Assembly (NCBI RefSeq): GCF_900112195.1
Contig: NZ_FOKR01000007.1
Span: forward strand, 55,584-119,583
Direction: 5' to 3'
Source of the DNA: Butyrivibrio sp. YAB3001
GTDB taxonomy: Bacteria; Bacillota; Clostridia; Lachnospirales; Lachnospiraceae
Length of the DNA stretch: 64,000 nt
Shown: positions 1-64,000 of the stretch, one piece after another
How positions within the stretch are numbered: the first letter of the stretch is position 1
Layout: each line of letters opens with the position of its first letter
Position numbers and translations under genes: made by a program
The notes under the pieces: generated by a model
Told to the model about the DNA's origin: nothing
Database searches by the model: none
The model's input: the letters and a program-made list of their open reading frames with translations, nothing else

Positions 1-95
1 AAAGCCTTTATCTCCGCTTCATCGGTTTAAATTATTAACTTGATAAAAATTTTACGGTCTCAAGAGCAACTTGTCAACCACTTTTATTTCAAAGA
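1..95 (-). repeat. Direct repeat, T-box leader 5' part (copy 1)
   Basis: These 95 bases are identical to 18093-18187 in the same orientation and may continue beyond the left window edge. Read on the minus strand they hold a promoter (TTGACA at 77-72, TAAAAT at 54-49, 17-base spacer) and the first bases of a T-box stem I. A second T-box leader, probably with its real downstream gene, is therefore expected just left of the window. Confidence 0.9.
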
Positions 96-214
96 TTCAA
101 TATCCATATAGTAATTTTTCACTTCAGTTCTTTGACATTATAACGAAATTCTCAAAAATAATTGTTGACAGCCAAAATAAATCTCTTTATGAAAAGAATC
201 AAGAAATGTTTTTT

Positions 215-445
215 TTACTGAGTAAGGTCTTCGGGCTGGAAAAGGTTGCTCGTTTCTTTTTTGTTTTGCTTTGCTTTGGAGTTCTCTTTGGTAGCTGTTT
301 TAATAAGTTCTGGCAGCCCCTGTGCTGCATTAGTTTTTGCTTTTTCATTCGCCCCCTTTAAGATAAGCGTATATTCGGAATGTGCATATTCGTCAGGTAG
401 ATTTAAACCAATGCATATTAGACACTGATATCGATAATAATCCAA
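215..445 (-). CDS. Small hypothetical protein or gene remnant (76 aa)
   Basis: Open frame of 76 codons with a TTG start and an in-frame TAA just upstream. The composition looks coding (Lys/Glu/Ala-rich tail, one CxxC-like pair near the N-terminus). I do not recognise it. The convincing part (EYTLILKGANEKAK onward) could be the C-terminal remnant of a zinc-ribbon-like protein cut at the repeat boundary. No good ribosome binding site precedes the TTG. Confidence 0.3.
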   Translation of the reverse strand: MDYYRYQCLICIGLNLPDEYAHSEYTLILKGANEKAKTNAAQGLPELIKTATKENSKAKQNKKETSNLFQPEDLTQ

Positions 446-531
446 AATTTATAGTGTAATCTTTTAAGGGTCACTGGGTCATAGGAACAAATATCTTATA
501 CCTTCATTATGATGATGAAAATTTCTTCATT

Positions 532-3234
532 TTATTTGATTTTTTCTAATAGTTGTTTAGCTTCTTCCACTCCCTGTGATGCAGATGCAGCAAGCCATTC
601 TTTTGCCTTGTTTATGTTTTTTTCTCCAGTAAGACCACAATAGTAAAATCTACCAACATTATACTCAGCGTATTTATTTCCCTGCATTGCTGCCTTTAAA
701 TAATAATCAAATGCCAAGGAAAGATCCTTGTTTACGCCTTTACCCATTTCAAATAACTCACCTAGTTGAAGCTGCGAACGCTTATTGTTGCGTTCGTCTC
801 CGTTTTTATACCACTTAATTGCTTCCTCTATATTATTCCTTTCTTCATATATTCCGCCTAAAATATTTGGCGCAAAAGCATCACCTGCCTCATACGCTAT
901 TTCAAACCACTTAATAGCTTCTTCAAAATTATTATTCTTATTATAAATATCCCCCATCCATAATGCAGCTCCACTATTTCCTTCCTCATAGGCCTTTTCA
1001 AAGCAAGCCATTGCAGATTCATAGTTTATCTGAGTTCCATGACCTTCCATATACATGATTCCCAAAAGCACTAATGCTTCACTATCTCCTCTTTCAGCTC
1101 CGATATTATACCATTTAAATGCCTCATCATAATTCACTGGTACTATGCCATTTCCCCATTCGCCATCATAAAAAGCCCCCACTTCAATTGGCGCATAAAT
1201 ATCCCCTAGTTCGCTTGCTCTAACATAACAGTCAAATGCCATTTTATACAAAGACTTGGTGTCTTTATAGATATCCCCTAATTTATGATATGATGCCGCA
1301 TCATCTCTCTCTGCGCCTTTTTTATACCACTTAATTGCTTCCTCTAAATTATTCCTTTCTTCATATAATACGCCTAATATATAAGGTACATCAGCCTCAC
1401 CTGCACCTGCCTCATACGCTATTTCGAACCACTTAATAGCTTCTTCAAAATTCTTATTCTCATAATAGATATGCCCCACGAGAATTGCAGCTTCACTCTC
1501 TCCTTCCTCATAGGCCTTTTCGTACCACTTAATAGCTTCTTCAAAATTCTTATTCTCATTATAAATATCCCCCATCCATAATGCAGCTTCGCTCTCTCCT
1601 TCTTCATAGGCCTTTTCAAAGCAAGCCATTGCAGATTCATAGTTTATCTGAGTTCCATGACCTTCCATATACATGGTTCCCAAAAGCACTAATGCTTCGC
1701 TATCTCCTCTTTCAGCTCCGATATTATACCATTTAAATGCCTCATCATAATTCATTGGTACTATGCCATTTCCCCATTCGCCATCATAAAAAGCCCCCAC
1801 TTCAATTGGCGCATAAATATCCCCTAGTTCACTTGCTCTAACATAACAGTCAAATGCCATTTTATACAAAGACTTGGTGTCTTTATAGATATCCCCTAAT
1901 CTATGATATGATGCCGCATCCTCTCTCTCTGCGCCTTTTTTATACCAAATAATGGCGGTATCAATATCATTTTTATTGATATAATATCCCCCCAACTTTT
2001 CAATAGCCCGAAAACACCCTCCATTTGCGGATTTTTTTAACCACTCAAGCCGTATATGTTCATTTTTTTCAACCACCTCACCGTTTTTATATAACTCCGA
2101 CAATTCATTTTGTGCAAATAAGTCACCTTCATTTGCCATGAAATGAACCTCATTGATTACCTCTGTAATAATACTAATACGTTTATCAGAATTCTTTTTA
2201 TAAGTGTATGCTGTGTTCAATTTGCATAAAGGATCACCTAGTGCAGTTCCCTTTTTTCGCCAATGTATAGCTTTTTCTCGATCCTTTAAATTCACAGCGG
2301 ATCCATGAGTATATAGTTCTTCAAGATGATACATTGCTCTTGGATTTCCGGATTCTGCAAGTTTGTTAAACATCACAAGCGCTTCGATTATTTTACAATC
2401 AAGAAGTTTTTGCTCAGCATCTTTAATATCATAATCATCTACTGAATGATTTATGATAGACTCTTTTTCTTCCAATTCAATGACAAAATCCGTATCCAAT
2501 ACACCACTGTTGTTTTTTGTATATTTGACAAGAAGATAATCAACTCCTGCAATTTCGACTTCACGCTTTACGGATTCTTTTATCTCCAATTTAGTATTAT
2601 TACTAAGTTCAAAATCATCAATGTCCTGATATATTTTGTCAGACCACTCCTGTGTGTCTATTGTTCCATCTACAGCGCATTGTTCCATAAAGCATCTATA
2701 AACTACTTTAGGAGCCTTCAATTTACTAATCTGATGATTCTCTAATGATCCGGATGGAATTTTCTGGTTTAACGCGATCAGAACACCCCTGTTATAATCC
2801 CGGACCTTACTTGGAACATTTCCATTTTCATTTCTGTATTCACCTAAAAACAAGGCAAGAATCTCACCATCATAGTCATCTATTTGTTCTAGAGCACTTT
2901 GTTCCTCTAAATCTAAGACGCACATCCTATATAGATTTTTTATAGCATTACTATTCTTCGTAACCGCATCTATAACAGCATCTAGTTGCTCGTGAGATTT
3001 CCGATAGTTCTTAACATAAACAGACATAAAAAGCTGTTGTAACTTAGCCAATGATTTAATGCCCCTAACTAAATACTTCTTTCCGTCTTGATTTAAGGTA
3101 ATAGCATGAAAGAACGTCTTATACCATTTTTCTGTCTTTATTTTCTCAAAATCTTTCTCTTGAGCGGAAAAAACTTCATTTGCAGCTTCTATTAAATCCT
3201 TATCTGACATCAGTTCAGCATTGTACTCAATCAT
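532..3234 (-). CDS. Sel1-repeat protein with conserved N-terminal adaptor-like domain (900 aa)
   Basis: Residues 1-250 form a domain shared with the 4192-5997 product (for example KTEKWY..FFHAITLNQDG near residue 40 and CAVDGTIDTQEW near 190). The second stretch, an acidic segment followed by helices, looks loosely TerB-like. From about residue 270 to the end there are many Sel1/TPR-like helical repeats (EAIKWYKKGAERxD, AxxxLGxxYxxG), usually protein-protein scaffolds. About 420 bases of the repeat region are copied almost exactly 618 bases apart (around 917-1337 and 1535-1955), so the array grew recently. The ATG at 3234 follows AAAGGTGG; a GTG three codons upstream is less likely. No signal peptide or membrane segment, so probably cytoplasmic. 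Last gene of the module; function unknown. Confidence 0.85.
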   Translation of the reverse strand: MIEYNAELMSDKDLIEAANEVFSAQEKDFEKIKTEKWYKTFFHAITLNQDGKKYLVRGIKSLAKLQQLFMSVYVKNYRKSHEQLDAVIDAVTKNSNAIKNLYRMCVLDLEEQSALEQIDDYDGEILALFLGEYRNENGNVPSKVRDYNRGVLIALNQKIPSGSLENHQISKLKAPKVVYRCFMEQCAVDGTIDTQEWSDKIYQDIDDFELSNNTKLEIKESVKREVEIAGVDYLLVKYTKNNSGVLDTDFVIELEEKESIINHSVDDYDIKDAEQKLLDCKIIEALVMFNKLAESGNPRAMYHLEELYTHGSAVNLKDREKAIHWRKKGTALGDPLCKLNTAYTYKKNSDKRISIITEVINEVHFMANEGDLFAQNELSELYKNGEVVEKNEHIRLEWLKKSANGGCFRAIEKLGGYYINKNDIDTAIIWYKKGAEREDAASYHRLGDIYKDTKSLYKMAFDCYVRASELGDIYAPIEVGAFYDGEWGNGIVPMNYDEAFKWYNIGAERGDSEALVLLGTMYMEGHGTQINYESAMACFEKAYEEGESEAALWMGDIYNENKNFEEAIKWYEKAYEEGESEAAILVGHIYYENKNFEEAIKWFEIAYEAGAGEADVPYILGVLYEERNNLEEAIKWYKKGAERDDAASYHKLGDIYKDTKSLYKMAFDCYVRASELGDIYAPIEVGAFYDGEWGNGIVPVNYDEAFKWYNIGAERGDSEALVLLGIMYMEGHGTQINYESAMACFEKAYEEGNSGAALWMGDIYNKNNNFEEAIKWFEIAYEAGDAFAPNILGGIYEERNNIEEAIKWYKNGDERNNKRSQLQLGELFEMGKGVNKDLSLAFDYYLKAAMQGNKYAEYNVGRFYYCGLTGEKNINKAKEWLAASASQGVEEAKQLLEKIK
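917..1955 (-). repeat. Recent internal duplication in the Sel1 array, 618-base period
   Basis: The block at about 917-1337 reappears at about 1535-1955 with only a few mismatches, an offset of 618 bases (206 codons) that keeps the frame. This is much closer than normal divergence between Sel1 units and marks a recent in-frame duplication that lengthened the scaffold. Confidence 0.8.
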
Positions 3235-3246
3235 TTTTACCACCTT

Positions 3247-3297
3247 TCAGAATTTTAGTTTACTAACATCTGCCATAGTAGCCTTCTTTTTCTCTAT
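3247..3297 (-). pseudogene. 3' tail remnant of a second copy of the 6012-7493 gene
   Basis: On the minus strand this stretch reads EKKKATMADVSKLKF and a stop, closely matching the end of the 6012-7493 protein (EKMKAATADVSNLKF, stop). It lies at the same place relative to the next gene (stop, then an AAAGGTGG ribosome binding site, then the start of a shared-domain gene). It shows that a two-gene unit was duplicated in tandem and that one copy of the first gene was later lost except for its last codons. Confidence 0.75.
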
Positions 3298-3790
3298 TAT
3301 AAAAGGGCAAGATAAGAATCCGAGCCTATGCTTACCTCTTTTTGTGGTTTTTGGTACCAATGAGTCATTATACTAAAAACCAAATTTGTTTGTTATCCAT
3401 AATAATATGTCCCTTTATAATCTATTCAGAAAGTACTAAGCTTATTATCATGAATAAAAAGGCTGTCACATGCCGCATAAAACTATTCCATAGTATTCTT
3501 TCAATGAAACCAGATAGTTTAGTGAACACATATCTTATCATTTCATCCTTCAATTACTGTTGCATTGTTACATATATCGCGGTAAAATAACATATGATAT
3601 ATAAAAACATAATTCTTCATGCTAAAAAACCATTACGCTCTAACAATTATCATCAGACAAAGAGATTATATTCTAAATCTATGAAGTAGGCACTTTGAAA
3701 GCATTTTTGCCTAAAAAAGCTAATAGATATCTAAAGCTATCCCTTTTTCTCCACTGCAAATTTTTCATCAGGAAAGGAGGCATTTACCAT
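3298..3790. other. About 490 bases without a recognisable gene
   Basis: AT-rich stretch between the module remnant and the small plus-strand gene. It presumably contains the promoters of both, but I see no convincing conserved site or stable hairpin. Confidence 0.5.
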
Positions 3791-4000
3791 ATGGAAAAAG
3801 ATGTTGCTTCATTTATCGACTTGTTTAAGCACTTAGATAAAGAATCCGAGCAAGGAACTCTTAAAAAATCGGATGTTCAACAAGCATTTAACAAGTTTAG
3901 ATTGTTAACAAACGATAGCACTCTCCAAAAGTACTTTAGTGATCAAGAAGTAAAGTCAATTGGAGCTAGATTATCAACAATGCTTTCAAAATTTAGTTGA
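3791..4000 (+). CDS. Small hypothetical protein (69 aa)
   Basis: The ATG at 3791 follows a very strong ribosome binding site (AGGAAAGGAGG, 10 bases upstream), which favours it over the start 32 codons earlier. The protein is small, charged and helical, with a Lys/Asp/Glu-rich N-terminal half (DLFKHLDKESEQ) and a C-terminal EVKSIGARLSTML. I do not recognise it. It is the only plus-strand gene in the first 16 kb and lies between the two shared-domain paralogues, followed by its own terminator. It could be a dedicated regulator, immunity or trigger protein for the neighbours; that is inference from position only. Confidence 0.65.
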   Translation: MEKDVASFIDLFKHLDKESEQGTLKKSDVQQAFNKFRLLTNDSTLQKYFSDQEVKSIGARLSTMLSKFS

Positions 4001-4045
4001 TATTGTAAACATCCTGAAAGTCTCATGCTCAAACAACTACTCTAG

Positions 4046-4074
4046 AGGGCGGTGGTTTTTACCGCCGCCTTTTC
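4046..4074 (+). terminator. Rho-independent terminator of the 69-aa gene
   Basis: GGCGGT / ACCGCC stem with a T-rich loop followed by CCTTTTC, 46 bases after the stop of the small plus-strand gene. Confidence 0.6.
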
Positions 4075-4191
4075 AAAGTGTATCGTACAGATGCCACCCG
4101 CTATCTCTCTTATCCATTCAGAATTTCATATACGACAACTTAAATAACATAGTACCTACGAGTTTACAATTAAATAACTGAAACTTCGCAG

Positions 4192-5997
4192 TTAAATAAC
4201 ACATTGAATTTCTTGGATCATTTTTATCCAAGCCACATTTCTAGATTCCTCTAATGGAATCAGTATTTTTGTATCATTATTCTTTCTTTCAGAGAAGAAA
4301 CCACGCATTGTTAGATTTTTCGTCTTAGGGTCATAAGTCATTTGTTCTATTTCCCCATAATAAACAAATACTTTTTCAAATGCATAATTAAATGACATCC
4401 CCTCAGTTGTGAACACATATCCTGCACTCCCATTTTGACGAATAGAAGTATCAATAAAGCCAATTACATCTTTTTCGCGCACTTTAACAGCATATTTTGC
4501 CAAAGCATTTTTCAGTTTCTTATGTTTAATCTCATAATCGGTTCCAAAGTCCTTAACCATATAAGCTGAATCAGACCCACGACGTATCTCATCAATATAT
4601 TCTCCGATTATTCTCTCAATTTCATATTCTGTTGATGTATTATAGCCCCCTAACTCATTAATAAAGTTCTCCAAGCCTTTTCTAAACGCTCGAATACAGT
4701 GTTTATTTTTATCAATCCGCTTTATTTTGACATTATCGTCACCGTTTACCTTATTTCCAGCTTCATTAAACCATTCGACATTGTATGCACATATTTCTAA
4801 TCCAAATTCATTCTCGGTAGCGAATTTTACTTTGTCAATAGGAACAACTGCAATTAATCCATCGATAAATACAAAATATGCATCATTTGTTAAAATAAGA
4901 AAATACTCACTGTGTTCTTCACCATTGTCATACATTTCTTCGATTTTAATACCAATGACAAATCCGTTCTCTCTAGATTTAGAATGTAGCACACTTCCAT
5001 GTAAAAGTTTGTTTGATATAGTCATGAAATCAGTATCATCTGTAATTTCTTTATTTAATATTTGAATTGTTACAAGGTTGGCTAAGAAGCCATAGTTCCA
5101 TGCCTGCATCACTGTATAGGAAGCATCTATGAAAAAACGATCAAATTCAACTGCTGCCATATACAATGAGTGTTCATCACATGGTTTACCAACTTGAGAA
5201 TTTTGTATTTTAGGCTGGTAGTCTTGATTATTGCCTTCAATTTGAATAATAAAATCTGAATCAGTTATTCCATCATCTTTATTGTATTTTTCAAGAAGAT
5301 AATCTACTCCCGCAGTTTCAACCTCACGCTTTACAGATTCTTTAATCTCACGTTTCGAATTGTCACTCAATTCAAAATCTCTAATATCTTCATATATCTT
5401 GTCACACCATTCTTGTGTATCTATAGTTCCATCTACAGCGCATTGTTCCATAAAACATCTATATACTACCTTCGGTGCATTTAACTTACTAAGCTGATGG
5501 TTATCCAGCGCTCCAGATGGAACTTTTTGATTTAATGCAAGCAAAACTCCTTTATTGTACCCCTGAACTGATTGGGGAACCAATCCATTTTCATCCCTAT
5601 ATTCGCCCAAAAACAAAGCTAATATTTTCGCATCAAAATCATCAAGTTGCTCTAAGGAGCTTTGTTCCTCAAGACACAAGACACATTTTCCATACAGTTT
5701 TTTTATAGCCTCACTGTTTTTGGTTACAGCAGCTATAACATCATCAAGCTGCTCATGAGATTTTCTATAGTTCTTAACATAAACATTCATGAAAAGTTGC
5801 TGCAATTTTGCCAACGACTTAATGCCTCGAACTGCATACTTCGTCCCATCCTGATTTAAAGTAATTGCATGAAAGAATGTATGGTACCATTTTTCCGTTT
5901 TAATCTTCTCAAAATCCTTCTCTTGAGCTGAAAAAACTATATTTGCAGCTTCTATTAAATCCTTATCAGACATCAATTCGGCATTGTACTCAACCAT
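4192..5997 (-). CDS. Shared N-terminal domain protein with a different C-terminus (601 aa)
   Basis: Residues 1-250 are a close paralogue of the Sel1-repeat protein N-terminus (same KTEKWY, FFHAITLNQDG, GEYRDENG and CAVDGTIDTQEW stretches). The remaining ~350 residues are unrelated to Sel1: a mixed alpha/beta region (270-430), a helical stretch, then a C-terminal segment (about 515-600: GFIDTSIRQNGSAGYVFTTE ... IEQMTYD) that resembles bacterial PH-like folds. That fold guess is by pattern only. ATG after AGGTGGAAACGTT. It starts 14 bases after the upstream gene stop, so the two are co-transcribed. No signal peptide. Function unknown; a shared sensor with exchangeable output domains is the simplest reading. 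Confidence 0.85.
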   Translation of the reverse strand: MVEYNAELMSDKDLIEAANIVFSAQEKDFEKIKTEKWYHTFFHAITLNQDGTKYAVRGIKSLAKLQQLFMNVYVKNYRKSHEQLDDVIAAVTKNSEAIKKLYGKCVLCLEEQSSLEQLDDFDAKILALFLGEYRDENGLVPQSVQGYNKGVLLALNQKVPSGALDNHQLSKLNAPKVVYRCFMEQCAVDGTIDTQEWCDKIYEDIRDFELSDNSKREIKESVKREVETAGVDYLLEKYNKDDGITDSDFIIQIEGNNQDYQPKIQNSQVGKPCDEHSLYMAAVEFDRFFIDASYTVMQAWNYGFLANLVTIQILNKEITDDTDFMTISNKLLHGSVLHSKSRENGFVIGIKIEEMYDNGEEHSEYFLILTNDAYFVFIDGLIAVVPIDKVKFATENEFGLEICAYNVEWFNEAGNKVNGDDNVKIKRIDKNKHCIRAFRKGLENFINELGGYNTSTEYEIERIIGEYIDEIRRGSDSAYMVKDFGTDYEIKHKKLKNALAKYAVKVREKDVIGFIDTSIRQNGSAGYVFTTEGMSFNYAFEKVFVYYGEIEQMTYDPKTKNLTMRGFFSERKNNDTKILIPLEESRNVAWIKMIQEIQCVI

Positions 5998-6011
5998 AAC
6001 GTTTCCACCTT

Positions 6012-7493
6012 TCAGAATTTTAGATTGCTAACATCTGCAGTAGCAGCCTTCATTTTCTCAATTTTTGTATCTGTGTTGTCATTAATTTCGGCGACTTCTT
6101 GTATGATTTTCTTTTCCAATAAAGCTGTATTAGCAACTTCTCCACTGGCAATCGCTAATTCCATTCTACCTTTTCTTGCTGCCATATATAAATCAGCTCC
6201 CACAGCAATAGTGAACCGGCCAATACCGACAAAATTTACCCTTAAAATAAACTTCCCTCCAAAAGCAGCAACATTCCCACATGACTCAATTCCTGCTCTA
6301 ATAGCAGCATCCCCTATATCAACTGCGCAAAATGTTCCGGAAGCCACCGTCATCATTCTAACAATTGTGCGATTGTTAACTGGTAAAAGGCGTTTCCACT
6401 CTATTTCCATAAGAGACCGCTTAACACGCATTTGCTCTATGAATCTGCGTATAAAAAAGAAAGCCCTAACAACAATTTCATTAATTACTACTGGAATCGC
6501 CTGACGTTTAAGTTCCTTCTTTATGGCCAACTCAGTCCTCATGTCAAATTTACTGCTCGCTCCATCAAATAGATTATTGAACACCCCTAAATCCAATTGG
6601 CTCTTCCCCGAACCAATTCCGTTCTGAAAAGCTTTTCTCAAGTTTTCTGCAAATGCAGTGTCTTGAAAGCAAGGCAGTGCAGATAATTCCTTTAGTGTTG
6701 ACATAACCGTACCAGGAATGCCAGCACCATCATTTCCCACCTTTACGGAAGATATGCTCCCCGCCATATCGCTTATCAAATGTCCTTTTCGATTCTTTAG
6801 GGTCTTCGCAACATTAAAAAACCAATTTATAATTCCTGCAAAAACCTTCCCAAAGGCTTTATCACTTACAAAGTTTCCATATTTATTAACCGTAACTGGT
6901 AATGTGATTATTTCCCCAGATGAAGGATGATACTTTGCAGTTCCAGTAAACTGAACAATAATGCAACTAATCATTCCTACAAGCGTAGGGTGATGGCAAA
7001 AATCATCCAAGCGATGAGAAGTTGGACTCACCCCGGACCCTGCAAAATTCCAGCCAGTATCTCCTGGTAACACATATAATTCTTCAAGGAATTCAACAGC
7101 GGAAATATGGCTGTCGGGCTTTCTTTTTATCCACTTTCCTGTCTTATCCACACCATCACACCACTTAGCATAACCTGAATGTTTTTTTGCGTATGCAACT
7201 ATCTTTTTGGCTATCTCTTCGCTTGCTTTTCCTTTAGCCTTTCGAAAATCCCATTCCCCAACCCAAAAAGAATCTATGAGACCAGCGATTATTCCGCTAC
7301 TAACAGCAAGTGCATAATCATATCCATCTGCTTGATTTGTCAAATTCTCAATTTCATCATATGCGTCATTAAGATCGTCTAAAAATTTCTGTTCTTTCTC
7401 AGTAAGTGGATTTTTAGCTTCTGCATCATCAGGTATTACTAAAGTATACTTCACCCTAAAATCATCAACCGAATTCTGATATTTATATTCCAT
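6012..7493 (-). CDS. Hypothetical partner protein with hydrophobic, Gly-rich segments (493 aa)
   Basis: First gene of the module. N-terminal ~60 residues are acidic and helical, then YALAVSSGIIAGLIDSFWVG (about 75-95) and later hydrophobic stretches (VGMISCIIVQF near 180; IPVVINEIVVRAFFFIRRF near 340; GRFTIAVGADLYMAARKGR near 445) suggest membrane association, though none is a clean long transmembrane helix. ATG at 7493 after AAGAGGTGG is preferred over the GTG two codons earlier. I do not recognise a catalytic motif. Its last residues are duplicated upstream of the Sel1-repeat gene, showing it normally precedes a shared-domain gene. A pore or membrane effector is possible but unproven. Confidence 0.8.
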   Translation of the reverse strand: MEYKYQNSVDDFRVKYTLVIPDDAEAKNPLTEKEQKFLDDLNDAYDEIENLTNQADGYDYALAVSSGIIAGLIDSFWVGEWDFRKAKGKASEEIAKKIVAYAKKHSGYAKWCDGVDKTGKWIKRKPDSHISAVEFLEELYVLPGDTGWNFAGSGVSPTSHRLDDFCHHPTLVGMISCIIVQFTGTAKYHPSSGEIITLPVTVNKYGNFVSDKAFGKVFAGIINWFFNVAKTLKNRKGHLISDMAGSISSVKVGNDGAGIPGTVMSTLKELSALPCFQDTAFAENLRKAFQNGIGSGKSQLDLGVFNNLFDGASSKFDMRTELAIKKELKRQAIPVVINEIVVRAFFFIRRFIEQMRVKRSLMEIEWKRLLPVNNRTIVRMMTVASGTFCAVDIGDAAIRAGIESCGNVAAFGGKFILRVNFVGIGRFTIAVGADLYMAARKGRMELAIASGEVANTALLEKKIIQEVAEINDNTDTKIEKMKAATADVSNLKF

Positions 7494-7592
7494 AACCACC
7501 TCTTAAGCCAAGTGCATTGTTCCATAAAAGGTCTACTACACATACTAAGAAGATTATTCAGTGATAGCAATTCATATTCTATATCTTGTTAG

Positions 7593-8543
7593 TTAGAGTA
7601 CTTTTATCCTGTCTCCCTGGCTTCTCAACCACATATCAATTCCATCGCCAAATACTTCTGCCTCAATGACATACTTCCCTTCGTCTTCACTAATGATTTT
7701 TGCTGTAGGTAGCCGATCAAGCACTGCCTCGACTGCATAACCGGTATATTCAAACTTTACTTTTCTCAGCTTACCGCCATACATGAACTGAATGCGTTTC
7801 CTATATTCGCCTTCCTCAAACTTATTTCTGTAAGGAGTGCTAAAATGCTCGTCTGTTATGCTGAGTTTACGGATTCTATCAATCCTATATATTGTAGGAA
7901 AAGCATCGTTTGGATCTGCAAAAGCTTCTTCCCTATTGATGTTCCTGATTCGGCCTGCAAGATAGAAATAAAATTCGGAGAACATGATTGCCAATGGCTC
8001 TACTTCCCTATGCTTTGGTGTATGCCCTTGAACTCCTTGATAATCAAACTCAATTACATATTGGGAAGATATTGCATTTCCAAGGAGCATCATCTTATCC
8101 AGAACCTTTTGTTTATTGGTCAGCTCAACATAATGGAACCGCTCATTCCTCATGAGATCAGTTACTTGTTTTTGATTCTTTATTGGAACGCAGCACTCTA
8201 TTAGTCGATCCAGGATGTTACCCATTTCTTTTTTTGAAAAAGCTCTACTGCTCAGGATAATTTTACATATTGCAATAATTTCATCATTTGTTAGTTTAAG
8301 GTTGTCCGCCTGTTCTATCCGGTATCCTTTTATGGAATAGTCATAAATCAGATTGTTCGGAATACCATCTGTCACAGCCTGGTTATCGAGAAACAGCCTA
8401 ATCTGTTCGATGTCTCTTTGAATGCTCTTTTCTGACACTCCAAAGCGTGCTGCTTCTTCTGCTTTATAGATAATTCTTCCATTCATGAGCCTTGAATAGA
8501 TTGACAAAGCTCTACTGCTTTTTCCCTCTCGTTCTTCTAGCAT
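7593..8543 (-). CDS. WYL-domain transcriptional regulator (316 aa)
   Basis: N-terminal winged helix (AARFGVSEKSIQRDIEQIRLF, about residues 25-50), then a WYL domain with the usual features: VIEFDYQG, REVEPLAIMF, FYLAGRI and YRIDRI, and a C-terminal WYL extension (VLDRLPTAKI, WLRSQGDRIKVL). WYL proteins are ligand-sensing regulators common in phage-defence and stress loci. The open frame extends 67 codons further upstream, but that part contains a clear terminator, and the ATG at 8543 is preceded by AGGTGTGGAA, so I take it as the start. It lies about 100 bases upstream of the module in the same direction and probably controls it. Confidence 0.85.
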   Translation of the reverse strand: MLEEREGKSSRALSIYSRLMNGRIIYKAEEAARFGVSEKSIQRDIEQIRLFLDNQAVTDGIPNNLIYDYSIKGYRIEQADNLKLTNDEIIAICKIILSSRAFSKKEMGNILDRLIECCVPIKNQKQVTDLMRNERFHYVELTNKQKVLDKMMLLGNAISSQYVIEFDYQGVQGHTPKHREVEPLAIMFSEFYFYLAGRIRNINREEAFADPNDAFPTIYRIDRIRKLSITDEHFSTPYRNKFEEGEYRKRIQFMYGGKLRKVKFEYTGYAVEAVLDRLPTAKIISEDEGKYVIEAEVFGDGIDMWLRSQGDRIKVL

Positions 8544-8621
8544 TTCCACACCTGTTTTTGTTTTAATAGTAGCAACTACATTGGACACATGTTGACCTTT
8601 ATTGCAAATGTCATAAGATAT

Positions 8622-8651
8622 AAAAAAACGGGAATTCCACAAGGAATCCCC
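8622..8651 (-). terminator. Rho-independent terminator upstream of the WYL gene
   Basis: On the minus strand GGGGATTCC and GGAATTCCC form a stem with a TTGT loop, followed by G and seven T. It ends transcription coming from the ADP-ribose genes or attenuates the WYL leader. Its position inside the apparent N-terminal extension of the WYL frame argues against that extension being translated. Confidence 0.8.
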
Positions 8652-8885
8652 ACTTCTTATTATACCACCGTCGGTCCTATATATTATATAATCACGGATG
8701 TTATTTATTAAATTAACATTATTATCCATATGGTTATTCGTCATCGCAACAGTCCTTAGAACTTTCTCAAAATCACTGTCAAATCCCCTGAATTAGTCCG
8801 AAACTATCTGATTTTGATGCTTTTCAGATTGAATCCCTGTGATGTAAGCACCGAAGGTTTGTTTGTATTTTCGGCGATTTCACAT

Positions 8886-10112
8886 TCAACGATCCCAGCT
8901 AATGATTCCACGGGATATAAAATAAAATGTACGCAAGTCTTCTTTTAGCTGATTTGCTTTCTTTCCGGTTTCTGCATCTGCTCCACTTTCTATAATGCTG
9001 TCGCATATTTTCATACAGGTTGAATAACGCTTTATATAACCAAAATACTCTGCAATTTCCAATAACCTCTTATCACATCCTTTTCCTGGTTCCAATACTT
9101 TTATTTCCTCATACAACTCCTTCATAAGCTCAATTGTTCCAACCCGTTTGCCATTTTCAAAATTTATCTCCACCTGGTCTCTTAATCTATCGTGAAATCC
9201 TTTGTAAAACTCTTCAATAGAATGATCTAGAGGATATTCCCAGGGATTTGGCATATTAAAGCTCTGTTCACCAAATGCTTTGCTTTTCTTACCGATCACA
9301 ACAAGGTTATAAAAATCAAAATCCTTTCGTGTAACCTCGCGTTGTTCAATAAGGTTTTCTTTTACAGAGGCTCTAATTTCTTCTGGAATCTCATATATAG
9401 CTTCAGCTAATGCTCCTGCCATGCAAGCAATCGTATCACTGTCCCCACCCAAAGAAACTGCGTTTCTGATAACATCCTCAAAAGACTCTCCTTCTAAAAA
9501 TGCAATAATTGCTTCCGGAACAGATTTCTCACATGATACATGGAATGAATAATCTGGCCGAATATCATCAAGTTTCCTGTCAAGGTTATAGCCAAATGTA
9601 TCAGTTATGTACTTTTTAAACTCATCCTTACTACTTCCCGTCCGTAAAAGATAAATCCCTGCCGCAATGGCCTGAGCTCCCTTGATGCCTTCTTCATGAT
9701 TATGTGAGGGAGAAGCGGTTATCACTGCAATACGGAGAGTATCCTCAAGGGAATCACAAAACCATCCCACTGGTGAAACTCTCATAGCTGAGCCATTTCC
9801 ATAGCTGCCATATGGTTTTCTGCTTTCATCTTTTAGCCACTTAGCAAAACGACTGCCGTATCCGGCATCTGGAAACCTTCTGCCATAATATACCATGTAT
9901 TCTATGCACTTATCATATAACTTCTGCTCATAACCATCCCGTTTTTCTTTAATATCCTCATCACAATCAAGAAGCGCCCTTGAAATCGCCATTGTCATAA
10001 AACTATCATCTGTAATAGTGCTGCATTTAGTAAGGAGAAAAAAACGTTTATCTTTGATATTATTAAATTCATATATACTTCCTACCATGTCACCAATAAT
10101 CGCACCTATCAT
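8886..10112 (-). CDS. ADP-ribosylglycohydrolase (ARH/DraG family) with C-terminal extension (408 aa)
   Basis: The first ~260 residues are an ARH/DraG domain: N-terminal MIGAIIGDMVGSIYEF, metal site TDDS at about 34-37, GNGSAMRVSPVG near 110, ASPSHNHEEGIKGAQ near 135 and the second metal motif GGDSDTIACMAGA near 225. The family cleaves ADP-ribose from modified residues or small ADP-ribose conjugates using two Mg ions. An extra ~145-residue helical region follows, longer than a typical family member and of unknown role. ATG after GGAGGGTCTTGG. It lies beside a PARG-type macrodomain gene, so both probably act on ADP-ribosylated targets. Cytoplasmic. Confidence 0.9.
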   Translation of the reverse strand: MIGAIIGDMVGSIYEFNNIKDKRFFLLTKCSTITDDSFMTMAISRALLDCDEDIKEKRDGYEQKLYDKCIEYMVYYGRRFPDAGYGSRFAKWLKDESRKPYGSYGNGSAMRVSPVGWFCDSLEDTLRIAVITASPSHNHEEGIKGAQAIAAGIYLLRTGSSKDEFKKYITDTFGYNLDRKLDDIRPDYSFHVSCEKSVPEAIIAFLEGESFEDVIRNAVSLGGDSDTIACMAGALAEAIYEIPEEIRASVKENLIEQREVTRKDFDFYNLVVIGKKSKAFGEQSFNMPNPWEYPLDHSIEEFYKGFHDRLRDQVEINFENGKRVGTIELMKELYEEIKVLEPGKGCDKRLLEIAEYFGYIKRYSTCMKICDSIIESGADAETGKKANQLKEDLRTFYFISRGIISWDR

Positions 10113-10287
10113 CCAAGACCCTCCATACAGACAATCACGCCAAATAAATGTCCTTATATATTACTTATAAGATATGACATAGCCACCATCTGACCATATG
10201 TGCCCACTACATGTAAAACACTTTGATAAAGATCAGTGCTATCAACATTATCAGCATAGGTACATAGTGTCATTTTTCTCATTCTCT

Positions 10288-11130
10288 TCACCTCGTTAAA
10301 GGCTTAAGTGTTCTTTCAAAAATCTGATAATTATTATTTCCTCTGCTATATATCGCGTACTCAATGAATTTAAAGTTACTAAGATAGTCTTTCAGTACAT
10401 TCTTGGCAGCAAGTGCCACTACCTCAGGCTTGTTTTTAAAAGCTCCGCAACCAAATGCACCAAGAATAATGACTTCAATCTGGTTTGCTTTTGCCACATC
10501 CAGTATTCTACGTAACCGATTTTCATGAAGCGCTAATAGATCCACATCTGAAATTGTTACAGGTGCAGCTCCGTCTTCCGGATTGAAAAAGTTTGTAGGA
10601 TTTGTCTTCAGGTTCGGAGCGGCACATGTAATGACATCTACGTTATACCAGTCTGCTTCCGGCATAGTTTCAGGCCTATCAGTATCCTTCTTAAATACTG
10701 TAACATCAGGAGTATAAATAATGTCATCATTATGAATTGGATCCTGTGCTTTACGATGTGGAGTATAAAAGCCATTCCACATCTCTGGCGTATCTAGGCA
10801 AAAGTACAAGGTAGAACATCTGCAAAGGCACTCTTCCTGCGCTGATGAGCCATGAACTACTCCGCCACCTGGATTTGATGCAGATGCAAAGTTAAGAACA
10901 GCCGTCTTGTAGTCCTTATAATAAGATGCCGCCTCTAAGGTCCTCTTTTTTGACACGATGACTTTTGCATATTTTTCATATACAGTAGCATTACGACAAT
11001 CAGGTCTATCAGTTTCTAGAACAATTGCCTGTTTGCGTCTGGATCTTGCAATATTCGCCGATAATTTCAGATTTGTTTTACACATTAATTCAGTATCTTC
11101 AAAGATACTGATATTCTCTTTTCTTCCCAT
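10288..11130 (-). CDS. TIGR02452-type bacterial PARG macrodomain protein (280 aa)
   Basis: Carries the poly(ADP-ribose) glycohydrolase signature NPGGGVVHGSSAQEE (about residues 86-100) with the catalytic Glu pair, plus NFASASNPGGG and the later VIILGAFGCGAFKN macrodomain strand-loop (about 220-235). The family hydrolyses ADP-ribose polymers or conjugates. ATG at 11130 follows AAGGAG; an earlier ATG five codons upstream lacks a spaced site. Transcribed in the same direction as the ARH-type gene (175-base gap). Together they form a pair of ADP-ribose removers close to an uncharacterised module. Confidence 0.9.
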   Translation of the reverse strand: MGRKENISIFEDTELMCKTNLKLSANIARSRRKQAIVLETDRPDCRNATVYEKYAKVIVSKKRTLEAASYYKDYKTAVLNFASASNPGGGVVHGSSAQEECLCRCSTLYFCLDTPEMWNGFYTPHRKAQDPIHNDDIIYTPDVTVFKKDTDRPETMPEADWYNVDVITCAAPNLKTNPTNFFNPEDGAAPVTISDVDLLALHENRLRRILDVAKANQIEVIILGAFGCGAFKNKPEVVALAAKNVLKDYLSNFKFIEYAIYSRGNNNYQIFERTLKPLTR

Positions 11131-11163
11131 ATTTCTCCTTATCATTTAGCGCGAAGAAGCCAC

Positions 11164-11301
11164 TCAATAAAAGCATAAATCAACAATCTTAATTGCATCC
11201 ATTCTACACTGATTATAGTACGGACAATTATCACAGAAAGATTTGCTTCCTCGATCATCATCCAAAGTACAATTCTTTATCCAAAATACCGATCTTTTCA
11301 T
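11164..11301 (-). CDS. Small cysteine-containing protein (45 aa)
   Basis: ATG at 11301 is preceded by GAAAGGATGG, giving a 45-residue product with four Cys, two in a CDNC pair followed by CRMD, possibly metal-binding. It ends 33 bases before the PARG-type gene, so it is probably the first gene of that transcript. Not recognised. Confidence 0.5.
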   Translation of the reverse strand: MKRSVFWIKNCTLDDDRGSKSFCDNCPYYNQCRMDAIKIVDLCFY

Positions 11302-11518
11302 AATGTCTACCATCCTTTCACAACTGGTACATTTGGATTTTATTCCCCCCACTAATTTGACTAATTTGAGCATATATCCTGTTTATATTTTCATATTACA
11401 AAACAGTTTGGACATTTATTGTCCTTTACAATAATAGGTATCAAAAAACTGGCACTAGACCATATTTTAATTGTAGTTTTTTAACATCTAGAGTCCGTTG
11501 TATACTATTTATGCACCT

Positions 11519-11803
11519 TTATAGGACGCATATCCATGGTAATGGTATTATTTTTTTCTTATATCGTTTCACAACTTCCTGGCAGTCACGTTTGCCTAGT
11601 TCTTCGCCACATCCCACAGCTGCGGGAAGTCCATAAGAGATTATTAGGAGCATCTTGGATGTTGCAATGTGACGTTTGAAAGTTTTACATACTCCTTCGA
11701 TAATGCTTTCAAAGTGCTGTTTCATTACCTTTGAAGTAAAGAAATCCTCATCTGTCATTTTGGCTTTTGCTTCGTTAAGAAGCCTTCTTAATACTTTTGC
11801 CAT
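11519..11803 (-). CDS. Hypothetical protein, possibly truncated (94 aa)
   Basis: ATG follows CTGGAGG at good spacing. The first ~45 residues (VLRRLLNEAKAKMTDEDFFTS...) look like normal helical coding sequence; the second half (LLIISYGLPAAVGCGEELGK...) looks less natural, so the gene may be frame-damaged. Not recognised. Confidence 0.45.
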   Translation of the reverse strand: MAKVLRRLLNEAKAKMTDEDFFTSKVMKQHFESIIEGVCKTFKRHIATSKMLLIISYGLPAAVGCGEELGKRDCQEVVKRYKKKIIPLPWICVL

Positions 11804-11886
11804 ACTGGTTTTCCTCCAGTTTACTTTGAAATGATTTAAAGTCGCTATTTGTAAATATTGTATGTTTTGTAAAGTTTATATATACG

Positions 11887-11922
11887 AAAAGAGCCAAGGC
11901 CGATAATATGAGCCTTGACTCT
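11887..11922 (-). terminator. Rho-independent terminator
   Basis: Imperfect 10-bp stem (GAGTCAAGGC / GCCTTGGCTC on the minus strand) followed by TTTTCG. It separates the ATPase transcript to the right from the 94-aa gene. Confidence 0.6.
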
Positions 11923-11956
11923 GCTAAGAAAAAAAGCCCTGGAAAAATCCAAGTCT

Positions 11957-12112
11957 CTACAAGCAATAATACAGTTTAAAAACTACAGATAACAGTAATA
12001 ATATACCATTATAATAATACTTTATAAAATATGAACAGCTAAGTGCTATGACTGCATAAATTATCACCAAGTATGGGCGTTGTTCGATAAATAGCTGCAT
12101 GTCAGTCACCAT
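11957..12112 (-). pseudogene. Membrane-protein remnant or small TM protein (51 aa from an internal ATG)
   Basis: An open frame encodes two hydrophobic helices (YLVIIYAVIALSCSYFI and YYYNGILLLLSVVF). The frame continues upstream of the ATG to about 12185 without a proper start (GITALSGLICLCRLDSFKEM), which suggests the C-terminal piece of a lost multi-spanning protein. A real small membrane peptide starting at 12112 cannot be excluded. Confidence 0.35.
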
Positions 12113-12216
12113 TTCCTTAAATGAATCAAGTCTGCATAGGCAAATAAGACCGGAAAGAGCAGTAATGCCTGATGCAAAAGTCTCATTAGCCCCTCAACAA
12201 CTGTAAACACCACTTT

Positions 12217-13287
12217 TTAACAATATTTTTTTACATATTCTCCAAAGAATGGCAGGGCAATCTCAGCTGTTCCGTATGATTCGTCACTGTCTTTCAGTAT
12301 ACCCATTTTCTTAAGAGCGGTGCTGTATACCTGATAACTTCCACCGTTCTTCATCTGAGAGACAATTTCCTTTCTTTTCTTTGGGCCATTGCATACAATC
12401 CTTAATATTTCCCGTCCGCCTTCCGGTATTTCTTTCCAGATCTTTTCATAACACTGAGCGAACAGTTCTGACTTTGCCTGCTTTATGACATAATCCATCC
12501 CTTTTTCCTTATGAATGAAGTATGCACTTCCAAGGACCTGGTATGCATACGCAAATCCCTTCGTATCCTGTGCAAAACGGATAGCATCTTCTTCCTGCAT
12601 ATCGAGTTTATCTTCATATACTCTAGCCATGGCTGGTGTCGCAAAGGGTTCTGTTTTTATTTCATATGCCCTCTTAAAGAATGTAAGATTGTCTACTTCT
12701 CCCAGTTCATAAAAATTCTGATACACACCGGAACAGATAAGAAATACGGGCCAGGGTATGCCATCTTCTGTTTCATTTCGGATCAGTTTTGCATATACTG
12801 AACAGAACTGTGTCATCGCTTCTGTTTTAGCTATATCATCAATGCCTATCATTATTTTCTTTTTATTATTTATAAGTATGCCTATGAGCTGTTCAAGCCT
12901 TACTTCTGCGTCATAATTTATTTCTGCATTGTAGCTTGCATTTATCCCGATTATGGGCACAGAAGCGCTGAATTTTGTTTTTTCCGAGATAAGTGCCCTC
13001 TTTATTTCTGTTTCTAGCTCCAAATAAGAAAGTATTGTGTTTATAGGGTTCCTTGCAGAAGAAAGGTCATATACAAGCCATCCTCCATCTTTTTTCTCTT
13101 GCTCTCTGTAATGTCGCAGGATGTTACCATATAATACTGTCTTTCCAGAGCCTCTGACACCAATGATTTTAAATACATGCTCAGAAGGCGGATTATATCT
13201 GAAGTTTTCATATACCTGCTCTTCTAACCCAGTTGGAATATTTGCATCTCCTGACCTTCCCGGAGTATGTGTAAATGGATTTTTCAT
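12217..13287 (-). CDS. AAA/STAND-like ATP-binding protein with C-terminal winged helix (356 aa)
   Basis: P-loop GVRGSGKT (about residues 43-50), Walker B IMIGIDDI (about 145-152), a following sensor region (VFLICSGVYQNFYEL) and a C-terminal helical plus wHTH-like part (KRKEIVSQMKNGGSYQVYSTALKKMGIL). This is the archaeal-type ATPase group that includes STAND-like switches. It is a distant paralogue of the 28952-29992 product with the same layout (NPF start, GVRGxGKT, YxxAYQVLG, YEKIW/YEKVW). ATG after TGGAGGAAGCGCAAA. A phased array of TTACA repeats begins 16 bases upstream of the ATG and covers the likely promoter, suggesting autoregulation, possibly by the wHTH. Cytoplasmic; partner unknown. 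Confidence 0.85.
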   Translation of the reverse strand: MKNPFTHTPGRSGDANIPTGLEEQVYENFRYNPPSEHVFKIIGVRGSGKTVLYGNILRHYREQEKKDGGWLVYDLSSARNPINTILSYLELETEIKRALISEKTKFSASVPIIGINASYNAEINYDAEVRLEQLIGILINNKKKIMIGIDDIAKTEAMTQFCSVYAKLIRNETEDGIPWPVFLICSGVYQNFYELGEVDNLTFFKRAYEIKTEPFATPAMARVYEDKLDMQEEDAIRFAQDTKGFAYAYQVLGSAYFIHKEKGMDYVIKQAKSELFAQCYEKIWKEIPEGGREILRIVCNGPKKRKEIVSQMKNGGSYQVYSTALKKMGILKDSDESYGTAEIALPFFGEYVKKYC

Positions 13288-13302
13288 TTTGCGCTTCCTC
13301 CA

Positions 13303-13394
13303 TTACAAGTATTTACACGTTTTACATATTTTACAACTTCTTACAGGTATTTACAACTAATTATACCCTTATATTTGATTTACAACTATTTACA
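13303..13394 (-). repeat. Helically phased iteron array upstream of ATPase 1
   Basis: On the plus strand TTACA starts at 13303, 13313, 13322, 13331, 13341, 13351, 13380 and 13390, with a degenerate TTATA at 13361. Spacing is 9-10 bases, about one helical turn, with one unit missing near 13371. On the gene strand the unit is TGTAAAT. It lies directly 5' of the ATPase start and would place all half-sites on one DNA face. Confidence 0.85.
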
Positions 13395-13490
13395 GTTTTG
13401 GCAATATTCGCTCATAACATTATATGCTTTCTCTCTATCGAAACCTCTGTGTAACCGGCTAATGAAACAGCCTCTTTTAATGAGCTGAAT
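13395..13490 (-). other. Short coding-like remnant between MIF gene and iterons
   Basis: In frame after the MIF stop, the minus strand reads on as a coding-like piece with FISRLHRGFDREKAYNVMSE and a terminal CQNCK, ending at a TAG inside the first iteron. It has no start codon or ribosome binding site. Probably the tail of a lost gene; not identified. Confidence 0.3.
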
Positions 13491-13502
13491 ACATACACTT
13501 TA

Positions 13503-13847
13503 TTAGAAATTGTTTCCATTCCATCCCCAATCATCTGATCCGAAGTAACGGATGTACATATGGTCCGGAGCAATTCCAAGAATGTCCCCATATATTCCTG
13601 TCAGTTCTTTTGTCATCCTGCCGTATACATCAGAAGATGCATTACCATAGATCTTAACTTCAATGAATGCTGTAGGCTGAGAATCATCACCTCTGAAATA
13701 CATAGGAATGTCACCCTCGATTGCCAGCATGAGCCAATTCTCACTCTTTCCAGGTATAATTGAAATAGCCTGGCCAAGACGCTCTTTAAGCTGTGTCTCT
13801 TTTTCCTTTGATAATGTAACGTTTGTCTTTGTTGAAATAAATGGCAT
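13503..13847 (-). CDS. MIF-family tautomerase-like protein (114 aa)
   Basis: Begins MPFISTKTNVTLS with the family Pro2, the catalytic base of macrophage migration inhibitory factor/phenylpyruvate tautomerases after Met removal. Length 114 matches the family (~115). The middle AIEGDIPMYFRGDD and the C-terminal MYIRYFGSDDWGWNG fit the trimeric beta-alpha-beta fold. ATG after AAGGAGAAGG. It lies 92 bases downstream of the secreted nuclease gene on the same strand. A 28-base piece of this gene (13599-13626) reappears at 20783-20810. Confidence 0.85.
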   Translation of the reverse strand: MPFISTKTNVTLSKEKETQLKERLGQAISIIPGKSENWLMLAIEGDIPMYFRGDDSQPTAFIEVKIYGNASSDVYGRMTKELTGIYGDILGIAPDHMYIRYFGSDDWGWNGNNF

Positions 13848-13939
13848 AGTCCTTCTCCTTTATAATATTTTCTACTTCATCAGTATATATACTCTGCATC
13901 GTCTTCACAGAACTGCTTTGCTATCCTCAGATTCATAAG

Positions 13940-14908
13940 TCAGGGATTGCATCTTTTGCAAGGATCATACCCCTGTTGTATTAGCGCAGCCCTTGTACCT
14001 TCATAATACATTTTATTCTTTTCTTTCATATCTTTCACGCTGTCGCAGGAAGGATTATGAAATTTCTTGGAATTCTTGTTAACAACATATGTTGTTCCAG
14101 CAGGAACAGTAGTATCACTCTGCGCAGGAGCAGATCTGTCTACAGATGTTCCGATATTATCGCCTGTAACTACAAATTCATCTGCACTTACACTCTTCTT
14201 ATAGTTCGGATCTGCCTTGTTACTGCCATTGGTATAATTGATGATTACTCCTGGCTGCACGTTGTAGCAGTATACGTTAAAAGAAATCCCTTTTCCCTTA
14301 TCCTCTACCGAATAGCCTTCTATCTGAACACCGCTGCAAAGAAGGTTTTTGTCTTCAAACACAGGAATAACTCTGTACATTACATGGTTGCCAGTGCTGC
14401 GAACATAATCAGCAACCTCATTTTCATAAGGCAGCATGCCTTCTACATTCATGTAGCGAGTGCCTGTAATTAGATTCTGCTCATTAGCATTCTCTCCTGT
14501 AAGCTGAAATCCAATCATGTGGCATCTGTTATAGAGATACGGAGGATCTGAATCTACCAGGCCAGGGTACTTGTTCTGTTTCCATCCGGTAGGCTTTACC
14601 ATGCTGATTGACTGACGTTCCTTAGTAGGCATAAGGTCTTTTCCAAGACAAGCCATTGCAAGTGTACAGCGCCCTTTATCATCCAAATCACCATAATACT
14701 CATAGGAATTTGTTGTGATTTCATCAGCTGTAAACTCCGGTACATTCTCATTTAACTCCACTGAAGCGCTACCGCTATATGAGGGGATTTCTTCCTCTGC
14801 ATGAGTCTTAACATTGCAGAACAAAAAAGAAGACATCCCTAAAGAAAGCGCCAACAGTAGAGCAAATATTGTATTTGCAAAACCAACCTTTCCCAAGCAT
14901 GTCCTCAT
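13940..14908 (-). CDS. Secreted DNA/RNA non-specific endonuclease (EndA/NucA-like, 322 aa)
   Basis: ATG at 14908 follows AAAGAGGATACAAAT; starting here gives a signal peptide with hydrophobic core IFALLLALSLGMSSFLF. The nuclease domain spans roughly residues 60-235: YLYNRCHMIGFQLTGEN carries the catalytic His (family consensus DRGH, here NRCH) and NEQNLITGTRYMNV the conserved Asn. A C-terminal ~55-residue module (TYVVNKNSKKFHNPSC ... GYDPCKRCNP) is the small Cys-containing domain common at the end of clostridial DNA-entry nucleases. It acts outside the cell on nucleic acids. An earlier in-frame ATG overlaps the preceding gene and has no signal peptide logic. A short piece (about 14833-14852) is copied at 28928-28946. 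Confidence 0.85.
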   Translation of the reverse strand: MRTCLGKVGFANTIFALLLALSLGMSSFLFCNVKTHAEEEIPSYSGSASVELNENVPEFTADEITTNSYEYYGDLDDKGRCTLAMACLGKDLMPTKERQSISMVKPTGWKQNKYPGLVDSDPPYLYNRCHMIGFQLTGENANEQNLITGTRYMNVEGMLPYENEVADYVRSTGNHVMYRVIPVFEDKNLLCSGVQIEGYSVEDKGKGISFNVYCYNVQPGVIINYTNGSNKADPNYKKSVSADEFVVTGDNIGTSVDRSAPAQSDTTVPAGTTYVVNKNSKKFHNPSCDSVKDMKEKNKMYYEGTRAALIQQGYDPCKRCNP

Positions 14909-14933
14909 ATTTGTATCCTCTTTATAATGAAAA

Positions 14934-15218
14934 CTAAAACTCATCATCAAAAAAATCGGGATCAAAGCCCGCTTCCTCAATAACTTCTCTTCGTTCATGT
15001 GCATCCATAAATTCTATATCATCAAGGAGTTCCTCTTCCTCATCAGTTTTCAGCTCATCCTCACCATGTATTTTATCATATAAAATCCTATCATATGCCA
15101 TTCTGGAGCTCTCTTCCAAAAAATCTAAATCTCCATCGTGGTCACGATCCCAGTTCTCTGCTCCACCATCTGTATGTTCCATTCCAAAATAATGATATTT
15201 ATCATATGAAATACCCAT
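14934..15218 (-). CDS. Acidic protein with EF-hand-like motif (94 aa)
   Basis: ATG after GAAGGAGCAATAAATT. Very acidic protein; WDRDHDGDLDFLEE (about residues 23-36) matches an EF-hand calcium loop. The rest is acidic helix (KTDEEEELLDDIEFMDAHERREVIEE). No signal peptide. It ends 25 bases before the nuclease start, so it is probably in one operon. Its ribosome binding site derives from a copied 5' fragment of the esterase gene. Confidence 0.65.
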   Translation of the reverse strand: MGISYDKYHYFGMEHTDGGAENWDRDHDGDLDFLEESSRMAYDRILYDKIHGEDELKTDEEEELLDDIEFMDAHERREVIEEAGFDPDFFDDEF

Positions 15219-15220
15219 AA

Positions 15221-15286
15221 TTTATTGCTCCTTCACACTTTCTTCAAGTGAACCTTCTTCCTTTAATTTAAACTTTTCATAAACCA
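15221..15286 (-). pseudogene. Copied 5' fragment of an esterase gene (21 codons)
   Basis: Reads MVYEKFKLKEEGSLEES then a stop four codons on. It matches the N-terminus of the 21473-22312 esterase (MIYEKYELKEEGSLEES), and the DNA at 15237-15269 is nearly identical to 22262-22294. A fragment of that gene or a close relative now forms the leader of the EF-hand-like gene. Confidence 0.7.
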
Positions 15287-15325
15287 TAATAACAACATTT
15301 ACAGCAATCAAGGCTCTTTTATTCA

Positions 15326-15556
15326 TTATTTTTTCCCTGATTTATTCACGTGATATATAACCCAATATGCAGAGTTCCCGCCATTTGTCATTCTAAATGC
15401 CTCTTCCTTCATCTGCCTGTACAACTCCGGATTCTTCTTTTTAACTGCCGAACAACTCAGATCAAATCTTAAAAAACCTGCTATTATTTCGATGGTCTTT
15501 ACAAAGCACCAACCTAAAAATAGTATAGGTGCAAAACAAATGGCTAAAAAGATCAT
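15326..15556 (-). CDS. Small membrane protein (76 aa)
   Basis: Starts MIFLAICFAPILFLGWCFVK, one strong transmembrane segment, followed by a basic cytoplasmic-type tail. ATG at 15556 follows GAGGAAG and lies one base after the TGA of the preceding gene, so translation is probably coupled. An ATG ten codons upstream overlaps that gene. Not recognised. Confidence 0.6.
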   Translation of the reverse strand: MIFLAICFAPILFLGWCFVKTIEIIAGFLRFDLSCSAVKKKNPELYRQMKEEAFRMTNGGNSAYWVIYHVNKSGKK

Positions 15557-15557
15557 A

Positions 15558-15728
15558 TCATCTTCCTCTTTCTTCTTTTGCTTCATCCTTCTTAAGCAAA
15601 AGAGCTCCTAAGCCAAGCAATGCAGCTACAGAACCTAACAAAGCAATCTTTCCGGTTGCAATTACAACACCAATACATACTACAGCCAAAACCAACACAA
15701 TAAATGTTTCTAATTTGATATTTTTCAT
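15558..15728 (-). CDS. Small membrane protein (56 aa)
   Basis: ATG at 15728 follows AATGGAGAAGGT. Two hydrophobic stretches (TFIVLVLAVVCIGVVIA and IALLGSVAALLGLGALLL), then a charged tail KKDEAKEERGR. Its stop is one base from the next ATG. Not recognised; the pair may sit in the membrane together. Confidence 0.6.
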   Translation of the reverse strand: MKNIKLETFIVLVLAVVCIGVVIATGKIALLGSVAALLGLGALLLKKDEAKEERGR

Positions 15729-15861
15729 ACCTTCTCCATTTCTGTAAGAACTATGTCTTACAAAAATAGAATAATACACGCCGGATTTGGGTTATAGGCT
15801 AATAACAGAAAGATAAACACTCTTAATTTACATTTTTTCGCACCAAAATGGTACTTAGACG

Positions 15862-15975
15862 TTATTTCAAATGCCATATCTCTCCGTTTGGCATCTGCAT
15901 TATATCCCCAGGAAGAATCTCTAAAACATCTCCGGTAAGATTCCTGACAATAGTTTCCTCCCAATACTTATAAAT
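15862..15975 (-). pseudogene. C-terminal gene remnant left of the IS
   Basis: Frame YWEETIVRNLTGDVLEI ... GEIWHLK and a TAA stop, 38 codons to the IS border. If the IS and one copy of the ATAAAT target duplication are removed, the same frame continues on the other side (17794 to about 17850) as EKSFANDAHLNDILIYK. The IS therefore interrupted an open frame that already ran directly off the T-box terminator. Protein family not recognised. Confidence 0.5.
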
Positions 15976-17793
15976 AAACTCTCGGAATCTCTAAGCCAGT
16001 AACAATGCGGCTTTCAGATTCTTTTTTTATTAAAATCCCCCACTTTTTTATCAAAAAACACTTGACATTTTCCTCCAAAAATGCGGCGCTTCGCGCCCTT
16101 GTTAACAAGAAAATGTCGTTACGGCGCGACGTAAGTTTTTTTGATTGGAGGGCGATTTTATGTTACCTGTTAATTGTGGCAGTCATACTGACTACCAAAC
16201 CTTTGTTGTTGATAATCTTCGCAAATATTACCCTAATCCTGACTCTATATCACAAAATACCTGGGATATCATTGACCGTTTTTGGAATCTTGATCTTTCC
16301 TACACCGCCCAAAGCATGATCGATAAGTATTCTAAATTTGATCATGCTCCTAGAACTCCTTCCTGCATGCAACGTTCTTATCTTCTTAGCATTGACTTCA
16401 AAGTTAATTCTATTACCGAATGGGTTTCTCAATTGAAGCTCAATCCACTCTATGCCTTTCTCAGCGGTTTTGAAGTAGGTGATACTCCAGGAATTGGAAC
16501 TTTCTATGATTTCTTTTCCAGACTGTGGGATTCGGATGATAATAACCCGTCTTCCCATCTGCATAAATTAAAATCTACTGTAAAAAAGCCAGTTAAAAAG
16601 GGTTCTAAAGCCAAACCCATTGATAAAGTTACTGTAGAAGAACTCTTTAAGCATCTCGAAGGAACTACGTTCTCAATCAAGGATCAGCCTTATGGCTCTC
16701 TCTTTGAACTCTTTAAGAAAGAATTTCTGGAAAAATCTGTTCAGAAAGGCCTGATAAACAATTCTCATCTGTCTATTGCCGGCGATGGGACTCCTGTTGT
16801 TACCTCAGCAAGAGAGCGCAAGCATCGTGTCTGTGACTGCGCAGAAAAAGGCATTACTGACTGTGATTGTGAAAGGTACTTTTCTCAGCCTGATTGTGAC
16901 ATCGGATGGGATTCATCCAGAGATTGCTTCTATCACGGATATGACCTTTATATGATGGTTGCGTCAGACTCAGAAAGTGATCTTCCTGTATTCCCGCTCT
17001 TTAATCCCGCATCAATGCATGATTCCCATGGCTTTCTTCATTCCTTCTTCAGGATGAAATCATTTCTCCCAGATTATAACGTCCGTAAACTATTGCTGGA
17101 TTCTGCTCATGATGCCATGCCTTACTATGAATACTGTAAAAAGGAACACATAACTCCTTTTATTGATCTAAATGAAAAGCGTGGCATAAAGGTTCAATAC
17201 AAGAATGATTTCACTATTGGAAAAGATGGTGTTCCTGTCTGCAGGGCAGGAAGAAAAATGAACCATGATGGTGTTGAAAGATCCAAATACCGCATTAAAT
17301 TCAGGTGTCCCTTAGCAAGCAGAAAACATGAATGTTCCTGTGATGAACCATGCTCGAACTCTAAATATGGACGTTCTGTCCATTTGGCAATGAAAGATAA
17401 CCCACGCCTTATAAACATACCTCCAAGAGATAGCGAAGAATGGAAAACCGAGTATAATGCAAGAACCTCTGTAGAACGCTCAAACAAGCGTGAGAAAATA
17501 GACTTCATGCTAGAAAGCGGCAGACACCGCTCAACAAAGATGTGGTACTGCCGCCTCTATCACATCCTCATGTTACAACATTTGGATGCATGGGATCTGC
17601 CTTACGAATCCGCCATGAGAAAGTTGGTTTGTAATGTAGCATGATCTCGTAAATATCATACAGCATTCTCAGGCATAGGAACAGTGCTATGTCTATTTGT
17701 CATACTCATCTTTAGCATCTTGGGTAATATTTACTTGTCAAAGTTCAATTGCCAGAGTTTAGCTAGCATGATCACTCAAGATTCCGAGAGATC
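15976..17793 (+). mobile_element. Insertion sequence with 12-bp inverted repeats and 6-bp target duplication
   Basis: Perfect terminal inverted repeats CTCTCGGAATCT at 15979-15990 and its complement at 17779-17790 bracket one transposase gene. ATAAAT at 15970-15975 and 17794-17799 fits a 6-bp target duplication, which sets ends of about 15976 and 17793 (1.8 kb). It lies just downstream of the orphan T-box leader. Confidence 0.8.
16160..17644 (+). CDS. DDE transposase (494 aa)
   Basis: ATG at 16160 follows TTGGAGGGCGATTTT. Candidate catalytic residues: Asp in SIAGDGTPVV (about 220), Asp in LLLDSAHDA (about 315) and Glu in SVERSNKREKID (about 440), the usual DDE spacing of IS4/IS1182-like enzymes with the insertion carrying Cys-rich stretches (RVCDCAEKGITDCDCE and HECSCDEPCSN). 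Full length with no frameshift, so probably active. Subfamily not determined. Confidence 0.85.
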   Translation: MLPVNCGSHTDYQTFVVDNLRKYYPNPDSISQNTWDIIDRFWNLDLSYTAQSMIDKYSKFDHAPRTPSCMQRSYLLSIDFKVNSITEWVSQLKLNPLYAFLSGFEVGDTPGIGTFYDFFSRLWDSDDNNPSSHLHKLKSTVKKPVKKGSKAKPIDKVTVEELFKHLEGTTFSIKDQPYGSLFELFKKEFLEKSVQKGLINNSHLSIAGDGTPVVTSARERKHRVCDCAEKGITDCDCERYFSQPDCDIGWDSSRDCFYHGYDLYMMVASDSESDLPVFPLFNPASMHDSHGFLHSFFRMKSFLPDYNVRKLLLDSAHDAMPYYEYCKKEHITPFIDLNEKRGIKVQYKNDFTIGKDGVPVCRAGRKMNHDGVERSKYRIKFRCPLASRKHECSCDEPCSNSKYGRSVHLAMKDNPRLINIPPRDSEEWKTEYNARTSVERSNKREKIDFMLESGRHRSTKMWYCRLYHILMLQHLDAWDLPYESAMRKLVCNVA

Positions 17794-17847
17794 ATAAATC
17801 AGAATGTCATTCAAATGTGCATCATTAGCGAAACTCTTTTCAAAACG

Positions 17848-18115
17848 AAAAAACGTCCCGGACAGAATTTCTTCTGTCAAGGACGAATAATAATCTTATC
17901 CGCGGTGCCACCTTGCATTCATAGCTTACACTACGCTCTCTACAGGATACCAACATATCCCTGACTGCTTACGGGAGTCTTCCGTCACAGAATACTCTGT
18001 TCCTATGAACATTTAACTGTGCCCTCAGCGGTCCATTTGACAATCTGTTTCTTATCCGGCTCTCACCACCCCGGACTCTCTGTGAAGGCATAAAAGCCTT
18101 TATCTCCGCTTCATC
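17848..18115 (-). promoter_or_regulatory. T-box riboswitch leader, UGG (Trp) specifier, orphan
   Basis: Minus strand. Stem I base pairs AGCGG (18110-18106) with CCGCU (18031-18027); the AGAGAG and GGUGGUGAGAGCC segments lie between. Just 5' of the closing strand is AAAUGGACC, placing UGG (18035-18033) as specifier codon, hence tRNA-Trp. The T-box motif AAGGUGGCACCGCGG is at about 17915-17901 and pairs alternatively with the terminator region. The terminator (CGTCC / GGGACG with inner GACAGAA / TTCTGTC, then TTTTTT) is at 17885-17848. No intact gene follows; downstream is a short remnant and the IS. Confidence 0.9.
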
Positions 18116-18187
18116 GGTTTAAATTATTAACTTGATAAAAATTTTACGGTCTCAAGAGCAACTTGTCAACCACTTTTATTTCAAAGA
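18093..18187 (-). repeat. Direct repeat, T-box leader 5' part (copy 2)
   Basis: Identical to bases 1-95. Sequence diverges immediately after TTTCAAAGA. This copy continues into the complete T-box; the other runs off the window. Confidence 0.9.
18141..18169 (-). promoter_or_regulatory. Sigma-70-type promoter of the T-box leader
   Basis: TTGACA (18169-18164), 17-base spacer, TAAAAT (18146-18141) on the minus strand. The same promoter is present at 77-49. Confidence 0.8.
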
Positions 18188-18211
18188 GATTTCAAAGATG
18201 CAATAAAAAAA

Positions 18212-18240
18212 TTGAAAACAATCTTAAAATATGCTATATA
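18212..18240 (+). promoter_or_regulatory. Promoter of the EamA exporter gene
   Basis: TTGAAA (18212-18217), 17-base spacer, TATATA (18235-18240), 28 bases before the start codon. Confidence 0.55.
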
Positions 18241-18267
18241 TTTCTTCTGTTAAGGAGTAGTAATTCG

Positions 18268-19194
18268 ATGAAAAACAACTTAAAAGGAATTATATATACG
18301 CTACTTGGGGCAACATGCTGGGGTTTATCCGGATCAATGGGGCAATACCTGTTCACCGTACAGCAGATGGATAGTAAATGGTTGGTGCCGATAAGACTTG
18401 GTCTTGCTGGCATTCTTATCCTCTTATATTGCCTCATCAAACATCCGGACCCTGTATTTAAGCCCTGGAAATCAGCTAAGCTTGCCAAATGGATACTCAT
18501 ATACGGAATCGCCGGAGTGAGCACATGCCAGTTCCTGTATTTTCTTACGATCGAGCTTTCAAATGCTGCAATGGGAACAATACTGCAGGATCTTGCTCCA
18601 ATATTTATACTGGCTTTTACTTGCATAACTGCAAAGAGATTACCAAGATCATTTGAGATCATATCCATTCTTTTAGCAATATCCGGAGTCTTCCTATTAA
18701 CAACGCATGGTGATTTTAGGCATATCTCACTACCTCTTCCAGCTCTTGTCGCAGGTATCGGTAGTGCATTCTGTGTAATGGTCTACAATGTGCTCGCTCC
18801 AAAGATTACTGCTATTGTTCCCGTCATAGTAGCTCAGGGCTGGTCTTTTTTACTCGGAGGTATTTTCTTGGGAATAGCTTTTAGAAGCTGGAAAATTCAC
18901 TATGTTCCAAATCTTATGGGTACATTGGGAATACTCTTTGTAGTCGTTATCGGCAATATTTGTGCCTTTACTTTATACATAAGCGGCGTATCAAAGATTG
19001 GACCTCAAAAGGCAATTCTTTATAGTTTTGCTGAACCAATAACCGCTGCCCTCATCTCAACATTTGTCTTAAAAAGTGCCTTCACCATCTATGACGCAAT
19101 AGGTTTCGGGCTCATCTTTATGATGTTATTCTTCATTACCTTTGGTTCAAAAGATAATAATTCAGATCAAAAGACCGTGGATAATGCCGCATGA
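18268..19194 (+). CDS. EamA/DMT-family transporter (308 aa)
   Basis: Ten hydrophobic segments in two EamA halves; starts MKNNLKGIIYTLLGATCWGLSGS, with the duplicated-domain features QFLYFLTIELSNAAMGTIL (half 1) and the corresponding KAILYSFAEPITAALIS (half 2). Family members export amino acids or other small metabolites, or import them; substrate unknown. ATG at 18268 follows TAAGGAG; a longer frame begins inside the T-box promoter repeat and is unlikely. It diverges from the T-box leader. Confidence 0.85.
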   Translation: MKNNLKGIIYTLLGATCWGLSGSMGQYLFTVQQMDSKWLVPIRLGLAGILILLYCLIKHPDPVFKPWKSAKLAKWILIYGIAGVSTCQFLYFLTIELSNAAMGTILQDLAPIFILAFTCITAKRLPRSFEIISILLAISGVFLLTTHGDFRHISLPLPALVAGIGSAFCVMVYNVLAPKITAIVPVIVAQGWSFLLGGIFLGIAFRSWKIHYVPNLMGTLGILFVVVIGNICAFTLYISGVSKIGPQKAILYSFAEPITAALISTFVLKSAFTIYDAIGFGLIFMMLFFITFGSKDNNSDQKTVDNAA

Positions 19195-19216
19195 GCATTT
19201 CCACAGTCTTTCATTA
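19171..19216 (+). terminator. Hairpin overlapping the end of the EamA gene
   Basis: AAGACCGTGGATAATGC (19171-19187) pairs with GCATTTCCACAGTCTT (19195-19210) with minor mismatches. The stop codon lies in the loop region; the T-tract is weak (TTTCATT). Confidence 0.55.
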
Positions 19217-19298
19217 AATACATAAACAATCATTATTTTTTCTAATCATTCTCTATCTTCTTTCTTAGTACACAGACACTGTACACTCATACCTACAG

Positions 19299-20735
19299 TC
19301 ACCTGTCAAAAGTAAATCTGTCAAAACTAAAGCTTTCTTCTACGTCTTCCGCCAAAAACTCAAAATACACTGCATGCTTTCCAACAATGCCAGTAGTAAG
19401 TGGTGCTACCATCTCCTTGCTATCACCAATAAAGGAAAGATCAGCTACAACACGGCCTCTGTAAGAATCAATTCGAACCTTCACTATTACTTTCTTTGCA
19501 GCTTCAAGGCAAACAGTAACTGTTTTAGGAGTATTCTCTCCAAACTGAACATAACGGAATCCGACCGTTGTACCATCCGTGATATCAACAACAGGTGTCG
19601 AGATATCTTCCTTTTGTTCATAACAAGGTCTTATATAAGCACGTTTTTTGCTTCCAAAAATATGGCATGAATACCCTGCTGAAATCCATGAATAGGCATC
19701 AAGTCCATTTATCTGAGCTCCCTGCGAAGTCATTTCAACCGGTTTTGATGAAACAGGCTCGCCATTTAAGTACTTTATATCTCCGATATACAGCTTCCCA
19801 TCCATACCAAATGCAACATCAACAGGCTCTATCATTGCCTGTCTCGAGTATTCGTTTAAACCTGTCTGACGGTGGTAAAATACATACCACATGCCATCAA
19901 CTTCCATAATTGAGCCGTGATTATTGCCCCACTGGTAAGTCATAGTACCTACACCTTCGGAGTCATGCAAAATTTCCCCTCCATTAAAGCTTATATCTCC
20001 ACCATCATGAAACGGTCCAAATGGAGAATCACTGAACCTATAGGAAAGAAAACCATTATTCGGCGTAAAAACACCAAGCTCAGGCACTGGTTTTTCGTAT
20101 CTCTTGGAGTAAATATAGACGTATTTACCATGTACCTTTCTCGGGCTTGAAGCTTCAAAGAAACCATCTATAAGCGATATATGGCCATCATCAACCGGAT
20201 TCCATGGACAGGTAGAATGCCCCAATGGGTTCTCAACAAGCGTACCTTCCTTTATAGTTGCCATGTCATCTTTAAGTTCAGCTATATAGCAAGGTGCCGC
20301 ACAGCCACCCCAGTATGCATAGACTTTATCGTCATCATCAACAAGAATACCAGGATCAAAACCAAGCTTTGTCGGAACTGGATTCTCAAATGGTCCCCAG
20401 GGAGTCTTTGAACTTGCAACCACGATAAGGCTTCCACAGCATTCTGCAGCATACATGTAATAAGTATCACCACGCTTTACAACATCAGGCGCATACAAAA
20501 CAGAGTCATAATGTGTCTCATAGGCTACACCATGGCAATGCCAGTCAGCAAGATCATTCACGGGAGCCGACCACACAACGTAGTTTCTGCCACAGTATTT
20601 ATCTCTTTCAATATCGTGTGACCCATATACATACACTCGCTTTTCTCCATCATGCTCGAACACCCTAGGTTCTCCATCCGGAACATGCTCCCAAAGTGGC
20701 ATATATGGATTTGCACCTTTTATATATGTCTTCAT
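19299..20735 (-). CDS. GH43-family glycoside hydrolase (478 aa)
   Basis: Five-bladed propeller hydrolase typical of beta-xylosidase/alpha-L-arabinofuranosidase. Likely catalytic residues: an Asp in the N-terminal blade (EPRVFEHDGEKRVYVYGSHD or YAPDVVKRGDTYYMY), the pKa-modulating Asp in GFDPGILVDDDDKVYAYWGG, and the Glu in IDGFFEASSPRKV. The C-terminal ~140 residues form a CBM6-like beta domain (VGFRYVQFGENTPKTVTV). No signal peptide, so it acts inside the cell on imported xylo- or arabino-oligosaccharides. ATG after GGAGGGAATTT. Its 5' end (20584-20675) is copied into the end of the PFP gene. Confidence 0.85.
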   Translation of the reverse strand: MKTYIKGANPYMPLWEHVPDGEPRVFEHDGEKRVYVYGSHDIERDKYCGRNYVVWSAPVNDLADWHCHGVAYETHYDSVLYAPDVVKRGDTYYMYAAECCGSLIVVASSKTPWGPFENPVPTKLGFDPGILVDDDDKVYAYWGGCAAPCYIAELKDDMATIKEGTLVENPLGHSTCPWNPVDDGHISLIDGFFEASSPRKVHGKYVYIYSKRYEKPVPELGVFTPNNGFLSYRFSDSPFGPFHDGGDISFNGGEILHDSEGVGTMTYQWGNNHGSIMEVDGMWYVFYHRQTGLNEYSRQAMIEPVDVAFGMDGKLYIGDIKYLNGEPVSSKPVEMTSQGAQINGLDAYSWISAGYSCHIFGSKKRAYIRPCYEQKEDISTPVVDITDGTTVGFRYVQFGENTPKTVTVCLEAAKKVIVKVRIDSYRGRVVADLSFIGDSKEMVAPLTTGIVGKHAVYFEFLAEDVEESFSFDRFTFDR

Positions 20736-20782
20736 AAATTCCCTCCATCAGTCTTATTTTTCCTTGGTTTATTCAAGTGATG

Positions 20783-20810
20783 TGTCAGTTCTTTTGTCAT
20801 CCTGCCGTAT
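20783..20810 (-). repeat. 28-base copy of MIF-gene sequence
   Basis: Identical to 13599-13626 inside the MIF-family gene. Here it lies between the GH43 and SRAP genes with no coding role. Confidence 0.75.
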
Positions 20811-20819
20811 TATTCTATT

Positions 20820-21404
20820 TCAAAACAGACTAAGCTGTTCATAATCACTGTGCCTATCCAGCTCCGGCATAGGCTCTGTTACCATTTTCATCGCTGCAGA
20901 TGGATCTTTGAGATACTCCCTGATATTACCTCTATCTATCATTACAGGCATTCTGTCGTGAACAGGCTTCATTGAATCATTTGCCACAGTTGTAAGTATC
21001 ACAAAAGAGTCCCTGTTCTCACTCAAATCATAAAATCCAGCGAGATAAATAGGCTTATCATCAGTTCTTTTAAACATGAACTTTGTCTTACGTGCATCCC
21101 ACTCATAAAAACCCGCTGCAGGGAGGATGCATCTTCTATTCATAATACTCTCAGCAAACATCGATTTTTCTGTTACTGATTCAGCTCTGGCATTTATAAT
21201 GAGCTTTTTATTTCTGGATGTTATGCCCCAGAATAGATCTGACAGCACAAAATCTTTATTGGTACTTTTATTCCATATAATCCCTGGAGTTATCATCCCA
21301 GGAGTGATATCTCCTGCCCTGGTAACAAATGCTCCCCTGGAAAGATTTAAGTCATCCTCTACTTCATATGCAGTTTTGTCGCTGAAATAGTATCTACCGC
21401 ACAA
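20820..21404 (-). CDS. SRAP/YedK-HMCES family protein (194 aa)
   Basis: Starts CGRYYF after the initiator, placing the catalytic Cys at residue 2, which forms the covalent bond with abasic DNA. Also INARAESV (about 70), CILPAAGFYEW (conserved Glu, about 97-102) and PVHDRMPVMI (active-site His, about 150). Protects abasic sites in single-stranded DNA. The start is TTG with GGAGGG ten bases upstream. Slightly short for the family (~220). No SOS box seen. Confidence 0.85.
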   Translation of the reverse strand: MCGRYYFSDKTAYEVEDDLNLSRGAFVTRAGDITPGMITPGIIWNKSTNKDFVLSDLFWGITSRNKKLIINARAESVTEKSMFAESIMNRRCILPAAGFYEWDARKTKFMFKRTDDKPIYLAGFYDLSENRDSFVILTTVANDSMKPVHDRMPVMIDRGNIREYLKDPSAAMKMVTEPMPELDRHSDYEQLSLF

Positions 21405-21472
21405 GTCTCACTCACCCTCCTGATTCCATGGACTTATATCATACTCAGCCCAATCTTTATCATCATTACTCA

Positions 21473-22312
21473 CTACCAATTGCAATACTTATTCTTAAGC
21501 CATGTGCAAGCAAGATCAATCCACACCTCACACGAAGGAACATTTTCTTTTTCTGAAGGTCCTTCTGTTAGATGGTTAGCCAACGAAAGTCCGTGACCAC
21601 CTTCACAGAAAACATGAAGTTCCGTGTTGATGTTTTGCTTTTTTAGAGCCAAAGCAAATAGAAGAGAATTCTCTACAGGTACGGATTCATCTGTATATGT
21701 TGCCCAGATGAAGGTGGCAGGGACATTATCGTTCACTGCATTTTCAAGCGACATTTTTTCTTTAAGTTCATTAAGCTCATCTCCGAGAAGATTTACAAAA
21801 GAATCCTTGTGCGCATATTCTCCGGAAGTAATAACGGGATAGCTAAGTATTAGGCCATTAGGTCTTAGCATCTCTTTACATGAAGCGGTATTATTTATCA
21901 TGAGTTTTTCTGTTAGGAAGTCATCATGCCAAAAGCATGCGAAACTAGCCGCCAGATGCCCGCCTGCTGAAGAACCTTGTATAATAATAGCATCACTATC
22001 AATGTACCATTCATCAGCATGTTTTCTTACTATCAAAACTGACCTTGCCAGCTCAATAAGTGCAGTAGGATAATGCGCTGGGAAACACGAGTATCTCAGA
22101 ACCGCAACATGAAATCCCTTTGCCAGAAAAGAAAGTGCTAATGGTTCCGCTTCCCTGTCGGAAGTATATCTATACCCTCCACCAGGACATACAATAACCA
22201 ACGGCCTTTTCTTAATTTTCATTTTCGGAGATGAAGTCTCCTGTATATATACTGTTAGGCTACTTTCTTCAAGTGAACCTTCTTCCTTTAATTCATATTT
22301 TTCATAAATCAT
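21473..22312 (-). CDS. Alpha/beta hydrolase, acetyl-esterase-like (279 aa)
   Basis: Alpha/beta hydrolase of the BD-FAE/acetylxylan-esterase type: oxyanion strand VIVCPGGGYRYTSDREAEP, nucleophile GSSAGGHLAA (Ser near 115), acid in TYTDESVPVENS and His in EGGHGLSLA. No signal peptide. ATG after AAAGGAATAAGATTT. It likely deacetylates xylo-oligosaccharides inside the cell, in line with the nearby GH43 gene. Confidence 0.85.
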   Translation of the reverse strand: MIYEKYELKEEGSLEESSLTVYIQETSSPKMKIKKRPLVIVCPGGGYRYTSDREAEPLALSFLAKGFHVAVLRYSCFPAHYPTALIELARSVLIVRKHADEWYIDSDAIIIQGSSAGGHLAASFACFWHDDFLTEKLMINNTASCKEMLRPNGLILSYPVITSGEYAHKDSFVNLLGDELNELKEKMSLENAVNDNVPATFIWATYTDESVPVENSLLFALALKKQNINTELHVFCEGGHGLSLANHLTEGPSEKENVPSCEVWIDLACTWLKNKYCNW

Positions 22313-22454
22313 AAATCTTATTCCTTTTCAAACAACAGACTGCTTCCTTCGAGTAAACTACTTCTTTTAGGTGTATATATGATCAAAAGCAGCTCTATTT
22401 ATTTTTTTAGTATAACAAATGATTGTTGACAAAACCAACATTAAAGGAGCTACT

Positions 22455-22681
22455 TTAAAAGGATATTTTCCGGATTCTGATATTATCTTCGTTATAATAC
22501 GCAAAATGGCAGAGAAATACCTCTGCCATTTCAAAGCCAGAACGAACTGATTGCCAAAGTGTGCCTCCCACATTTGAGCAATCACCGATTACATATGTCT
22601 TTGGAATGATATCCTTTAATCCATCTACCACAGTAACATCTTTACCTGCAAGTAAGTTTTCATTAGGTTCTGATAGAAATT
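22455..22681 (-). pseudogene. C-terminal fragment of an NADH:flavin oxidoreductase (enoate-reductase type)
   Basis: Frame EPNENLLAGKDVTVVDGLKD then KTYVIGDCSNVGGTLWQ and SVRSGFEMA is the FAD/NAD-domain C-terminus of 2-enoate-reductase/2,4-dienoyl-CoA-reductase-like proteins. Only ~75 codons remain, directly behind the stop of the neighbouring ATPase gene. No start. Confidence 0.75.
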
Positions 22682-22682
22682 A

Positions 22683-24545
22683 CTATCTCGTCTTGATCAA
22701 AACATGCTTCCCGGAAAAAGCCATTCCAAATTTTATAATGTCAGTTATTCCGTCATCACGCATTTCAGTCTCATAATTCTTATCGTCAATCTGCTCCAAA
22801 GCCTTTTCTGCAAGTTTATCTAACGCTTTGTCATCAAGGTCATTATCCCATTTGACCTCAATAATAATTCCTGGGAGTTCCTTCTTTTTTGGAAACATGC
22901 TGACATCATATCTTCCGTCGCCGGATTCACGATTGGATCTTATTTTGTATTGATTATCCATTAATACGATAAGACCAAGAAACAGACCATGATAGAAGCC
23001 CTCCGCACCTGCATCGTAAAAACTCATGGACTTCATCATATATTCACTGATTGCTTTTTGAAGCTTCGCTGTATCATTAGAATATAAACTCTCTGCTATT
23101 TTATTGGCAGTCGCATTGGTGATTGCACCTACTTCCATCAAATACGACAGGATCTCGGTCTTGTATACAGCGGCTATTTCCTTATTCGGTATAGCAACTT
23201 CACAGAGAAAACTTCCATCATCCTGCAATGTTTTCTTATTTGCTTTCAAATAGCCTGCTACCATAAGAAGACTATATATGTTTGCCGGATCATCCGTAAG
23301 AACGCGGTATACCGTGTTCTGCTCGATTTTGGCGATAACTATTTCCCCCTGTAAAAGAGAATATAATTTTTCGACAATATCTTCTGATGCAATCCTAATT
23401 ACATCTGCAATAATTTCGTTTCTTCCGGTATTAACCCAATATGCCTGGGGCAGACATTGATTTGCAACATAATTGATCACCGACCACGGATTATATATTT
23501 CTTCGTTGCCAAAACGATATCCGTCATACCATTCTTTTAACTCTTCCTTCTTATCCAGAACGCCATAATATGATAATAATTGTTTTATTTCAGGATAAGT
23601 AAACCCAAAGAAATTATCATATTTCTCATTTAAGATGGTATTTACAGAAAGATTATTTAACCCACTGAAGATGCTTTCCTGCGCAATTCTGAGGATACCA
23701 GTAAGAAATCCATATGACAGATTCTTGTTATCCTTAAAACCGCCGGAAAAGAAATTTCGCATAAATCCTATAATTTCATCATAGAAATTCTGCGAATAAC
23801 CTTCCTGAATGGGAGTATCATATTCATCTATGATAATAATAGGCTTTACCCCATGATGGAAATATAACATTCTTGAAAGATTCTCTAACGCTGATGAAAG
23901 ATCCACTTCTGTAGGATTGCCATTTATAACCTTTTTATAATATTCTTTTTCGAAAGCTGGTAGTTTAGGACTGTTTTCAAGTTCACTATGCCTTCCAAAC
24001 TCAATACGCAATAGTGCTGCAATCTTAGACAATGTAGCTTCCCACGATTCATACTTAACATCCTTAAAAGTCAAGAAAATAACAGGATACTTTCCTTGAT
24101 GCTTTGTATACTTTTCACCGCATTTCCAAATCGCTTTATCTTTGAAATAAGCACTTGTATCTTGATCCGACAACTCAAAAAACACCCTAAGCATATCCAT
24201 ATTCAGGGTTTTTCCAAATCTCCTTGGTCTCGTAAACAATGATACCATCGGCTTGTTATCAAGAAATTCTTTAATTAGGAGAGTTTTATCAACATAATAG
24301 TATTCAGATTGGGCGCGCACATACTCTGATATACCTACAGGAAGAGATTTCTTATCTTCTCGTGATGTAATCTTTATATATTTCCCAGTCACAATACGAC
24401 CATCGACCGGTCTTTTGGCATCATCAGGTATTTGCCACTGTTTGCCAACTTTCATAGCCCCCTGGATTTTACCTGTTTTACACATATTGACTATAGTGCG
24501 TTCAGCAATTCCCCACTCAGCAGCTAACTCTTTGCATGTTTTCAT
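22683..24545 (-). CDS. HTH-AAA-ATPase-like-PD-(D/E)XK protein (620 aa)
   Basis: Residues 1-50 are an excisionase-like helix-turn-helix (CKELAAEWGIAERTIVNMCK). Next comes the AAA-ATPase-like domain (PF09820 type) with P-loop-like RPRRFGKT (about 110) and Walker B PIIIIDEYDTPIQ (about 245), and a C-terminal PD-(D/E)XK nuclease-like domain with GDGRYDVSMF and IIIEVKW (about 550-575). This large gut-Firmicute/Bacteroides family has no settled function. ATG at 24545 follows CAGGAGTGTGCT. A perfect 15-bp inverted repeat lies 44 bases upstream. A second, deleted copy is at 28714-28927. Confidence 0.85.
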   Translation of the reverse strand: MKTCKELAAEWGIAERTIVNMCKTGKIQGAMKVGKQWQIPDDAKRPVDGRIVTGKYIKITSREDKKSLPVGISEYVRAQSEYYYVDKTLLIKEFLDNKPMVSLFTRPRRFGKTLNMDMLRVFFELSDQDTSAYFKDKAIWKCGEKYTKHQGKYPVIFLTFKDVKYESWEATLSKIAALLRIEFGRHSELENSPKLPAFEKEYYKKVINGNPTEVDLSSALENLSRMLYFHHGVKPIIIIDEYDTPIQEGYSQNFYDEIIGFMRNFFSGGFKDNKNLSYGFLTGILRIAQESIFSGLNNLSVNTILNEKYDNFFGFTYPEIKQLLSYYGVLDKKEELKEWYDGYRFGNEEIYNPWSVINYVANQCLPQAYWVNTGRNEIIADVIRIASEDIVEKLYSLLQGEIVIAKIEQNTVYRVLTDDPANIYSLLMVAGYLKANKKTLQDDGSFLCEVAIPNKEIAAVYKTEILSYLMEVGAITNATANKIAESLYSNDTAKLQKAISEYMMKSMSFYDAGAEGFYHGLFLGLIVLMDNQYKIRSNRESGDGRYDVSMFPKKKELPGIIIEVKWDNDLDDKALDKLAEKALEQIDDKNYETEMRDDGITDIIKFGMAFSGKHVLIKTR

Positions 24546-24588
24546 AGCACACTCCTGTTCCGCATTAATTACGTATATTATAAGAAGA

Positions 24589-24629
24589 ATTCCGCAAATT
24601 ATCAATATGCAATCGATAATTTGCGGAAT
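24589..24629 (-). promoter_or_regulatory. Perfect 15-bp inverted repeat upstream of the HTH-AAA gene
   Basis: ATTCCGCAAATTATC (24589-24603) and its exact complement (24615-24629) are separated by 11 bases. It may be an operator for the protein's own HTH or a stable hairpin. Confidence 0.7.
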
Positions 24630-24763
24630 ACTTTCAGGTGTTTTGCTTTCCCTATTGCACTTCTAGCATACAGAAAACAATTATGAAAACAAAAATGAAG
24701 GACTCAGCAATGCTGCAGCCCTCATATCAATTGACAGAAAAACGCCATTTCATATCGCTATCT

Positions 24764-26965
24764 TCAAGAATCCCATACCTTTTCAAACTCACCCACTGGC
24801 ATCGGCTTGTAGAAATAGTACCCCTGCATCTCCCGGCAACCTCTTTCTTTTAAGAAATCAGCCTGAGCTTTGGTCTCAACACCTTCCGCAATCATCTTCA
24901 TTCCAAGCAGTTCTACCAGTTTTATTACCTGAGTGATTATGATTCGCCCCTTTTCCATGTCACCGGCTCCTGTAAGGAAATGGAGATCCATCTTAATACG
25001 ATCAACAGGAACTTCTTTAAGCATATGAAGTGATGAATATCCACTACCAAAATCATCCATTTCTACCTGGAAGCCATACTCCCGAAGTTCAGAAGTAGTT
25101 TTGATCAGATAGTCGGTTTTTTCAACGTATGCCGTTTCTGTTATTTCAATCCTAAGTTGGTCAGGATTAATATCATATTTTTGAATAAGGTCATAGAAAA
25201 TACCTACTATATTACGGTCTTCTCTTATATCTGAACGTGAAAGATTCACTGAAACAGATCGGCGTTTTCCTTCCTGATTCCATCTATGAAGGTCCTGACA
25301 CACTTTATCCCATACGAAGCTATCCAGATCAAAAATCAATCCTGTTTCTTCTAATACAGGGATAAAAACCCCAGGAGAAATCCAGCCACGTGTTGCGTGT
25401 TTCCAACGGCAAAGGGCTTCTGCTCCACTAATTATACCCGTCACGTAATCCACCTGTGGCTGATACCATACTTGTATTTCATCTGCCTGAAGAGCCGCTT
25501 GCAAATGCCCGCTTATATCAAGTATCTGCTTGCCTTTTTCCCACTGTTCAGGGTTGTAAAACTCATATCCTGTCTTTAATGTTTCCCTTACTTTCTTCTC
25601 AGCCATTCTGGCATAATCAAGCATCCTGTCGACATCAATATTTTTGCAATCTTCTGAAGTAATCGCATAAACACCTGTGCAGATTTGAAGCTGGATTTCT
25701 TTACCTCTATCTATAAAGTAATTTTTCAGAGGCTCGAATACCTCTTTTTCATCTCTGCTCATCTGCTCCAAATCTGTAAACTTACGAAGTACTGCAAATC
25801 TGTCCCCTGTGATTCGTCCCATTGCTTCCTCATCAGAGAAAGTTGCAGTTGACCTCTGAACGAAGAAACGCAGAAGTTCATCCCCGGTTTCTCTGCCCAT
25901 ACTTTCATTTATGAACTTAAAATTCTTGATATTACTGAATGAAATAAGATACTGATTCTCCGGATGTGTAAGAAGCAGTTCCTCTACACGCTTTTTAAAG
26001 CCTTCCAGATTCAACACTCCGGTAAGCGGATCCCGTTCTTTAAGCTCACGTATCTTTTCTTCCTGTTTCCTATGCATTGCCCTCTGCTTGTGTACAATGC
26101 CTATAATGAACAGAACAAAGAACAAAGTTCCAGCAATCAGAATAAATCTATACTCATAGACGTAATCCCAAAAATCAAATTGATACAGACGTCTTGATGT
26201 ATAATCCAGGACAATCGCCTGCTTACGAGTATCACTAAGCTTCTCAATTCCAGAATTCAGCCTATCTACAAGTTCTTTTCCTTCAGGTGTATCCAGTGTC
26301 CCTGCCCGAAAATCCATTGAAAACATGGTAGTTGGCTGTACCTTCAGATCAGAATAAGATGGCTTCTGTAAAACATAACTCCACACATATGAATTATGCA
26401 TAAGCGCATCTACTTCACCATATCTGAGAGCCTTAACACATTCCGACATCGAATCATAAAGAGTAATAGTAATTCCGGGATATAGTTGCTTTACAGTTTC
26501 TGCACCTCCCGCAAGGGAACTGAGCATTCCAATATGTATTTCATTAATAGCCGGAATCTGCTTATTGTCCTTAGTCACCATAGTAAATGGTGTCTGAATA
26601 AGATTTTCTGTAACTATAGACTCCTTCCCAGACGAACTCTTTATAGCGCTGCCAAAGGGCATGATGATATCATATTCCTGATTATCAAGTGCTTCTTTAT
26701 TTGTTTTTTCTGTAATAACCTTAAAAGACGCACTATAACCAGCTTCTTCCGCTGCAGCGCGCATAAGATCAACGCCTATTCCCACTGTTTCTTTTGTATC
26801 AGGATCCAGATAGAACACAGGGCATCTGTCTGAAGGGACACCAATTACCAAAACATCCGTGCCCTCATTTCCTGTTTCAGCCCCAGACGTTATTCCCCAA
26901 AACACAAGCGTGAATATGCATACAAAAAAGACTGTATAAAACTTAATATTCTTCATCACTGTCAT
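24764..26965 (-). CDS. Membrane c-di-GMP protein: SBP_bac_3 sensor, degenerate GGDEF, EAL (733 aa)
   Basis: N-terminal transmembrane/signal segment (FYTVFFVCIFTLVFWGI), then a periplasmic amino-acid-binding-type domain (VIGVPSDRCPVFYLD ... VGIGVDLMRAAAEEAG), a second membrane helix (FILIAGTLFFVLFIIGIV, about 275-295), a GGDEF domain whose motif is TGDRF (so probably not a cyclase, perhaps GTP-binding) and an EAL domain with EALCRW, NLSRSDI, ITETAY, DDFGSGYSSL, IKMDLHF and AEGVET. The EAL catalytic residues look intact, so it likely degrades c-di-GMP in response to an external ligand. Start chosen at 26965, 11 bases after GAAGGA; ATGs at 26977 and 26956 are alternatives. Confidence 0.85.
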   Translation of the reverse strand: MTVMKNIKFYTVFFVCIFTLVFWGITSGAETGNEGTDVLVIGVPSDRCPVFYLDPDTKETVGIGVDLMRAAAEEAGYSASFKVITEKTNKEALDNQEYDIIMPFGSAIKSSSGKESIVTENLIQTPFTMVTKDNKQIPAINEIHIGMLSSLAGGAETVKQLYPGITITLYDSMSECVKALRYGEVDALMHNSYVWSYVLQKPSYSDLKVQPTTMFSMDFRAGTLDTPEGKELVDRLNSGIEKLSDTRKQAIVLDYTSRRLYQFDFWDYVYEYRFILIAGTLFFVLFIIGIVHKQRAMHRKQEEKIRELKERDPLTGVLNLEGFKKRVEELLLTHPENQYLISFSNIKNFKFINESMGRETGDELLRFFVQRSTATFSDEEAMGRITGDRFAVLRKFTDLEQMSRDEKEVFEPLKNYFIDRGKEIQLQICTGVYAITSEDCKNIDVDRMLDYARMAEKKVRETLKTGYEFYNPEQWEKGKQILDISGHLQAALQADEIQVWYQPQVDYVTGIISGAEALCRWKHATRGWISPGVFIPVLEETGLIFDLDSFVWDKVCQDLHRWNQEGKRRSVSVNLSRSDIREDRNIVGIFYDLIQKYDINPDQLRIEITETAYVEKTDYLIKTTSELREYGFQVEMDDFGSGYSSLHMLKEVPVDRIKMDLHFLTGAGDMEKGRIIITQVIKLVELLGMKMIAEGVETKAQADFLKERGCREMQGYYFYKPMPVGEFEKVWDS

Positions 26966-27010
26966 GCAGTGCACCATCCTTCAATAAATTCAGAAACAAG
27001 AACGTATGTC

Positions 27011-27176
27011 GCTCGCGCGAGTGCACATCCATAGCGGAGCGTTTTTTATTTCATAGGAATGCGGAGCAATTTCTATGAAATAAAAAAGAGCATGGAGATA
27101 GAGTATATCCCCATGCACGTTCATTATATCATTATTTGCCATTATAAATGTGCGTTTTATAACATTTTTATAAATG
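27011..27176 (-). repeat. Dispersed intergenic element, copy 1
   Basis: On the minus strand: terminator-like hairpin (GCATGGGGATA / TATCTCCATGC followed by TCTTTTTT), a second hairpin (TTTCATAG / CTATGAAA), then a 36-base conserved block and a CTCGCGCGAG palindrome. The 36-base block (27015-27050) is identical to 60991-61026, and the terminator part is nearly identical to 61056-61102. Both copies end just upstream of a minus-strand gene. Confidence 0.8.
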
Positions 27177-27191
27177 CCGAAAAGGGCTATT

Positions 27192-28523
27192 TTATGCGTT
27201 TTTTTGCAGATTTCTGCCACAGTATTTATCTCTTTCGATATCGTGTGACCCATATACGTACACTCGATTTTCTCCATCGTGTTCGAATACCCTTGGTTCT
27301 CCCAAATAAATATGCTGTGGAAGGCCTCCCACAAAGATAGGGGTAAGCTCTGCCTGGATCAGAGGATGCGCATATTCAATGAACTCCTGCTTCATCTGGG
27401 TGTGGTCTTCACTGACCCACTCAAGAGGAACTTTTTTCTCAAGATTAGCTATATCTGATATAGGGTGAAGCTCAGTTGTGCACTGGTAAGGTGAGTTAGA
27501 TACCCTCTTTAAAGCAACCATTTCTCCGGTGTGACCTTCAAAGGCAGCCTTAACAGCAGCTCCTCCAACCTGATAAGCCTCAGTTATGTCAGTACGGCTT
27601 GTGAGGTGTCCTGCACAGCGCTGGAGAGTTGAAAGCTCAATGCATCTTGTCTTGGTATCAAGATTTCTTGCTATGACATTAGCCAAAAATCTTGATGTAC
27701 CGGTAAGGGCCTTATGTCCGAAGGCATCAACCGTATGAACATCATCTGACAGTTCGCATACATATCTACCATCCTCGAGCTTAACGCCTTCTGAAACAGC
27801 AATAACAATGCTGCTCTTCTTCTCCTGCATTTTGCGGACCTTCTCTACAAATCTGTCCACATTAAATGGAACCTCCGGAAGGCAGATCATATCAACGCCC
27901 TCGCAGTCATAATCCTTAGCCAGCGCAGCAGCCGCTGTAAGCCATCCGGCATTCCGTCCCATTATCTCAACGACAGTCACGTATTTGGTGCCATAAACAG
28001 TTGCATCTCTTATAATCTCTTTCATGACTACGCCTATGTACTTGGCTGCAGATCCATAGCCAGGAGTATGATCTGTCACTGTAAGATCATTATCAATAGT
28101 CTTTGGAACTCCGATGAATCGTATATCACTTCCCACCTTTTCTCCATAGGCAGCAAGCTTACCAATAGTATCCATGCTGTCATTTCCACCAATATAAAAG
28201 AAATATCCGATGTCAAGGTCGCCAAGTATCTTCATGATCTTCTCATAATCTTCCCCTGCTCCCTCAGCTGAAAGCTCCGGAAGCTTATATCGGCAGCTCC
28301 CAAGGTAGCTTGACGGAGTCCTTTTAAGAAGCTCAATATCAATTGGTTTCTCGAAGACTTCTGTAAGATCAACATATCTTCCCTCTAATAATCCCTGGAT
28401 TCCATTGCACATACCGTATACATGCTCTGCTCCACGACTGACCGCAGCCTCATATACCCCGGCAAGACTTGAATTGATGACTGCTGTCGGTCCGCCCGAC
28501 TGACCCACTATCGCATTCTTCAT
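27192..28523 (-). CDS. Pyrophosphate--fructose-6-phosphate phosphotransferase with fused foreign tail (443 aa)
   Basis: PPi-type phosphofructokinase: VGQSGGPTAVINSSL (about 5-20), GGNDSMDT (about 110), PKTIDNDL (PPi-type TIDND, about 137) and EIMGRNAGW (about 190). Catalyses reversible glycolytic phosphorylation of fructose 6-phosphate with pyrophosphate. ATG at 28523 follows AAGGAGGGAAAAGACGT. The natural protein appears to end near GGLPQHIY; from there about 30 residues (EPRVFEHDGENRVYVYGSHD...) are a copied fragment of the GH43 gene (27211-27302), then LQKNA. A ~413-residue core remains, so activity may be kept. Confidence 0.9.
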   Translation of the reverse strand: MKNAIVGQSGGPTAVINSSLAGVYEAAVSRGAEHVYGMCNGIQGLLEGRYVDLTEVFEKPIDIELLKRTPSSYLGSCRYKLPELSAEGAGEDYEKIMKILGDLDIGYFFYIGGNDSMDTIGKLAAYGEKVGSDIRFIGVPKTIDNDLTVTDHTPGYGSAAKYIGVVMKEIIRDATVYGTKYVTVVEIMGRNAGWLTAAAALAKDYDCEGVDMICLPEVPFNVDRFVEKVRKMQEKKSSIVIAVSEGVKLEDGRYVCELSDDVHTVDAFGHKALTGTSRFLANVIARNLDTKTRCIELSTLQRCAGHLTSRTDITEAYQVGGAAVKAAFEGHTGEMVALKRVSNSPYQCTTELHPISDIANLEKKVPLEWVSEDHTQMKQEFIEYAHPLIQAELTPIFVGGLPQHIYLGEPRVFEHDGENRVYVYGSHDIERDKYCGRNLQKNA

Positions 28524-28713
28524 ACGTCTTTTCCCTCCTTGTGATTTGCGTCTTCCGAACAATGTTTTGTAATTATCACCTAATTGAATCGTAGCACGTG
28601 GAGTATATTCATTGTAAGCCCTTACATTTTTACTTTTATTGAAAATATTGAACCATGAATCTCACAGAATAATTATGTCTAGGTTGAAAATATAATCCTC
28701 CGCTTACTCAGAA

Positions 28714-28946
28714 TATCCAGAACGCCATAATATGATAATAATTGTTTTACTTCAGGATATGTAAACCCAAAGAAATTATCATATTTCTCATCTAAGATGG
28801 TATTTACAGAAAGATTATTTAACCCACTGAAGATACTTTCCTTGATGCTTTGTATACTTTTCACCGCATTTCCAAATCACTTTATCTTTGAAATAAGCAC
28901 TTGTATCTTGATCCGACAACTCAAAAAAAGACATCCCTAAAGAAAG
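28714..28946 (-). pseudogene. Patchwork of gene fragments (HTH-AAA gene copy and nuclease piece)
   Basis: 28714-28840 matches 23550-23678 of the HTH-AAA gene (~95%), 28840-28927 matches 24095-24182 of the same gene, and 28928-28946 matches 18 bases of the nuclease gene near 14835. The first junction lies in a shared CTTTCCT, the second in a run of A. This is a deleted second copy of the HTH-AAA gene joined by microhomology, placed directly behind the ATPase 2 gene. No functional product is expected. Confidence 0.8.
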
Positions 28947-28951
28947 CAATA

Positions 28952-29992
28952 TCAGAGCATCGTCATCTTTACGAACTCTTCAAATCTTGGTAAAGCGAGC
29001 CGCACAATTCCATGACTGGTACCATCTACAATGCCTTTTTTAACCAACCTGTCTCTTTGTACAGAAAAAACCTTATCTGTAGAACCAGTCTTGGCAATAA
29101 TATCCCTTGTTTTCATCTCTCCTTTTTCTGCAAGAAGCGTTATTATCTCCTTCTCTTTTTCAGAAAGATCATCCCAGACTTTCTCATAACAATAACCTGC
29201 CATTTTTTCGTCAAAAAACGGAATTGCCTCTTCTAAAGAGCAATCCTTATCCCACATGATATAGCCAAGTACCTGGAATGCATAAGAATATCCCTTCGTG
29301 AAGGCAGCCATCTTAAGAGCTTCTTTCTCACTACACTGGAAAGTCTGCATATACTGATTCTTCATGCCGATAAGGCTGAGCGGTCCAATATTCACTTTTT
29401 CTGCGCGCAAAAGAAATGAACAACGTTTATCCCTCTGAAGATTGTAAATATTTTCGTACAAACCTGTCATAAGCAGATAAAGCTGCATTCTCCTCCCAAT
29501 AAGATCCTGAAATGCACATGCAAAACTTATAACGTCTTTGCTCTTGGTTACGTCATCTATAGTAATCAGAATTCGCATTCCCTTATCATTAACAATCTTC
29601 ACCATTTTCTCAATAGCAATCTGAATATCAGAAATCGGTGGATTCTTTTTTATGTTTAATCCAATTCCAAACTTGGACAGATTTAAAGAAGCCTCCACAA
29701 AGTATTTCTGGAGCTTCGCATCCTCATATAGTCCTGCAGCAAGCATCTCCAGCAGGTTTCGACCAGAATTCAAAGAGACAACAACCCAATCTTTATCTTC
29801 CCTGAAATCATTGGATATTGTCGATAAAAGTACTGTTTTCCCAATCCCTCTTACTCCCATAATGCAATAGCAGTTGCTTGATGGAGATATGCTGTTGAAG
29901 GTTTCTGCTATTTTAGAATATGCGTCTGCACGTTCTACATATCTGTCTGGTTCTTTACCAAAACTAAGACAAAAAGGATTATTCTTTGACAT
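28952..29992 (-). CDS. AAA/STAND-like ATP-binding protein with winged helix, paralogue 2 (346 aa)
   Basis: P-loop GVRGIGKT (about 46-53), Walker B RILITIDDV (about 138), sensor-like LYLLMTGLYENIYNL, conserved YSYAFQVLGYIMW and a C-terminal wHTH (MKTRDIIAKTGSTDKVFSVQRDRLVKKGI). Distant paralogue of the 12217-13287 protein with the same order of motifs. ATG after CAGGAGTGATTT. A phased array of GTTAG repeats starts 22 bases upstream of the ATG. Role unknown; an ATP-dependent switch that binds its own promoter is possible. Confidence 0.85.
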   Translation of the reverse strand: MSKNNPFCLSFGKEPDRYVERADAYSKIAETFNSISPSSNCYCIMGVRGIGKTVLLSTISNDFREDKDWVVVSLNSGRNLLEMLAAGLYEDAKLQKYFVEASLNLSKFGIGLNIKKNPPISDIQIAIEKMVKIVNDKGMRILITIDDVTKSKDVISFACAFQDLIGRRMQLYLLMTGLYENIYNLQRDKRCSFLLRAEKVNIGPLSLIGMKNQYMQTFQCSEKEALKMAAFTKGYSYAFQVLGYIMWDKDCSLEEAIPFFDEKMAGYCYEKVWDDLSEKEKEIITLLAEKGEMKTRDIIAKTGSTDKVFSVQRDRLVKKGIVDGTSHGIVRLALPRFEEFVKMTML

Positions 29993-30013
29993 AAATCACT
30001 CCTGTAAATCTGT

Positions 30014-30076
30014 GTTAGCATTTTTTAGCTGTGTTAGTTTGTGTTAGATTTTAATAATCGTGTTAGATTGCGTTAG
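30014..30076 (-). repeat. Helically phased iteron array upstream of ATPase 2
   Basis: Plus-strand GTTAG (mostly within GTGTTAG) starts at 30014, 30033, 30043, 30062 and 30072, with TTTAG at 30024 and one unit missing at 30053; spacing 9-10 bases. Same architecture as the array before ATPase 1 but a different core sequence. Confidence 0.85.
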
Positions 30077-30099
30077 ATTTCGTCATTATTTTATCCCGT

Positions 30100-30524
30100 T
30101 TAACATTTTTTGTCTATATATCTTATCCGCCCACAATCTCTGGCACAACGAAGTAACCCCTCAAATACTTCACTAAAAATAACTCCATGTTTTCTAGCCT
30201 TGCTGCAATCCATCCAAAGATTGTGAAGTGGGGCGATTTCCTCAACACAAAGATCCAATCCAAGCGCTTTTGAAAAATCACTTGTCACTTCAAACATGCT
30301 CTTATTGGTTTCACTGCCGAAGTTATAAATGCCACCAGGTAGTGCAATAACCTTCTCCATGTTTTCAGCAACTTCTTTAACGTATGTCAGACCTCTGAAA
30401 TATCAATGAAACGCCTGACCTCTTCCTCTGTTACATTTCTAAGTGAGGGTGCCGCAACTGTATCCTTACATAGCTCCATTATTTTGCCACCAACAAATCC
30501 TGTAGCGCCTGTTACAAGTATCAT
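30100..30524 (-). pseudogene. dTDP-4-dehydrorhamnose-reductase-like gene with internal deletion
   Basis: ATG at 30524 after AGAGG starts an NAD-binding N-terminus (MILVTGATGFVGGKIMEL) that runs ~45 codons to TGA near 30389. The C-terminal part (GGIYNFGSETNKSMFEVTSD ... WMDCSKARKHGV) resumes at 30360-30100 in another frame. The middle ~150 residues, including the catalytic YxxxK, are missing. Confidence 0.8.
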
Positions 30525-30649
30525 GTTCTTATACCTCTTTATAAAAAACTCAATGGAAAAATCCTGTTCCCCAGAACCCAGTTTTTGTTTCTTTTACTAT
30601 CATTATATGATGCTAATTGAAAAAATAGGAACTGTAAAAAAATGATATC

Positions 30650-30934
30650 TCATATCGCTAACTTCCAGGATACCTTTTCCTTGTCAAAATAAAGGCGTAT
30701 GGTCCTGTACATATCAAGAATCATTACCCTGCACTCAAACACAAGGTCCTTGCTACAGACATAGACTCCATCCGGTGTAGTATAGGTTTCTTTATTGTAT
30801 AACTGCCTATAGCCCTTTATGGTGTACACCTCATACATACCATCTTCATTCATGAGACGGAACCTCATTGGAATCACATTCCCATCTGACTTATGCTCAC
30901 ATATCACATCCACTTTATCTACTATTCTGCTCAT
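30650..30934 (-). CDS. Hypothetical protein of SOS (Y-family polymerase) operons (94 aa)
   Basis: MSRIVDKVDVICEHKSDGNV... resembles small beta-rich proteins commonly found next to UmuC-like Y-family polymerases in clostridia; this is from memory and unchecked. ATG follows GAGGGTGTGTT. Two LexA-type boxes lie ~175-215 bases upstream. A short frame (about 31027 to 30927) between boxes and gene, with a GAGAGG site, may be a leader peptide or the remnant of the lost operon gene. No polymerase gene is present. Confidence 0.65.
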   Translation of the reverse strand: MSRIVDKVDVICEHKSDGNVIPMRFRLMNEDGMYEVYTIKGYRQLYNKETYTTPDGVYVCSKDLVFECRVMILDMYRTIRLYFDKEKVSWKLAI

Positions 30935-31044
30935 AACACACCCTCACATGGTCCATTTTCATGAGCTCATAATCAACGACCCCAGCAAAACTGAGCGTTA
31001 CGTCAAAATCAACTGCCAATACCATACAAATGTCCTCTCTTTCA

Positions 31045-31096
31045 TATGTACAATGCAACTTACATTTAAGTTTACATTTAAGTTATGTACAATGCA
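31045..31096. repeat. Nested direct repeats in the SOS leader
   Basis: TATGTACAATGCA occurs at 31045-31057 and 31084-31096; between them TTACATTTAAG occurs twice in tandem (31060-31070 and 31072-31082). They lie downstream of the SOS boxes in the transcribed leader. Confidence 0.7.
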
Positions 31097-31107
31097 TCTC
31101 ATCATGC

Positions 31108-31149
31108 AAACAGCTGTTCGATATACTTACATTATATGAACAGCTGTTC
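31108..31149 (-). promoter_or_regulatory. Two LexA (SOS) boxes
   Basis: GAACAGCTGTTC at 31138-31149 matches the Gram-positive LexA consensus GAAC-N4-GTTC exactly; AAACAGCTGTTC at 31108-31119 is one base off. Their centres are 30 bases apart, about three helical turns. They should control the 30650-30934 gene. Confidence 0.8.
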
Positions 31150-31325
31150 GATTTTGCAACCGCAAGATATGGACTTTCTAGAACATGAGTTTGGTATATT
31201 TTGTATTAAGATTTCTTTCTATCATAGAAAAACTAAAACACATATTTTCGTTTCCACTGTTCATTGCCAGATTACCCTATTATGAGTAAACTACTTGACG
31301 GTAAAAACTGTACCGTATCAATTTT

Positions 31326-32318
31326 TTAGAATACAAAAGGAAATTCATATACATCGTTAACGCTGACAATGGAATCACCTGTAACTTCTGTTACTTTGAA
31401 GGTTGCTCCATCCCAGCCATAAGTTATGATTCCTTTTACATTTCCGTCTTCAGAAACAAATAGTTTATTTCCGGATTCATCATCTTCAATAGTTCCATGG
31501 AGTTCTCCGATTCTGTACAGTGATATGTCTGCATCAGTTCCAGACTCCCAGCCCGATTTCATATAAAGAGAGCTGTATATATCACCTGTTCCCTGATTAT
31601 CCAAATATAATCCGAGCAGAGATTTTTCCGGCATTTCAAATGAATCGCCGGTAACTGCCGCAAGTTCTTTTGCAAGATAATAGCAACGCCTCTTTGTACT
31701 CTCCTCAAGAAGGGAATGCACTTCCGACGTATATATACTGCCTCCCTCTTCCCTTGGTCCAAGAGCCTCAAGCACGGCTTCATCTTTCATAGCAATCCAG
31801 TTTCGCTGATCTGTAAGATATTTTTCCTTGGTCTGCATATCAACCTTTTCCGTAAATCGCTTCCACAGGTTATTAAGCTCACAGTCCCAGACTTTGTAAT
31901 AGTAATATGATGCAATGTTCATTTCAGTCTGTGTCTGATCCTGACTTCTGCGTAATGTAATATGATCCTGGATATCATCCATCTTGGAAAACTCTTCTGC
32001 AAAAGAATTTGACTCAGCAACCGCTCTTTCGACTGCGACTCTGATCTCATCATCATAGTTATGATCATAATCGAGTTCTGTTGTTTCATCGCAGATGCTT
32101 ACTCCATCAATCTGTGATGAAGATTCTGAAACCTCATTCTGACTATCTGCATTTTCAGTCTCTACGACCGAATTATCATCGGCATTCTCAGATGCCTTAA
32201 TATCCGGCTGTGTCTCAAAAATAGAACTGCTCTTGTCATCGTCAGCACCACTTGTGCACCCTGTAAGTACCATAACAGCTGCTGTAATGGCAAGTCCACG
32301 TGTTATCAACTTTTTCAT
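31326..32318 (-). CDS. Lipoprotein with DUF1311/LprI-like domain (330 aa)
   Basis: Signal peptide with lipobox LTGC (VMVLTGCTSG), then a Ser/Asp/Glu-rich linker and an LprI/DUF1311-like helical domain (QTQTEMNIASYYYYKVWDCE ... LTDQRNWIAMKDEA, about 125-190). The C-terminal ~110 residues are beta-rich. LprI-type domains can bind lysozyme-like enzymes; role here unknown. ATG at 32318 follows GAGGAGC at nine bases. Anchored on the outer face of the membrane. Confidence 0.75.
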   Translation of the reverse strand: MKKLITRGLAITAAVMVLTGCTSGADDDKSSSIFETQPDIKASENADDNSVVETENADSQNEVSESSSQIDGVSICDETTELDYDHNYDDEIRVAVERAVAESNSFAEEFSKMDDIQDHITLRRSQDQTQTEMNIASYYYYKVWDCELNNLWKRFTEKVDMQTKEKYLTDQRNWIAMKDEAVLEALGPREEGGSIYTSEVHSLLEESTKRRCYYLAKELAAVTGDSFEMPEKSLLGLYLDNQGTGDIYSSLYMKSGWESGTDADISLYRIGELHGTIEDDESGNKLFVSEDGNVKGIITYGWDGATFKVTEVTGDSIVSVNDVYEFPFVF

Positions 32319-32354
32319 AATAGTATTGCTCCTCATCATAATTCATACTTACCA

Positions 32355-32383
32355 ATGATATTTTAATCCCCATAGTACGTCAA
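32355..32383 (-). promoter_or_regulatory. Promoter of the LprI-like lipoprotein
   Basis: TTGACG (32383-32378), 17-base spacer, TATCAT (32360-32355). The surrounding ~40 bases closely match 63890-63930. Confidence 0.6.
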
Positions 32384-32404
32384 TGAAGATTTTTACAAAA
32401 CATA

Positions 32405-32445
32405 CAGCCACCCTTCACAGTTTACATAACTGCAAAAAGTGGCTG
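32405..32445. terminator. Hairpin in the intergenic region
   Basis: CAGCCAC and GTGGCTG form an outer stem with further pairing inside. The region 32384-32660 otherwise shows no gene. Confidence 0.4.
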
Positions 32446-32662
32446 CTTCTCTCATGTCTCTGAAATCAGACTTTCCTACACCTACTTTAAAGTCCATATT
32501 AAACACCTTTGTCATATGCGAATACCATAATAAATAACAAACGCAACATCATTACATGTTATTATACTATTCCCAATCACTTCTTTCCTATCTTTTTGCC
32601 CTTTTTGCCAATATGGGTAAGGATCACATCTGCTCGTTATTATCCTGCTGACCGAAGTATAT

Positions 32663-33214
32663 TCAACTTACTACAGTAAGCTGCTCCAACGATGTTCCGT
32701 TCCTGTGTGCTCTGCTGTAGATTTCCGTACACTTCTTATACTTATCAAACGTCCTGAGTGCCGAATCCATATCTCCATATACTTTCCAAAAGCCTGTGTA
32801 CTTCACGCCTTCCTCGGGGCTTTTCATGAATCCCAGTACATCTACGACAGGATACCCCAGGAAAAGACCTATCTCATGAGGGAAGGATTTATCCTTCGCC
32901 AAATGTCTTGCGAGCTCAGCAACACATAAATCGAAATTTCTGTATGAGTACCCCTTTTCCTTGAGGATCCGACAAGCTTCTTCATTTGCAAGATCTCTTT
33001 TCAAAAATTCAGGCCTGTACAGGTAAATAAGCACATGTCCATCGGAATACTTGATTGGAATCATCCGTATTCCTTTTCCTGACAACCGACAATTGAACTC
33101 TCTTACTTCAATAGTAAATTTCGCACGATCCTCAATATCAACAGTGAAAAGGTTCCCTGTCTTTATCCCAGCCAACGTTGGCGAGCATAATCTTATCAGC
33201 ATTTGGTCTCCCAT
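32663..33214 (-). CDS. DUF3793 family protein (183 aa)
   Basis: LIRLCSPTLAGIKTGNLF at the N-terminus, CRLSGKGIRMIPIKY (about 40-55), FPHEIGLFLGYPVVDVLGFM (about 110-130) and KVYGDMDSALRTFDKYKKC match the clostridial DUF3793 family, often found in iron-related loci with flavodoxin and Fur-type genes. Function unknown. ATG at 33214 follows GAGGAGAATAAAA. It lies behind a truncated exporter and a truncated Fur gene with palindromic operators. Confidence 0.8.
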   Translation of the reverse strand: MGDQMLIRLCSPTLAGIKTGNLFTVDIEDRAKFTIEVREFNCRLSGKGIRMIPIKYSDGHVLIYLYRPEFLKRDLANEEACRILKEKGYSYRNFDLCVAELARHLAKDKSFPHEIGLFLGYPVVDVLGFMKSPEEGVKYTGFWKVYGDMDSALRTFDKYKKCTEIYSRAHRNGTSLEQLTVVS

Positions 33215-33225
33215 TTTTATTCTCC

Positions 33226-34059
33226 TCATTTTTGCATGTTAGGCTTTGCTAACATTGTTTCAAAAGTAAAACCTGCAAAAGCGATACCGAGCGAAGCCCC
33301 GCCATATGCAAAGAAGTCCATGATGATAATGGAGTTTAGCTGCATGGTAAGGACTTTCATGGTGATCCGCCGGAAGTTCTCAGACTCTGCATTCATCTGC
33401 TCGTTCTTATACGCGTCAGCTTTGTATGTCTTAAGAGTTGTCATACCCTGAAGGTTCTCAAGGAAGGTGCTTCCAAGCTTTGCATACTGGTCCCAATACT
33501 TGGAAAGAAGTTTCTTGGCAATTTTCTGAACCATCATGATGGCTCCGGGGATAAGCGGAACGCAGATAAGGAGTACACCTGCAACCTTGAAACTCCCTGC
33601 TATGCCAAACAATACAAACAACGTGATCGGAGCTATAAATGCGTAGAAGAACTGCGGTACATACTGTCCAAAATAGCTCTCCAGCTGTTCCACTCCTTCC
33701 ACTGATTCCTGCACAAGTTCAGCGGTTGTCGCATGCTCCCTGTAGGTATTTCCAAGTCTCAGTATCTTTTTGTAGATTTGCTCCCTCATGACACGTTTTA
33801 CAGTCTTCGATGCAAGATAGCTCATCTCTGTCGTTTTCTTTGTCATGAAAAATCTGACTACGAGAACTCCTGCAAGTATCGCAATAGAAATAAGCATCTC
33901 ATTTGCAGTCATCTCTTTCCTGTACAGTTTTCCGACTGCGTTTGCGATGATAAAGATCATCAAAGCGTTCATCATAAGCTCTGTCCATTGGCAGATGATG
34001 TTCCCCACTATAAATCTTTTGCTTTCCGGGCACATGGCCATCAGCCGTTTATCAAACAT
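33226..34059 (-). pseudogene. ABC exporter membrane domain, ATPase part missing (277 codons)
   Basis: Type I exporter transmembrane domain (DKRLMAMCPESKRFIVGNII ... TTAELVQESVEGVEQLESYF, GSTFLENLQGMTTLKTYKAD). It ends shortly after GGASLGIAFAGF with a foreign tail FETMLAKPNMQK and lacks the ~300-residue nucleotide-binding domain. Immediately follows the truncated Fur frame. Probably non-functional. Confidence 0.75.
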
Positions 34060-34266
34060 TTAAAACACATCCTTCACGTTGTTATTTATCATGCGATATA
34101 CAGTAGCTACTCCCACAGAGGGATCTTTGCCTCGAACAATGCAACAGATATCCTTACAGCTGGCCCCATCATTTTCAGCAATAACATCTGCAACTATCAT
34201 TCTCTGTCTGGTTATTCTCATACCGCTCTCTTTTAAAGCCTCAACAATCTGCTCATTATTCATCAT
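34060..34266 (-). pseudogene. Truncated Fur-family regulator (N-terminal wHTH only)
   Basis: MMNNEQIVEALKESGMRITR begins a Fur winged helix with the recognition part (SCKDICCIV, VGVATVYRMINN). It stops after ~68 residues instead of ~140, so the metal-binding and dimerisation domain is missing. The stop abuts the next ATG. Confidence 0.75.
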
Positions 34267-34294
34267 GCCATCACTTCCAGCCAAACATTATCGT

Positions 34295-34310
34295 GTTAGT
34301 TTTAGCTAAC
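34295..34310 (-). promoter_or_regulatory. Palindromic operator upstream of the Fur remnant
   Basis: GTTAGTTTTAGCTAAC, GTTAG and CTAAC half-sites with a 6-base centre. It matches the site at 34394-34409 in design; likely a metal-regulator box. Confidence 0.6.
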
Positions 34311-34393
34311 CAATCCTCAAAAGAAAAATCCGCACTAACCGAGCTTTTAATAGATATTTAATATCATGAAAATCATTATCAGTTATCTCAAAT

Positions 34394-34409
34394 GTTAGCA
34401 TACACTAAC
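34394..34409 (-). promoter_or_regulatory. Second palindromic operator
   Basis: GTTAGCATACACTAAC, same half-sites and spacing as 34295-34310. A further half-site CACTAACC lies at about 34333-34340. Confidence 0.6.
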
Positions 34410-34535
34410 TCTATTTTCAATAGTGCTGCTGTATTTTTCTGTTTCATCTCCAATACCAAGATGCCTGAGGCATTCAACGATAGCTTCTGTATCCATCTCT
34501 TTATTCCCTGTTTGTGTTGTGTTTTCATCTGACAT
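34395..34535 (-). CDS. Possible small ORF (46 aa) upstream of the Fur remnant
   Basis: Frame MSDENTTQTGNKEMDTEAIV... ends in VSVC with its stop inside the operator. GAGG directly abuts the ATG, so initiation is doubtful. It may be the 5' end of a lost gene. Otherwise 34310-34550 holds no gene. Confidence 0.3.
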   Translation of the reverse strand: MSDENTTQTGNKEMDTEAIVECLRHLGIGDETEKYSSTIENRVSVC

Positions 34536-34630
34536 CCTCACTATAATCCATGTACAATCTCTTCGCTAATGGTTATAATGAATATCATGCTATTCGCATT
34601 TGGCATATCACTTTATTTAAGGGGATTCTT

Positions 34631-35503
34631 ATGGAAATAAGGAATTTAAGATATTTTCTTGCCGTCGCAAGAGAAGAGAACATGTCACGAGCCGCAGAAT
34701 TACTCCATGTCACACAGCCTACTCTTTCCAAGGCATTAAAGAGTCTTGAGGAAGAACTTGGAAAAAAACTATTCACAAGGCATAGTTTTTCCATCAAACT
34801 CACAGATGAAGGAATGCTACTGCGTGACCGTGCTGAGGATCTTGTTTTAATGGCAGATAAGATCGAGCAGGAATTTGTCTCCTTGGATGATATCACAGGT
34901 GGAGACATATACTTTGGTCTGGCGGAATCCTATCAGATCTGTCATCTTGCCCGAGAGATTAAAAAGCTAAAAGACAGATTTCCTTCCTTCATCTACCACA
35001 TCACCAGCGGTGATACTGAGCAGGTAACAGAAAAGCTTGATAAGGGGTTACTGGATTTTGGCGTAATCTGCGAAACACCTAACAAAGATAAATATGACTA
35101 TGTCACATTCCCTGATACTGACCGCTGGGGTGCTATTATCTTAAAGAGTCATCCCCTGGCAAAGAAAAAGAGCATAAAAGTAGCCGACCTTATAGGACAG
35201 CCACTCTTCTGCTCTGAACAAAGCTGGAATATCGAGATCCCGGAATGGGCCGGGGAGAATTTTTCCAAGCTCCACCTGGAAGGTTCCTTCCGTCTTTCTT
35301 ATAATGCATCAATGTTTGCCAAGGAAGGCCTGGGTATACTTCTGACCTTTGAGCATCTGATAGACTGCTCCGAAGAAAGCGACCTTGTATTCCGTCCACT
35401 TTCTCCCAAGCAGGAAACAAAGCTATATCTTATCTGGAACAAGTACCAGACCTTCACACCTATTGCAGAAAAATTTCTGGCACAGGTAAGGGCGACGTTT
35501 TAA
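34631..35503 (+). CDS. LysR-family transcriptional regulator (290 aa)
   Basis: N-terminal LysR helix-turn-helix (NLRYFLAVAREENMSRAAEL ... LHVTQPTLSKALKSLEEELG, residues 4-50), then an effector-binding domain (GDIYFGLAESYQICHLAREI, GLLDFGVICE, GLGILLTFEHLID). ATG at 34631 follows AAGGGGATTCTT; an in-frame upstream ATG lacks a site. LysR proteins commonly regulate a neighbouring gene; the neighbour here is a truncated MATE gene, so the target may have been lost. Confidence 0.9.
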   Translation: MEIRNLRYFLAVAREENMSRAAELLHVTQPTLSKALKSLEEELGKKLFTRHSFSIKLTDEGMLLRDRAEDLVLMADKIEQEFVSLDDITGGDIYFGLAESYQICHLAREIKKLKDRFPSFIYHITSGDTEQVTEKLDKGLLDFGVICETPNKDKYDYVTFPDTDRWGAIILKSHPLAKKKSIKVADLIGQPLFCSEQSWNIEIPEWAGENFSKLHLEGSFRLSYNASMFAKEGLGILLTFEHLIDCSEESDLVFRPLSPKQETKLYLIWNKYQTFTPIAEKFLAQVRATF

Positions 35504-35573
35504 ATTCAAATATCATTCTCTGCGGCCCTCTGCAGTCCTCCGCAGCATGGAACTTCCATCCTTACCATAGTGA

Positions 35574-36099
35574 TTATGTAATAGTATTCATCCACTTCTT
35601 ACTTCTAAACATAAATATAGTAATAACCAGCCTGAACAGCTCTTCCTGTGACAAAATAAAATATGTCCACACAATAGGCAGCTTAAGCACCAGTCCGGCA
35701 TACAAACCAAGTGGAACTCCAACAAGCCAGGTTCCCAACATGTCGATTATCATAATATACTTGGTACGTCCTCCGCTTCGAATAATCCCACCGCCAAGGA
35801 TCATATTCATAACTTTCACCGGAGCAAGGATTGCAAAAGCCAAAAGAAGCTGCCCACCAATTCCCCTGACATCTAAGTCCACCTTGAACAATCCGATATA
35901 CAGACTCCTTGAAATAACCAAAAGAGTCGACAATATCACCGCACCAGCAAAGCCATATAGACATAGCTGTTGGGATTCACTATAAGCTTTGTCATATTCC
36001 TTCTCACCAAGTCTTTTTCCTATAAGGATTCCTGCCGCCTGTGCAAGTCCGGAAAGCGCCCCGATAAGAAGCCCCTGAATATCTAAGAAAAAGATAAAC
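35574..36099 (-). pseudogene. C-terminal half of a MATE efflux protein
   Basis: The frame covers GLLIGALSGLAQAAGILIGK ... YGFAGAVILSTLLVIS ... VKVMNMILGGGIIRSGG and ends KKWMNTIT. It begins directly behind the stop of the MalG-like permease with no start codon; about the first 250 residues are missing. Confidence 0.8.
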
Positions 36100-36101
36100 T
36101 G

Positions 36102-36929
36102 TTACTGCTTCACAGCACCATCAGATACTCCTGCCACAAGAAATCCTGACAAAGAAAAATATAAGATAACAATTGGTACCGCAATAAAAATAGCTCCTGC
36201 CGCAAATCTTGAGAACTCAGTTTCCCCTAAATGAGTAAGCCCAACAGCAACAGTCCATAGATCACGATTTTTTAACAGCAAATTAGGAAGAATGAAATCA
36301 CTCCAGGGCCAGGCAAAAGAAGTCAGCGCAGTATATACCAGTATCGGCTTGGACAATGGCATTGTGACTTTCCAGAAAATCACAGGGTTGGAAGCGCCGT
36401 CAATTCTAGCAGCTTCATAGATTGAATTGCTTATGGTGTCAAAATATCCCTTCTGAACCAGATATCCCATAGGTGCCCCTGCTGAATAGACCAGTATAAG
36501 GCTCCACAGATTGTTTATCAGATTGAAATTGATCATTATAAGATACACAGCCGTCATTCCCATAAAGCTAGGGAACATACTAAGTACCAAGGTGGTCTTC
36601 ATAAGCGGTTTTCTCATTTTGAATCTGAATCTGCTCATGGTATATGCTGTCAGAATTACCAGTACTGTAGACAGTACACAGGAGAAAACAGCCACAAAAA
36701 GAGTATTCCTAAGCCAGCTTGGATAGTCATACATCTGTGTATCCGTAAACAATTTGAGATAGGTCCCAAGGCTATAGCTTTTTGGAAAAAATCCGTCATA
36801 ATCATAAATTGATCCAGAGGCTGAAAATGAAGCCAATACAAGCCACAACACCGGAAAAAAGAATATGAAGGATACTAAGATAAGTACTATATGTGTAACG
36901 ACAGCTTCTGAAAGTCGTTCTTTTTTCAT
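36102..36929 (-). CDS. Carbohydrate ABC permease, MalG/MsmG type (275 aa)
   Basis: Six transmembrane segments; EAA loop YEAARIDGASNPVIFWKVTM (about 165-185) couples to an ATPase. It overlaps the MalF-like gene by 4 bases and is the last gene of the starch/maltodextrin operon. ATG after AAAAGGAGGATACTTTCAG. No ATPase gene (MsmK/MalK) is in this operon; a shared ATPase from elsewhere is expected, as is usual in Firmicutes. Confidence 0.9.
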   Translation of the reverse strand: MKKERLSEAVVTHIVLILVSFIFFFPVLWLVLASFSASGSIYDYDGFFPKSYSLGTYLKLFTDTQMYDYPSWLRNTLFVAVFSCVLSTVLVILTAYTMSRFRFKMRKPLMKTTLVLSMFPSFMGMTAVYLIMINFNLINNLWSLILVYSAGAPMGYLVQKGYFDTISNSIYEAARIDGASNPVIFWKVTMPLSKPILVYTALTSFAWPWSDFILPNLLLKNRDLWTVAVGLTHLGETEFSRFAAGAIFIAVPIVILYFSLSGFLVAGVSDGAVKQ

Positions 36930-38212
36930 CTGAAAGTATCCTCCTTTTTAAATGCTGATGAATTAACGTATGTTACCAGAGAAATCACCGAAGTAATAAC
37001 GAAAATGATAAGGCTGACTGCCGCGCCTATTCCATAGTAATTATTGTCAATAGAGAGGTTATAGAGCCAGTTAATGAGAAGGTCTGTATCACTTGCAAGG
37101 AAATAATCATCCAAATAAAGGCCTCCCCTTAGAAAGTAGAATACACCAAAGTTGTTGAAATTCCCTACAAAGCTGGTGATCAGTGTTGGCGTTGTGGAAA
37201 ACACCACAAAAGGAAGTGTGAGCTTTGTAAACTGCTTCCATCTTCCTGCTCCGTCGAGGCTGGCAGCCTCATAGAGTTCATTGTTCATGTTTGAAAGTAT
37301 TCCTGTAGCCAGCAACATTGAAGTAGGTATTGATATCCATGCATTAACTAAAAGACCTATAATTCTGGCTTTCCATCCGGCATCAATATCCAAAAATCCC
37401 ACCGGCGCAAGTCCCATAACTTTCAGGTAGTAATTGATAGGTCCGCCATAAGAGAACATGAACTTGAATCCCAAAAGGGTAATAAATCCTGGAACGGCGT
37501 ATGCAAGAATAGGGAAGGCTCTCCAAAAGGTCTTTCCCCTAACACATTTCTTATTCAGAAGAAGTGCCAGAAATAATCCTCCAAAATAGTTAAGAGTCGT
37601 TGCGCACACTGCCCAGATCACATTCCATCTAAGTATCTTTAGAAAGGTATCCTTTATTCCTGACAGGGAAAAGATCTGTATAAAATTCCCAAATCCTATC
37701 CAGTCCACTAGCTTGGGAGGAACGATATCCCCACCATAATTAGTAAAAGCAATAAGGATCATGAAAATTATAGGAAGCACGTTGAACAGTGCAACTCCCG
37801 CAACCGGAAGAAACAGCGCCACAACATAAAACTTTTTATCCACAAACAGCATCAATGATGCTAAAAAGCCGGGAACAGGCTTGCCCTGCTCCACTAGCTT
37901 TTCTGTGTTCTTAACATCTTTTATGTTAGAAAGATAAAACACGATTACTGAAATAAGTATCAGAAATGCCAGTATTCCTCTTAACAACATGATGATAGAA
38001 TCATCACCCTTTGTGCCAAGCCATGGATCACCCTCCACAGTTCCAAGGGTAAAAAAACCTGCCATATCTCCAAATCCGACGGTAAAAAGATACCACAAAT
38101 ATAAGGCAAGTACTGACATATAAAGCATTCCCTTTATTCTCTGTCCGTACAGGAATTGCCCAAGTCCCATTATAACGTAGGAGCATTTTGTCTTAATATT
38201 TCTTGAATTCAT
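36926..38212 (-). CDS. Carbohydrate ABC permease, MalF type (428 aa)
   Basis: Eight or so membrane segments with an N-terminal extension (YVIMGLGQFLYGQRIKGMLY) as in MalF/GanP proteins; EAA loop YEAASLDGAGRWKQFTKLTL (about 335-355). Forms the membrane channel with the MalG-like partner. ATG after AAGGGAGCTCAAC, 12 bases after the binding-protein stop. Confidence 0.9.
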   Translation of the reverse strand: MNSRNIKTKCSYVIMGLGQFLYGQRIKGMLYMSVLALYLWYLFTVGFGDMAGFFTLGTVEGDPWLGTKGDDSIIMLLRGILAFLILISVIVFYLSNIKDVKNTEKLVEQGKPVPGFLASLMLFVDKKFYVVALFLPVAGVALFNVLPIIFMILIAFTNYGGDIVPPKLVDWIGFGNFIQIFSLSGIKDTFLKILRWNVIWAVCATTLNYFGGLFLALLLNKKCVRGKTFWRAFPILAYAVPGFITLLGFKFMFSYGGPINYYLKVMGLAPVGFLDIDAGWKARIIGLLVNAWISIPTSMLLATGILSNMNNELYEAASLDGAGRWKQFTKLTLPFVVFSTTPTLITSFVGNFNNFGVFYFLRGGLYLDDYFLASDTDLLINWLYNLSIDNNYYGIGAAVSLIIFVITSVISLVTYVNSSAFKKEDTFR

Positions 38213-38223
38213 GTTGAGCTCCC

Positions 38224-39675
38224 TTAATTAGACAAAGTATAAATTGCATCGTAGATACTCTTTGATGCCTTGTCCAGCGCTTCCTGCATTGAAGCTTCAT
38301 CTGCATATTTGACAGTTTCACCTTTTTTCTCTCTAAAGGCATCCTTGGCAACATCACTAAGAAGGGTACCCATCGGATCCCATATCTGATCAACAGCCTT
38401 AACAGACGGCATAAGACTTATATGTCCGGCATTAAGACTTTCAAAGATCATACTTGTTGTTCCACCCATTTCCTGCGCAACATCTGACCTTGTTGGTGCA
38501 ACTCCAAGAATCTCTGCTCTTCTCTTTATCATTTCTTTACTTGTAGCAAAGTTTACAAACTCAATGCAGGCTTCTCTGTGTTCTGTATAAGCACTGATTC
38601 CATAGCCGTTAACGCCACCCATTACTACAGTATCAACGGTATCTCCTTTTTTACTTAAGTCCCCATCAGCCGGCATTTTCCTGGGAAGTTCAACCATTCC
38701 CAGATTCTCAGTAGCTTTCTGGTCAGCTTCTTCATCGCTACTTCCCTCAGCTTTATATACATCTGCAAGCCTGTCATGGAAAAGAACATATGTATCCGGA
38801 GTTGAAATAGAGCAAAAATATGTACCATCAGCTACCTTGGCATATCTGTTCTGAGAAATAGAATCATCAATGCACTCTTCATTCATAAGGCCTGCAAACT
38901 GGCGAAGACCTAACATCCCCTTGGCAGCATCACCTTTACCAAAGCCGACATCCTCTGCATTTGTAAGGCCATTTTCATCTTTTCCAAAAACATATCCGCC
39001 ATAGGAAAAATCAAACTGTGCCATCATATAAAGATCCTTGCAGGAGGCAACAAGTCCATAGTTCTGGCCATCAGATGTCTCCACAATTTGCTGGGAATAC
39101 TGATACAAACTGTTCCAGTTCTGAAGGAAATCCGGAGTCTTGTCCCCATCCTCATCCCACTGTGATTCCCAGTCTTCAGGCAGCTTATCTTTTCTATAAA
39201 AGAGCATGGGCTCCTGAACATTAACAGGAATGGCGCAAGTGTACTGTTTGCCATCAACTGCTATGGTAAAGGCATCCCAGGCTTCTTCCGGGATAAGGCT
39301 TGCACACTCAAAATCATCCCTGTTAAGAGCCAGAATGTGCTTATCTTCTGCGTAGGCCATCAACTTATCATTGGCTTGATAAAGCACATCAGGGCCGTAG
39401 CCATAAGGGCCGTTTTCAGCAAGGTTGCTATATTCCTCCATGTTCGCATCAACCGCCTGAATTCCTTTATCTTTATACGCTTCATTAAAAGCGGACAAGA
39501 GTTCATCAAGGTATCCCTCCTGCTTAGCAGTATCATTTTCAAGAATACGCAGTGTGATCACCTCACCATTTGCAGAATCAGCTGCTGCTTTGGCGTTATC
39601 ACTTCCACACGCTGTCATGCAAACACCAAGTGATGATATTAAAAGCAGTGCGAACGCATTTTTTAAACCTTTCAT
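38224..39675 (-). CDS. Extracellular solute-binding lipoprotein for malto-oligosaccharides (483 aa)
   Basis: Signal peptide with lipobox CMTACGSD (Cys about 22), then a family 1 solute-binding protein (ILENDTAKQEGYLDELLSAF, PVNVQEPMLFYRKDKLP, GVNGYGISAYTEHREACIEF). Delivers maltodextrin-type sugars to the permeases; specificity inferred from the operon. Its ATG overlaps the GH13 stop (ATGA), so translation is coupled; AGGAGAAG lies upstream. Confidence 0.9.
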   Translation of the reverse strand: MKGLKNAFALLLISSLGVCMTACGSDNAKAAADSANGEVITLRILENDTAKQEGYLDELLSAFNEAYKDKGIQAVDANMEEYSNLAENGPYGYGPDVLYQANDKLMAYAEDKHILALNRDDFECASLIPEEAWDAFTIAVDGKQYTCAIPVNVQEPMLFYRKDKLPEDWESQWDEDGDKTPDFLQNWNSLYQYSQQIVETSDGQNYGLVASCKDLYMMAQFDFSYGGYVFGKDENGLTNAEDVGFGKGDAAKGMLGLRQFAGLMNEECIDDSISQNRYAKVADGTYFCSISTPDTYVLFHDRLADVYKAEGSSDEEADQKATENLGMVELPRKMPADGDLSKKGDTVDTVVMGGVNGYGISAYTEHREACIEFVNFATSKEMIKRRAEILGVAPTRSDVAQEMGGTTSMIFESLNAGHISLMPSVKAVDQIWDPMGTLLSDVAKDAFREKKGETVKYADEASMQEALDKASKSIYDAIYTLSN

Positions 39676-41348
39676 AAAACTTCTCCTCCACAAACAAATA
39701 ATCTGAAGTCTCCAGGTGCTACCTGAATATCTTTTTCTTTTCCAATGCTTTCTGATTCATTTATATACAGCATCACGTCACCATTTCTGCCCTGCCTCTT
39801 TAGGCAAAAGAGCTTTTTATCCTCCGAAGCAAAAATATGGGTGCCGCTAAACTGGAAGCTGCACTTTTTTCTTATATCAGCCAGCTGTTTTATATAGTCA
39901 TTAAGAGTATCCTCTTTATCTTTTGCAAAATCCATACATCTTCTGCAGTCCGGATCATAGCCTCCAACAGTATAGCACTCCGTTCCATAAAAAATCGATG
40001 GCGCACCAGGAAACAAATACAAAAGAGCCAGCGCAGCCTTAAGTTTCTTTCTATCCTCATGAACTTCGCTAAAAAATCTGTCTGTGTCATGACTATCAAG
40101 GAGGTTAAGCATCATGTCATTAACGGTATCAGTATTTCTGGCCAGGATATCGTTAAGTTTATTGGCCATTCCCTGAGCATCCAACTGTCCATAAGCAAAA
40201 TAATCTAAGGCAGCCTTAGTAAATGCATAATTCATGATGCTGTCGTACTGATCGCCCCTAAGGTAATTACTTGCATTATGCCAGTTTTCGCCTATGATCA
40301 CTGCCGATTCTTTGGCTGCTTTAATTTCTTTTCGAAACCTTCTCCAAAAATCATGGCTGATTTCATCAGATACATCCAGTCTCCACCCATCTATGTCAAA
40401 CTCCCTGATATAATAGGTGGCGATAGAGATAAGATAATCTTGAACTTGGACGTTTGATGTATTCCACTTGGGCATATATGTACATCCTGCAAAAACCTCA
40501 TAGTTCAGCGGCGAAGCATAAGGATAATCGCCTTTTATAACAAACCAGTCGTAATACTCAGACTCTTTTCCCTTTGATATTACATCTTGGAATTTATCGT
40601 TAAGCTCACTTACGTGGTTAAAAACTGCGTCCAGAACCAGCTTCATTCCCCTGTTATGTAGTTCTTTTACCAGATTCGTAAGATCTGTCTCATCCCCAAA
40701 ATTTGGATCTACTTCAAAGTAATCCACAATGTCATACTTGTGGTTGGACGGAGATTTGAAAATAGGTGTAAGGTAAAGAGCATCACATCCAAGTGACTTT
40801 ATATATTCGAGTTTGGAGATGATCCCTTTCAGATCGCCACCCGCAAAACTCTTGGCATTAGGAATGTCGCCCCACTTCAGGTTAATATAGTTCTTATCTT
40901 TGTTTCCATCTGCCATGCAGAATCTGTCGATGAAGATCTGATAAAAGCTGGCCTGTGATAACCACTCTTCTTTTTTTAGGATATCGGCGCTGTTAATGTA
41001 GGGATACTGGAAGAAATTGTAAAAGCCCTTGGTGAAATCATATGTGAATGTTGCGCCATCCTCAGAAAAATAGTAATATTCTTTTCCATCATAAAGGTAA
41101 AAGACATAGGCAAGTCTGGTGTCTTCCAGTTTAAGCCTGATAGAGTAATAGTCGTAAAGCTCTCCTGAAAGTTCCTTTTTCATCTGAAGCTTTTGCTGAC
41201 TATTGCCAATAACATATTTGCTCTCGTAGATGATATATGCTCTTTCAATGTCATTTTTAGCTGTGCGAAGCCTTATGACAATTTCATTTTCAGATACAGG
41301 AAAACAGTATTCCGAATCTGTAATGTGTAAAAGTGCAAACTGATTCAT
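39672..41348 (-). CDS. GH13 alpha-amylase/neopullulanase-like enzyme (558 aa)
   Basis: N-terminal beta domain (~125 residues) then a TIM barrel with GH13 regions: DAVFNHVS (I), GWRLDVSDE (II, nucleophile Asp), IIGENWH (III, acid Glu) and LLDSHDTDRF (IV, Asp). No signal peptide, so an intracellular maltodextrin/cyclodextrin-hydrolase type. ATG after AAAGGAGCTGTTTAA. Works on sugars imported by the neighbouring transporter. Confidence 0.9.
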   Translation of the reverse strand: MNQFALLHITDSEYCFPVSENEIVIRLRTAKNDIERAYIIYESKYVIGNSQQKLQMKKELSGELYDYYSIRLKLEDTRLAYVFYLYDGKEYYYFSEDGATFTYDFTKGFYNFFQYPYINSADILKKEEWLSQASFYQIFIDRFCMADGNKDKNYINLKWGDIPNAKSFAGGDLKGIISKLEYIKSLGCDALYLTPIFKSPSNHKYDIVDYFEVDPNFGDETDLTNLVKELHNRGMKLVLDAVFNHVSELNDKFQDVISKGKESEYYDWFVIKGDYPYASPLNYEVFAGCTYMPKWNTSNVQVQDYLISIATYYIREFDIDGWRLDVSDEISHDFWRRFRKEIKAAKESAVIIGENWHNASNYLRGDQYDSIMNYAFTKAALDYFAYGQLDAQGMANKLNDILARNTDTVNDMMLNLLDSHDTDRFFSEVHEDRKKLKAALALLYLFPGAPSIFYGTECYTVGGYDPDCRRCMDFAKDKEDTLNDYIKQLADIRKKCSFQFSGTHIFASEDKKLFCLKRQGRNGDVMLYINESESIGKEKDIQVAPGDFRLFVCGGEVL

Positions 41349-41362
41349 TTAAACAGCTCCTT

Positions 41363-42127
41363 TTACTGATTTTCTGTTCCATCAGTCAATGGATCAGAAT
41401 TTCTTACTATTGAAAGAGTATCCTGCGCCTGATTATCAGGATTTGTTGTAAGAGTAATTGTATAGTTACCATCAGTCAGAACCTTAACATTTGCTTTGTC
41501 ATCTGTTCCGGCAAGGCCTCCGGCGTTTTCCATCTGAGACTCATCTATTTGTGTAAATTTACCAAAGCCCTTCTGTGTATCCCATGACCAGTCTGCTATG
41601 ATCTGAAATTCATCACCCTCAAAAAGATCTATAGTCAGAGCAAATTCATTAGTTGCATTTCCGGTTGGAACCAGTTCAAATGTAGCTTTTTCTTCATCGC
41701 TCAGGCTTCCTGCCCAGTTGTTAAGCGCAAGTGTTCCTTTCTTGGATGAACCTGCGATATACCAGTGTCTTGTATCTTCTGCAACACTATTAGCTCTAAA
41801 ATCTCCGTAAAGAGTTGTATCTTTCTCAAAAGCATCTACAGAAAGGTCTTTTTTGCTGGTTTCAAGATAAGATGGAGTTTCAAACCAGCCATTAAACTCA
41901 GCATCTTCTGTCTGTTCAAATGCTTCATAAGAAGCTTTATCCAAAAGTTCACCTGCTGCAGCTTTAACTGTACCAAGAGTCGTATCCTGATTCATAAAAG
42001 TAATAGTAATTTCTTCCTTGGGTGCCTCCTGCACCTCTTTCTCTCCGCATCCTGCAAGTCCGCAAAATATAAATAATGTTGCCATCGTACTGGTTAAAAC
42101 TCTTGCTGCAAATCCATTCTTTTTCAT
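41363..42127 (-). CDS. Surface lipoprotein with starch-binding-like domain (254 aa)
   Basis: Signal peptide with lipobox LAGCGEK. An N-terminal region resembles a surface repeat (TITFMNQDTTLGTVKA, GWFETPSY). The C-terminal ~110 residues (RHWYIAGSSKKGTLALNNW ... FEGDEFQIIADWSWD ... VLTDGNYTITLTT) resemble SusE/SusF-type starch-binding modules with exposed Trp. First gene of the operon; it probably captures starch at the cell surface. ATG after ACGGAGGACAAAGC. Confidence 0.8.
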   Translation of the reverse strand: MKKNGFAARVLTSTMATLFIFCGLAGCGEKEVQEAPKEEITITFMNQDTTLGTVKAAAGELLDKASYEAFEQTEDAEFNGWFETPSYLETSKKDLSVDAFEKDTTLYGDFRANSVAEDTRHWYIAGSSKKGTLALNNWAGSLSDEEKATFELVPTGNATNEFALTIDLFEGDEFQIIADWSWDTQKGFGKFTQIDESQMENAGGLAGTDDKANVKVLTDGNYTITLTTNPDNQAQDTLSIVRNSDPLTDGTENQ

Positions 42128-42183
42128 GCTTTGTCCTCCGTTTGCATAAGCATTTAGCTTGTTTTTGTCAGTTGCATCATCAT

Positions 42184-42209
42184 GTTAAGTTTGTTAACTT
42201 AACTGTTAA
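42184..42209. promoter_or_regulatory. LacI-type operator O1
   Basis: GTTAAGTTTGTTAACTTAAC (42184-42203) has inverted GTTAAG/CTTAAC ends and runs into TTAACTTAACTGTTAA (42194-42209). The latter motif recurs in O2. Confidence 0.7.
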
Positions 42210-42263
42210 ATTAGTAATATCACTTTAGATTTCTCTTGTCAATATCTGATGGCTCTGCTATCA

Positions 42264-42280
42264 TTAACTTAACTTGTTAA
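42264..42280. promoter_or_regulatory. LacI-type operator O2
   Basis: TTAACTTAACTTGTTAA, the O1 motif with one extra base, 32 bases before the LacI start. Two sites between divergent genes suit looping or joint control of the regulator and operon. Confidence 0.7.
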
Positions 42281-42311
42281 CCTAGAATTTAATTATAGAG
42301 GACGTATAATC

Positions 42312-43202
42312 ATGGCCAACGAAAAGAAAGCTACTGTCCGGGATATTGCTGCTAAGGCCGGTGTATCGGTAGCTACAGTTTCATATGTACTTAATGACAA
42401 AAAGGATACCAAGATAAGTGATGTAACCAGAAAGAAAGTATTGCAGGTTGCAAATCTGCTCAACTACAGTATTCCTGAGAAGTACAAGAATATAGATGCC
42501 AGAAAGGGTGCCTATACTATCGGCGTCATGTATACGCTTATGGCGGATACTCCCTCCAGAAACGCAGAGATTCTCTCTCTTATAAATCTTTTGGCCGGCA
42601 GGTTTTTCAGGATTGGATTCAACTGCCAGCTCATTCCTCTTGATTCCACAGCGGAATATCAGAAGCCCATAGATGGTCTGGATGGAATAATAGCTATAGA
42701 CCTGGAAGAATCTGTGTTCAAGCAGATGTCCGGACAGTACTTTATTCCTATCCTATGCCTTGACATGATGATCAACGATTTTCTTTTTTATCAGATACAT
42801 ACTGATATGGAAAGTATCGCTTCACAGGCCAAAGAGATTTTGGGTGAGGATTACTGCCTTGTTATTGATAAGTACAACAATAAAAGATATTGCGATTACC
42901 TGCTGGCAGATCTTCCAAGAGAAAATGTTTTCTTTTTCTCAGATTTAGAAGGCAGTGACTATTCTATGCTAAAGGGCAAAAAGGTCCTTGTTTATGGTGT
43001 GCAGCTGGGAATGATAATCCGTCAGAATGCCAAATGCAAGGACCTGGTTGTAGTTTCCGGTGAAGATAATCCTCATATTTATTTCAAGGGTCTTAAGACT
43101 ATCCATTATGATATTGAGAAGAAGGCCAATCTGACTATGAATATCATGATGAATGCCATAGAAAAAAAATTTGATGTTAAGCACGAATATAAGGTATTTT
43201 GA
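42312..43202 (+). CDS. LacI-family regulator of the starch operon (296 aa)
   Basis: N-terminal HTH VRDIAAKAGVSVATVSYVLN (about 10-30) with hinge region, then a periplasmic-binding-like sensor domain that is short (~235 residues) and divergent. ATG at 42312; AGAGG lies at about -10. Divergent from the starch operon and separated by two palindromic operators, so it very likely represses it and itself until a maltodextrin appears. Confidence 0.85.
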   Translation: MANEKKATVRDIAAKAGVSVATVSYVLNDKKDTKISDVTRKKVLQVANLLNYSIPEKYKNIDARKGAYTIGVMYTLMADTPSRNAEILSLINLLAGRFFRIGFNCQLIPLDSTAEYQKPIDGLDGIIAIDLEESVFKQMSGQYFIPILCLDMMINDFLFYQIHTDMESIASQAKEILGEDYCLVIDKYNNKRYCDYLLADLPRENVFFFSDLEGSDYSMLKGKKVLVYGVQLGMIIRQNAKCKDLVVVSGEDNPHIYFKGLKTIHYDIEKKANLTMNIMMNAIEKKFDVKHEYKVF

Positions 43203-43286
43203 TAGTTCATTTTGATATGCCACGGTACAGCATCCCCTATTTGTTCATACTCTCACCTTTATTCCCAAAGCAACTATTTATTCCTT

Positions 43287-43826
43287 TTACTGCATATCAT
43301 CCTTAAGAGTTTCATAGATAGTCCTTGCTATTAGCTTTGACCCTTCTAATGACGCATGTTTCCTGTCTTCATAGAAAAGATCTGCTTCAGGATGTTCATG
43401 GATATACTCCCACCACTTTTCTCCAACAGGCGCAACCTTGCATCCATATTTTTCCGCAAGTTTCCTGTACCTCTTTGACATTTCTTTTTGGGAAGTCTCA
43501 TCACCTTCTTGGGTCCAGGTCATATAAAAACATGGCTTGGATTGCGTCATCCTTATCCACTCCATCAACTTGTCAGCTGCTTCTTCCATAACAGAAAAAT
43601 CTCCCATGGGGTGAGCTACATGCTGGAGAATTATAAAATCATATTCACCAAAGAGAATATTAAACCTTGTCTGTTGGTTTTCAACATGATAATCGAGTCC
43701 CATCCCGCCTTTTGTAAGCATAGTTACCTGCATGTCTATTCCATTTTCTTTGCATATATCCTTAAATAATTTTGGCATATCATTAAAATATGTGTGGCTG
43801 TTACCAATAAAAAGTGTTCTCATCAT
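43287..43826 (-). CDS. SGNH/GDSL-family hydrolase (179 aa)
   Basis: Block I GNSHTYFND (nucleophile Ser about 8), Gly block TKGGMGLDYH, block III-like DFIILQHVAHP and block V DRKHAS (catalytic Asp/His about 158-161). Intracellular esterase; no signal peptide. ATG at 43826 follows GGGAGAAGTC. Confidence 0.8.
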   Translation of the reverse strand: MMRTLFIGNSHTYFNDMPKLFKDICKENGIDMQVTMLTKGGMGLDYHVENQQTRFNILFGEYDFIILQHVAHPMGDFSVMEEAADKLMEWIRMTQSKPCFYMTWTQEGDETSQKEMSKRYRKLAEKYGCKVAPVGEKWWEYIHEHPEADLFYEDRKHASLEGSKLIARTIYETLKDDMQ

Positions 43827-43845
43827 CCTGACTTCTCCCATTTTT

Positions 43846-44310
43846 TCAAAAATAATTATTCATGGCAAGTTGCAGCGCATCATCAATCATTTCATTACCT
43901 GCAAGATCAGCATAGTTTAAATAATCTTTAATCCTATCTGCCGCCACCATCTCTCTCCCATATATTTTTCCTGTAGCCGGATCAATATGACTATCATGAA
44001 TATCTTTTATTTTCGCTATCATTCTTACCTGCGCATACTTATCTGAATATTCCTCCACCAACAAATACCCCAGGTAATATATGTCTTCAAGTTCAATATT
44101 CAATTCTTCAATATATTCTCGTTTCAATGTTTCTTCAAAAGTCTCAACATTTTCAGGCTTTCCACCGGTCAATTTGTACTTACCATCCTCAATTCTTAAA
44201 ACTACTCGTTTGTCATTTGAAAATGCTATTCCATAGACCTGTTTTACCGGTAACTGTTCCGGAAGCAAGTCCTTAAACCACGTAAACTTAACCATATCTT
44301 GCACCATCAT
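43846..44310 (-). CDS. Nudix hydrolase (154 aa)
   Basis: Nudix box GKPENVETFEETLKREYIEE followed by L (about 50-72) matches Gx5Ex7REUxEExGU closely. Substrate unknown. Nineteen bases from the SGNH gene, so probably co-transcribed. Start uncertain: ATG codons at 44310, 44307 and 44295. Confidence 0.85.
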   Translation of the reverse strand: MMVQDMVKFTWFKDLLPEQLPVKQVYGIAFSNDKRVVLRIEDGKYKLTGGKPENVETFEETLKREYIEELNIELEDIYYLGYLLVEEYSDKYAQVRMIAKIKDIHDSHIDPATGKIYGREMVAADRIKDYLNYADLAGNEMIDDALQLAMNNYF

Positions 44311-44351
44311 TAGGCTTATTTTTCTTCATACATTGCATTCTCCCAATTGTA

Positions 44352-45467
44352 TTATTTTTCTTTAATGCTCTCCCAGTATTTCTTTGCCGCTTCCATTTTC
44401 TTTATTACTTTTTCAGGTGTAGGCTTATGCATCATCTCGTCCATAAGATTACCAATGCCATCTACTGCACTATGGCCCACTTCATCATAAACTGATGTGT
44501 TGTGATCCTTTGCGGCATGCCAGAACTTAATCTTGCCGCTAAAGTCATTGCATGGATTTTTATCAAATTCCTTGGCTATTTCATAAGCTTCATCTATACA
44601 CTCTCTCATGAGGTCATACTCTTTGACACAGGATAAACTCATAGCCTTGAAAACCAGGACTATAGTCTTAAGCTTTGTTAAATAGCTTATTTTTCCGTTG
44701 CTGGTAGCATTTATGATAGCCATGTACCAGTCCATTAGCTCTGAGGCTTCGCAAAAAGCCTTGTTTTTATCGGTACTGATAAGAGCAATGTACATGCCTG
44801 CCGCAAGATCAAGGTCTTGAATAAGGGTTCTCACCATAGTTTTGGTGTATTTATCAAGGGCTTCATCTGTCTTTCCCTTTTTCATTAAGATCCTTGCTAT
44901 CTGAACATCGGATGTTCCCATGTAGTTCAGTACTTCGAAATCCATTAAAGCCTCATCAGTATCATCCCAAATTTTCGCATAAGCTATTCGCATTTTAATA
45001 GAGAACTCATTTATATCAGGATCATCATTTTGAGATAGATACCTAAGCGCTGCTTCATAAAGCTCAATAGCCCTTTGGCAATACTCTTTTTCATTCTTGT
45101 ATGGAAGAACTGTTTCATAAGTATAAGCGCAATTATAAAGGATCTTAAAATTCCCCGGATAACGGACTGCGGCCTTCTCTGCCACAGAAATAGCTTCATC
45201 ATATTTGCCTTCATCAAGAAACTTTTTCATTCTATCCGTGATGCTATCAATACTCTTAGATGAAATGCTGTATCCAAGCAGTGTATCTACTGATATGTCA
45301 AAAAAGTCTGCGAGATCCATCAATATAGATATATCCGGAACGGTGTTTCCACTCTCCCATTTGCTGACTGCGCCTTCTGTTATGCCGAAGGCTTCTGCCA
45401 GGTCTGCCTGGGTGAGATTCATTTCTTTGCGGTATTTCTTGATGTTTTCATTCAAATTGTGCTGCAT
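44352..45467 (-). CDS. XRE-family HTH regulator with TPR-like domain (371 aa)
   Basis: Residues 8-62 are a Cro/C1 helix-turn-helix (MNLTQADLAEAFGITEGAVS, KWESGNTVPDISIL). The rest is helical TPR-like (YPGNFKILYNCAYTYE, AIELYEAALRYLS). Such HTH-TPR proteins act as stress or peptide-sensing regulators. ATG after GGGGAACCTTAAA. Confidence 0.85.
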   Translation of the reverse strand: MQHNLNENIKKYRKEMNLTQADLAEAFGITEGAVSKWESGNTVPDISILMDLADFFDISVDTLLGYSISSKSIDSITDRMKKFLDEGKYDEAISVAEKAAVRYPGNFKILYNCAYTYETVLPYKNEKEYCQRAIELYEAALRYLSQNDDPDINEFSIKMRIAYAKIWDDTDEALMDFEVLNYMGTSDVQIARILMKKGKTDEALDKYTKTMVRTLIQDLDLAAGMYIALISTDKNKAFCEASELMDWYMAIINATSNGKISYLTKLKTIVLVFKAMSLSCVKEYDLMRECIDEAYEIAKEFDKNPCNDFSGKIKFWHAAKDHNTSVYDEVGHSAVDGIGNLMDEMMHKPTPEKVIKKMEAAKKYWESIKEK

Positions 45468-45521
45468 TTTAAGGTTCCCCTATACCTAATCTTATTACTA
45501 TATAAACTACTATGCTTTCCT

Positions 45522-46823
45522 TCACTCACATTCTGCTAGTTTGGAAGGTACTTCGGAAGCCTCATCTCTTTTGCCACTAAGGATATCCGATAATGTATGC
45601 GAAAGTATTAAATACAGGCATACCAGTACATCAATTGCGCCAACTACCATGAATATGACAGATGTTGGAAGCCATGCTGCAAGAAGGCTTACTATAACAG
45701 ACATAACAGGCATAGCGGCATTTCCCATGGCATTCATTATTGAAGCAGCCCTTGCAAAATACTGCTCATCGATAAGCTCTATAAATACCACCTGCAGGAA
45801 GGCTGAAAGAAGCGAAACAAACACTCCCATGGTAAAACTAATAAATGCCACATATGAATAGGTGATTACTATGTTATTGTATAACGGTCTGCCAAGAATT
45901 ACAGCCAGATAGTAAATACCAATGCAGATACCTCCACTTATTACAAACACTTCTTTTCCAATGAATTTGCTCAGAGCAGGATAAATCACAGTTCCCAAAA
46001 GCGTTCCAAGTGTGATTGCAATGCTGATTACTGAAATAGTCTCAGCACCTGTGCCAATAACTTCATTGGCAAGTGGTGCCATTAAGCTGTTGAGCGGAAC
46101 CAGGATTCCGTTTAGGAACGCTGCGAAAAGAACAAGAAACATTGCCACTTTGCTGTGGGCTATATAAGAAAAGCCCTGCTTTAATGTATCAAGATAGGCT
46201 TTGAAGTTTCCATTGATATCTTTTGCCTCATCTGAAGAAATCTTTATTGTAGCTATGATAAGTGCTGACAAAAGAAATGTTGCCATATCAATGTATATAG
46301 CGCCTGCAGTGCCAATAAGCGCAATTATTCCGGCTGCAGCGCCCATTCCGATAAGTTCAACAACTGTAGAAATCGCTGTGGATAAAGATGTTCCGTAGGC
46401 TATCTCTTCTTTTTTCAGTAACTTGGGGATAACTGCAGAACCAGCAGGAAGCCTGAATGCTTCTGCAGTCGAGATGACAAATGTCGTTATGACAAGTATC
46501 CACGCATTAAGAAATCCAAAAAGGAATCCTGTAGCAATTACTGCCACACAGATAGCCCTAATAAGATCAGTAACAACCATGATTGGCTTTTTCTTTTTTC
46601 CCTCAACCCAGGCTCCGGCAAGTGGCTGGATAAACACAGATGGAATCTTATTGACTCCATAAATTATCGCTGACCACATAGCATTGCTGGTAAGCTCGTA
46701 CACCAGCCATGCTGATGCGATTGCATCAATAGAATCCCCAAATCTATTGATTATTCCTGCAACCAGCAATTTCATATACTGGTAATTTTTGAGTATTGCT
46801 TTGTAACCCGTACTTTTCTTCAT
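45522..46823 (-). CDS. MFS exporter (433 aa)
   Basis: Twelve membrane segments of the MFS_3/enterobactin-exporter type (AGIINRFGDSIDAIASAWLV, EAFRLPAGSAVIPKLL, VFIELIDEQYFARAASIMNA). ATG at 46823 after GAGGATGAGGAA fits MKKSTGYKAIL; the longer frame to 46973 reads through palindromic operators and is unlikely to be translated. Drug or metabolite efflux is expected. Confidence 0.85.
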   Translation of the reverse strand: MKKSTGYKAILKNYQYMKLLVAGIINRFGDSIDAIASAWLVYELTSNAMWSAIIYGVNKIPSVFIQPLAGAWVEGKKKKPIMVVTDLIRAICVAVIATGFLFGFLNAWILVITTFVISTAEAFRLPAGSAVIPKLLKKEEIAYGTSLSTAISTVVELIGMGAAAGIIALIGTAGAIYIDMATFLLSALIIATIKISSDEAKDINGNFKAYLDTLKQGFSYIAHSKVAMFLVLFAAFLNGILVPLNSLMAPLANEVIGTGAETISVISIAITLGTLLGTVIYPALSKFIGKEVFVISGGICIGIYYLAVILGRPLYNNIVITYSYVAFISFTMGVFVSLLSAFLQVVFIELIDEQYFARAASIMNAMGNAAMPVMSVIVSLLAAWLPTSVIFMVVGAIDVLVCLYLILSHTLSDILSGKRDEASEVPSKLAECE

Positions 46824-46918
46824 TTCCTCATCCTCACTTACGTTTGTTTTCGTTATCCTTATTCTAAATGGCATGATAGCGAAACATAACAGACTAAGTG
46901 TTGGATTTTGGAGAGCAA

Positions 46919-47011
46919 AACTTTCCTGATAGGAAAGTTCCGCCCATTTATCAATTAACCAACTTGGTTGCATATATTCTGTGTTCTTCTGTGTTTAGTA
47001 TACTTCGTATA
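46919..47011 (-). promoter_or_regulatory. Three palindromes upstream of the MFS gene
   Basis: AACTTTCCTGATAGGAAAGTT (46919-46939, 9-bp arms), AACCAACTTGGTT (46957-46969) and TATACTTCGTATA (46999-47011) are perfect or near-perfect inverted repeats in the promoter/leader. They probably include the operator of an efflux regulator; none is encoded next to the gene. Confidence 0.6.
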
Positions 47012-47080
47012 TAAAAGACGATATGCTTTTCCTGCACATATAACAAAATACTGTTTTACTCGAAAAAAGCGAATAAATAT

Positions 47081-48259
47081 TCAGTCCTTCTTTTCTTTAA
47101 ACTGTATCCTCTGAAATCTGTCGGAATACACGAGTTCTACTGGCTCATGAAGTCCATCATCCATATATTCTTCAGGAGTTCTTAATGTATCTCCATATAG
47201 TTTGAAATCCCAGATCTTACTTCCTTCGCCGTCCACATACTTGCCACATGCATATAATGAGCCGTCTTTTTTCTCCGCAAAGGTATCATATGTATAGTCA
47301 TATTCATCATCTTCTTCGGTATATGGCTCAGAATTTTCAAATCTGACTTCATCCATCCAGACCATTTTCACATCATCCAATACCTTTACCGGTTCTTCTA
47401 TGAAATCCTGATTCTTACTGTCATATCCGCAGCTTCCAAAGGTGTTGTTGCCCCAGGTCCACAATGTACCATCCTCTTTGATGGCAGCCATGCTGAAAGA
47501 ACCGCAGGTAACATAGATTGCATCATCAAGCATTTTCGTAGGCTCCGAGTAGCTGCACCCAATTGTGTCGTCAGGATGCTTTGCAGATGTAGTCCTAATT
47601 TGCCCCCACCACCAGACTGAACCATCATCTTTGAGGGCAACGATTCCGCTTTGGCTTGCTCTGGCATATTTAACGTCGGACATAAGCAATACAGGGGTTG
47701 CTGCAACTATATCATCATAATAAATCCATTCTTTTCCATACGGATTTTCTAATCCCATCAATCCATTTTGGTTTGCCCCGGCTCCGTATAATTCACCGTT
47801 TTCAGTAAGATAAATCACAAAGAAGGCCGCACCATCAACATGGATAACATTCTCTGCCATCTTCTGCGGCGTGCTTTCATAAGATGAACGATTCCCGATG
47901 CCAAGCTGTCCTTCACTGTTATCACCCACACCCCAAAGTACATTATCATCATCAATATAATAGTGATTATACTCATACTCATTTCTAAAATAGTAGTTTG
48001 CTATGTCAAAATCAGTATCATCAAGATGAAGCTCATCCATGTTTTCTACATAGTAAACAGGAAGTTCAACAATATCCTCATCAGAATCCACAGTAACTGC
48101 ATCATCAGATGAGGTAATGGCAGGAATGAACTTAATAAGCACAGTAGCACCAATAGCAATGCATAGAATGGTAAATACCCAGACCAGCCAATTCTTCTTG
48201 TCAGGCTCATCAAAATTACTATCAATAATTTCACTCATATCTTTATCTTCAATATTCAT
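47081..48259 (-). CDS. Membrane-anchored RCC1-repeat protein (392 aa)
   Basis: Acidic cytoplasmic N-terminus, one membrane helix (WLVWVFTILCIAIGATVLI, about 23-45), then an external propeller with RCC1-type repeats (LWGVGDNSEGQLGIGNRSSY, SVWWWGQI, LWTWGNNTFGSCGYD). Function unknown; displays a beta-propeller outside the membrane. ATG after GAAAGGTGACTC. Confidence 0.75.
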   Translation of the reverse strand: MNIEDKDMSEIIDSNFDEPDKKNWLVWVFTILCIAIGATVLIKFIPAITSSDDAVTVDSDEDIVELPVYYVENMDELHLDDTDFDIANYYFRNEYEYNHYYIDDDNVLWGVGDNSEGQLGIGNRSSYESTPQKMAENVIHVDGAAFFVIYLTENGELYGAGANQNGLMGLENPYGKEWIYYDDIVAATPVLLMSDVKYARASQSGIVALKDDGSVWWWGQIRTTSAKHPDDTIGCSYSEPTKMLDDAIYVTCGSFSMAAIKEDGTLWTWGNNTFGSCGYDSKNQDFIEEPVKVLDDVKMVWMDEVRFENSEPYTEEDDEYDYTYDTFAEKKDGSLYACGKYVDGEGSKIWDFKLYGDTLRTPEEYMDDGLHEPVELVYSDRFQRIQFKEKKD

Positions 48260-48280
48260 GAGTCACCTTTCACCAGTTAG

Positions 48281-48658
48281 CTATTGAAAATCAAGTATAT
48301 ACAATGGAGCCACAACAATAATAATGCTCATCAACAATGTCATAGCCTTAAGAGCTTTACTTTTTTTCCACAATAATTGATATGCAAGAAACTGTAGTAT
48401 CGTAATAGCTGTAAAATATAGAATCCATTTCAATTCCCATGGAACCAGAGACATCCATGAGCCATCACCATAGTATGTAAAAACAATACTTAGAACTAAT
48501 ATCCAAAGGAAAGGCATAAGCATAATAACTTCATATGCCAACAATGCTAATACTCTTTTTCTCTTAGTAGCATTTCGCACAAAGAATGAAATGCAAACAG
48601 ATAATATGCATAACAAAACTGTCCTATAGAGATCTGAAAAAATAATTTCTGCTATCAA
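48281..48658 (-). CDS. Four-helix membrane protein (125 aa)
   Basis: Four hydrophobic segments (TVLLCILSVCISFFV, LLAYEVIMLMPFLWILVLSI, WILYFTAITILQFLAYQLLW, MTLLMSIIIVVAPLYIL). TTG start with AGAGG upstream. Ends 22 bases before the RCC1 gene. Not recognised. Confidence 0.65.
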   Translation of the reverse strand: MIAEIIFSDLYRTVLLCILSVCISFFVRNATKRKRVLALLAYEVIMLMPFLWILVLSIVFTYYGDGSWMSLVPWELKWILYFTAITILQFLAYQLLWKKSKALKAMTLLMSIIIVVAPLYILDFQ

Positions 48659-48752
48659 ATTCAGCCTACTTTCCTCTTTGGATCAACGTCTTAGCAATTT
48701 CATTCCTATCTGGACTAATTGTTTTTCAATACGACGAAGTCAATTTTTCTTT

Positions 48753-50267
48753 TTACTGTTCCCCGACATACTCAAAACTCATACCGTCATCATGTGAAAC
48801 ATATAATCCTGATGGGTGCTTACCCAGTGCTTCGCTATAATAGTCCCCTGACCATGGGCTCTGACCTGCGAGCAGGTACAGATTGCCTTCCTCCACCCAG
48901 ACTTTTTCAGGGATTACAAACGGATTGTAGATTGTTCCATCAGACAGCTTTACTTTTGCAGAAGGATAATTAACCTGGACAAAAGACTTTCCTCCATCTT
49001 CAGTCCTAAATAGCATACCCTCGTCTCCACCACTGTATGTAAGGCAGGCAAAGCCAAGATTGGTGTCATCAATAAACTCAATCCATTTTGCCTCTCCACC
49101 CATTCCGTTGAAAGGATTCTCGTTTACTTCTGATGGTTTACCGCCAACTTTCTTATAAGCTACCAAGCAGTAATAGTTACTTCCAGCAGCTCTGTCTACA
49201 GGAAGCATTCCATAGATAATTCCATCCTTGGTTGTATATGTACAGTCAGGTTCTATACTCTGCAGGTACTCATCTCCCCCATTATCTACAAATTCCAGCA
49301 TACCATAGCTCTGATTCTTTACAGGATAATCAGCAGAAGTCAGTTTACCATCGACAAAATCATAAAGTGCTTCATAAAGAGCATCTCTGTCATATTTTCC
49401 ACTTATATAAGGGGATGGATCAAATGATCCTGATACAGATGGCATTGCAATGGATATCTCTTTATATAGCCATGGTGCATCCTCGTACGGAACTTTTTCA
49501 AGGCATTCTTTCAGCCAGTCGCAGATATTTTCGCAGAACCATGACATATCCTGGGTGCCATATTCATCAATTATCGGAACCTGCGTGGTACCAATACTAT
49601 TGTCTGCACAGTCTTTTTCCTGCCAGTAAAGACCACGTTGAAATTTCTCAGGATACGTATCCTCTGTTATCTCTATAAACTTATTGAGAAGCTCATATTC
49701 TCTTTTCTTTGTCTCCGCTGTCTTGACTTCCTCTTCATTGAAAGCACTCAGATCAATGCCCGTATTATCAGCGAATCCATTGACATATGAATAAAAAACG
49801 CCCTCTGCTACCGAGTCCGCATAATACCCGATGTCTATCTCTAGCTTTCTGTAAAAGAATCCGTCCTTTGACCATATAGAGTAGCTGATTTCGTCGTTAT
49901 ACCCTATGTTTTTTACAAGTAAAAGCCTGTCCCGCTCCATAACAACCGAATCAGTATCGTCAAAAGCTAATGCAAGCCATTTCCCGGCAAGGAACAATAT
50001 CGCCCACAAACAAAAGACAACGGTCATTCCTCTTCCAATGTATAGTGCAGGCCTTGGCACATTCCTAAACACCTTTATCCACAACAGAATGCCAAAAGCA
50101 ATAACAACAATCTGCCAAACAACAATGCCCCACATAGCAATGTCGGAGTAAATATTATAGAGAACACGATTTGGCGTCTCATTATGTTTGAGTACAGCAT
50201 AAGCAATCGTTAATACAGCTAAGATTGCCACCAAAACTGAAAATATGATTATTCCCTTCTTCTTCAC
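48753..50267 (-). CDS. Membrane protein with Asp-box (BNR-like) propeller (504 aa)
   Basis: Three N-terminal membrane helices (first 120 residues: IIIFSVLVAILAVLTIAYAV, IVVWQIVVIAFGILLWI, MTVVFCLWAILFLAGKWLAL), then an external region ending with two Asp-box-like motifs (FRTEDGGKSF and VSHDDGMSF), as in sialidase-type propellers. GTG start after GGAGTGAGAAA. Role unknown. Confidence 0.75.
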   Translation of the reverse strand: MKKKGIIIFSVLVAILAVLTIAYAVLKHNETPNRVLYNIYSDIAMWGIVVWQIVVIAFGILLWIKVFRNVPRPALYIGRGMTVVFCLWAILFLAGKWLALAFDDTDSVVMERDRLLLVKNIGYNDEISYSIWSKDGFFYRKLEIDIGYYADSVAEGVFYSYVNGFADNTGIDLSAFNEEEVKTAETKKREYELLNKFIEITEDTYPEKFQRGLYWQEKDCADNSIGTTQVPIIDEYGTQDMSWFCENICDWLKECLEKVPYEDAPWLYKEISIAMPSVSGSFDPSPYISGKYDRDALYEALYDFVDGKLTSADYPVKNQSYGMLEFVDNGGDEYLQSIEPDCTYTTKDGIIYGMLPVDRAAGSNYYCLVAYKKVGGKPSEVNENPFNGMGGEAKWIEFIDDTNLGFACLTYSGGDEGMLFRTEDGGKSFVQVNYPSAKVKLSDGTIYNPFVIPEKVWVEEGNLYLLAGQSPWSGDYYSEALGKHPSGLYVSHDDGMSFEYVGEQ

Positions 50268-50293
50268 TTTCTCACTCCAGCTAACATTTATGA

Positions 50294-51946
50294 TTATCTT
50301 TCTGTAATGGCCTTTAGGTATGTTCCTCCAAAATCAGAGTCCTGCCAGGAATTGCCATTTGTTCCCCAAGCGTCAGCATATCGCTGATTCAGTTCATTAT
50401 ATGTCACGTTATGGAATTCTTTATAAACGGTGCCGGCATCACCTTTTTCTGTTTTTGAATAATTGACGTTAATTATGCCATTTTCTCTTTTGAAAATATC
50501 ATCTACCTGATATCCCGCTTCTCTGATCTCAGCTGCAAGATCAAAGCCACAAGCTGCCTTAAGCTCACCTTCAGATATATCTTTTCCAACATACTCTTTG
50601 AAATCGCTTACCTTCTCATCATAGTAAAAATAATAGTTTTTCCAAGTGTGACCAGTATATAAAGCATCATCTTCCTTACCATCTTCATAATCCACGCAGT
50701 AATCGTATGCACTCACTGATACACAATAATCACTGACATAATCAGGTTTAAAGAAATAACCCATGCCTGAGATGGCCGATTCTTTCCACTCGCCATTCTC
50801 CAGCATGAAGAGATACGAAACCGTGCTGGTTGTGTACGCTTCTTCAAGCTCAACCACCACTGAATCCCCGGTAGGATACATGTCTATTACTTTATCCCCA
50901 TGCACAAAGAAATTATCACACTCTTTTACCATCGCACATCTATCGCCGTCAACATACCAAACCTCTCCAGCGGATGTTGCATATTCATCCGGAGCATTTC
51001 CTATATATACAAAAGCTTCCATGACACTATCATTGTCAAAATCATAAACAACGGAGTATCTGGCATCACTAATATCAGCACCGGCTTCTGTAACAACTTT
51101 TTCTATAAGGCTTTCACCATCATTTGCGAGAACAGAAAACCAAACCCTATAGTCAAAAGAATCCCAGTCTCCACCAATGTTTCTGATATCCCGTATCCGA
51201 AAAGTCAATACATAATCCCCCAGTACAAGCATTCCCAATTTACTTGTCCAATCAATCTGCATTTCCCCTGATGAGTCTTTTTCAATAGTGAATGTCTGAC
51301 CTTCTGTACCAAAATAATCCGTACTTCCCCATTCATCATCATCTTCTTCAGAATGAACAATCAGACTAAAATATTTATCTGCAGTAATTTCCCCGGTGAC
51401 ATATCCGTCGCTCTGAGTGTATTGCAGAGTACATCCAAATGGGGTTATATCTTTTACTGTAAAGGTTAAGCCTAAACCTCCCATGTCCTCCATTGTTCCG
51501 TGTGACATCCACTGAAGGTTCTGCTGATAGTCTTGATAGGTAAGTACAAGATGTTTTCCATCATCTCCAAAGCTATAATGGGCATATTCATCTCTGTCTG
51601 CATAATGTATTACCAAATTATCGCCATCATTTACTTCATAAGAAAACTCTTCTACATCTCCTGCATTTGCGCCAAGACGTCTGCCAATATATCCTTCAGA
51701 AAACTCATAATAATAATTTGTTCTGCCATAATCAACAGCTTGCCATATTCCAGAATGTACCGGCATCTGAGGATTAAATTCATCTTCTGGAGCCTGATCA
51801 GGTGAAATAAATACCTCAGAAGTTTCTTCTGAAGAATTCTCTACTGAATTTTGTTCTGTTTCTTTTGAATTGGAAAAAGAGCATGCAGACATTATGAGCA
51901 TGCCAATAAGAATTGCCCCAACTACTTTAATTTTCATATCAGTCAC
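50294..51946 (-). CDS. Large lipoprotein of unknown function (550 aa)
   Basis: Signal peptide with lipobox IMSACSFS, Ser/Glu-rich linker, then a beta-rich N-terminal half (WQAVDYGRTNYYYEFSEGYI, EEFSYEVNDGDNLVIHY) and a C-terminal half with many Tyr/Asp. GTG at 51946 or ATG at 51937; neither has a strong site. First gene of a four-gene surface cluster. Confidence 0.7.
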   Translation of the reverse strand: MTDMKIKVVGAILIGMLIMSACSFSNSKETEQNSVENSSEETSEVFISPDQAPEDEFNPQMPVHSGIWQAVDYGRTNYYYEFSEGYIGRRLGANAGDVEEFSYEVNDGDNLVIHYADRDEYAHYSFGDDGKHLVLTYQDYQQNLQWMSHGTMEDMGGLGLTFTVKDITPFGCTLQYTQSDGYVTGEITADKYFSLIVHSEEDDDEWGSTDYFGTEGQTFTIEKDSSGEMQIDWTSKLGMLVLGDYVLTFRIRDIRNIGGDWDSFDYRVWFSVLANDGESLIEKVVTEAGADISDARYSVVYDFDNDSVMEAFVYIGNAPDEYATSAGEVWYVDGDRCAMVKECDNFFVHGDKVIDMYPTGDSVVVELEEAYTTSTVSYLFMLENGEWKESAISGMGYFFKPDYVSDYCVSVSAYDYCVDYEDGKEDDALYTGHTWKNYYFYYDEKVSDFKEYVGKDISEGELKAACGFDLAAEIREAGYQVDDIFKRENGIINVNYSKTEKGDAGTVYKEFHNVTYNELNQRYADAWGTNGNSWQDSDFGGTYLKAITER

Positions 51947-52177
51947 TGTTCAGATTCCATTTCCCCAAATAGAATCTGGATTCTCCTTTTTCATACCCTT
52001 ATATTTTAATAGTTTTCCATGGGAAATTAAAGCAATAAAAGACCTGGTTTCAGAAATCTCCAAAACCAGGTGTGTAATTCCTTATTATTTTGCTAAATCT
52101 ATAAATATTGCGTTAGCTTCGGCACTCCAAGGCTATATGGCTCCTCTTTTCATGGACGATTCTTATAAAAACATATG

Positions 52178-53152
52178 TTAGCCGATAAATCTCTTATGTG
52201 ACAGCTTTACATTACTCTGCTTTACCATAGCGTATTGCATGGTTGTATCGATCTGATCATGACCAAGTAATTTCTGTACCTGTTCTACCGGCATACCTTT
52301 ATCAATTGCAGTTGTAGCCATAGTCCTTCGAAACTTATGTGGATAACAGTGGGTTACATTGGTCTTATCCCCCATCTTCTTTAGCATTATTTCCACTCCG
52401 CCCGCTTTCAATCTATGATGTGGGCTCTTTGTGCTGACAAACAGTGCGGGGTTTGGATCATTACGCATCTTCAGATACTTTTGAAGATGTATCTTTGTTC
52501 TTGCATCAAAATAGACTATGCGTTCTTTATCGCCTTTTCCCAAAACAACACACTCACGCTCTTCAAAATCGATATCATCTATATCGAGATTAACAAGTTC
52601 GCTAACGCGCACCCCTGTTGAGTTTAGCATATCTATTATGGCAAGATTTCTGAGAGCTTTGCATTCATCCCGTAGACGTTCCAGTTCCTCATCCGAATAC
52701 GTTTCCTTAACCGTAACTGATGTTTTTATCTTGTGAATTCTGCGCATTGGACTCTTGAAAATATAGTTTTCATCTTCAAGCCATCTGAAAAAGCTGGACA
52801 GAGTTCTTCTTACATTATCTACTGTAGCTTTACTCACACCATTGTTTTCCTGATAAGAAGACAAATAACTGCGCACATCATCAGTATTCATGACACAAAC
52901 ATTCTTCTCGGCTTTTTCAAGCATTTTTCCTATATTGAAGCGGTAGAGAAAAAGTGTGTTTTCCGACCTGCCCTCCAGCCTCTTGGTAGCGAGGAACATT
53001 TCCAGAAGCTCCTCAGAACTCTTCGTCAACAGGGTTGTGTCTTCCTGCCTGGCTATCTCGTCCAAGATATCCTTTAGCTTGAGCATCTGAGCATTGTCCA
53101 GAAATACTACCATTCTCTGCAAGATAAAGTTAATAGTTTCCTGATTCATCAT
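52178..53152 (-). CDS. Tyrosine recombinase (XerC/D-like integrase, 324 aa)
   Basis: N-terminal SAM-like domain (LEMFLATKRLEGRSENTLFL), catalytic Arg in STGVRVSEL, Lys in GKGDKER, His-x-x-Arg in HKFRRTMAT, His in LLGHDQIDTT and nucleophile Tyr in MQYAM. Complete active site. ATG at 53152 follows GAAGGAGGTACATTACCT. It may be the integrase of a degraded element or an accessory recombinase; no attachment site seen. Confidence 0.9.
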   Translation of the reverse strand: MMNQETINFILQRMVVFLDNAQMLKLKDILDEIARQEDTTLLTKSSEELLEMFLATKRLEGRSENTLFLYRFNIGKMLEKAEKNVCVMNTDDVRSYLSSYQENNGVSKATVDNVRRTLSSFFRWLEDENYIFKSPMRRIHKIKTSVTVKETYSDEELERLRDECKALRNLAIIDMLNSTGVRVSELVNLDIDDIDFEERECVVLGKGDKERIVYFDARTKIHLQKYLKMRNDPNPALFVSTKSPHHRLKAGGVEIMLKKMGDKTNVTHCYPHKFRRTMATTAIDKGMPVEQVQKLLGHDQIDTTMQYAMVKQSNVKLSHKRFIG

Positions 53153-53190
53153 AGGTAATGTACCTCCTTCTGAGGTCATTATAATGAATC

Positions 53191-53222
53191 CAAAAAGAAA
53201 AGGAGCCCCATAGTGAAGCTCC
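53191..53222 (-). terminator. Terminator behind the toxin-antitoxin operon
   Basis: Minus strand GGAGC / GCTCC stem followed by TTTTCTTTTT. A second, longer inverted repeat (AGTCTCATG / CATGAGACT) lies at 53234-53266 between it and the stop codon. Confidence 0.75.
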
Positions 53223-53270
53223 TAAGAAAACTCAGTCTCATGATAGTCTCAAAATTTCATGAGACTATTA

Positions 53271-53975
53271 CTATTTACTGTCTTTCTTCCTTTTTGCAGC
53301 CTCTAGCACGCTTGCCAGATTACCTTCATTAAGAAGTTTCGGATAATTATCATCGATATCCTTGAGAATTACCCGGTTATCCGATTCTGATGTTCTGGTA
53401 CTGTCATATAGCTCATCTAGGTTATGAGCAGCAAAGATACTCTCAAGTAGTTTCTTTGCTTCATCAGGATGGGACAGATTTTCAAATCCTCCATAAAAAT
53501 CCACGACCGCTTTCTCTATCTGCTCTCTTGTGATATTCTCTGACTTTATGATACCGACAGCATCTGACATATCATACTTGTACGGTCTCAATGACGCAAG
53601 TTTCATTGCTACATCGTACTCGGAAGGAAGCATCCTCGCTTCCAGAATATTTGCAAACAGCTTATAATGCTTGGAATACTGCCTGATCTTCTCAGTGTAT
53701 GAACTTGTTTTTCTGAATTCCTCATTGATCCAACCTGTTGGCAGTCCATTTTTGTCGCCTACGGTATTTATTGCATCCTTCATTGAAGAAGAGGCAAAAA
53801 TCAAACTATCAATATCCGTTGTAGAAGCCCGGAAGCCATATTTGGACACTATTGCTGCTCCACCTATGATAACAATCTCTGCCGGTGTATTTTTTCTATT
53901 GATCTTCTTATACTCTTTTGCAAGTTGGAACAGCAGATTGTCTATATTATCTTTCGTAAATAAAACCTTATCCAT
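53271..53975 (-). CDS. Nucleotidyltransferase toxin, AbiEii/DUF6036-like (234 aa)
   Basis: Nucleotidyltransferase core IVIIGGAAIVSKYGFRASTT followed by DID (about 34-56), then a helical C-terminus with VAMKLASLRPYKYDMSD (about 122-138). Such proteins are AbiEii-like toxins that modify tRNA or related targets. It overlaps the upstream HTH gene by 8 bases, as in AbiE-type pairs. Confidence 0.8.
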   Translation of the reverse strand: MDKVLFTKDNIDNLLFQLAKEYKKINRKNTPAEIVIIGGAAIVSKYGFRASTTDIDSLIFASSSMKDAINTVGDKNGLPTGWINEEFRKTSSYTEKIRQYSKHYKLFANILEARMLPSEYDVAMKLASLRPYKYDMSDAVGIIKSENITREQIEKAVVDFYGGFENLSHPDEAKKLLESIFAAHNLDELYDSTRTSESDNRVILKDIDDNYPKLLNEGNLASVLEAAKRKKDSK

Positions 53976-54528
53976 TTATAATCTCGCATTCTACTATATT
54001 AAAATTAAGGAACTCGGGAATTGCGTGATTCAAAGCTTCTTGTTGCGCATCTTTTCCCAAAAGCATTTCTGATAACTCTGTATCAGCGGGAAAAACCGGC
54101 TTTTCCAACTTATACCTCCTGATTTCATCGTACTCAGTACACTTTGGAAGGTCGTTCCGCTTGCTCAGATAATCAAGCATTGCAAGAAGATAAAAAGCTT
54201 CTGCTTTCATATCCAATTTCCAGTAATAATCTATCTTTTTCTTTTCCAAAAGGTCGATAACGTAATCTATCTCACCAATACGATTTACTAGATGACACTG
54301 CTCACTTCTGAAAAGGTTGAAGGAATGATTCTTATCGCACAACGTAAGAAGCTCATCTATTGTGAGGTTAAGAGCATCAGCTATCTTTTTCACAACGCCA
54401 AGAGCACAGTTAAGGATATCCACCTTCCCATTAACAATGTTAAAAACCGTAGGATAAGCAACCAGAGCGCTATTCGCCACTTTATATATAGATATACTGT
54501 TGTCTTCAAGATATTGCTTAATGTACAT
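53968..54528 (-). CDS. HTH antitoxin partner (186 aa)
   Basis: N-terminal helix-turn-helix of the XRE kind (SISIYKVANSALVAYPTVFN, INGKVDILNCALGVVKKIAD) with a C-terminal helical domain. ATG after AAGGAGGATGCGACT. First gene of the pair; likely represses its own promoter through the palindrome at 54569-54590. Confidence 0.75.
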   Translation of the reverse strand: MYIKQYLEDNSISIYKVANSALVAYPTVFNIVNGKVDILNCALGVVKKIADALNLTIDELLTLCDKNHSFNLFRSEQCHLVNRIGEIDYVIDLLEKKKIDYYWKLDMKAEAFYLLAMLDYLSKRNDLPKCTEYDEIRRYKLEKPVFPADTELSEMLLGKDAQQEALNHAIPEFLNFNIVECEIING

Positions 54529-54568
54529 AGTCGCATCCTCCTTCCACCTTTATTATATACTTAGAATT

Positions 54569-54590
54569 ATATATACGCAAGCGTATATAT
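54569..54590 (-). promoter_or_regulatory. Palindromic operator of the toxin-antitoxin operon
   Basis: ATATATACGC-AA-GCGTATATAT, 10-bp perfect arms, about 41 bases upstream of the HTH start. Confidence 0.7.
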
Positions 54591-54753
54591 GCTATCAGAA
54601 AAAATATCCGGGCAATGCGCCCGGATGAATTATTATGCAGATTATACACCGCTTGTGAAGCAAATAACAACCATTTTAAACTGTAAGATATCTTACTATC
54701 GCCTTATCCCAACAAATTCTTTAGGTTTCAAAAAATAGTGCTGTGCTTCAAAA

Positions 54754-56241
54754 CTATGCCACTTGATGCTTCTTAAATATATGTCCAGCAAATATTGTAA
54801 AAAGCACCGTGAAAACTATGTACACAATAATTATCATCTCAATATACGAATAAACATGGCCTGCGATCTGATAACTGTTATACGTTTTTAATACATCCCT
54901 CATATCTACCACATGCAGGGGGAATAAATAGCAAATACGATTCCATAATCTGCTTGTTTTTGATGATTGCAAAAATACTGTTCCAAAAAAGACAAACATA
55001 TCAATCGCTAATACTGCAACTTGGTTTTTACAAGCCGCAGAGATAAACAAAGAAATTCCAGTTAATAATGCTGCCAGCAAAATAATGATAATCAGATTAA
55101 GCATACATGCTTGCGCCGCATTCAACTGATACGGAATTATGGTATTCCATAATTGTACCGGCAAATCCCAACCATCTATTCCAAATATAGCAACATGAAT
55201 CAACGATCCCGTCAGGCAACATGCCATCATATAAAATACTGTAAAGACAAAGGCGACTATTATTTTTGCATGTACCAGTTTTGTCCTGCCATTTTTTGAG
55301 CAAAACAGCAAAGAATCTGTTCGATCATAGATCTCACCTGCGAATACCGGGGCAATACAAACACTGATGACTACTAACTCAAAGCATAGAAAGCAAATAC
55401 TTTTCCAAATATTGTCCCATGCTTCCCTGCTTCCCCACTTAAATGGCGTATTTATTGATTCAGCTTTTTCTAACCAGTATTCTTTTTCTTTGTCAGTATA
55501 ATTGCCATAAGAGTAATCAGCATTCAAGACTTTATCAATCTTCTCAACCCTATTTTCATAAAACCTAGCACCATTTACTGTGCTGATTCTATTCAAATCC
55601 TCCAAGCTTCCATCTGACTCATCCCACTTACCTTGCCAGATGATTTGACCTGATTTCATCATTATCACTCTGTCGGCAATATGTTCAACATCCGACACAA
55701 TATGAGTTGATAAAAGTACTATGTTGCTCTTTCCTATTTCTTCGATTAGATTACGGAATCTTACACGTTCTTTGGGATCCAAACCTGCTGTCGGCTCATC
55801 CAATATCAGAACCTCCGGTCTGTTAATAAGTGCTTGCGCGATTCCCAATCTTTGTTTCATTCCTCCGGAATAAGTTTTGATTTTCTTTTTAGCAACATCA
55901 GAAAGAGAGACCATTTCTAATAATTCCCTTGATCTGGCTATAGCATCTCTCTTACTCAAACCCTTAAGTGAAGAAAAATACATCATAAAGTCCCATCCGG
56001 AAAACTCCGGGTAATAGCCAAAATCCTGTGGCAAATATCCCAATACATCTCTGTAGCTCTCTTCCGATACAGGGACACCGTTATACGTAATATAACGGAT
56101 TCGTCCACATAAATGTGCGGTTAAAATCAAAAAAATTTTCAAACCACAACCATCGAGATAACAGCCATTAAGAAAGACCTTCGAAAAACTGACTTTCTGA
56201 AGGTCTTTACACAAGCCATTATTCCATATTCTACACCCCAA
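54754..56241 (-). pseudogene. Chimeric ABC gene: ATPase without Walker A fused to half a permease
   Basis: The meaningful part begins near 56100 with RYITYNGVPVSEESYRDVLG, continues through Q-loop GYLPQDFGYYPEF, signature YSGGMKQRLG and Walker B VLILDEPTAGLD, and then passes directly into the second half of an ABC-2-type permease (WKSICFLCFELVVISVCIAP ... IYDRTDSLLFCSKNGRTKL). The N-terminal ATPase part with Walker A is absent, and so is the front half of the permease. The frame before residue ~45 is not protein-like and contains a hairpin. A two-gene transporter was collapsed by deletion. Confidence 0.75.
56173..56208 (-). terminator. Hairpin between the phosphotransferase remnant and the ABC remnant
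   Basis: AAAGACCTTC (56173-56182) pairs with GAAGGTCTTT (56199-56208), loop of 16 bases. T-rich on both sides; may stop transcription in either direction. Confidence 0.55.
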
Positions 56242-56588
56242 AATGTATCACAAACTTCCGCTCCCTCTCTGCATTGAATTTCTCATTAACAGTTCCTGCC
56301 CACTGCAGTACACTAGATGCAATCGGATTACTATAGCCCAAGCATTCCAGATCAATTACAAAAGGTTCCCCCTTATCCCACATGATATTCTTGGGATCCA
56401 TGTCATCATTAATTATTGCTCTCATCTGAGGAAGCAGTTTTCTGGCTTCATTAAGTTTATCCCGTGCATGTCTTATCTGTTTCTACTATATACATCTGAT
56501 GCATTAAGCCGCCTGACACAGGAGAAATATCACCCACAAGTTCTCCCAAATCATATTTTATAAGCAATGCTTTTAATATATTTTCCAT
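56231..56588 (-). pseudogene. Phosphotransferase (APH-like kinase) gene with internal deletion
   Basis: ATG at 56588 starts MENILKALLIKYDLGELVGD ... GGLMHQMYIVETDKT, then a frame break; the rest (DKLNEARKLLPQMRAII ... DDMDPKNIMWDKGEPFVIDL) holds the kinase catalytic loop and metal Asp of the aminoglycoside/choline phosphotransferase fold. About 150 middle residues are missing. Confidence 0.75.
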
Positions 56589-56620
56589 ACACCTCTGTTA
56601 GTTGATGCCTTTATATTTCC

Positions 56621-57097
56621 TCACAACTCTTTCCTAAAGAATCTGTTCATGGTACTATGAACCACCTCTTTCGGGCGCTCAATCTCTTTATATCCCTTCT
56701 TTTCATAGATATGAATTGCGGCCTGAAGATTGTCATGAGTTTCAAGATATGAAACCTTATACCCAGCTTCTCGCATCCTATCTTCAATATAGTCTATCAA
56801 TTCGGAACCAAATCCTAAGCCTTTAGCCGCATCCGTAAGATAGAGCTTTTGTAACTCAGCAGTATCTTTCATCGGTTCAAATCTGGCAAATCCGATTCCA
56901 CCTATAACTTCACCATTATCACCCTCGATTACATAGTATTTACGCTCATTATTGCCATAGTAATCACTAAGGTGGTCCAGTCCTTCGTCAAAGTATACCG
57001 TTCCCGGAATATCAAGATTAAACTGCTTCAGGTTGTTCCTGACAAGTGCAGCTACTGCAGCATTGTCAGCCGCTGTCATTTCTCTGTATTTAAGCAT
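56621..57097 (-). CDS. GNAT-family N-acetyltransferase (158 aa)
   Basis: GNAT fold with EVIGGIGFARF (beta 4), LQKLYLTDAAKGLGFGSELI (acetyl-CoA loop, R/QxxGxG/A as KGLGFG) and ETHDNLQAAIHIYEKKGYKE. Substrate unknown. ATG at 57097 chosen; the TTG at 57112 directly touches its purine-rich stretch. Confidence 0.8.
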   Translation of the reverse strand: MLKYREMTAADNAAVAALVRNNLKQFNLDIPGTVYFDEGLDHLSDYYGNNERKYYVIEGDNGEVIGGIGFARFEPMKDTAELQKLYLTDAAKGLGFGSELIDYIEDRMREAGYKVSYLETHDNLQAAIHIYEKKGYKEIERPKEVVHSTMNRFFRKEL

Positions 57098-57200
57098 TGT
57101 TATTTTGCCCAATCCTCTTTCTTAATTTCCATTTCTATGACATTCCATGGATAAAAGTTGTCCGGTGATTTCTTCATTTTCAGTGATGAAATCCTGAATA

Positions 57201-60200
57201 TCACTCGGCACTCTTAAGAGATTCGACCATATTGATAGTTCTTATTACAATAAACGCAAAGGCATTAACTGTTAAAGCGAATATTATGGTTAAACCTATT
57301 GCTTTTACATAGCTCTCAGTATGAATATGCCTTCCAAACATGACCTGATTTATTTCTATTGTAGTTATAAGCCATCCATGAAGATATTTACCAAATATCA
57401 TTCCAGCCACTATTCCAATAGCTGTCATCACCATGTTTTCACGATAAGTATAGGCTGCCGTTTCCCCGTCAGTAAAGCCCAGAACCTTAAGGGTTGCCAG
57501 CTCCCTCAGTCTTTCTGTGATATTGATATTCATCAGGTTATACAAAACTATGAATGCCAGCGCCGCTGCGGATACAATAATTATCATTACTGCATAATTG
57601 ACACTGTTAAAGCTGTCTGTAAAGCGATCTACCACTTCACTGACATTGGTATAGGCGGATACCCCCTTCATAGATACAAGTTTGGAAGAGAGTTCGTCCT
57701 GGTTTGCCCCTTCTGTGAGATTCATCATTATAAGATTGCTATCCGGAACGTCACTTCCTGATATTTCCTTATAATAAGACTCAGTCATAAAAATATAATG
57801 ATATACATAATTCTCAAAGGTATCCGTTATCTTAATACTCACCCTTTTGTCATTGTTAAGAGTTATGGAAACAGTATCTCCTGCCTTTACCCCCAGTTCG
57901 TCTGCCAGCTTTTCATTTAATATGGCTCCAGTGTCATCAAAAGCCACTTTTTCCTCATCCAGTCTGTGCCTCAGTTTATAAAAGGTGCTAAAGCTATCCA
58001 TGTCTGTAACAGGCATTAAGTATACACTTTCCACAAGACCATCCTCTGAATAAACGTCAGTGGTTCCCTGGTAAAAAGCTCCATATTCTTCTACAAGCTC
58101 GTTCTCAGCCAATTCTTTAGTAATTGCTTCTAGGCGAGCCATGGAAATATTGTCACTAAGACCTATTGAAGCATCATAAGGATTAATTTTGCTAAATTGA
58201 TCATCCAAAATGTCATAAATACTGTCATGGAGCCCAAAACCTGTTACAAGAAGTCCTGCACAGCCTGCAATCCCCACTACTGTCATCCAGAATCTTTGCT
58301 GATACCTGAAAAGATTTCTGGACGCAATTTTATGAGTAAAACGCATATGCTTCCAGATAAACTCAATCCTTTCAAGCCATATTCTTTTACCGGGTTTGGG
58401 AGCCTTAGGTCTCATAAGGTTGGCAGGTGTATCGGTCAAAGTTGACATACATGCAAGAGTTGCCGTCACTGACAACGCCCCCACTGAGGTCAAAATAGCA
58501 GGTATTACCACGTCCCACTGAGCTTTGTAGCTGATAGGTGGGAGATAATACATTATAAGCCATGCTGTATAGATAAAAAACGGAATTCCTATGCAGCCTA
58601 CAACAGCACCAGTTATACCTCCTAAAAGAGAAGCCAAAGCCGCATACCCTATATATTTTACTGAAATAGACAGTTTACTATATCCAAGAGCCTTAAAGGT
58701 TCCTATCTCAGTTCGCATCTCTTCGATCATTCTTGTTACAGTTGTCAGGCAGGACAAAGCTGCCACCAAAAAGAAAATAACCGGAAAGACATTAGCAAGA
58801 TTGCCCATTCTCCCTGAATCCTGACCAAACCCCACATAACCAATATTGGAATTCCTATCCAGAACATATATTTCGCCATCTTCTATATCATCTATCTCAT
58901 TCTGAGCATCCTCAAGTTCCTTTTCGGCATCAGATAGCTCTTTTTCCGCATCGGCTCGTGCATCTTCATATTCTTTTAAGCCCTTTTCATAATCTTTCTT
59001 TCCTTCCTCCAGCTGTTCGATGCCTTCTTCATATTCAGTTTGTGCCTTATTCAATTGTGACATGCCGGATTTATAAGCAGCTTTAGCTTCTTCAAGCTGT
59101 GCCAAACCTGCATTATATTCCTGCATACCGGCAGCATACTGAGCCTGAAGCACTGCCTTCATGGCATCATTAGTGCCTTCAGGTATACTATCAATCTGTA
59201 CCAGTAATGCGTCCAGGCTTTCTTTGGTCTGATTTAAAGTACTTTCCGATTCATCAAGCTGCTTTTTAGTGTTATTCAGCTTATTTCTGTTACTTGCTAT
59301 GGTTTTAGAGGCTTCTTCAAGCTTTGCCTCATTATCATCAATTTCAGCTGCAGCGTCATCCAAGTCTTTCTTTGCATCAGCAAGTTCTTTATCCGATTCT
59401 GCTTTGGCGTCATTATATTCCTCTTTTGCCTCATCAAGCTCTGCCTGAGCATCACTTACAATGCCGTCATGTCTTACAGTAAGCCTTTCCTCAGCTATAG
59501 GCTCTATCTTATCAACCATCTTTTCCATCAGCTCATCATAAGCATCTTCATAGGCATATAAGTCTTCAGTTCCATCCAGCGTCAGATAAATTCCTGTACA
59601 GTAGTCACAATCAAACTCTTGCTTAGGAACACAAACCCATGCAGAAACAGAACCCGTCCCAATTGAAGATGAGCCCCTAATCAAAGATATATATAATGGA
59701 TTGTCGGCAATTCCTACGATAGTGTAGGTATGATCAAGCAGAATGTCCTCCTGATCGGCAAGATCAACTGTAAAGCTGTCTCCAATTTTCAGATCAAGTT
59801 CATCCAAAAAGCTCTGCTCCGTAACACATTCGCCCTTTTGGGAAGGCATGCGGCCTTCTTTAAGCCGCAGCATATTAATGCTGTCAGGCTCAGACAAAAT
59901 AGTAATTGTCAGCCCATCAGCAATAGCATCAATGGAATTAACCGCCTCAGCTTCTTTTACTCCTTCTATAGTTTCAAAAGCTGTTACATCATCCTCTGTA
60001 AGCCCCAAGGTAGATAGTATACGGATGTCCATAAAATTATAATCCTTAAAATACTTATCTGCGCTGTACCACATATCCGGCTTGGTAGCCCTAAGTCCTG
60101 ATAAAAAGGCTACTGCCAATCCGGATAAAGCAAACAGAGAAAAGAATTTTCTGCGGCTTTTATGAATTTCTCTAAAAAAATCTGTTATTAAAGCTTTTTT

Positions 60201-60203
60201 CAA
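57201..60203 (-). CDS. MacB/FtsX-type ABC permease with long coiled coil (1000 aa)
   Basis: Two FtsX domains (first with LVAALSCLTTVTRMIEEMRT, second near the C-terminus with LAFIVLYNLMNINITERLRE) plus a third membrane block around 620-650. Between the N-terminal helix and the first FtsX domain lies an extracytoplasmic region including a ~200-residue coiled coil (about 250-455: DAKEEYNDAKAESDKELADA and similar Glu/Lys/Ala heptads). TTG start, AAAGGA upstream. Partner of the ATPase at 60245. Exports peptides or lipids, or transmits a signal across the wall; substrate unknown. Confidence 0.85.
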   Translation of the reverse strand: MKKALITDFFREIHKSRRKFFSLFALSGLAVAFLSGLRATKPDMWYSADKYFKDYNFMDIRILSTLGLTEDDVTAFETIEGVKEAEAVNSIDAIADGLTITILSEPDSINMLRLKEGRMPSQKGECVTEQSFLDELDLKIGDSFTVDLADQEDILLDHTYTIVGIADNPLYISLIRGSSSIGTGSVSAWVCVPKQEFDCDYCTGIYLTLDGTEDLYAYEDAYDELMEKMVDKIEPIAEERLTVRHDGIVSDAQAELDEAKEEYNDAKAESDKELADAKKDLDDAAAEIDDNEAKLEEASKTIASNRNKLNNTKKQLDESESTLNQTKESLDALLVQIDSIPEGTNDAMKAVLQAQYAAGMQEYNAGLAQLEEAKAAYKSGMSQLNKAQTEYEEGIEQLEEGKKDYEKGLKEYEDARADAEKELSDAEKELEDAQNEIDDIEDGEIYVLDRNSNIGYVGFGQDSGRMGNLANVFPVIFFLVAALSCLTTVTRMIEEMRTEIGTFKALGYSKLSISVKYIGYAALASLLGGITGAVVGCIGIPFFIYTAWLIMYYLPPISYKAQWDVVIPAILTSVGALSVTATLACMSTLTDTPANLMRPKAPKPGKRIWLERIEFIWKHMRFTHKIASRNLFRYQQRFWMTVVGIAGCAGLLVTGFGLHDSIYDILDDQFSKINPYDASIGLSDNISMARLEAITKELAENELVEEYGAFYQGTTDVYSEDGLVESVYLMPVTDMDSFSTFYKLRHRLDEEKVAFDDTGAILNEKLADELGVKAGDTVSITLNNDKRVSIKITDTFENYVYHYIFMTESYYKEISGSDVPDSNLIMMNLTEGANQDELSSKLVSMKGVSAYTNVSEVVDRFTDSFNSVNYAVMIIIVSAAALAFIVLYNLMNINITERLRELATLKVLGFTDGETAAYTYRENMVMTAIGIVAGMIFGKYLHGWLITTIEINQVMFGRHIHTESYVKAIGLTIIFALTVNAFAFIVIRTINMVESLKSAE

Positions 60204-60244
60204 CGAATTATCCTTTATAAAGCAAACGGCTATAGGTTAGACTT

Positions 60245-60946
60245 TTACCATTCTATTTGTTCTACCGGCATTGGGTTATCGTTGTACTCTTCCTTATCCA
60301 CCTTACCGTTCTTAATGTGAATAACATGGTCAGCCATCGGACACAGGGCTGTGTTATGAGTGATAACAATAACGGTCATTTCTTTCATTTTGCAGGTATC
60401 CTGCAAAAGCTTTAATATCTGCTTGCCGGTAACATAGTCCAACGCTCCCGTAGGTTCATCGCACAACAATAGTTTGGGATTTTTAGCTAGAGCTCTTGCA
60501 ATCGCAACTCTTTGCTGTTCACCTCCGGAAAGCTGTGACGGGAAATTTTTTTGGCGATTATCAAGTCCCACATGTTCTAATACTTCATTGGGCGGTAAAG
60601 GGTCTTTACATATCTGGGCTGCAAGTTCCACATTTTCAAGAGCTGTAAGATTTTGCACCAGATTATAAAACTGAAACACAAATCCAATGTCATATCGGCG
60701 ATATTTTGTCAGTTGTCTTGCATTCATCCCAGATATCTGAACATCGTCCACATATATATATCCGCTGTCACATTTGTCCATGCCTCCAAGCATGTTAAGT
60801 ACAGTGGTCTTACCTGCTCCGGAAGGCCCTACAATTATTGCAAATTCTCCTTTTTTAATTTCGAAGGAGATTTCATCAACTGCCTTGATGGTGACTTCGC
60901 CCATAGTATATTGTCTTGTAACATTTTGAAAACTGATGTATTCCAT
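60245..60946 (-). CDS. ABC transporter ATPase, MacB/LolD type (233 aa)
   Basis: Walker [11 protein letters not shown] (about 38-47), Q-loop [13 protein letters not shown], signature [15 protein letters not shown] (about 137), Walker [13 protein letters not shown] and H-loop VIVITHN. ATG at 60946 after AAAGGATTTATGT; an ATG 11 codons earlier lacks a site. Energises the adjacent FtsX-type permease (41-base gap). Confidence 0.9.
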
Positions 60947-60982
60947 ACATAAATCCTTTATTAAAACAATTGCCGACATTCT

Positions 60983-61144
60983 CGCGCCGAGCGCGAGTGC
61001 ACATCCATAGCGGAGCGTTTTTTATTGAATAGAAATTTCCTATTCTATAAAAAATGAGCATGGAGATAGAATATATCCCCATGCTCGTTCATTATATCAC
61101 TATTATAATTTGAAAATGTGCGGTTTATAGCATTTTTATAAATA
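60983..61144 (-). repeat. Dispersed intergenic element, copy 2
   Basis: Same layout as 27011-27176: terminator hairpin (GAGCATGGGGATA / TATCTCCATGCTC then ATTTTTT), second hairpin (CTATTC / GAATAG), the identical 36-base block (60991-61026) and a CTCGCGC-TCG-GCGCGAG palindrome. The second-hairpin arms differ between copies while pairing is kept. Confidence 0.8.
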
Positions 61145-61285
61145 TAATTGTCTATAAATCAAATCATAGAACATCCTTCCCCAAGGCTGCTCTACCATGT
61201 TTCTGTAGTCTTTAATTGTCCCAGCCATATTTTTCTCCATCATGTCTTAAAAAATGCATTTGTCAATTACTATCTCAAAGAAGTT

Positions 61286-61495
61286 TTAAACAGCTTTTTC
61301 ATTGTCTTTTTCTCCAAGATACTCTACGATAGGTTCTATGTACTTAACATCGGAGATATCGTAGGATGAAGACATAATCTCAGCCGCTTCCTTTTCTTTC
61401 TCTGTAGCATTTTTCTTGTTCTTAAGAGCTGACACAAACATCTTCATGGCAAGCTTGTATTGGGGCTTCATTCTTTCATAGTTAAAGCCACCCTG
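61286..61495 (-). pseudogene. C-terminal remnant, possibly of a flavodoxin-type protein
   Basis: Frame QGGFNYERMKPQYKLAMKMF ... NATEKEKEAAEIMSSS ... KDNEKAV, open from a TAA near 61494 with no ribosome binding site. It looks like the helical end of a larger, possibly flavodoxin-like protein; identification is tentative. It starts just behind the aldo/keto reductase gene. Confidence 0.4.
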
Positions 61496-61505
61496 TTATT
61501 CTGTG

Positions 61506-62432
61506 TTATGGTAAAAATTTCCCGGAAGAAAGGTACAGTCTGTACCACTCTTCGTGTGTAAGTTCAATCTTGTCTGCTTCTGCCATCTCAGTCAGATGCA
61601 CTGGGTTCATGGTTCCAGCTATTACCTGCATTTTCGCAGGATGTCTTAATATCCAGGCTATGGCAATTGCAGCTTTTGTAACACCATACTGCTCTGCCAG
61701 TTCTCCCAATACCTTGTTCAGCTCAGGAAACTCAGGATTATCAATGAACATTCCCTTGAACATTCCATGCTGCAGAGGAGACCATGCCTGAATGGTAATG
61801 TCGCTTAAACGGCAGTAATCAAGTGCCCCACCATCGCGCATAACAGACATATCTGTGGTCTTATTATTCATGTAAAGATCCTGATCAATGAGCTGTGACT
61901 GCTCCAGAGAGAGCTGCAGCTGGTTGATCTTTAGAGGCTGCTTTACATACTTTTTCAAAAGCTCAATCTGCATCGGCATGGTATTGCTCACGCCGAAATA
62001 TCTTACCTTGCCTGCAGCTTCCAGCTCATCAAAGGCCTCCGCTATCTGCTCAGGGTCATAGAGAAGATCCGGTCTGTGAAGAAGGAGCACATCAATATAC
62101 TCCATCTTAAGTCTCTTCAGAATCCCGTCCACGCTCTCTATGATATTTGACTTCCTCCAGTCAAATATCTGCTTGTCGAATCTGAGTCCGCACTTTGACT
62201 GGATGATCAGGTCTTCTCTTTTCACATCTGTAAGCGCAATAGCATCGCCAAATCTGGTCTCCGCCTCACCATCGCCATAACAGGTAGCATGGTCAATGTA
62301 ATTAATACCCAGCGATACGGCTGTTTCGATCATTTTTGCTGCAGCCTCTGTGCTGAGGGCAGGCATTCTCATACATCCCAGAATCAGTCTTGATGCACTT
62401 TCAGGTCCATTTGCTATGTTAATTGTCTGCAT
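61506..62432 (-). CDS. Aldo/keto reductase (308 aa)
   Basis: TIM-barrel NAD(P)H oxidoreductase of the YdhF type: Asp in GINYIDHATCYGDGEAE (catalytic Asp/Tyr, about 45-58), Lys in IQSKCGLR (about 78) and His in VLLLHRPD (about 118). ATG after GGAAGGAGTATTAACTA. Substrate unknown. Confidence 0.9.
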   Translation of the reverse strand: MQTINIANGPESASRLILGCMRMPALSTEAAAKMIETAVSLGINYIDHATCYGDGEAETRFGDAIALTDVKREDLIIQSKCGLRFDKQIFDWRKSNIIESVDGILKRLKMEYIDVLLLHRPDLLYDPEQIAEAFDELEAAGKVRYFGVSNTMPMQIELLKKYVKQPLKINQLQLSLEQSQLIDQDLYMNNKTTDMSVMRDGGALDYCRLSDITIQAWSPLQHGMFKGMFIDNPEFPELNKVLGELAEQYGVTKAAIAIAWILRHPAKMQVIAGTMNPVHLTEMAEADKIELTHEEWYRLYLSSGKFLP

Positions 62433-62494
62433 TAGTTAATACTCCTTCCGTAACTGTTTTGTCATAACTCAGGGTTTGATTCCTGTTTTCCAAA

Positions 62495-62629
62495 AGCTTT
62501 TTCAATCCAGAATCTCAGCAGCTTCTTTCACAGGAAGCAAAGACCATTGAATCAATGGAAGCTCTGCAGGCCGGTCTTGAGCCTCTACAGAAAAAAACCG
62601 CTTCTACACTCTGGTCAGTGAAGCGGTAA
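62495..62629 (+). pseudogene. Plus-strand C-terminal coding remnant
   Basis: Frame SFFNPESQQLLSQEAKTIES ... PLQKKTASTLWSVKR with a TAA, coding-like but without a start. It lies between two minus-strand genes. Not recognised. Confidence 0.3.
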
Positions 62630-62634
62630 AGAAT

Positions 62635-62668
62635 AAGACACCTCTCCCCAAATGGAGTGATGTCTTAT
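62635..62668. terminator. Bidirectional terminator
   Basis: AAGACA...TGTCTT outer and CTCTCC / GGAGTG inner stem, between the convergent 2-dehydropantoate reductase gene and the plus-strand remnant. Confidence 0.6.
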
Positions 62669-62675
62669 AAAATGG

Positions 62676-63602
62676 TCATTCGTAATCAAAGAACCCATCA
62701 TTCTTTTCTTCAAGTGCCTTTATCATATGATACGTAATTTCATTATAGGGCGTGGGGATTCCGAGTTCCTTTCCCATGCGTATAAGAGTACCGGAAAACA
62801 TATCGACTTCTGTATGTCGCCCGGCATCCAGATCCTGCAGGGTTGAATATCTCGCTCTCTTGGAAACCTTCGATCCTCTGAAAGATGAAGAATCAGCTTT
62901 AGATATATCTATTTCCTTCGCTTCTGCAATAGCATCCAGTTCTTTTACAAGTCCTTCCCTGATGGCTGCAACGTGTTCACTATCGCTGTACGCACCTACT
63001 CCAACTCCGAGCATTGCCTGGGGCTGATTATTACCCACATTCAGCCTGAACTTGCTCCATATTTCTGACCAAATCACATCTGTTTCTCTGTAATGAAGAC
63101 CTGTCTCTTCAAATAGTCTGGCCAGAGCCTCGGTTCTTTCTGTGCTTTTCCCGTCTTTTTCTCCGTATACAATTCCTATTGTAGAATCAGGATCAAAAAA
63201 TACTCTGTTTTCTTTTCTTTCCGAAGCAACTTTGATAAGAGCAGGTACAATATGCTTTTCGCCGATTGCAGAAGCTATCACTTCTTCACTGTCAACGCCA
63301 TTCATAAGGCTCATTACTACAGTATTCTCAGTAACAATCTCTTTTATATCTGAAACCACCGACTGCAATGCGTTATATTTAACCGCCACAATAACAAGAT
63401 CTGCTCCGTATGCCTCTGATGGAGTCTTTACAACCGGCTTGAATAGGTCATCATTTATGAAAAAGCCGTCTCTCTCAAATCGTTCCTTACGCTTGCCTGA
63501 TGCAATCACAGATAGCTCTATGTTCTCCTTTTGAGAAAGCCCCCAAAGGATATAACATCCCACTGCTCCTGCACCAATTATTACTACCTTTTTAAATTCC
63601 AT
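62676..63602 (-). CDS. 2-dehydropantoate 2-reductase family protein (308 aa)
   Basis: N-terminal NAD(P)-binding VVIIGAGAVGCYILWGL (about 5-22), VKYNALQSV (catalytic-type Lys, about 73) and C-terminal KFRLNVGNNQPQAMLG with the conserved Lys/Asn of ApbA/PanE. Reduces ketopantoate or a related 2-oxoacid. ATG at 63602 follows GAGGACAGCCAAA. Because such proteins have several substrates, no gene symbol is assigned. Confidence 0.85.
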   Translation of the reverse strand: MEFKKVVIIGAGAVGCYILWGLSQKENIELSVIASGKRKERFERDGFFINDDLFKPVVKTPSEAYGADLVIVAVKYNALQSVVSDIKEIVTENTVVMSLMNGVDSEEVIASAIGEKHIVPALIKVASERKENRVFFDPDSTIGIVYGEKDGKSTERTEALARLFEETGLHYRETDVIWSEIWSKFRLNVGNNQPQAMLGVGVGAYSDSEHVAAIREGLVKELDAIAEAKEIDISKADSSSFRGSKVSKRARYSTLQDLDAGRHTEVDMFSGTLIRMGKELGIPTPYNEITYHMIKALEEKNDGFFDYE

Positions 63603-63621
63603 TTTGGCTGTCCTCAATCAA

Positions 63622-63894
63622 TTATTTTCCATCTGGGAAACTTGTAAATGCATTTCTCTCCACTCCCGGGAGGCCGTACTTCTCCTTCGCATCTGCAAAT
63701 GCCTTTATCATGAACGCCATATTCCTTGCAAGATTCCTCATTGTCTGCAGCCCTTCAAGATCCTTCTTTACATCCTCAGCAGTAAAACCATGAACCTGGT
63801 TCCAGTATATGCTGGAAGCCTGGTATGCGTCAATAACATCTTTCCCAAGTTCCCCAAGCCAATAATTGGAATATAATACTTGCAAGCATACCAA
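63622..63894 (-). pseudogene. C-terminal fragment, flavodoxin/oxidoreductase-like
   Basis: WLGELGKDVIDAYQASSIYW ... MRNLARNMAFMIKAFADAKE ... RNAFTSFPDGK looks like the helical end of a flavodoxin-type NAD(P)H oxidoreductase. The proximal part coincides with a promoter block copied from (or shared with) 32355-32383, so the fragment begins at that junction. It ends 20 bases before the reductase gene. Confidence 0.5.
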
Positions 63895-63922
63895 TGATAT
63901 TTTAATACCCGTAGCACGTCAA
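63894..63922 (-). promoter_or_regulatory. Promoter block shared with 32355-32383
   Basis: TTGACG (63922-63917), 17-base spacer, TATCAT (63899-63894). Most of the ~40 surrounding bases match the promoter of the LprI-like lipoprotein. Beyond 63930 the window holds no recognisable gene. Confidence 0.6.
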
Positions 63923-64000
63923 TGTTGATCATTACCAATCTCATACCTACCAATATTCAATGGTATACGCCTCCGTCCTCGTTATTCGTCTGCCTTCTTA

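Follow-up and report, generated by a model that had tools for sequence, protein, structure and literature searches.

Phased arrays of member-specific words upstream of a STAND/Orc1-like ATPase family: candidate private operators whose spelling follows the winged-helix recognition helix

Two genes for related ATPases, P0001 and P0002, lie on the minus strand of the window, by which we mean the whole 64-kb stretch of DNA that was analysed. At the sensitivity used, they are the only two copies in their own genome, and each is preceded by a phased array of short words. The features concerned are the following.

28952..29992, minus strand: P0002, a STAND/Orc1-like ATPase of 346 aa (Pfam ATPase_2/AAA_16/NB-ARC matches)
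29051..29086, minus strand: P0002 codons for residues 303-314 (helix 3, the recognition helix), placed from the model helix and the best-correlated windows
29999..30003, minus strand: likely ribosome-binding site of P0002, AGGAG, read from the sequence
30013..30080, minus strand: P0002 phased array, five words AAATCTAACG, CAATCTAACA, AAATCTAACA, CAAACTAACA, AATGCTAACA, read from the sequence
30088..30116, minus strand: promoter-like TAGACA-17-TAAAAT directly upstream of the P0002 array (10/12 matches)
12217..13287, minus strand: P0001, a paralogue of 356 aa, 29% identical to P0002 by sequence comparison
12313..12348, minus strand: P0001 codons for the helix-3 stretch NGGSYQVYSTAL, counted by hand
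about 13301..13397, minus strand: P0001 phased array, eight TGTAAA-type words at steps of 10, 29, 10, 10, 9, 9 and 10, read from the sequence

A preliminary description of this DNA had reported GTTAG units at a 9-10-base period, with one degenerate and one missing position, before the second ATPase, and this is borne out base for base. On the plus strand, GTTAG starts at 30014, 30033, 30043, 30062 and 30072, with a degenerate unit, TTTAG, at 30024 and an empty turn near 30052, giving unit steps of 10, 9, 10, 19 and 10. The gene-strand word is (A)ATCTAACAC, and from the promoter side the array runs CTAACGC, CTAACAC, empty turn, CTAACAC, CTAACAC, degenerate GCTAAAAA, CTAACAC; the steps between the five words are 10, 19, 10 and 19, with the sixth, degenerate unit at 30024-30028. 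Taken as 10-mer words, the array spans 30013-30080 and ends 20 bases short of the start codon, an ATG that begins at 29992. It sits between the promoter and the start codon, and the last CTAACAC word is followed by AGGAG and then ATG. The promoter match is weak on its own, since 2 promoter-like sites were found on the stretch against 1.1 expected. Judging from these positions, the array would cover the transcription start and the leader, a placement that would make it a variant within the family.

Two exact matches to the pattern GTTAG-N14-GTTAG-N5-GTTAG occur in the 64-kb window, each of them in the P0002 array, and a third place matches when two mismatches are allowed; 100 dinucleotide shuffles gave a mean of 0.09 matches with at most two mismatches (largest 2). 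Across the 4.59-Mb genome, the triple pattern occurs at the P0002 array alone (2 overlapping matches; reversed control 0), as does the doublet CTAACRC-N2-4-CTAACRC (2 matches; control 0). For P0001, the first ATPase paralogue of the preliminary description, the whole-genome search with its word pattern stayed at background level, with 4 matches at its own array, 3 elsewhere and 4 in the reversed control. Both copies in this genome carry an array of their own, written in different words, as the preliminary description had noted.

P0002 is made up of an N-terminal NNPF motif, a P-loop (GVRGIGKT), a Walker B motif, a helical domain and a C-terminal winged helix. It has the P-loop NTPase core with Walker A and B that is expected of a STAND protein, and its nucleotide-binding domain (NBD), helical domain and winged helix follow one another in the order and arrangement of STAND P-loop ATPases of the NB-ARC/CED-4/MNS type. 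Its scores exceed the cut-offs of Pfam ATPase_2 and NB-ARC, and residues G46, R48, G49, G51, K52 and D146 are invariant across 40 family members. In an AlphaFold2 model with a mean pLDDT of 94, the recognition helix comprises residues 306-319, and the three domains take up all 346 residues; sensor repeats or a separate C-terminal DNA-binding domain of the MalT type are absent from the model, and no Pfam match to such domains was found. Among the matches listed, the nearest folds are 2qen, 2fna, NLR/CED-4 and Orc2. An AAA+ core with a winged helix, the fold of Cdc6/Orc1, is also present; the orc1/cdc6 sequence model TIGR02928 gives P0002 12.6 bits against a cut-off of 181.3. PADLOC found no strong whole-protein match to known defence systems for P0001 (best E 0.0021) or P0002 (best E 1.2e-5, to CasR, confined to residues 250-328), and searches of NCBIfam and PHROGs returned weak matches at most.

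The preliminary description had proposed a family-wide array code, and arrays proved to be nearly general among the relatives examined. A length filter passed 147 of 149 proteins into the training set, which the removal of 90%-identity rows brought to 141; of 76 held-out candidates, 25 shared 90% identity or more with a training row or with another candidate and were dropped, which left 51. With a word search confined to the gene strand, arrays (word finder score above 6) were found in 135 of the 141 non-redundant relatives and in 47 of the 51 held-out relatives, so that a detectable array is absent in 10 of 192. Controls were 584 other open reading frames on the same contigs, reduced to 564 by removing 20 that overlapped an array region. 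The score exceeded 6 in 12 of the 564 control upstreams, at least one of the 12 being a run of N; at a score above 8.5, the comparison was 127 of 141 relatives against 3 of 564 controls. The training rows that lack an array are L085, L102, L104, L169, L110 and L054, the last two having only 68 and 138 bases of upstream DNA; the held-out rows are L271 and the sister proteins L229, L231 and L233, which share an NPY-x-PGA start.

A test that presupposes no motif was applied to the last 150 bases. Identical 6-mers recur there at lags of 10, 19, 29, 39, 48-49, 58 and 68, about 20 to 130 times more commonly than upstream of the 584 control frames; per sequence, there are 10.3, 6.0 and 12.8 identical pairs at lags of 10, 19 and 29 bp, against 0.18, 0.07 and 0.11 in the controls. 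This lag pattern is that of a pair of words one turn apart, repeated every three turns (a 29-bp repeat). The 182 arrays have a median of 7 words (3-13); 68% of their steps measure 9-11 and 28% measure 18-21, and a median of 16 bases separates the end of the last word from the start codon. That the words share one register (AGTTATAAAA-like) suggests a polar array.

Distant relatives on plasmids were covered for 8 of 62 records: the array score exceeds 6 in L332 and L334, is exactly 6 in L335 and is lower in five. L334, from a Lactobacillus crispatus plasmid, has a clear AGTAAAATG array. In the distant actinobacterial and Sphingobium relatives L335, L337 and L338, there are apparent short word pairs near the start codon that do not pass the score.

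Word spelling varies from member to member. Groups of helices and words were inspected first, and thereafter every 11-residue window was tested alike. A helix with N310-P311 goes with an AGTAAA word in 12 of 12 cases (both sets), SVQR or SVHR with CTAACA (five proteins including P0002), TVYR with TTGTAAA (five proteins) and EWSxPR with TTATAT. SVYR helices mostly have TTATAAA, TTATATAA or GATATAAA; STYR helices mostly have TTATTAA, TTATGAA or TTATAGA, with L149 and L065 as exceptions; and TTYR helices have TTGTGAA or TTGTGGA. The QV-x-S helix was encountered in the held-out relatives L272, L273 and L274, which, like P0001, have TGTAA words, an observation made post hoc.

Evidence on which part of the protein the words follow came from comparing word distances with protein distances. 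When word distance is corrected for ATPase-domain distance, the window 304-314 ranks first of 336, with a partial Mantel r of 0.29, where the largest value among 2000 permutations was 0.155; the single columns that best explain word distance are 311 and then 310. For pairs 50-80% identical in the ATPase domain (182 members), the window 305-315 reaches an r of 0.50, where the median is 0.02, and the six best windows begin at 301-306; over pairs 45-75% or 50-80% identical, windows starting at 301-306 give r of 0.36-0.50 (medians 0.01-0.02). In pairs 35-50% identical, the helix correlation drops to 0.20-0.23 (six best windows, starting at 304-310). Pairs in the 50-80% range with at least 9 of 11 helix residues alike have a word distance of 0.093 (151 pairs), compared with 0.308 (1670 pairs) where at most 6 of 11 are alike. 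Single-column mutual information did not separate the domains. The covariation strongly supports a reading in which the array would be read by helix 3 (residues 301-316) of the C-terminal winged helix, and it lends support to the earlier suggestion that each paralogue recognises its own array, since the words follow helix 3 better than they follow other 11-residue windows. Neither outcome that would have told against that proposal was observed, namely relatives mostly lacking arrays or words that vary independently of the protein.

One could propose instead that slippage in AT-rich promoters produced the repeats as neutral by-products and that their correlation with the protein reflects shared ancestry. 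Word divergence does correlate with ATPase-domain divergence (r 0.43), and 11 of the 20 best single columns fall outside the winged helix. However, upstream regions on the same contigs lack arrays, apart from the 12 of 564 that score, and the window correlation, which is still present once ATPase-domain distance is corrected for, is strongest at the 3' extremity of the gene. Some 900 bases separate the helix-3 codons from the array, and a peak at that position is not what physical linkage by itself would produce. Slippage is, in our judgement, scarcely credible.

Rules relating helix to word were fixed before new genomes were fetched, with the word register kept from the first set. On the held-out relatives, the first rule (N310-P311 gives AGTAAA) held in its one case, and the second (Q/H312 gives CTAAC) failed in its one case, the distant L275. 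The third rule held throughout: T310 gives G at base 4 in 2 of 2, and S310 with V or T at 311 gives A in 9 of 9, where base 4 of all 47 held-out words is G in 11 and A in 36. So did the fourth: T311 changes bases 6-8 in 5 of 5 and V311 keeps them in 12 of 12, where those bases are of the T311 type in 8 of the 47 words and of the V311 type in 30. According to the fifth rule, a W309-P312 helix gives the core TTATAT, as found in 8 of 9 cases, or 7 of 9 by the string first written; here the selection (W309 with P312) was wider and the word (TTATAT) looser than first written, and the rule as written (NEW motif) held in 3 of 3.

Nearest-neighbour prediction over the 47 held-out words gave a mean word distance of 0.145 with helix 3 (11 residues), 0.148 with the ATPase domain (265 residues), 0.144 with the whole protein and 0.183 with the rest of the winged helix, against 0.398 for a random word. 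The pre-stated comparison of helix 3 with the ATPase domain as predictor came to 14 better and 11 worse, a difference that is not significant (p 0.53). The eight best of 335 windows in this prediction begin at 301-308. For independent pairs on the ATPase-domain tree, four contrasts averaged 2.6, 3.1, 1.0 and 3.6 as expected and 0.0 contrary to expectation, the tree-independent pairs being too few for significance.

Where the arrays stand relative to promoters bears on what they might do. A promoter-like pair is present in 109 of 182 family upstreams and in 126 of 584 controls. In 36 of the 109, the distance from the -35 box to word 1 is exactly 8 bases, and in 52 the box is at -9 to -6. Of the 87 -10 boxes that have a word start before them, 59 begin at base 5 of a word, a signal that is partly built in, as many words are TATAA-like. 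In the commonest placement, the first word pair occupies the spacer between -35 and -10, the second word forms the -10 box and the rest lie in the leader; as far as sequence can tell, a repressor operator has just such a geometry. Self-regulation of each gene by way of a private operator is the most likely reading, and the case for it is drawn from the position of the array.

We consider it probable that the family works by head-to-tail assembly on a private operator, leading to autorepression. The gene product would be a minimal STAND ATPase with no added sensor or effector domain, and its winged helix would be a true DNA reader. Protomers would sit head to tail on their own array, one per 10-bp word and on one face of the helix, mostly in pairs with an empty turn between them (the 29-bp super-period). 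The array would extend from between -35 and -10 through the leader to the ribosome-binding site, and a filled array would block RNA polymerase. Such autorepression would be private and cooperative, and the nucleotide state or some signal would presumably relieve or strengthen it. What the sequences show is the arrays, their phasing, their placement in the promoter, the covariation with helix 3 and the absence of another P0002 array from its own genome. That the protein binds, that it represses and does not activate, that ATP and a signal play a part, and that the ATPase has a cellular role beyond its own transcript are all points that we infer. It is also possible, if doubtful, that the array is a private nucleation strip on which a phased, head-to-tail STAND filament would form beside its own gene as a poised sensor, with helix 3 and array drifting together in an accessory system of one gene and one address.

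Two further proposals concern the same geometry. The ATPase might bind its array and activate its own promoter, or work as a bistable switch. MalT, a STAND regulator, is an activator, the -35 box lies more than 30 bases before the first word in 16 of the 109 cases and more than 3 bases after its start in 19, and in L021 and L027 the array appears, by eye, to lie upstream of the likely promoter. The commonest placement, in which the first pair fills the -35/-10 spacer and the remaining words the leader, is however the place of a repressor, and activation seems improbable to us. Alternatively, the words could act in the mRNA leader, through an RNA-binding protein or an effect on translation, which would suit the many words in the presumed leader and the closeness of the array end to the start codon (median 16 bases). 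The first words, though, often lie between -35 and -10 and are hence untranscribed, and the helical 10/19/29 period and the covariation with a winged-helix recognition helix point to double-stranded DNA. Action in the leader is very unlikely.

The autorepression model implies a largely private operator for each protein: since helix 3 changes together with the words of the array, two members of one genome would seldom have the same operator. In the 182 flanks (about 1-5 kb per side), own-word triplets outside the own promoter rose above the 99% level of the other-word control in a single case, L158, where 1.8 were expected. Doublets of GTTGTGGA in five genomes, among them G264, an unintended inclusion with no match, revealed one extra place (in G613; reversed control 0), and CAGTAAA doublets in seven genomes revealed extra places in G002 and G083 (reversed control 3 matches). 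In all, same-word doublets away from an ATPase gene occur in 3 of 12 other genomes, and the reversed control gave 3 matches in 2 of them. One address per protein appears from these searches to be the rule, and the exceptions may be real secondary targets. Additional orthogonality between paralogues was looked for and not found: within one genome, they showed no avoidance of each other's words in excess of their protein divergence (88 pairs, 87 matched; observed 0.408, matched null 0.405).

The individual exceptions differ in setting. L158 has a second own-word array at 5696-5736, about 500 bases downstream of the ATPase gene. In L310 (G613:C20), a GTTGTGGA array on the minus strand at about 1850-1891 precedes a patatin-like phospholipase gene, which lies just upstream of the ATPase L264 and is a possible second target. 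In L308 (G002:C28), CAGTAAACGACAGTAAAA occurs twice, with a third word, at about 2465-2535 upstream of a gene pair, of which the second encodes an AbiEii-type toxin (Pfam E 2.3e-28) and the first has no Pfam match. No ATPase of the array family was found on the 6 kb examined there, and the L308 array is possibly a target in trans or a relic.

The family is concentrated in the window's own taxonomic family. Among 299 genomes of that family, 53 match P0002 and 47 match P0001; the profile matched 106 of 392 genomes in an order sample, many hits being short or weak, and 23 of 398 in a phylum sample, in which every match with E below 1e-40 belongs to the same family as the window. Species genomes, when scanned, yielded at least 570 confirmed relatives, and the 80 loci kept from the scan are mostly from Lachnospiraceae, with Streptococcus sobrinus and Parafannyhessea among the others. 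The highest copy number seen is seven, in G002. A phage origin of the family was rejected, as 0 of 50,697 phage records match at E 1e-5; 2 relatives lie on viral contigs.

This distribution bears on the proposal that the ATPase acts in partition or as an initiator, its array being a centromere or an iteron for replication, with autoregulation as a side effect, as happens with partition repeats in the ParR/parC and omega systems. The Orc/Cdc6-like fold, the phased direct repeats at the own promoter, the 2 viral relatives and the relatives on 62 of 72,556 plasmid records would fit such a role, those plasmid relatives being mostly distant (all below 60% identity, best 35%). However, G529 and G624 have members on megabase contigs, L128 lies on a complete genome, and up to seven members occur in one genome; no phage record matches at the limit used, and no recurrent neighbour of a replication or partition type was seen among the mostly unnamed neighbours at 73 loci. 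We regard a partition or replication role as quite improbable.

Several elements of the autorepression model have precedents. The available text on RptR (PMC12255303) describes an autorepressor of a phage-defence island that acts through direct repeats, two of which suffice for full repression. As described there, RptR is, unlike the P0002 family, a 9-kDa helical homodimer with no ATPase, encoded by the first gene of a defence operon, and its minimal site is a palindrome conserved across bacteria whose word is not diversified, whereas the words of the P0002 family are. BldC, in the accessible part of PMC5859096, forms head-to-tail multimers on 9-bp direct repeats of varying number via a winged-helix domain, which resembles what is proposed from sequence for the P0002 family; it differs as a 68-residue MerR-like regulator with many targets and no ATPase domain, and that part of the paper describes no private array per paralogue. 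Cdc6/Orc1 and the plant NLR Rx1 are precedents for this ATPase fold on DNA (PMC4599002), and protein-DNA covariation has already been used for GntR regulators (PMC4494728). Autorepression via direct repeats (RptR), head-to-tail winged-helix multimers (BldC) and protein-DNA covariation (GntR) are already known. Among the matches listed in the literature search, no family was found with multi-copy operators for each member whose word changes with the recognition helix, in agreement with the earlier remark that no such description was known for this ATPase family. Within a regulator family, the operators usually share a single motif or diverge only a little.

STAND transcription regulators such as MalT and IniR are large proteins with sensor domains, and MalT has a separate C-terminal DNA-binding domain; unlike in MalT, the reader in the P0002 family seems to be the winged helix of the core itself. 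The STAND ATPase core serves in transcription control in MalT and IniR, as far as the available sources describe them, and the same is proposed for P0002. Cdc6/Orc1 proteins, which bind replication origins, have a similar fold at 13-16% sequence identity to P0002. A P0002-like fold is also found in the archaeal ATPases 2qen (PAB2304) and 2fna (SSO1545), which together with Pfam ATPase_2 and nSTAND_NTPase5 are among the closest known systems; we know of no DNA target for 2qen or 2fna, and the accessible portions of the literature on them mention none. The P0002 family also suggests that the winged helix of a minimal STAND core is able to read sequence, as that of Orc1 does, beyond its part in an NLR-type switch.

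The 182 ATPases examined, and probably several hundred in all, would have a multi-copy, self-labelled operator per gene, in many different words. Because the operator stands beside each gene, protein and DNA word can be paired without experiment. If the model is true, the family offers a large natural data set for winged-helix recognition, from whose matched pairs (182, with several hundred expected) a code could be read, as well as a set of possibly orthogonal repressor-operator pairs. A DNA target would also be the first concrete handle on these small, hardly studied STAND/ATPase_2 proteins.

The genes around the ATPases vary. A functional partner gene was rejected, none being recurrent when neighbours were clustered over 73 loci: the largest cluster occurs in 9 loci at mixed positions and the second in 8, and most neighbours are unnamed. 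The next gene downstream runs in the same direction in 47 of 72 cases and lies within 60 bases in the same direction in 25 of 72, where the array may therefore control short operons. A sub-group of the ATPases lies among polysaccharide genes (L098, L103, L105, L116, L120, L131, L139, L146 and L332); 8 of the 73 loci have a common neighbour that is, by eye, a priming sugar transferase, directly downstream of the ATPase in six, and on the plasmid L332 the ATPase gene is flanked, according to the annotation, by genes for an O-antigen ligase and a glycosyltransferase. The gene that follows P0002 downstream in the window encodes phosphofructokinase (PFK), and a search for an empty site found that five PFK orthologues match the window within the PFK gene alone, save for a 45-bp match in L313. 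Upstream of the P0002 array, the region at about 30100-30530 resembles, by eye, a broken sugar-nucleotide epimerase gene, and an 86-aa open reading frame within it has no Pfam match. Elsewhere in the window, an ADP-ribosylglycohydrolase gene adjoins a microbial PARG gene at 8886-11145, and a DNA/RNA non-specific endonuclease fused to an Ada-type metal-binding domain is encoded at 13940-15004.
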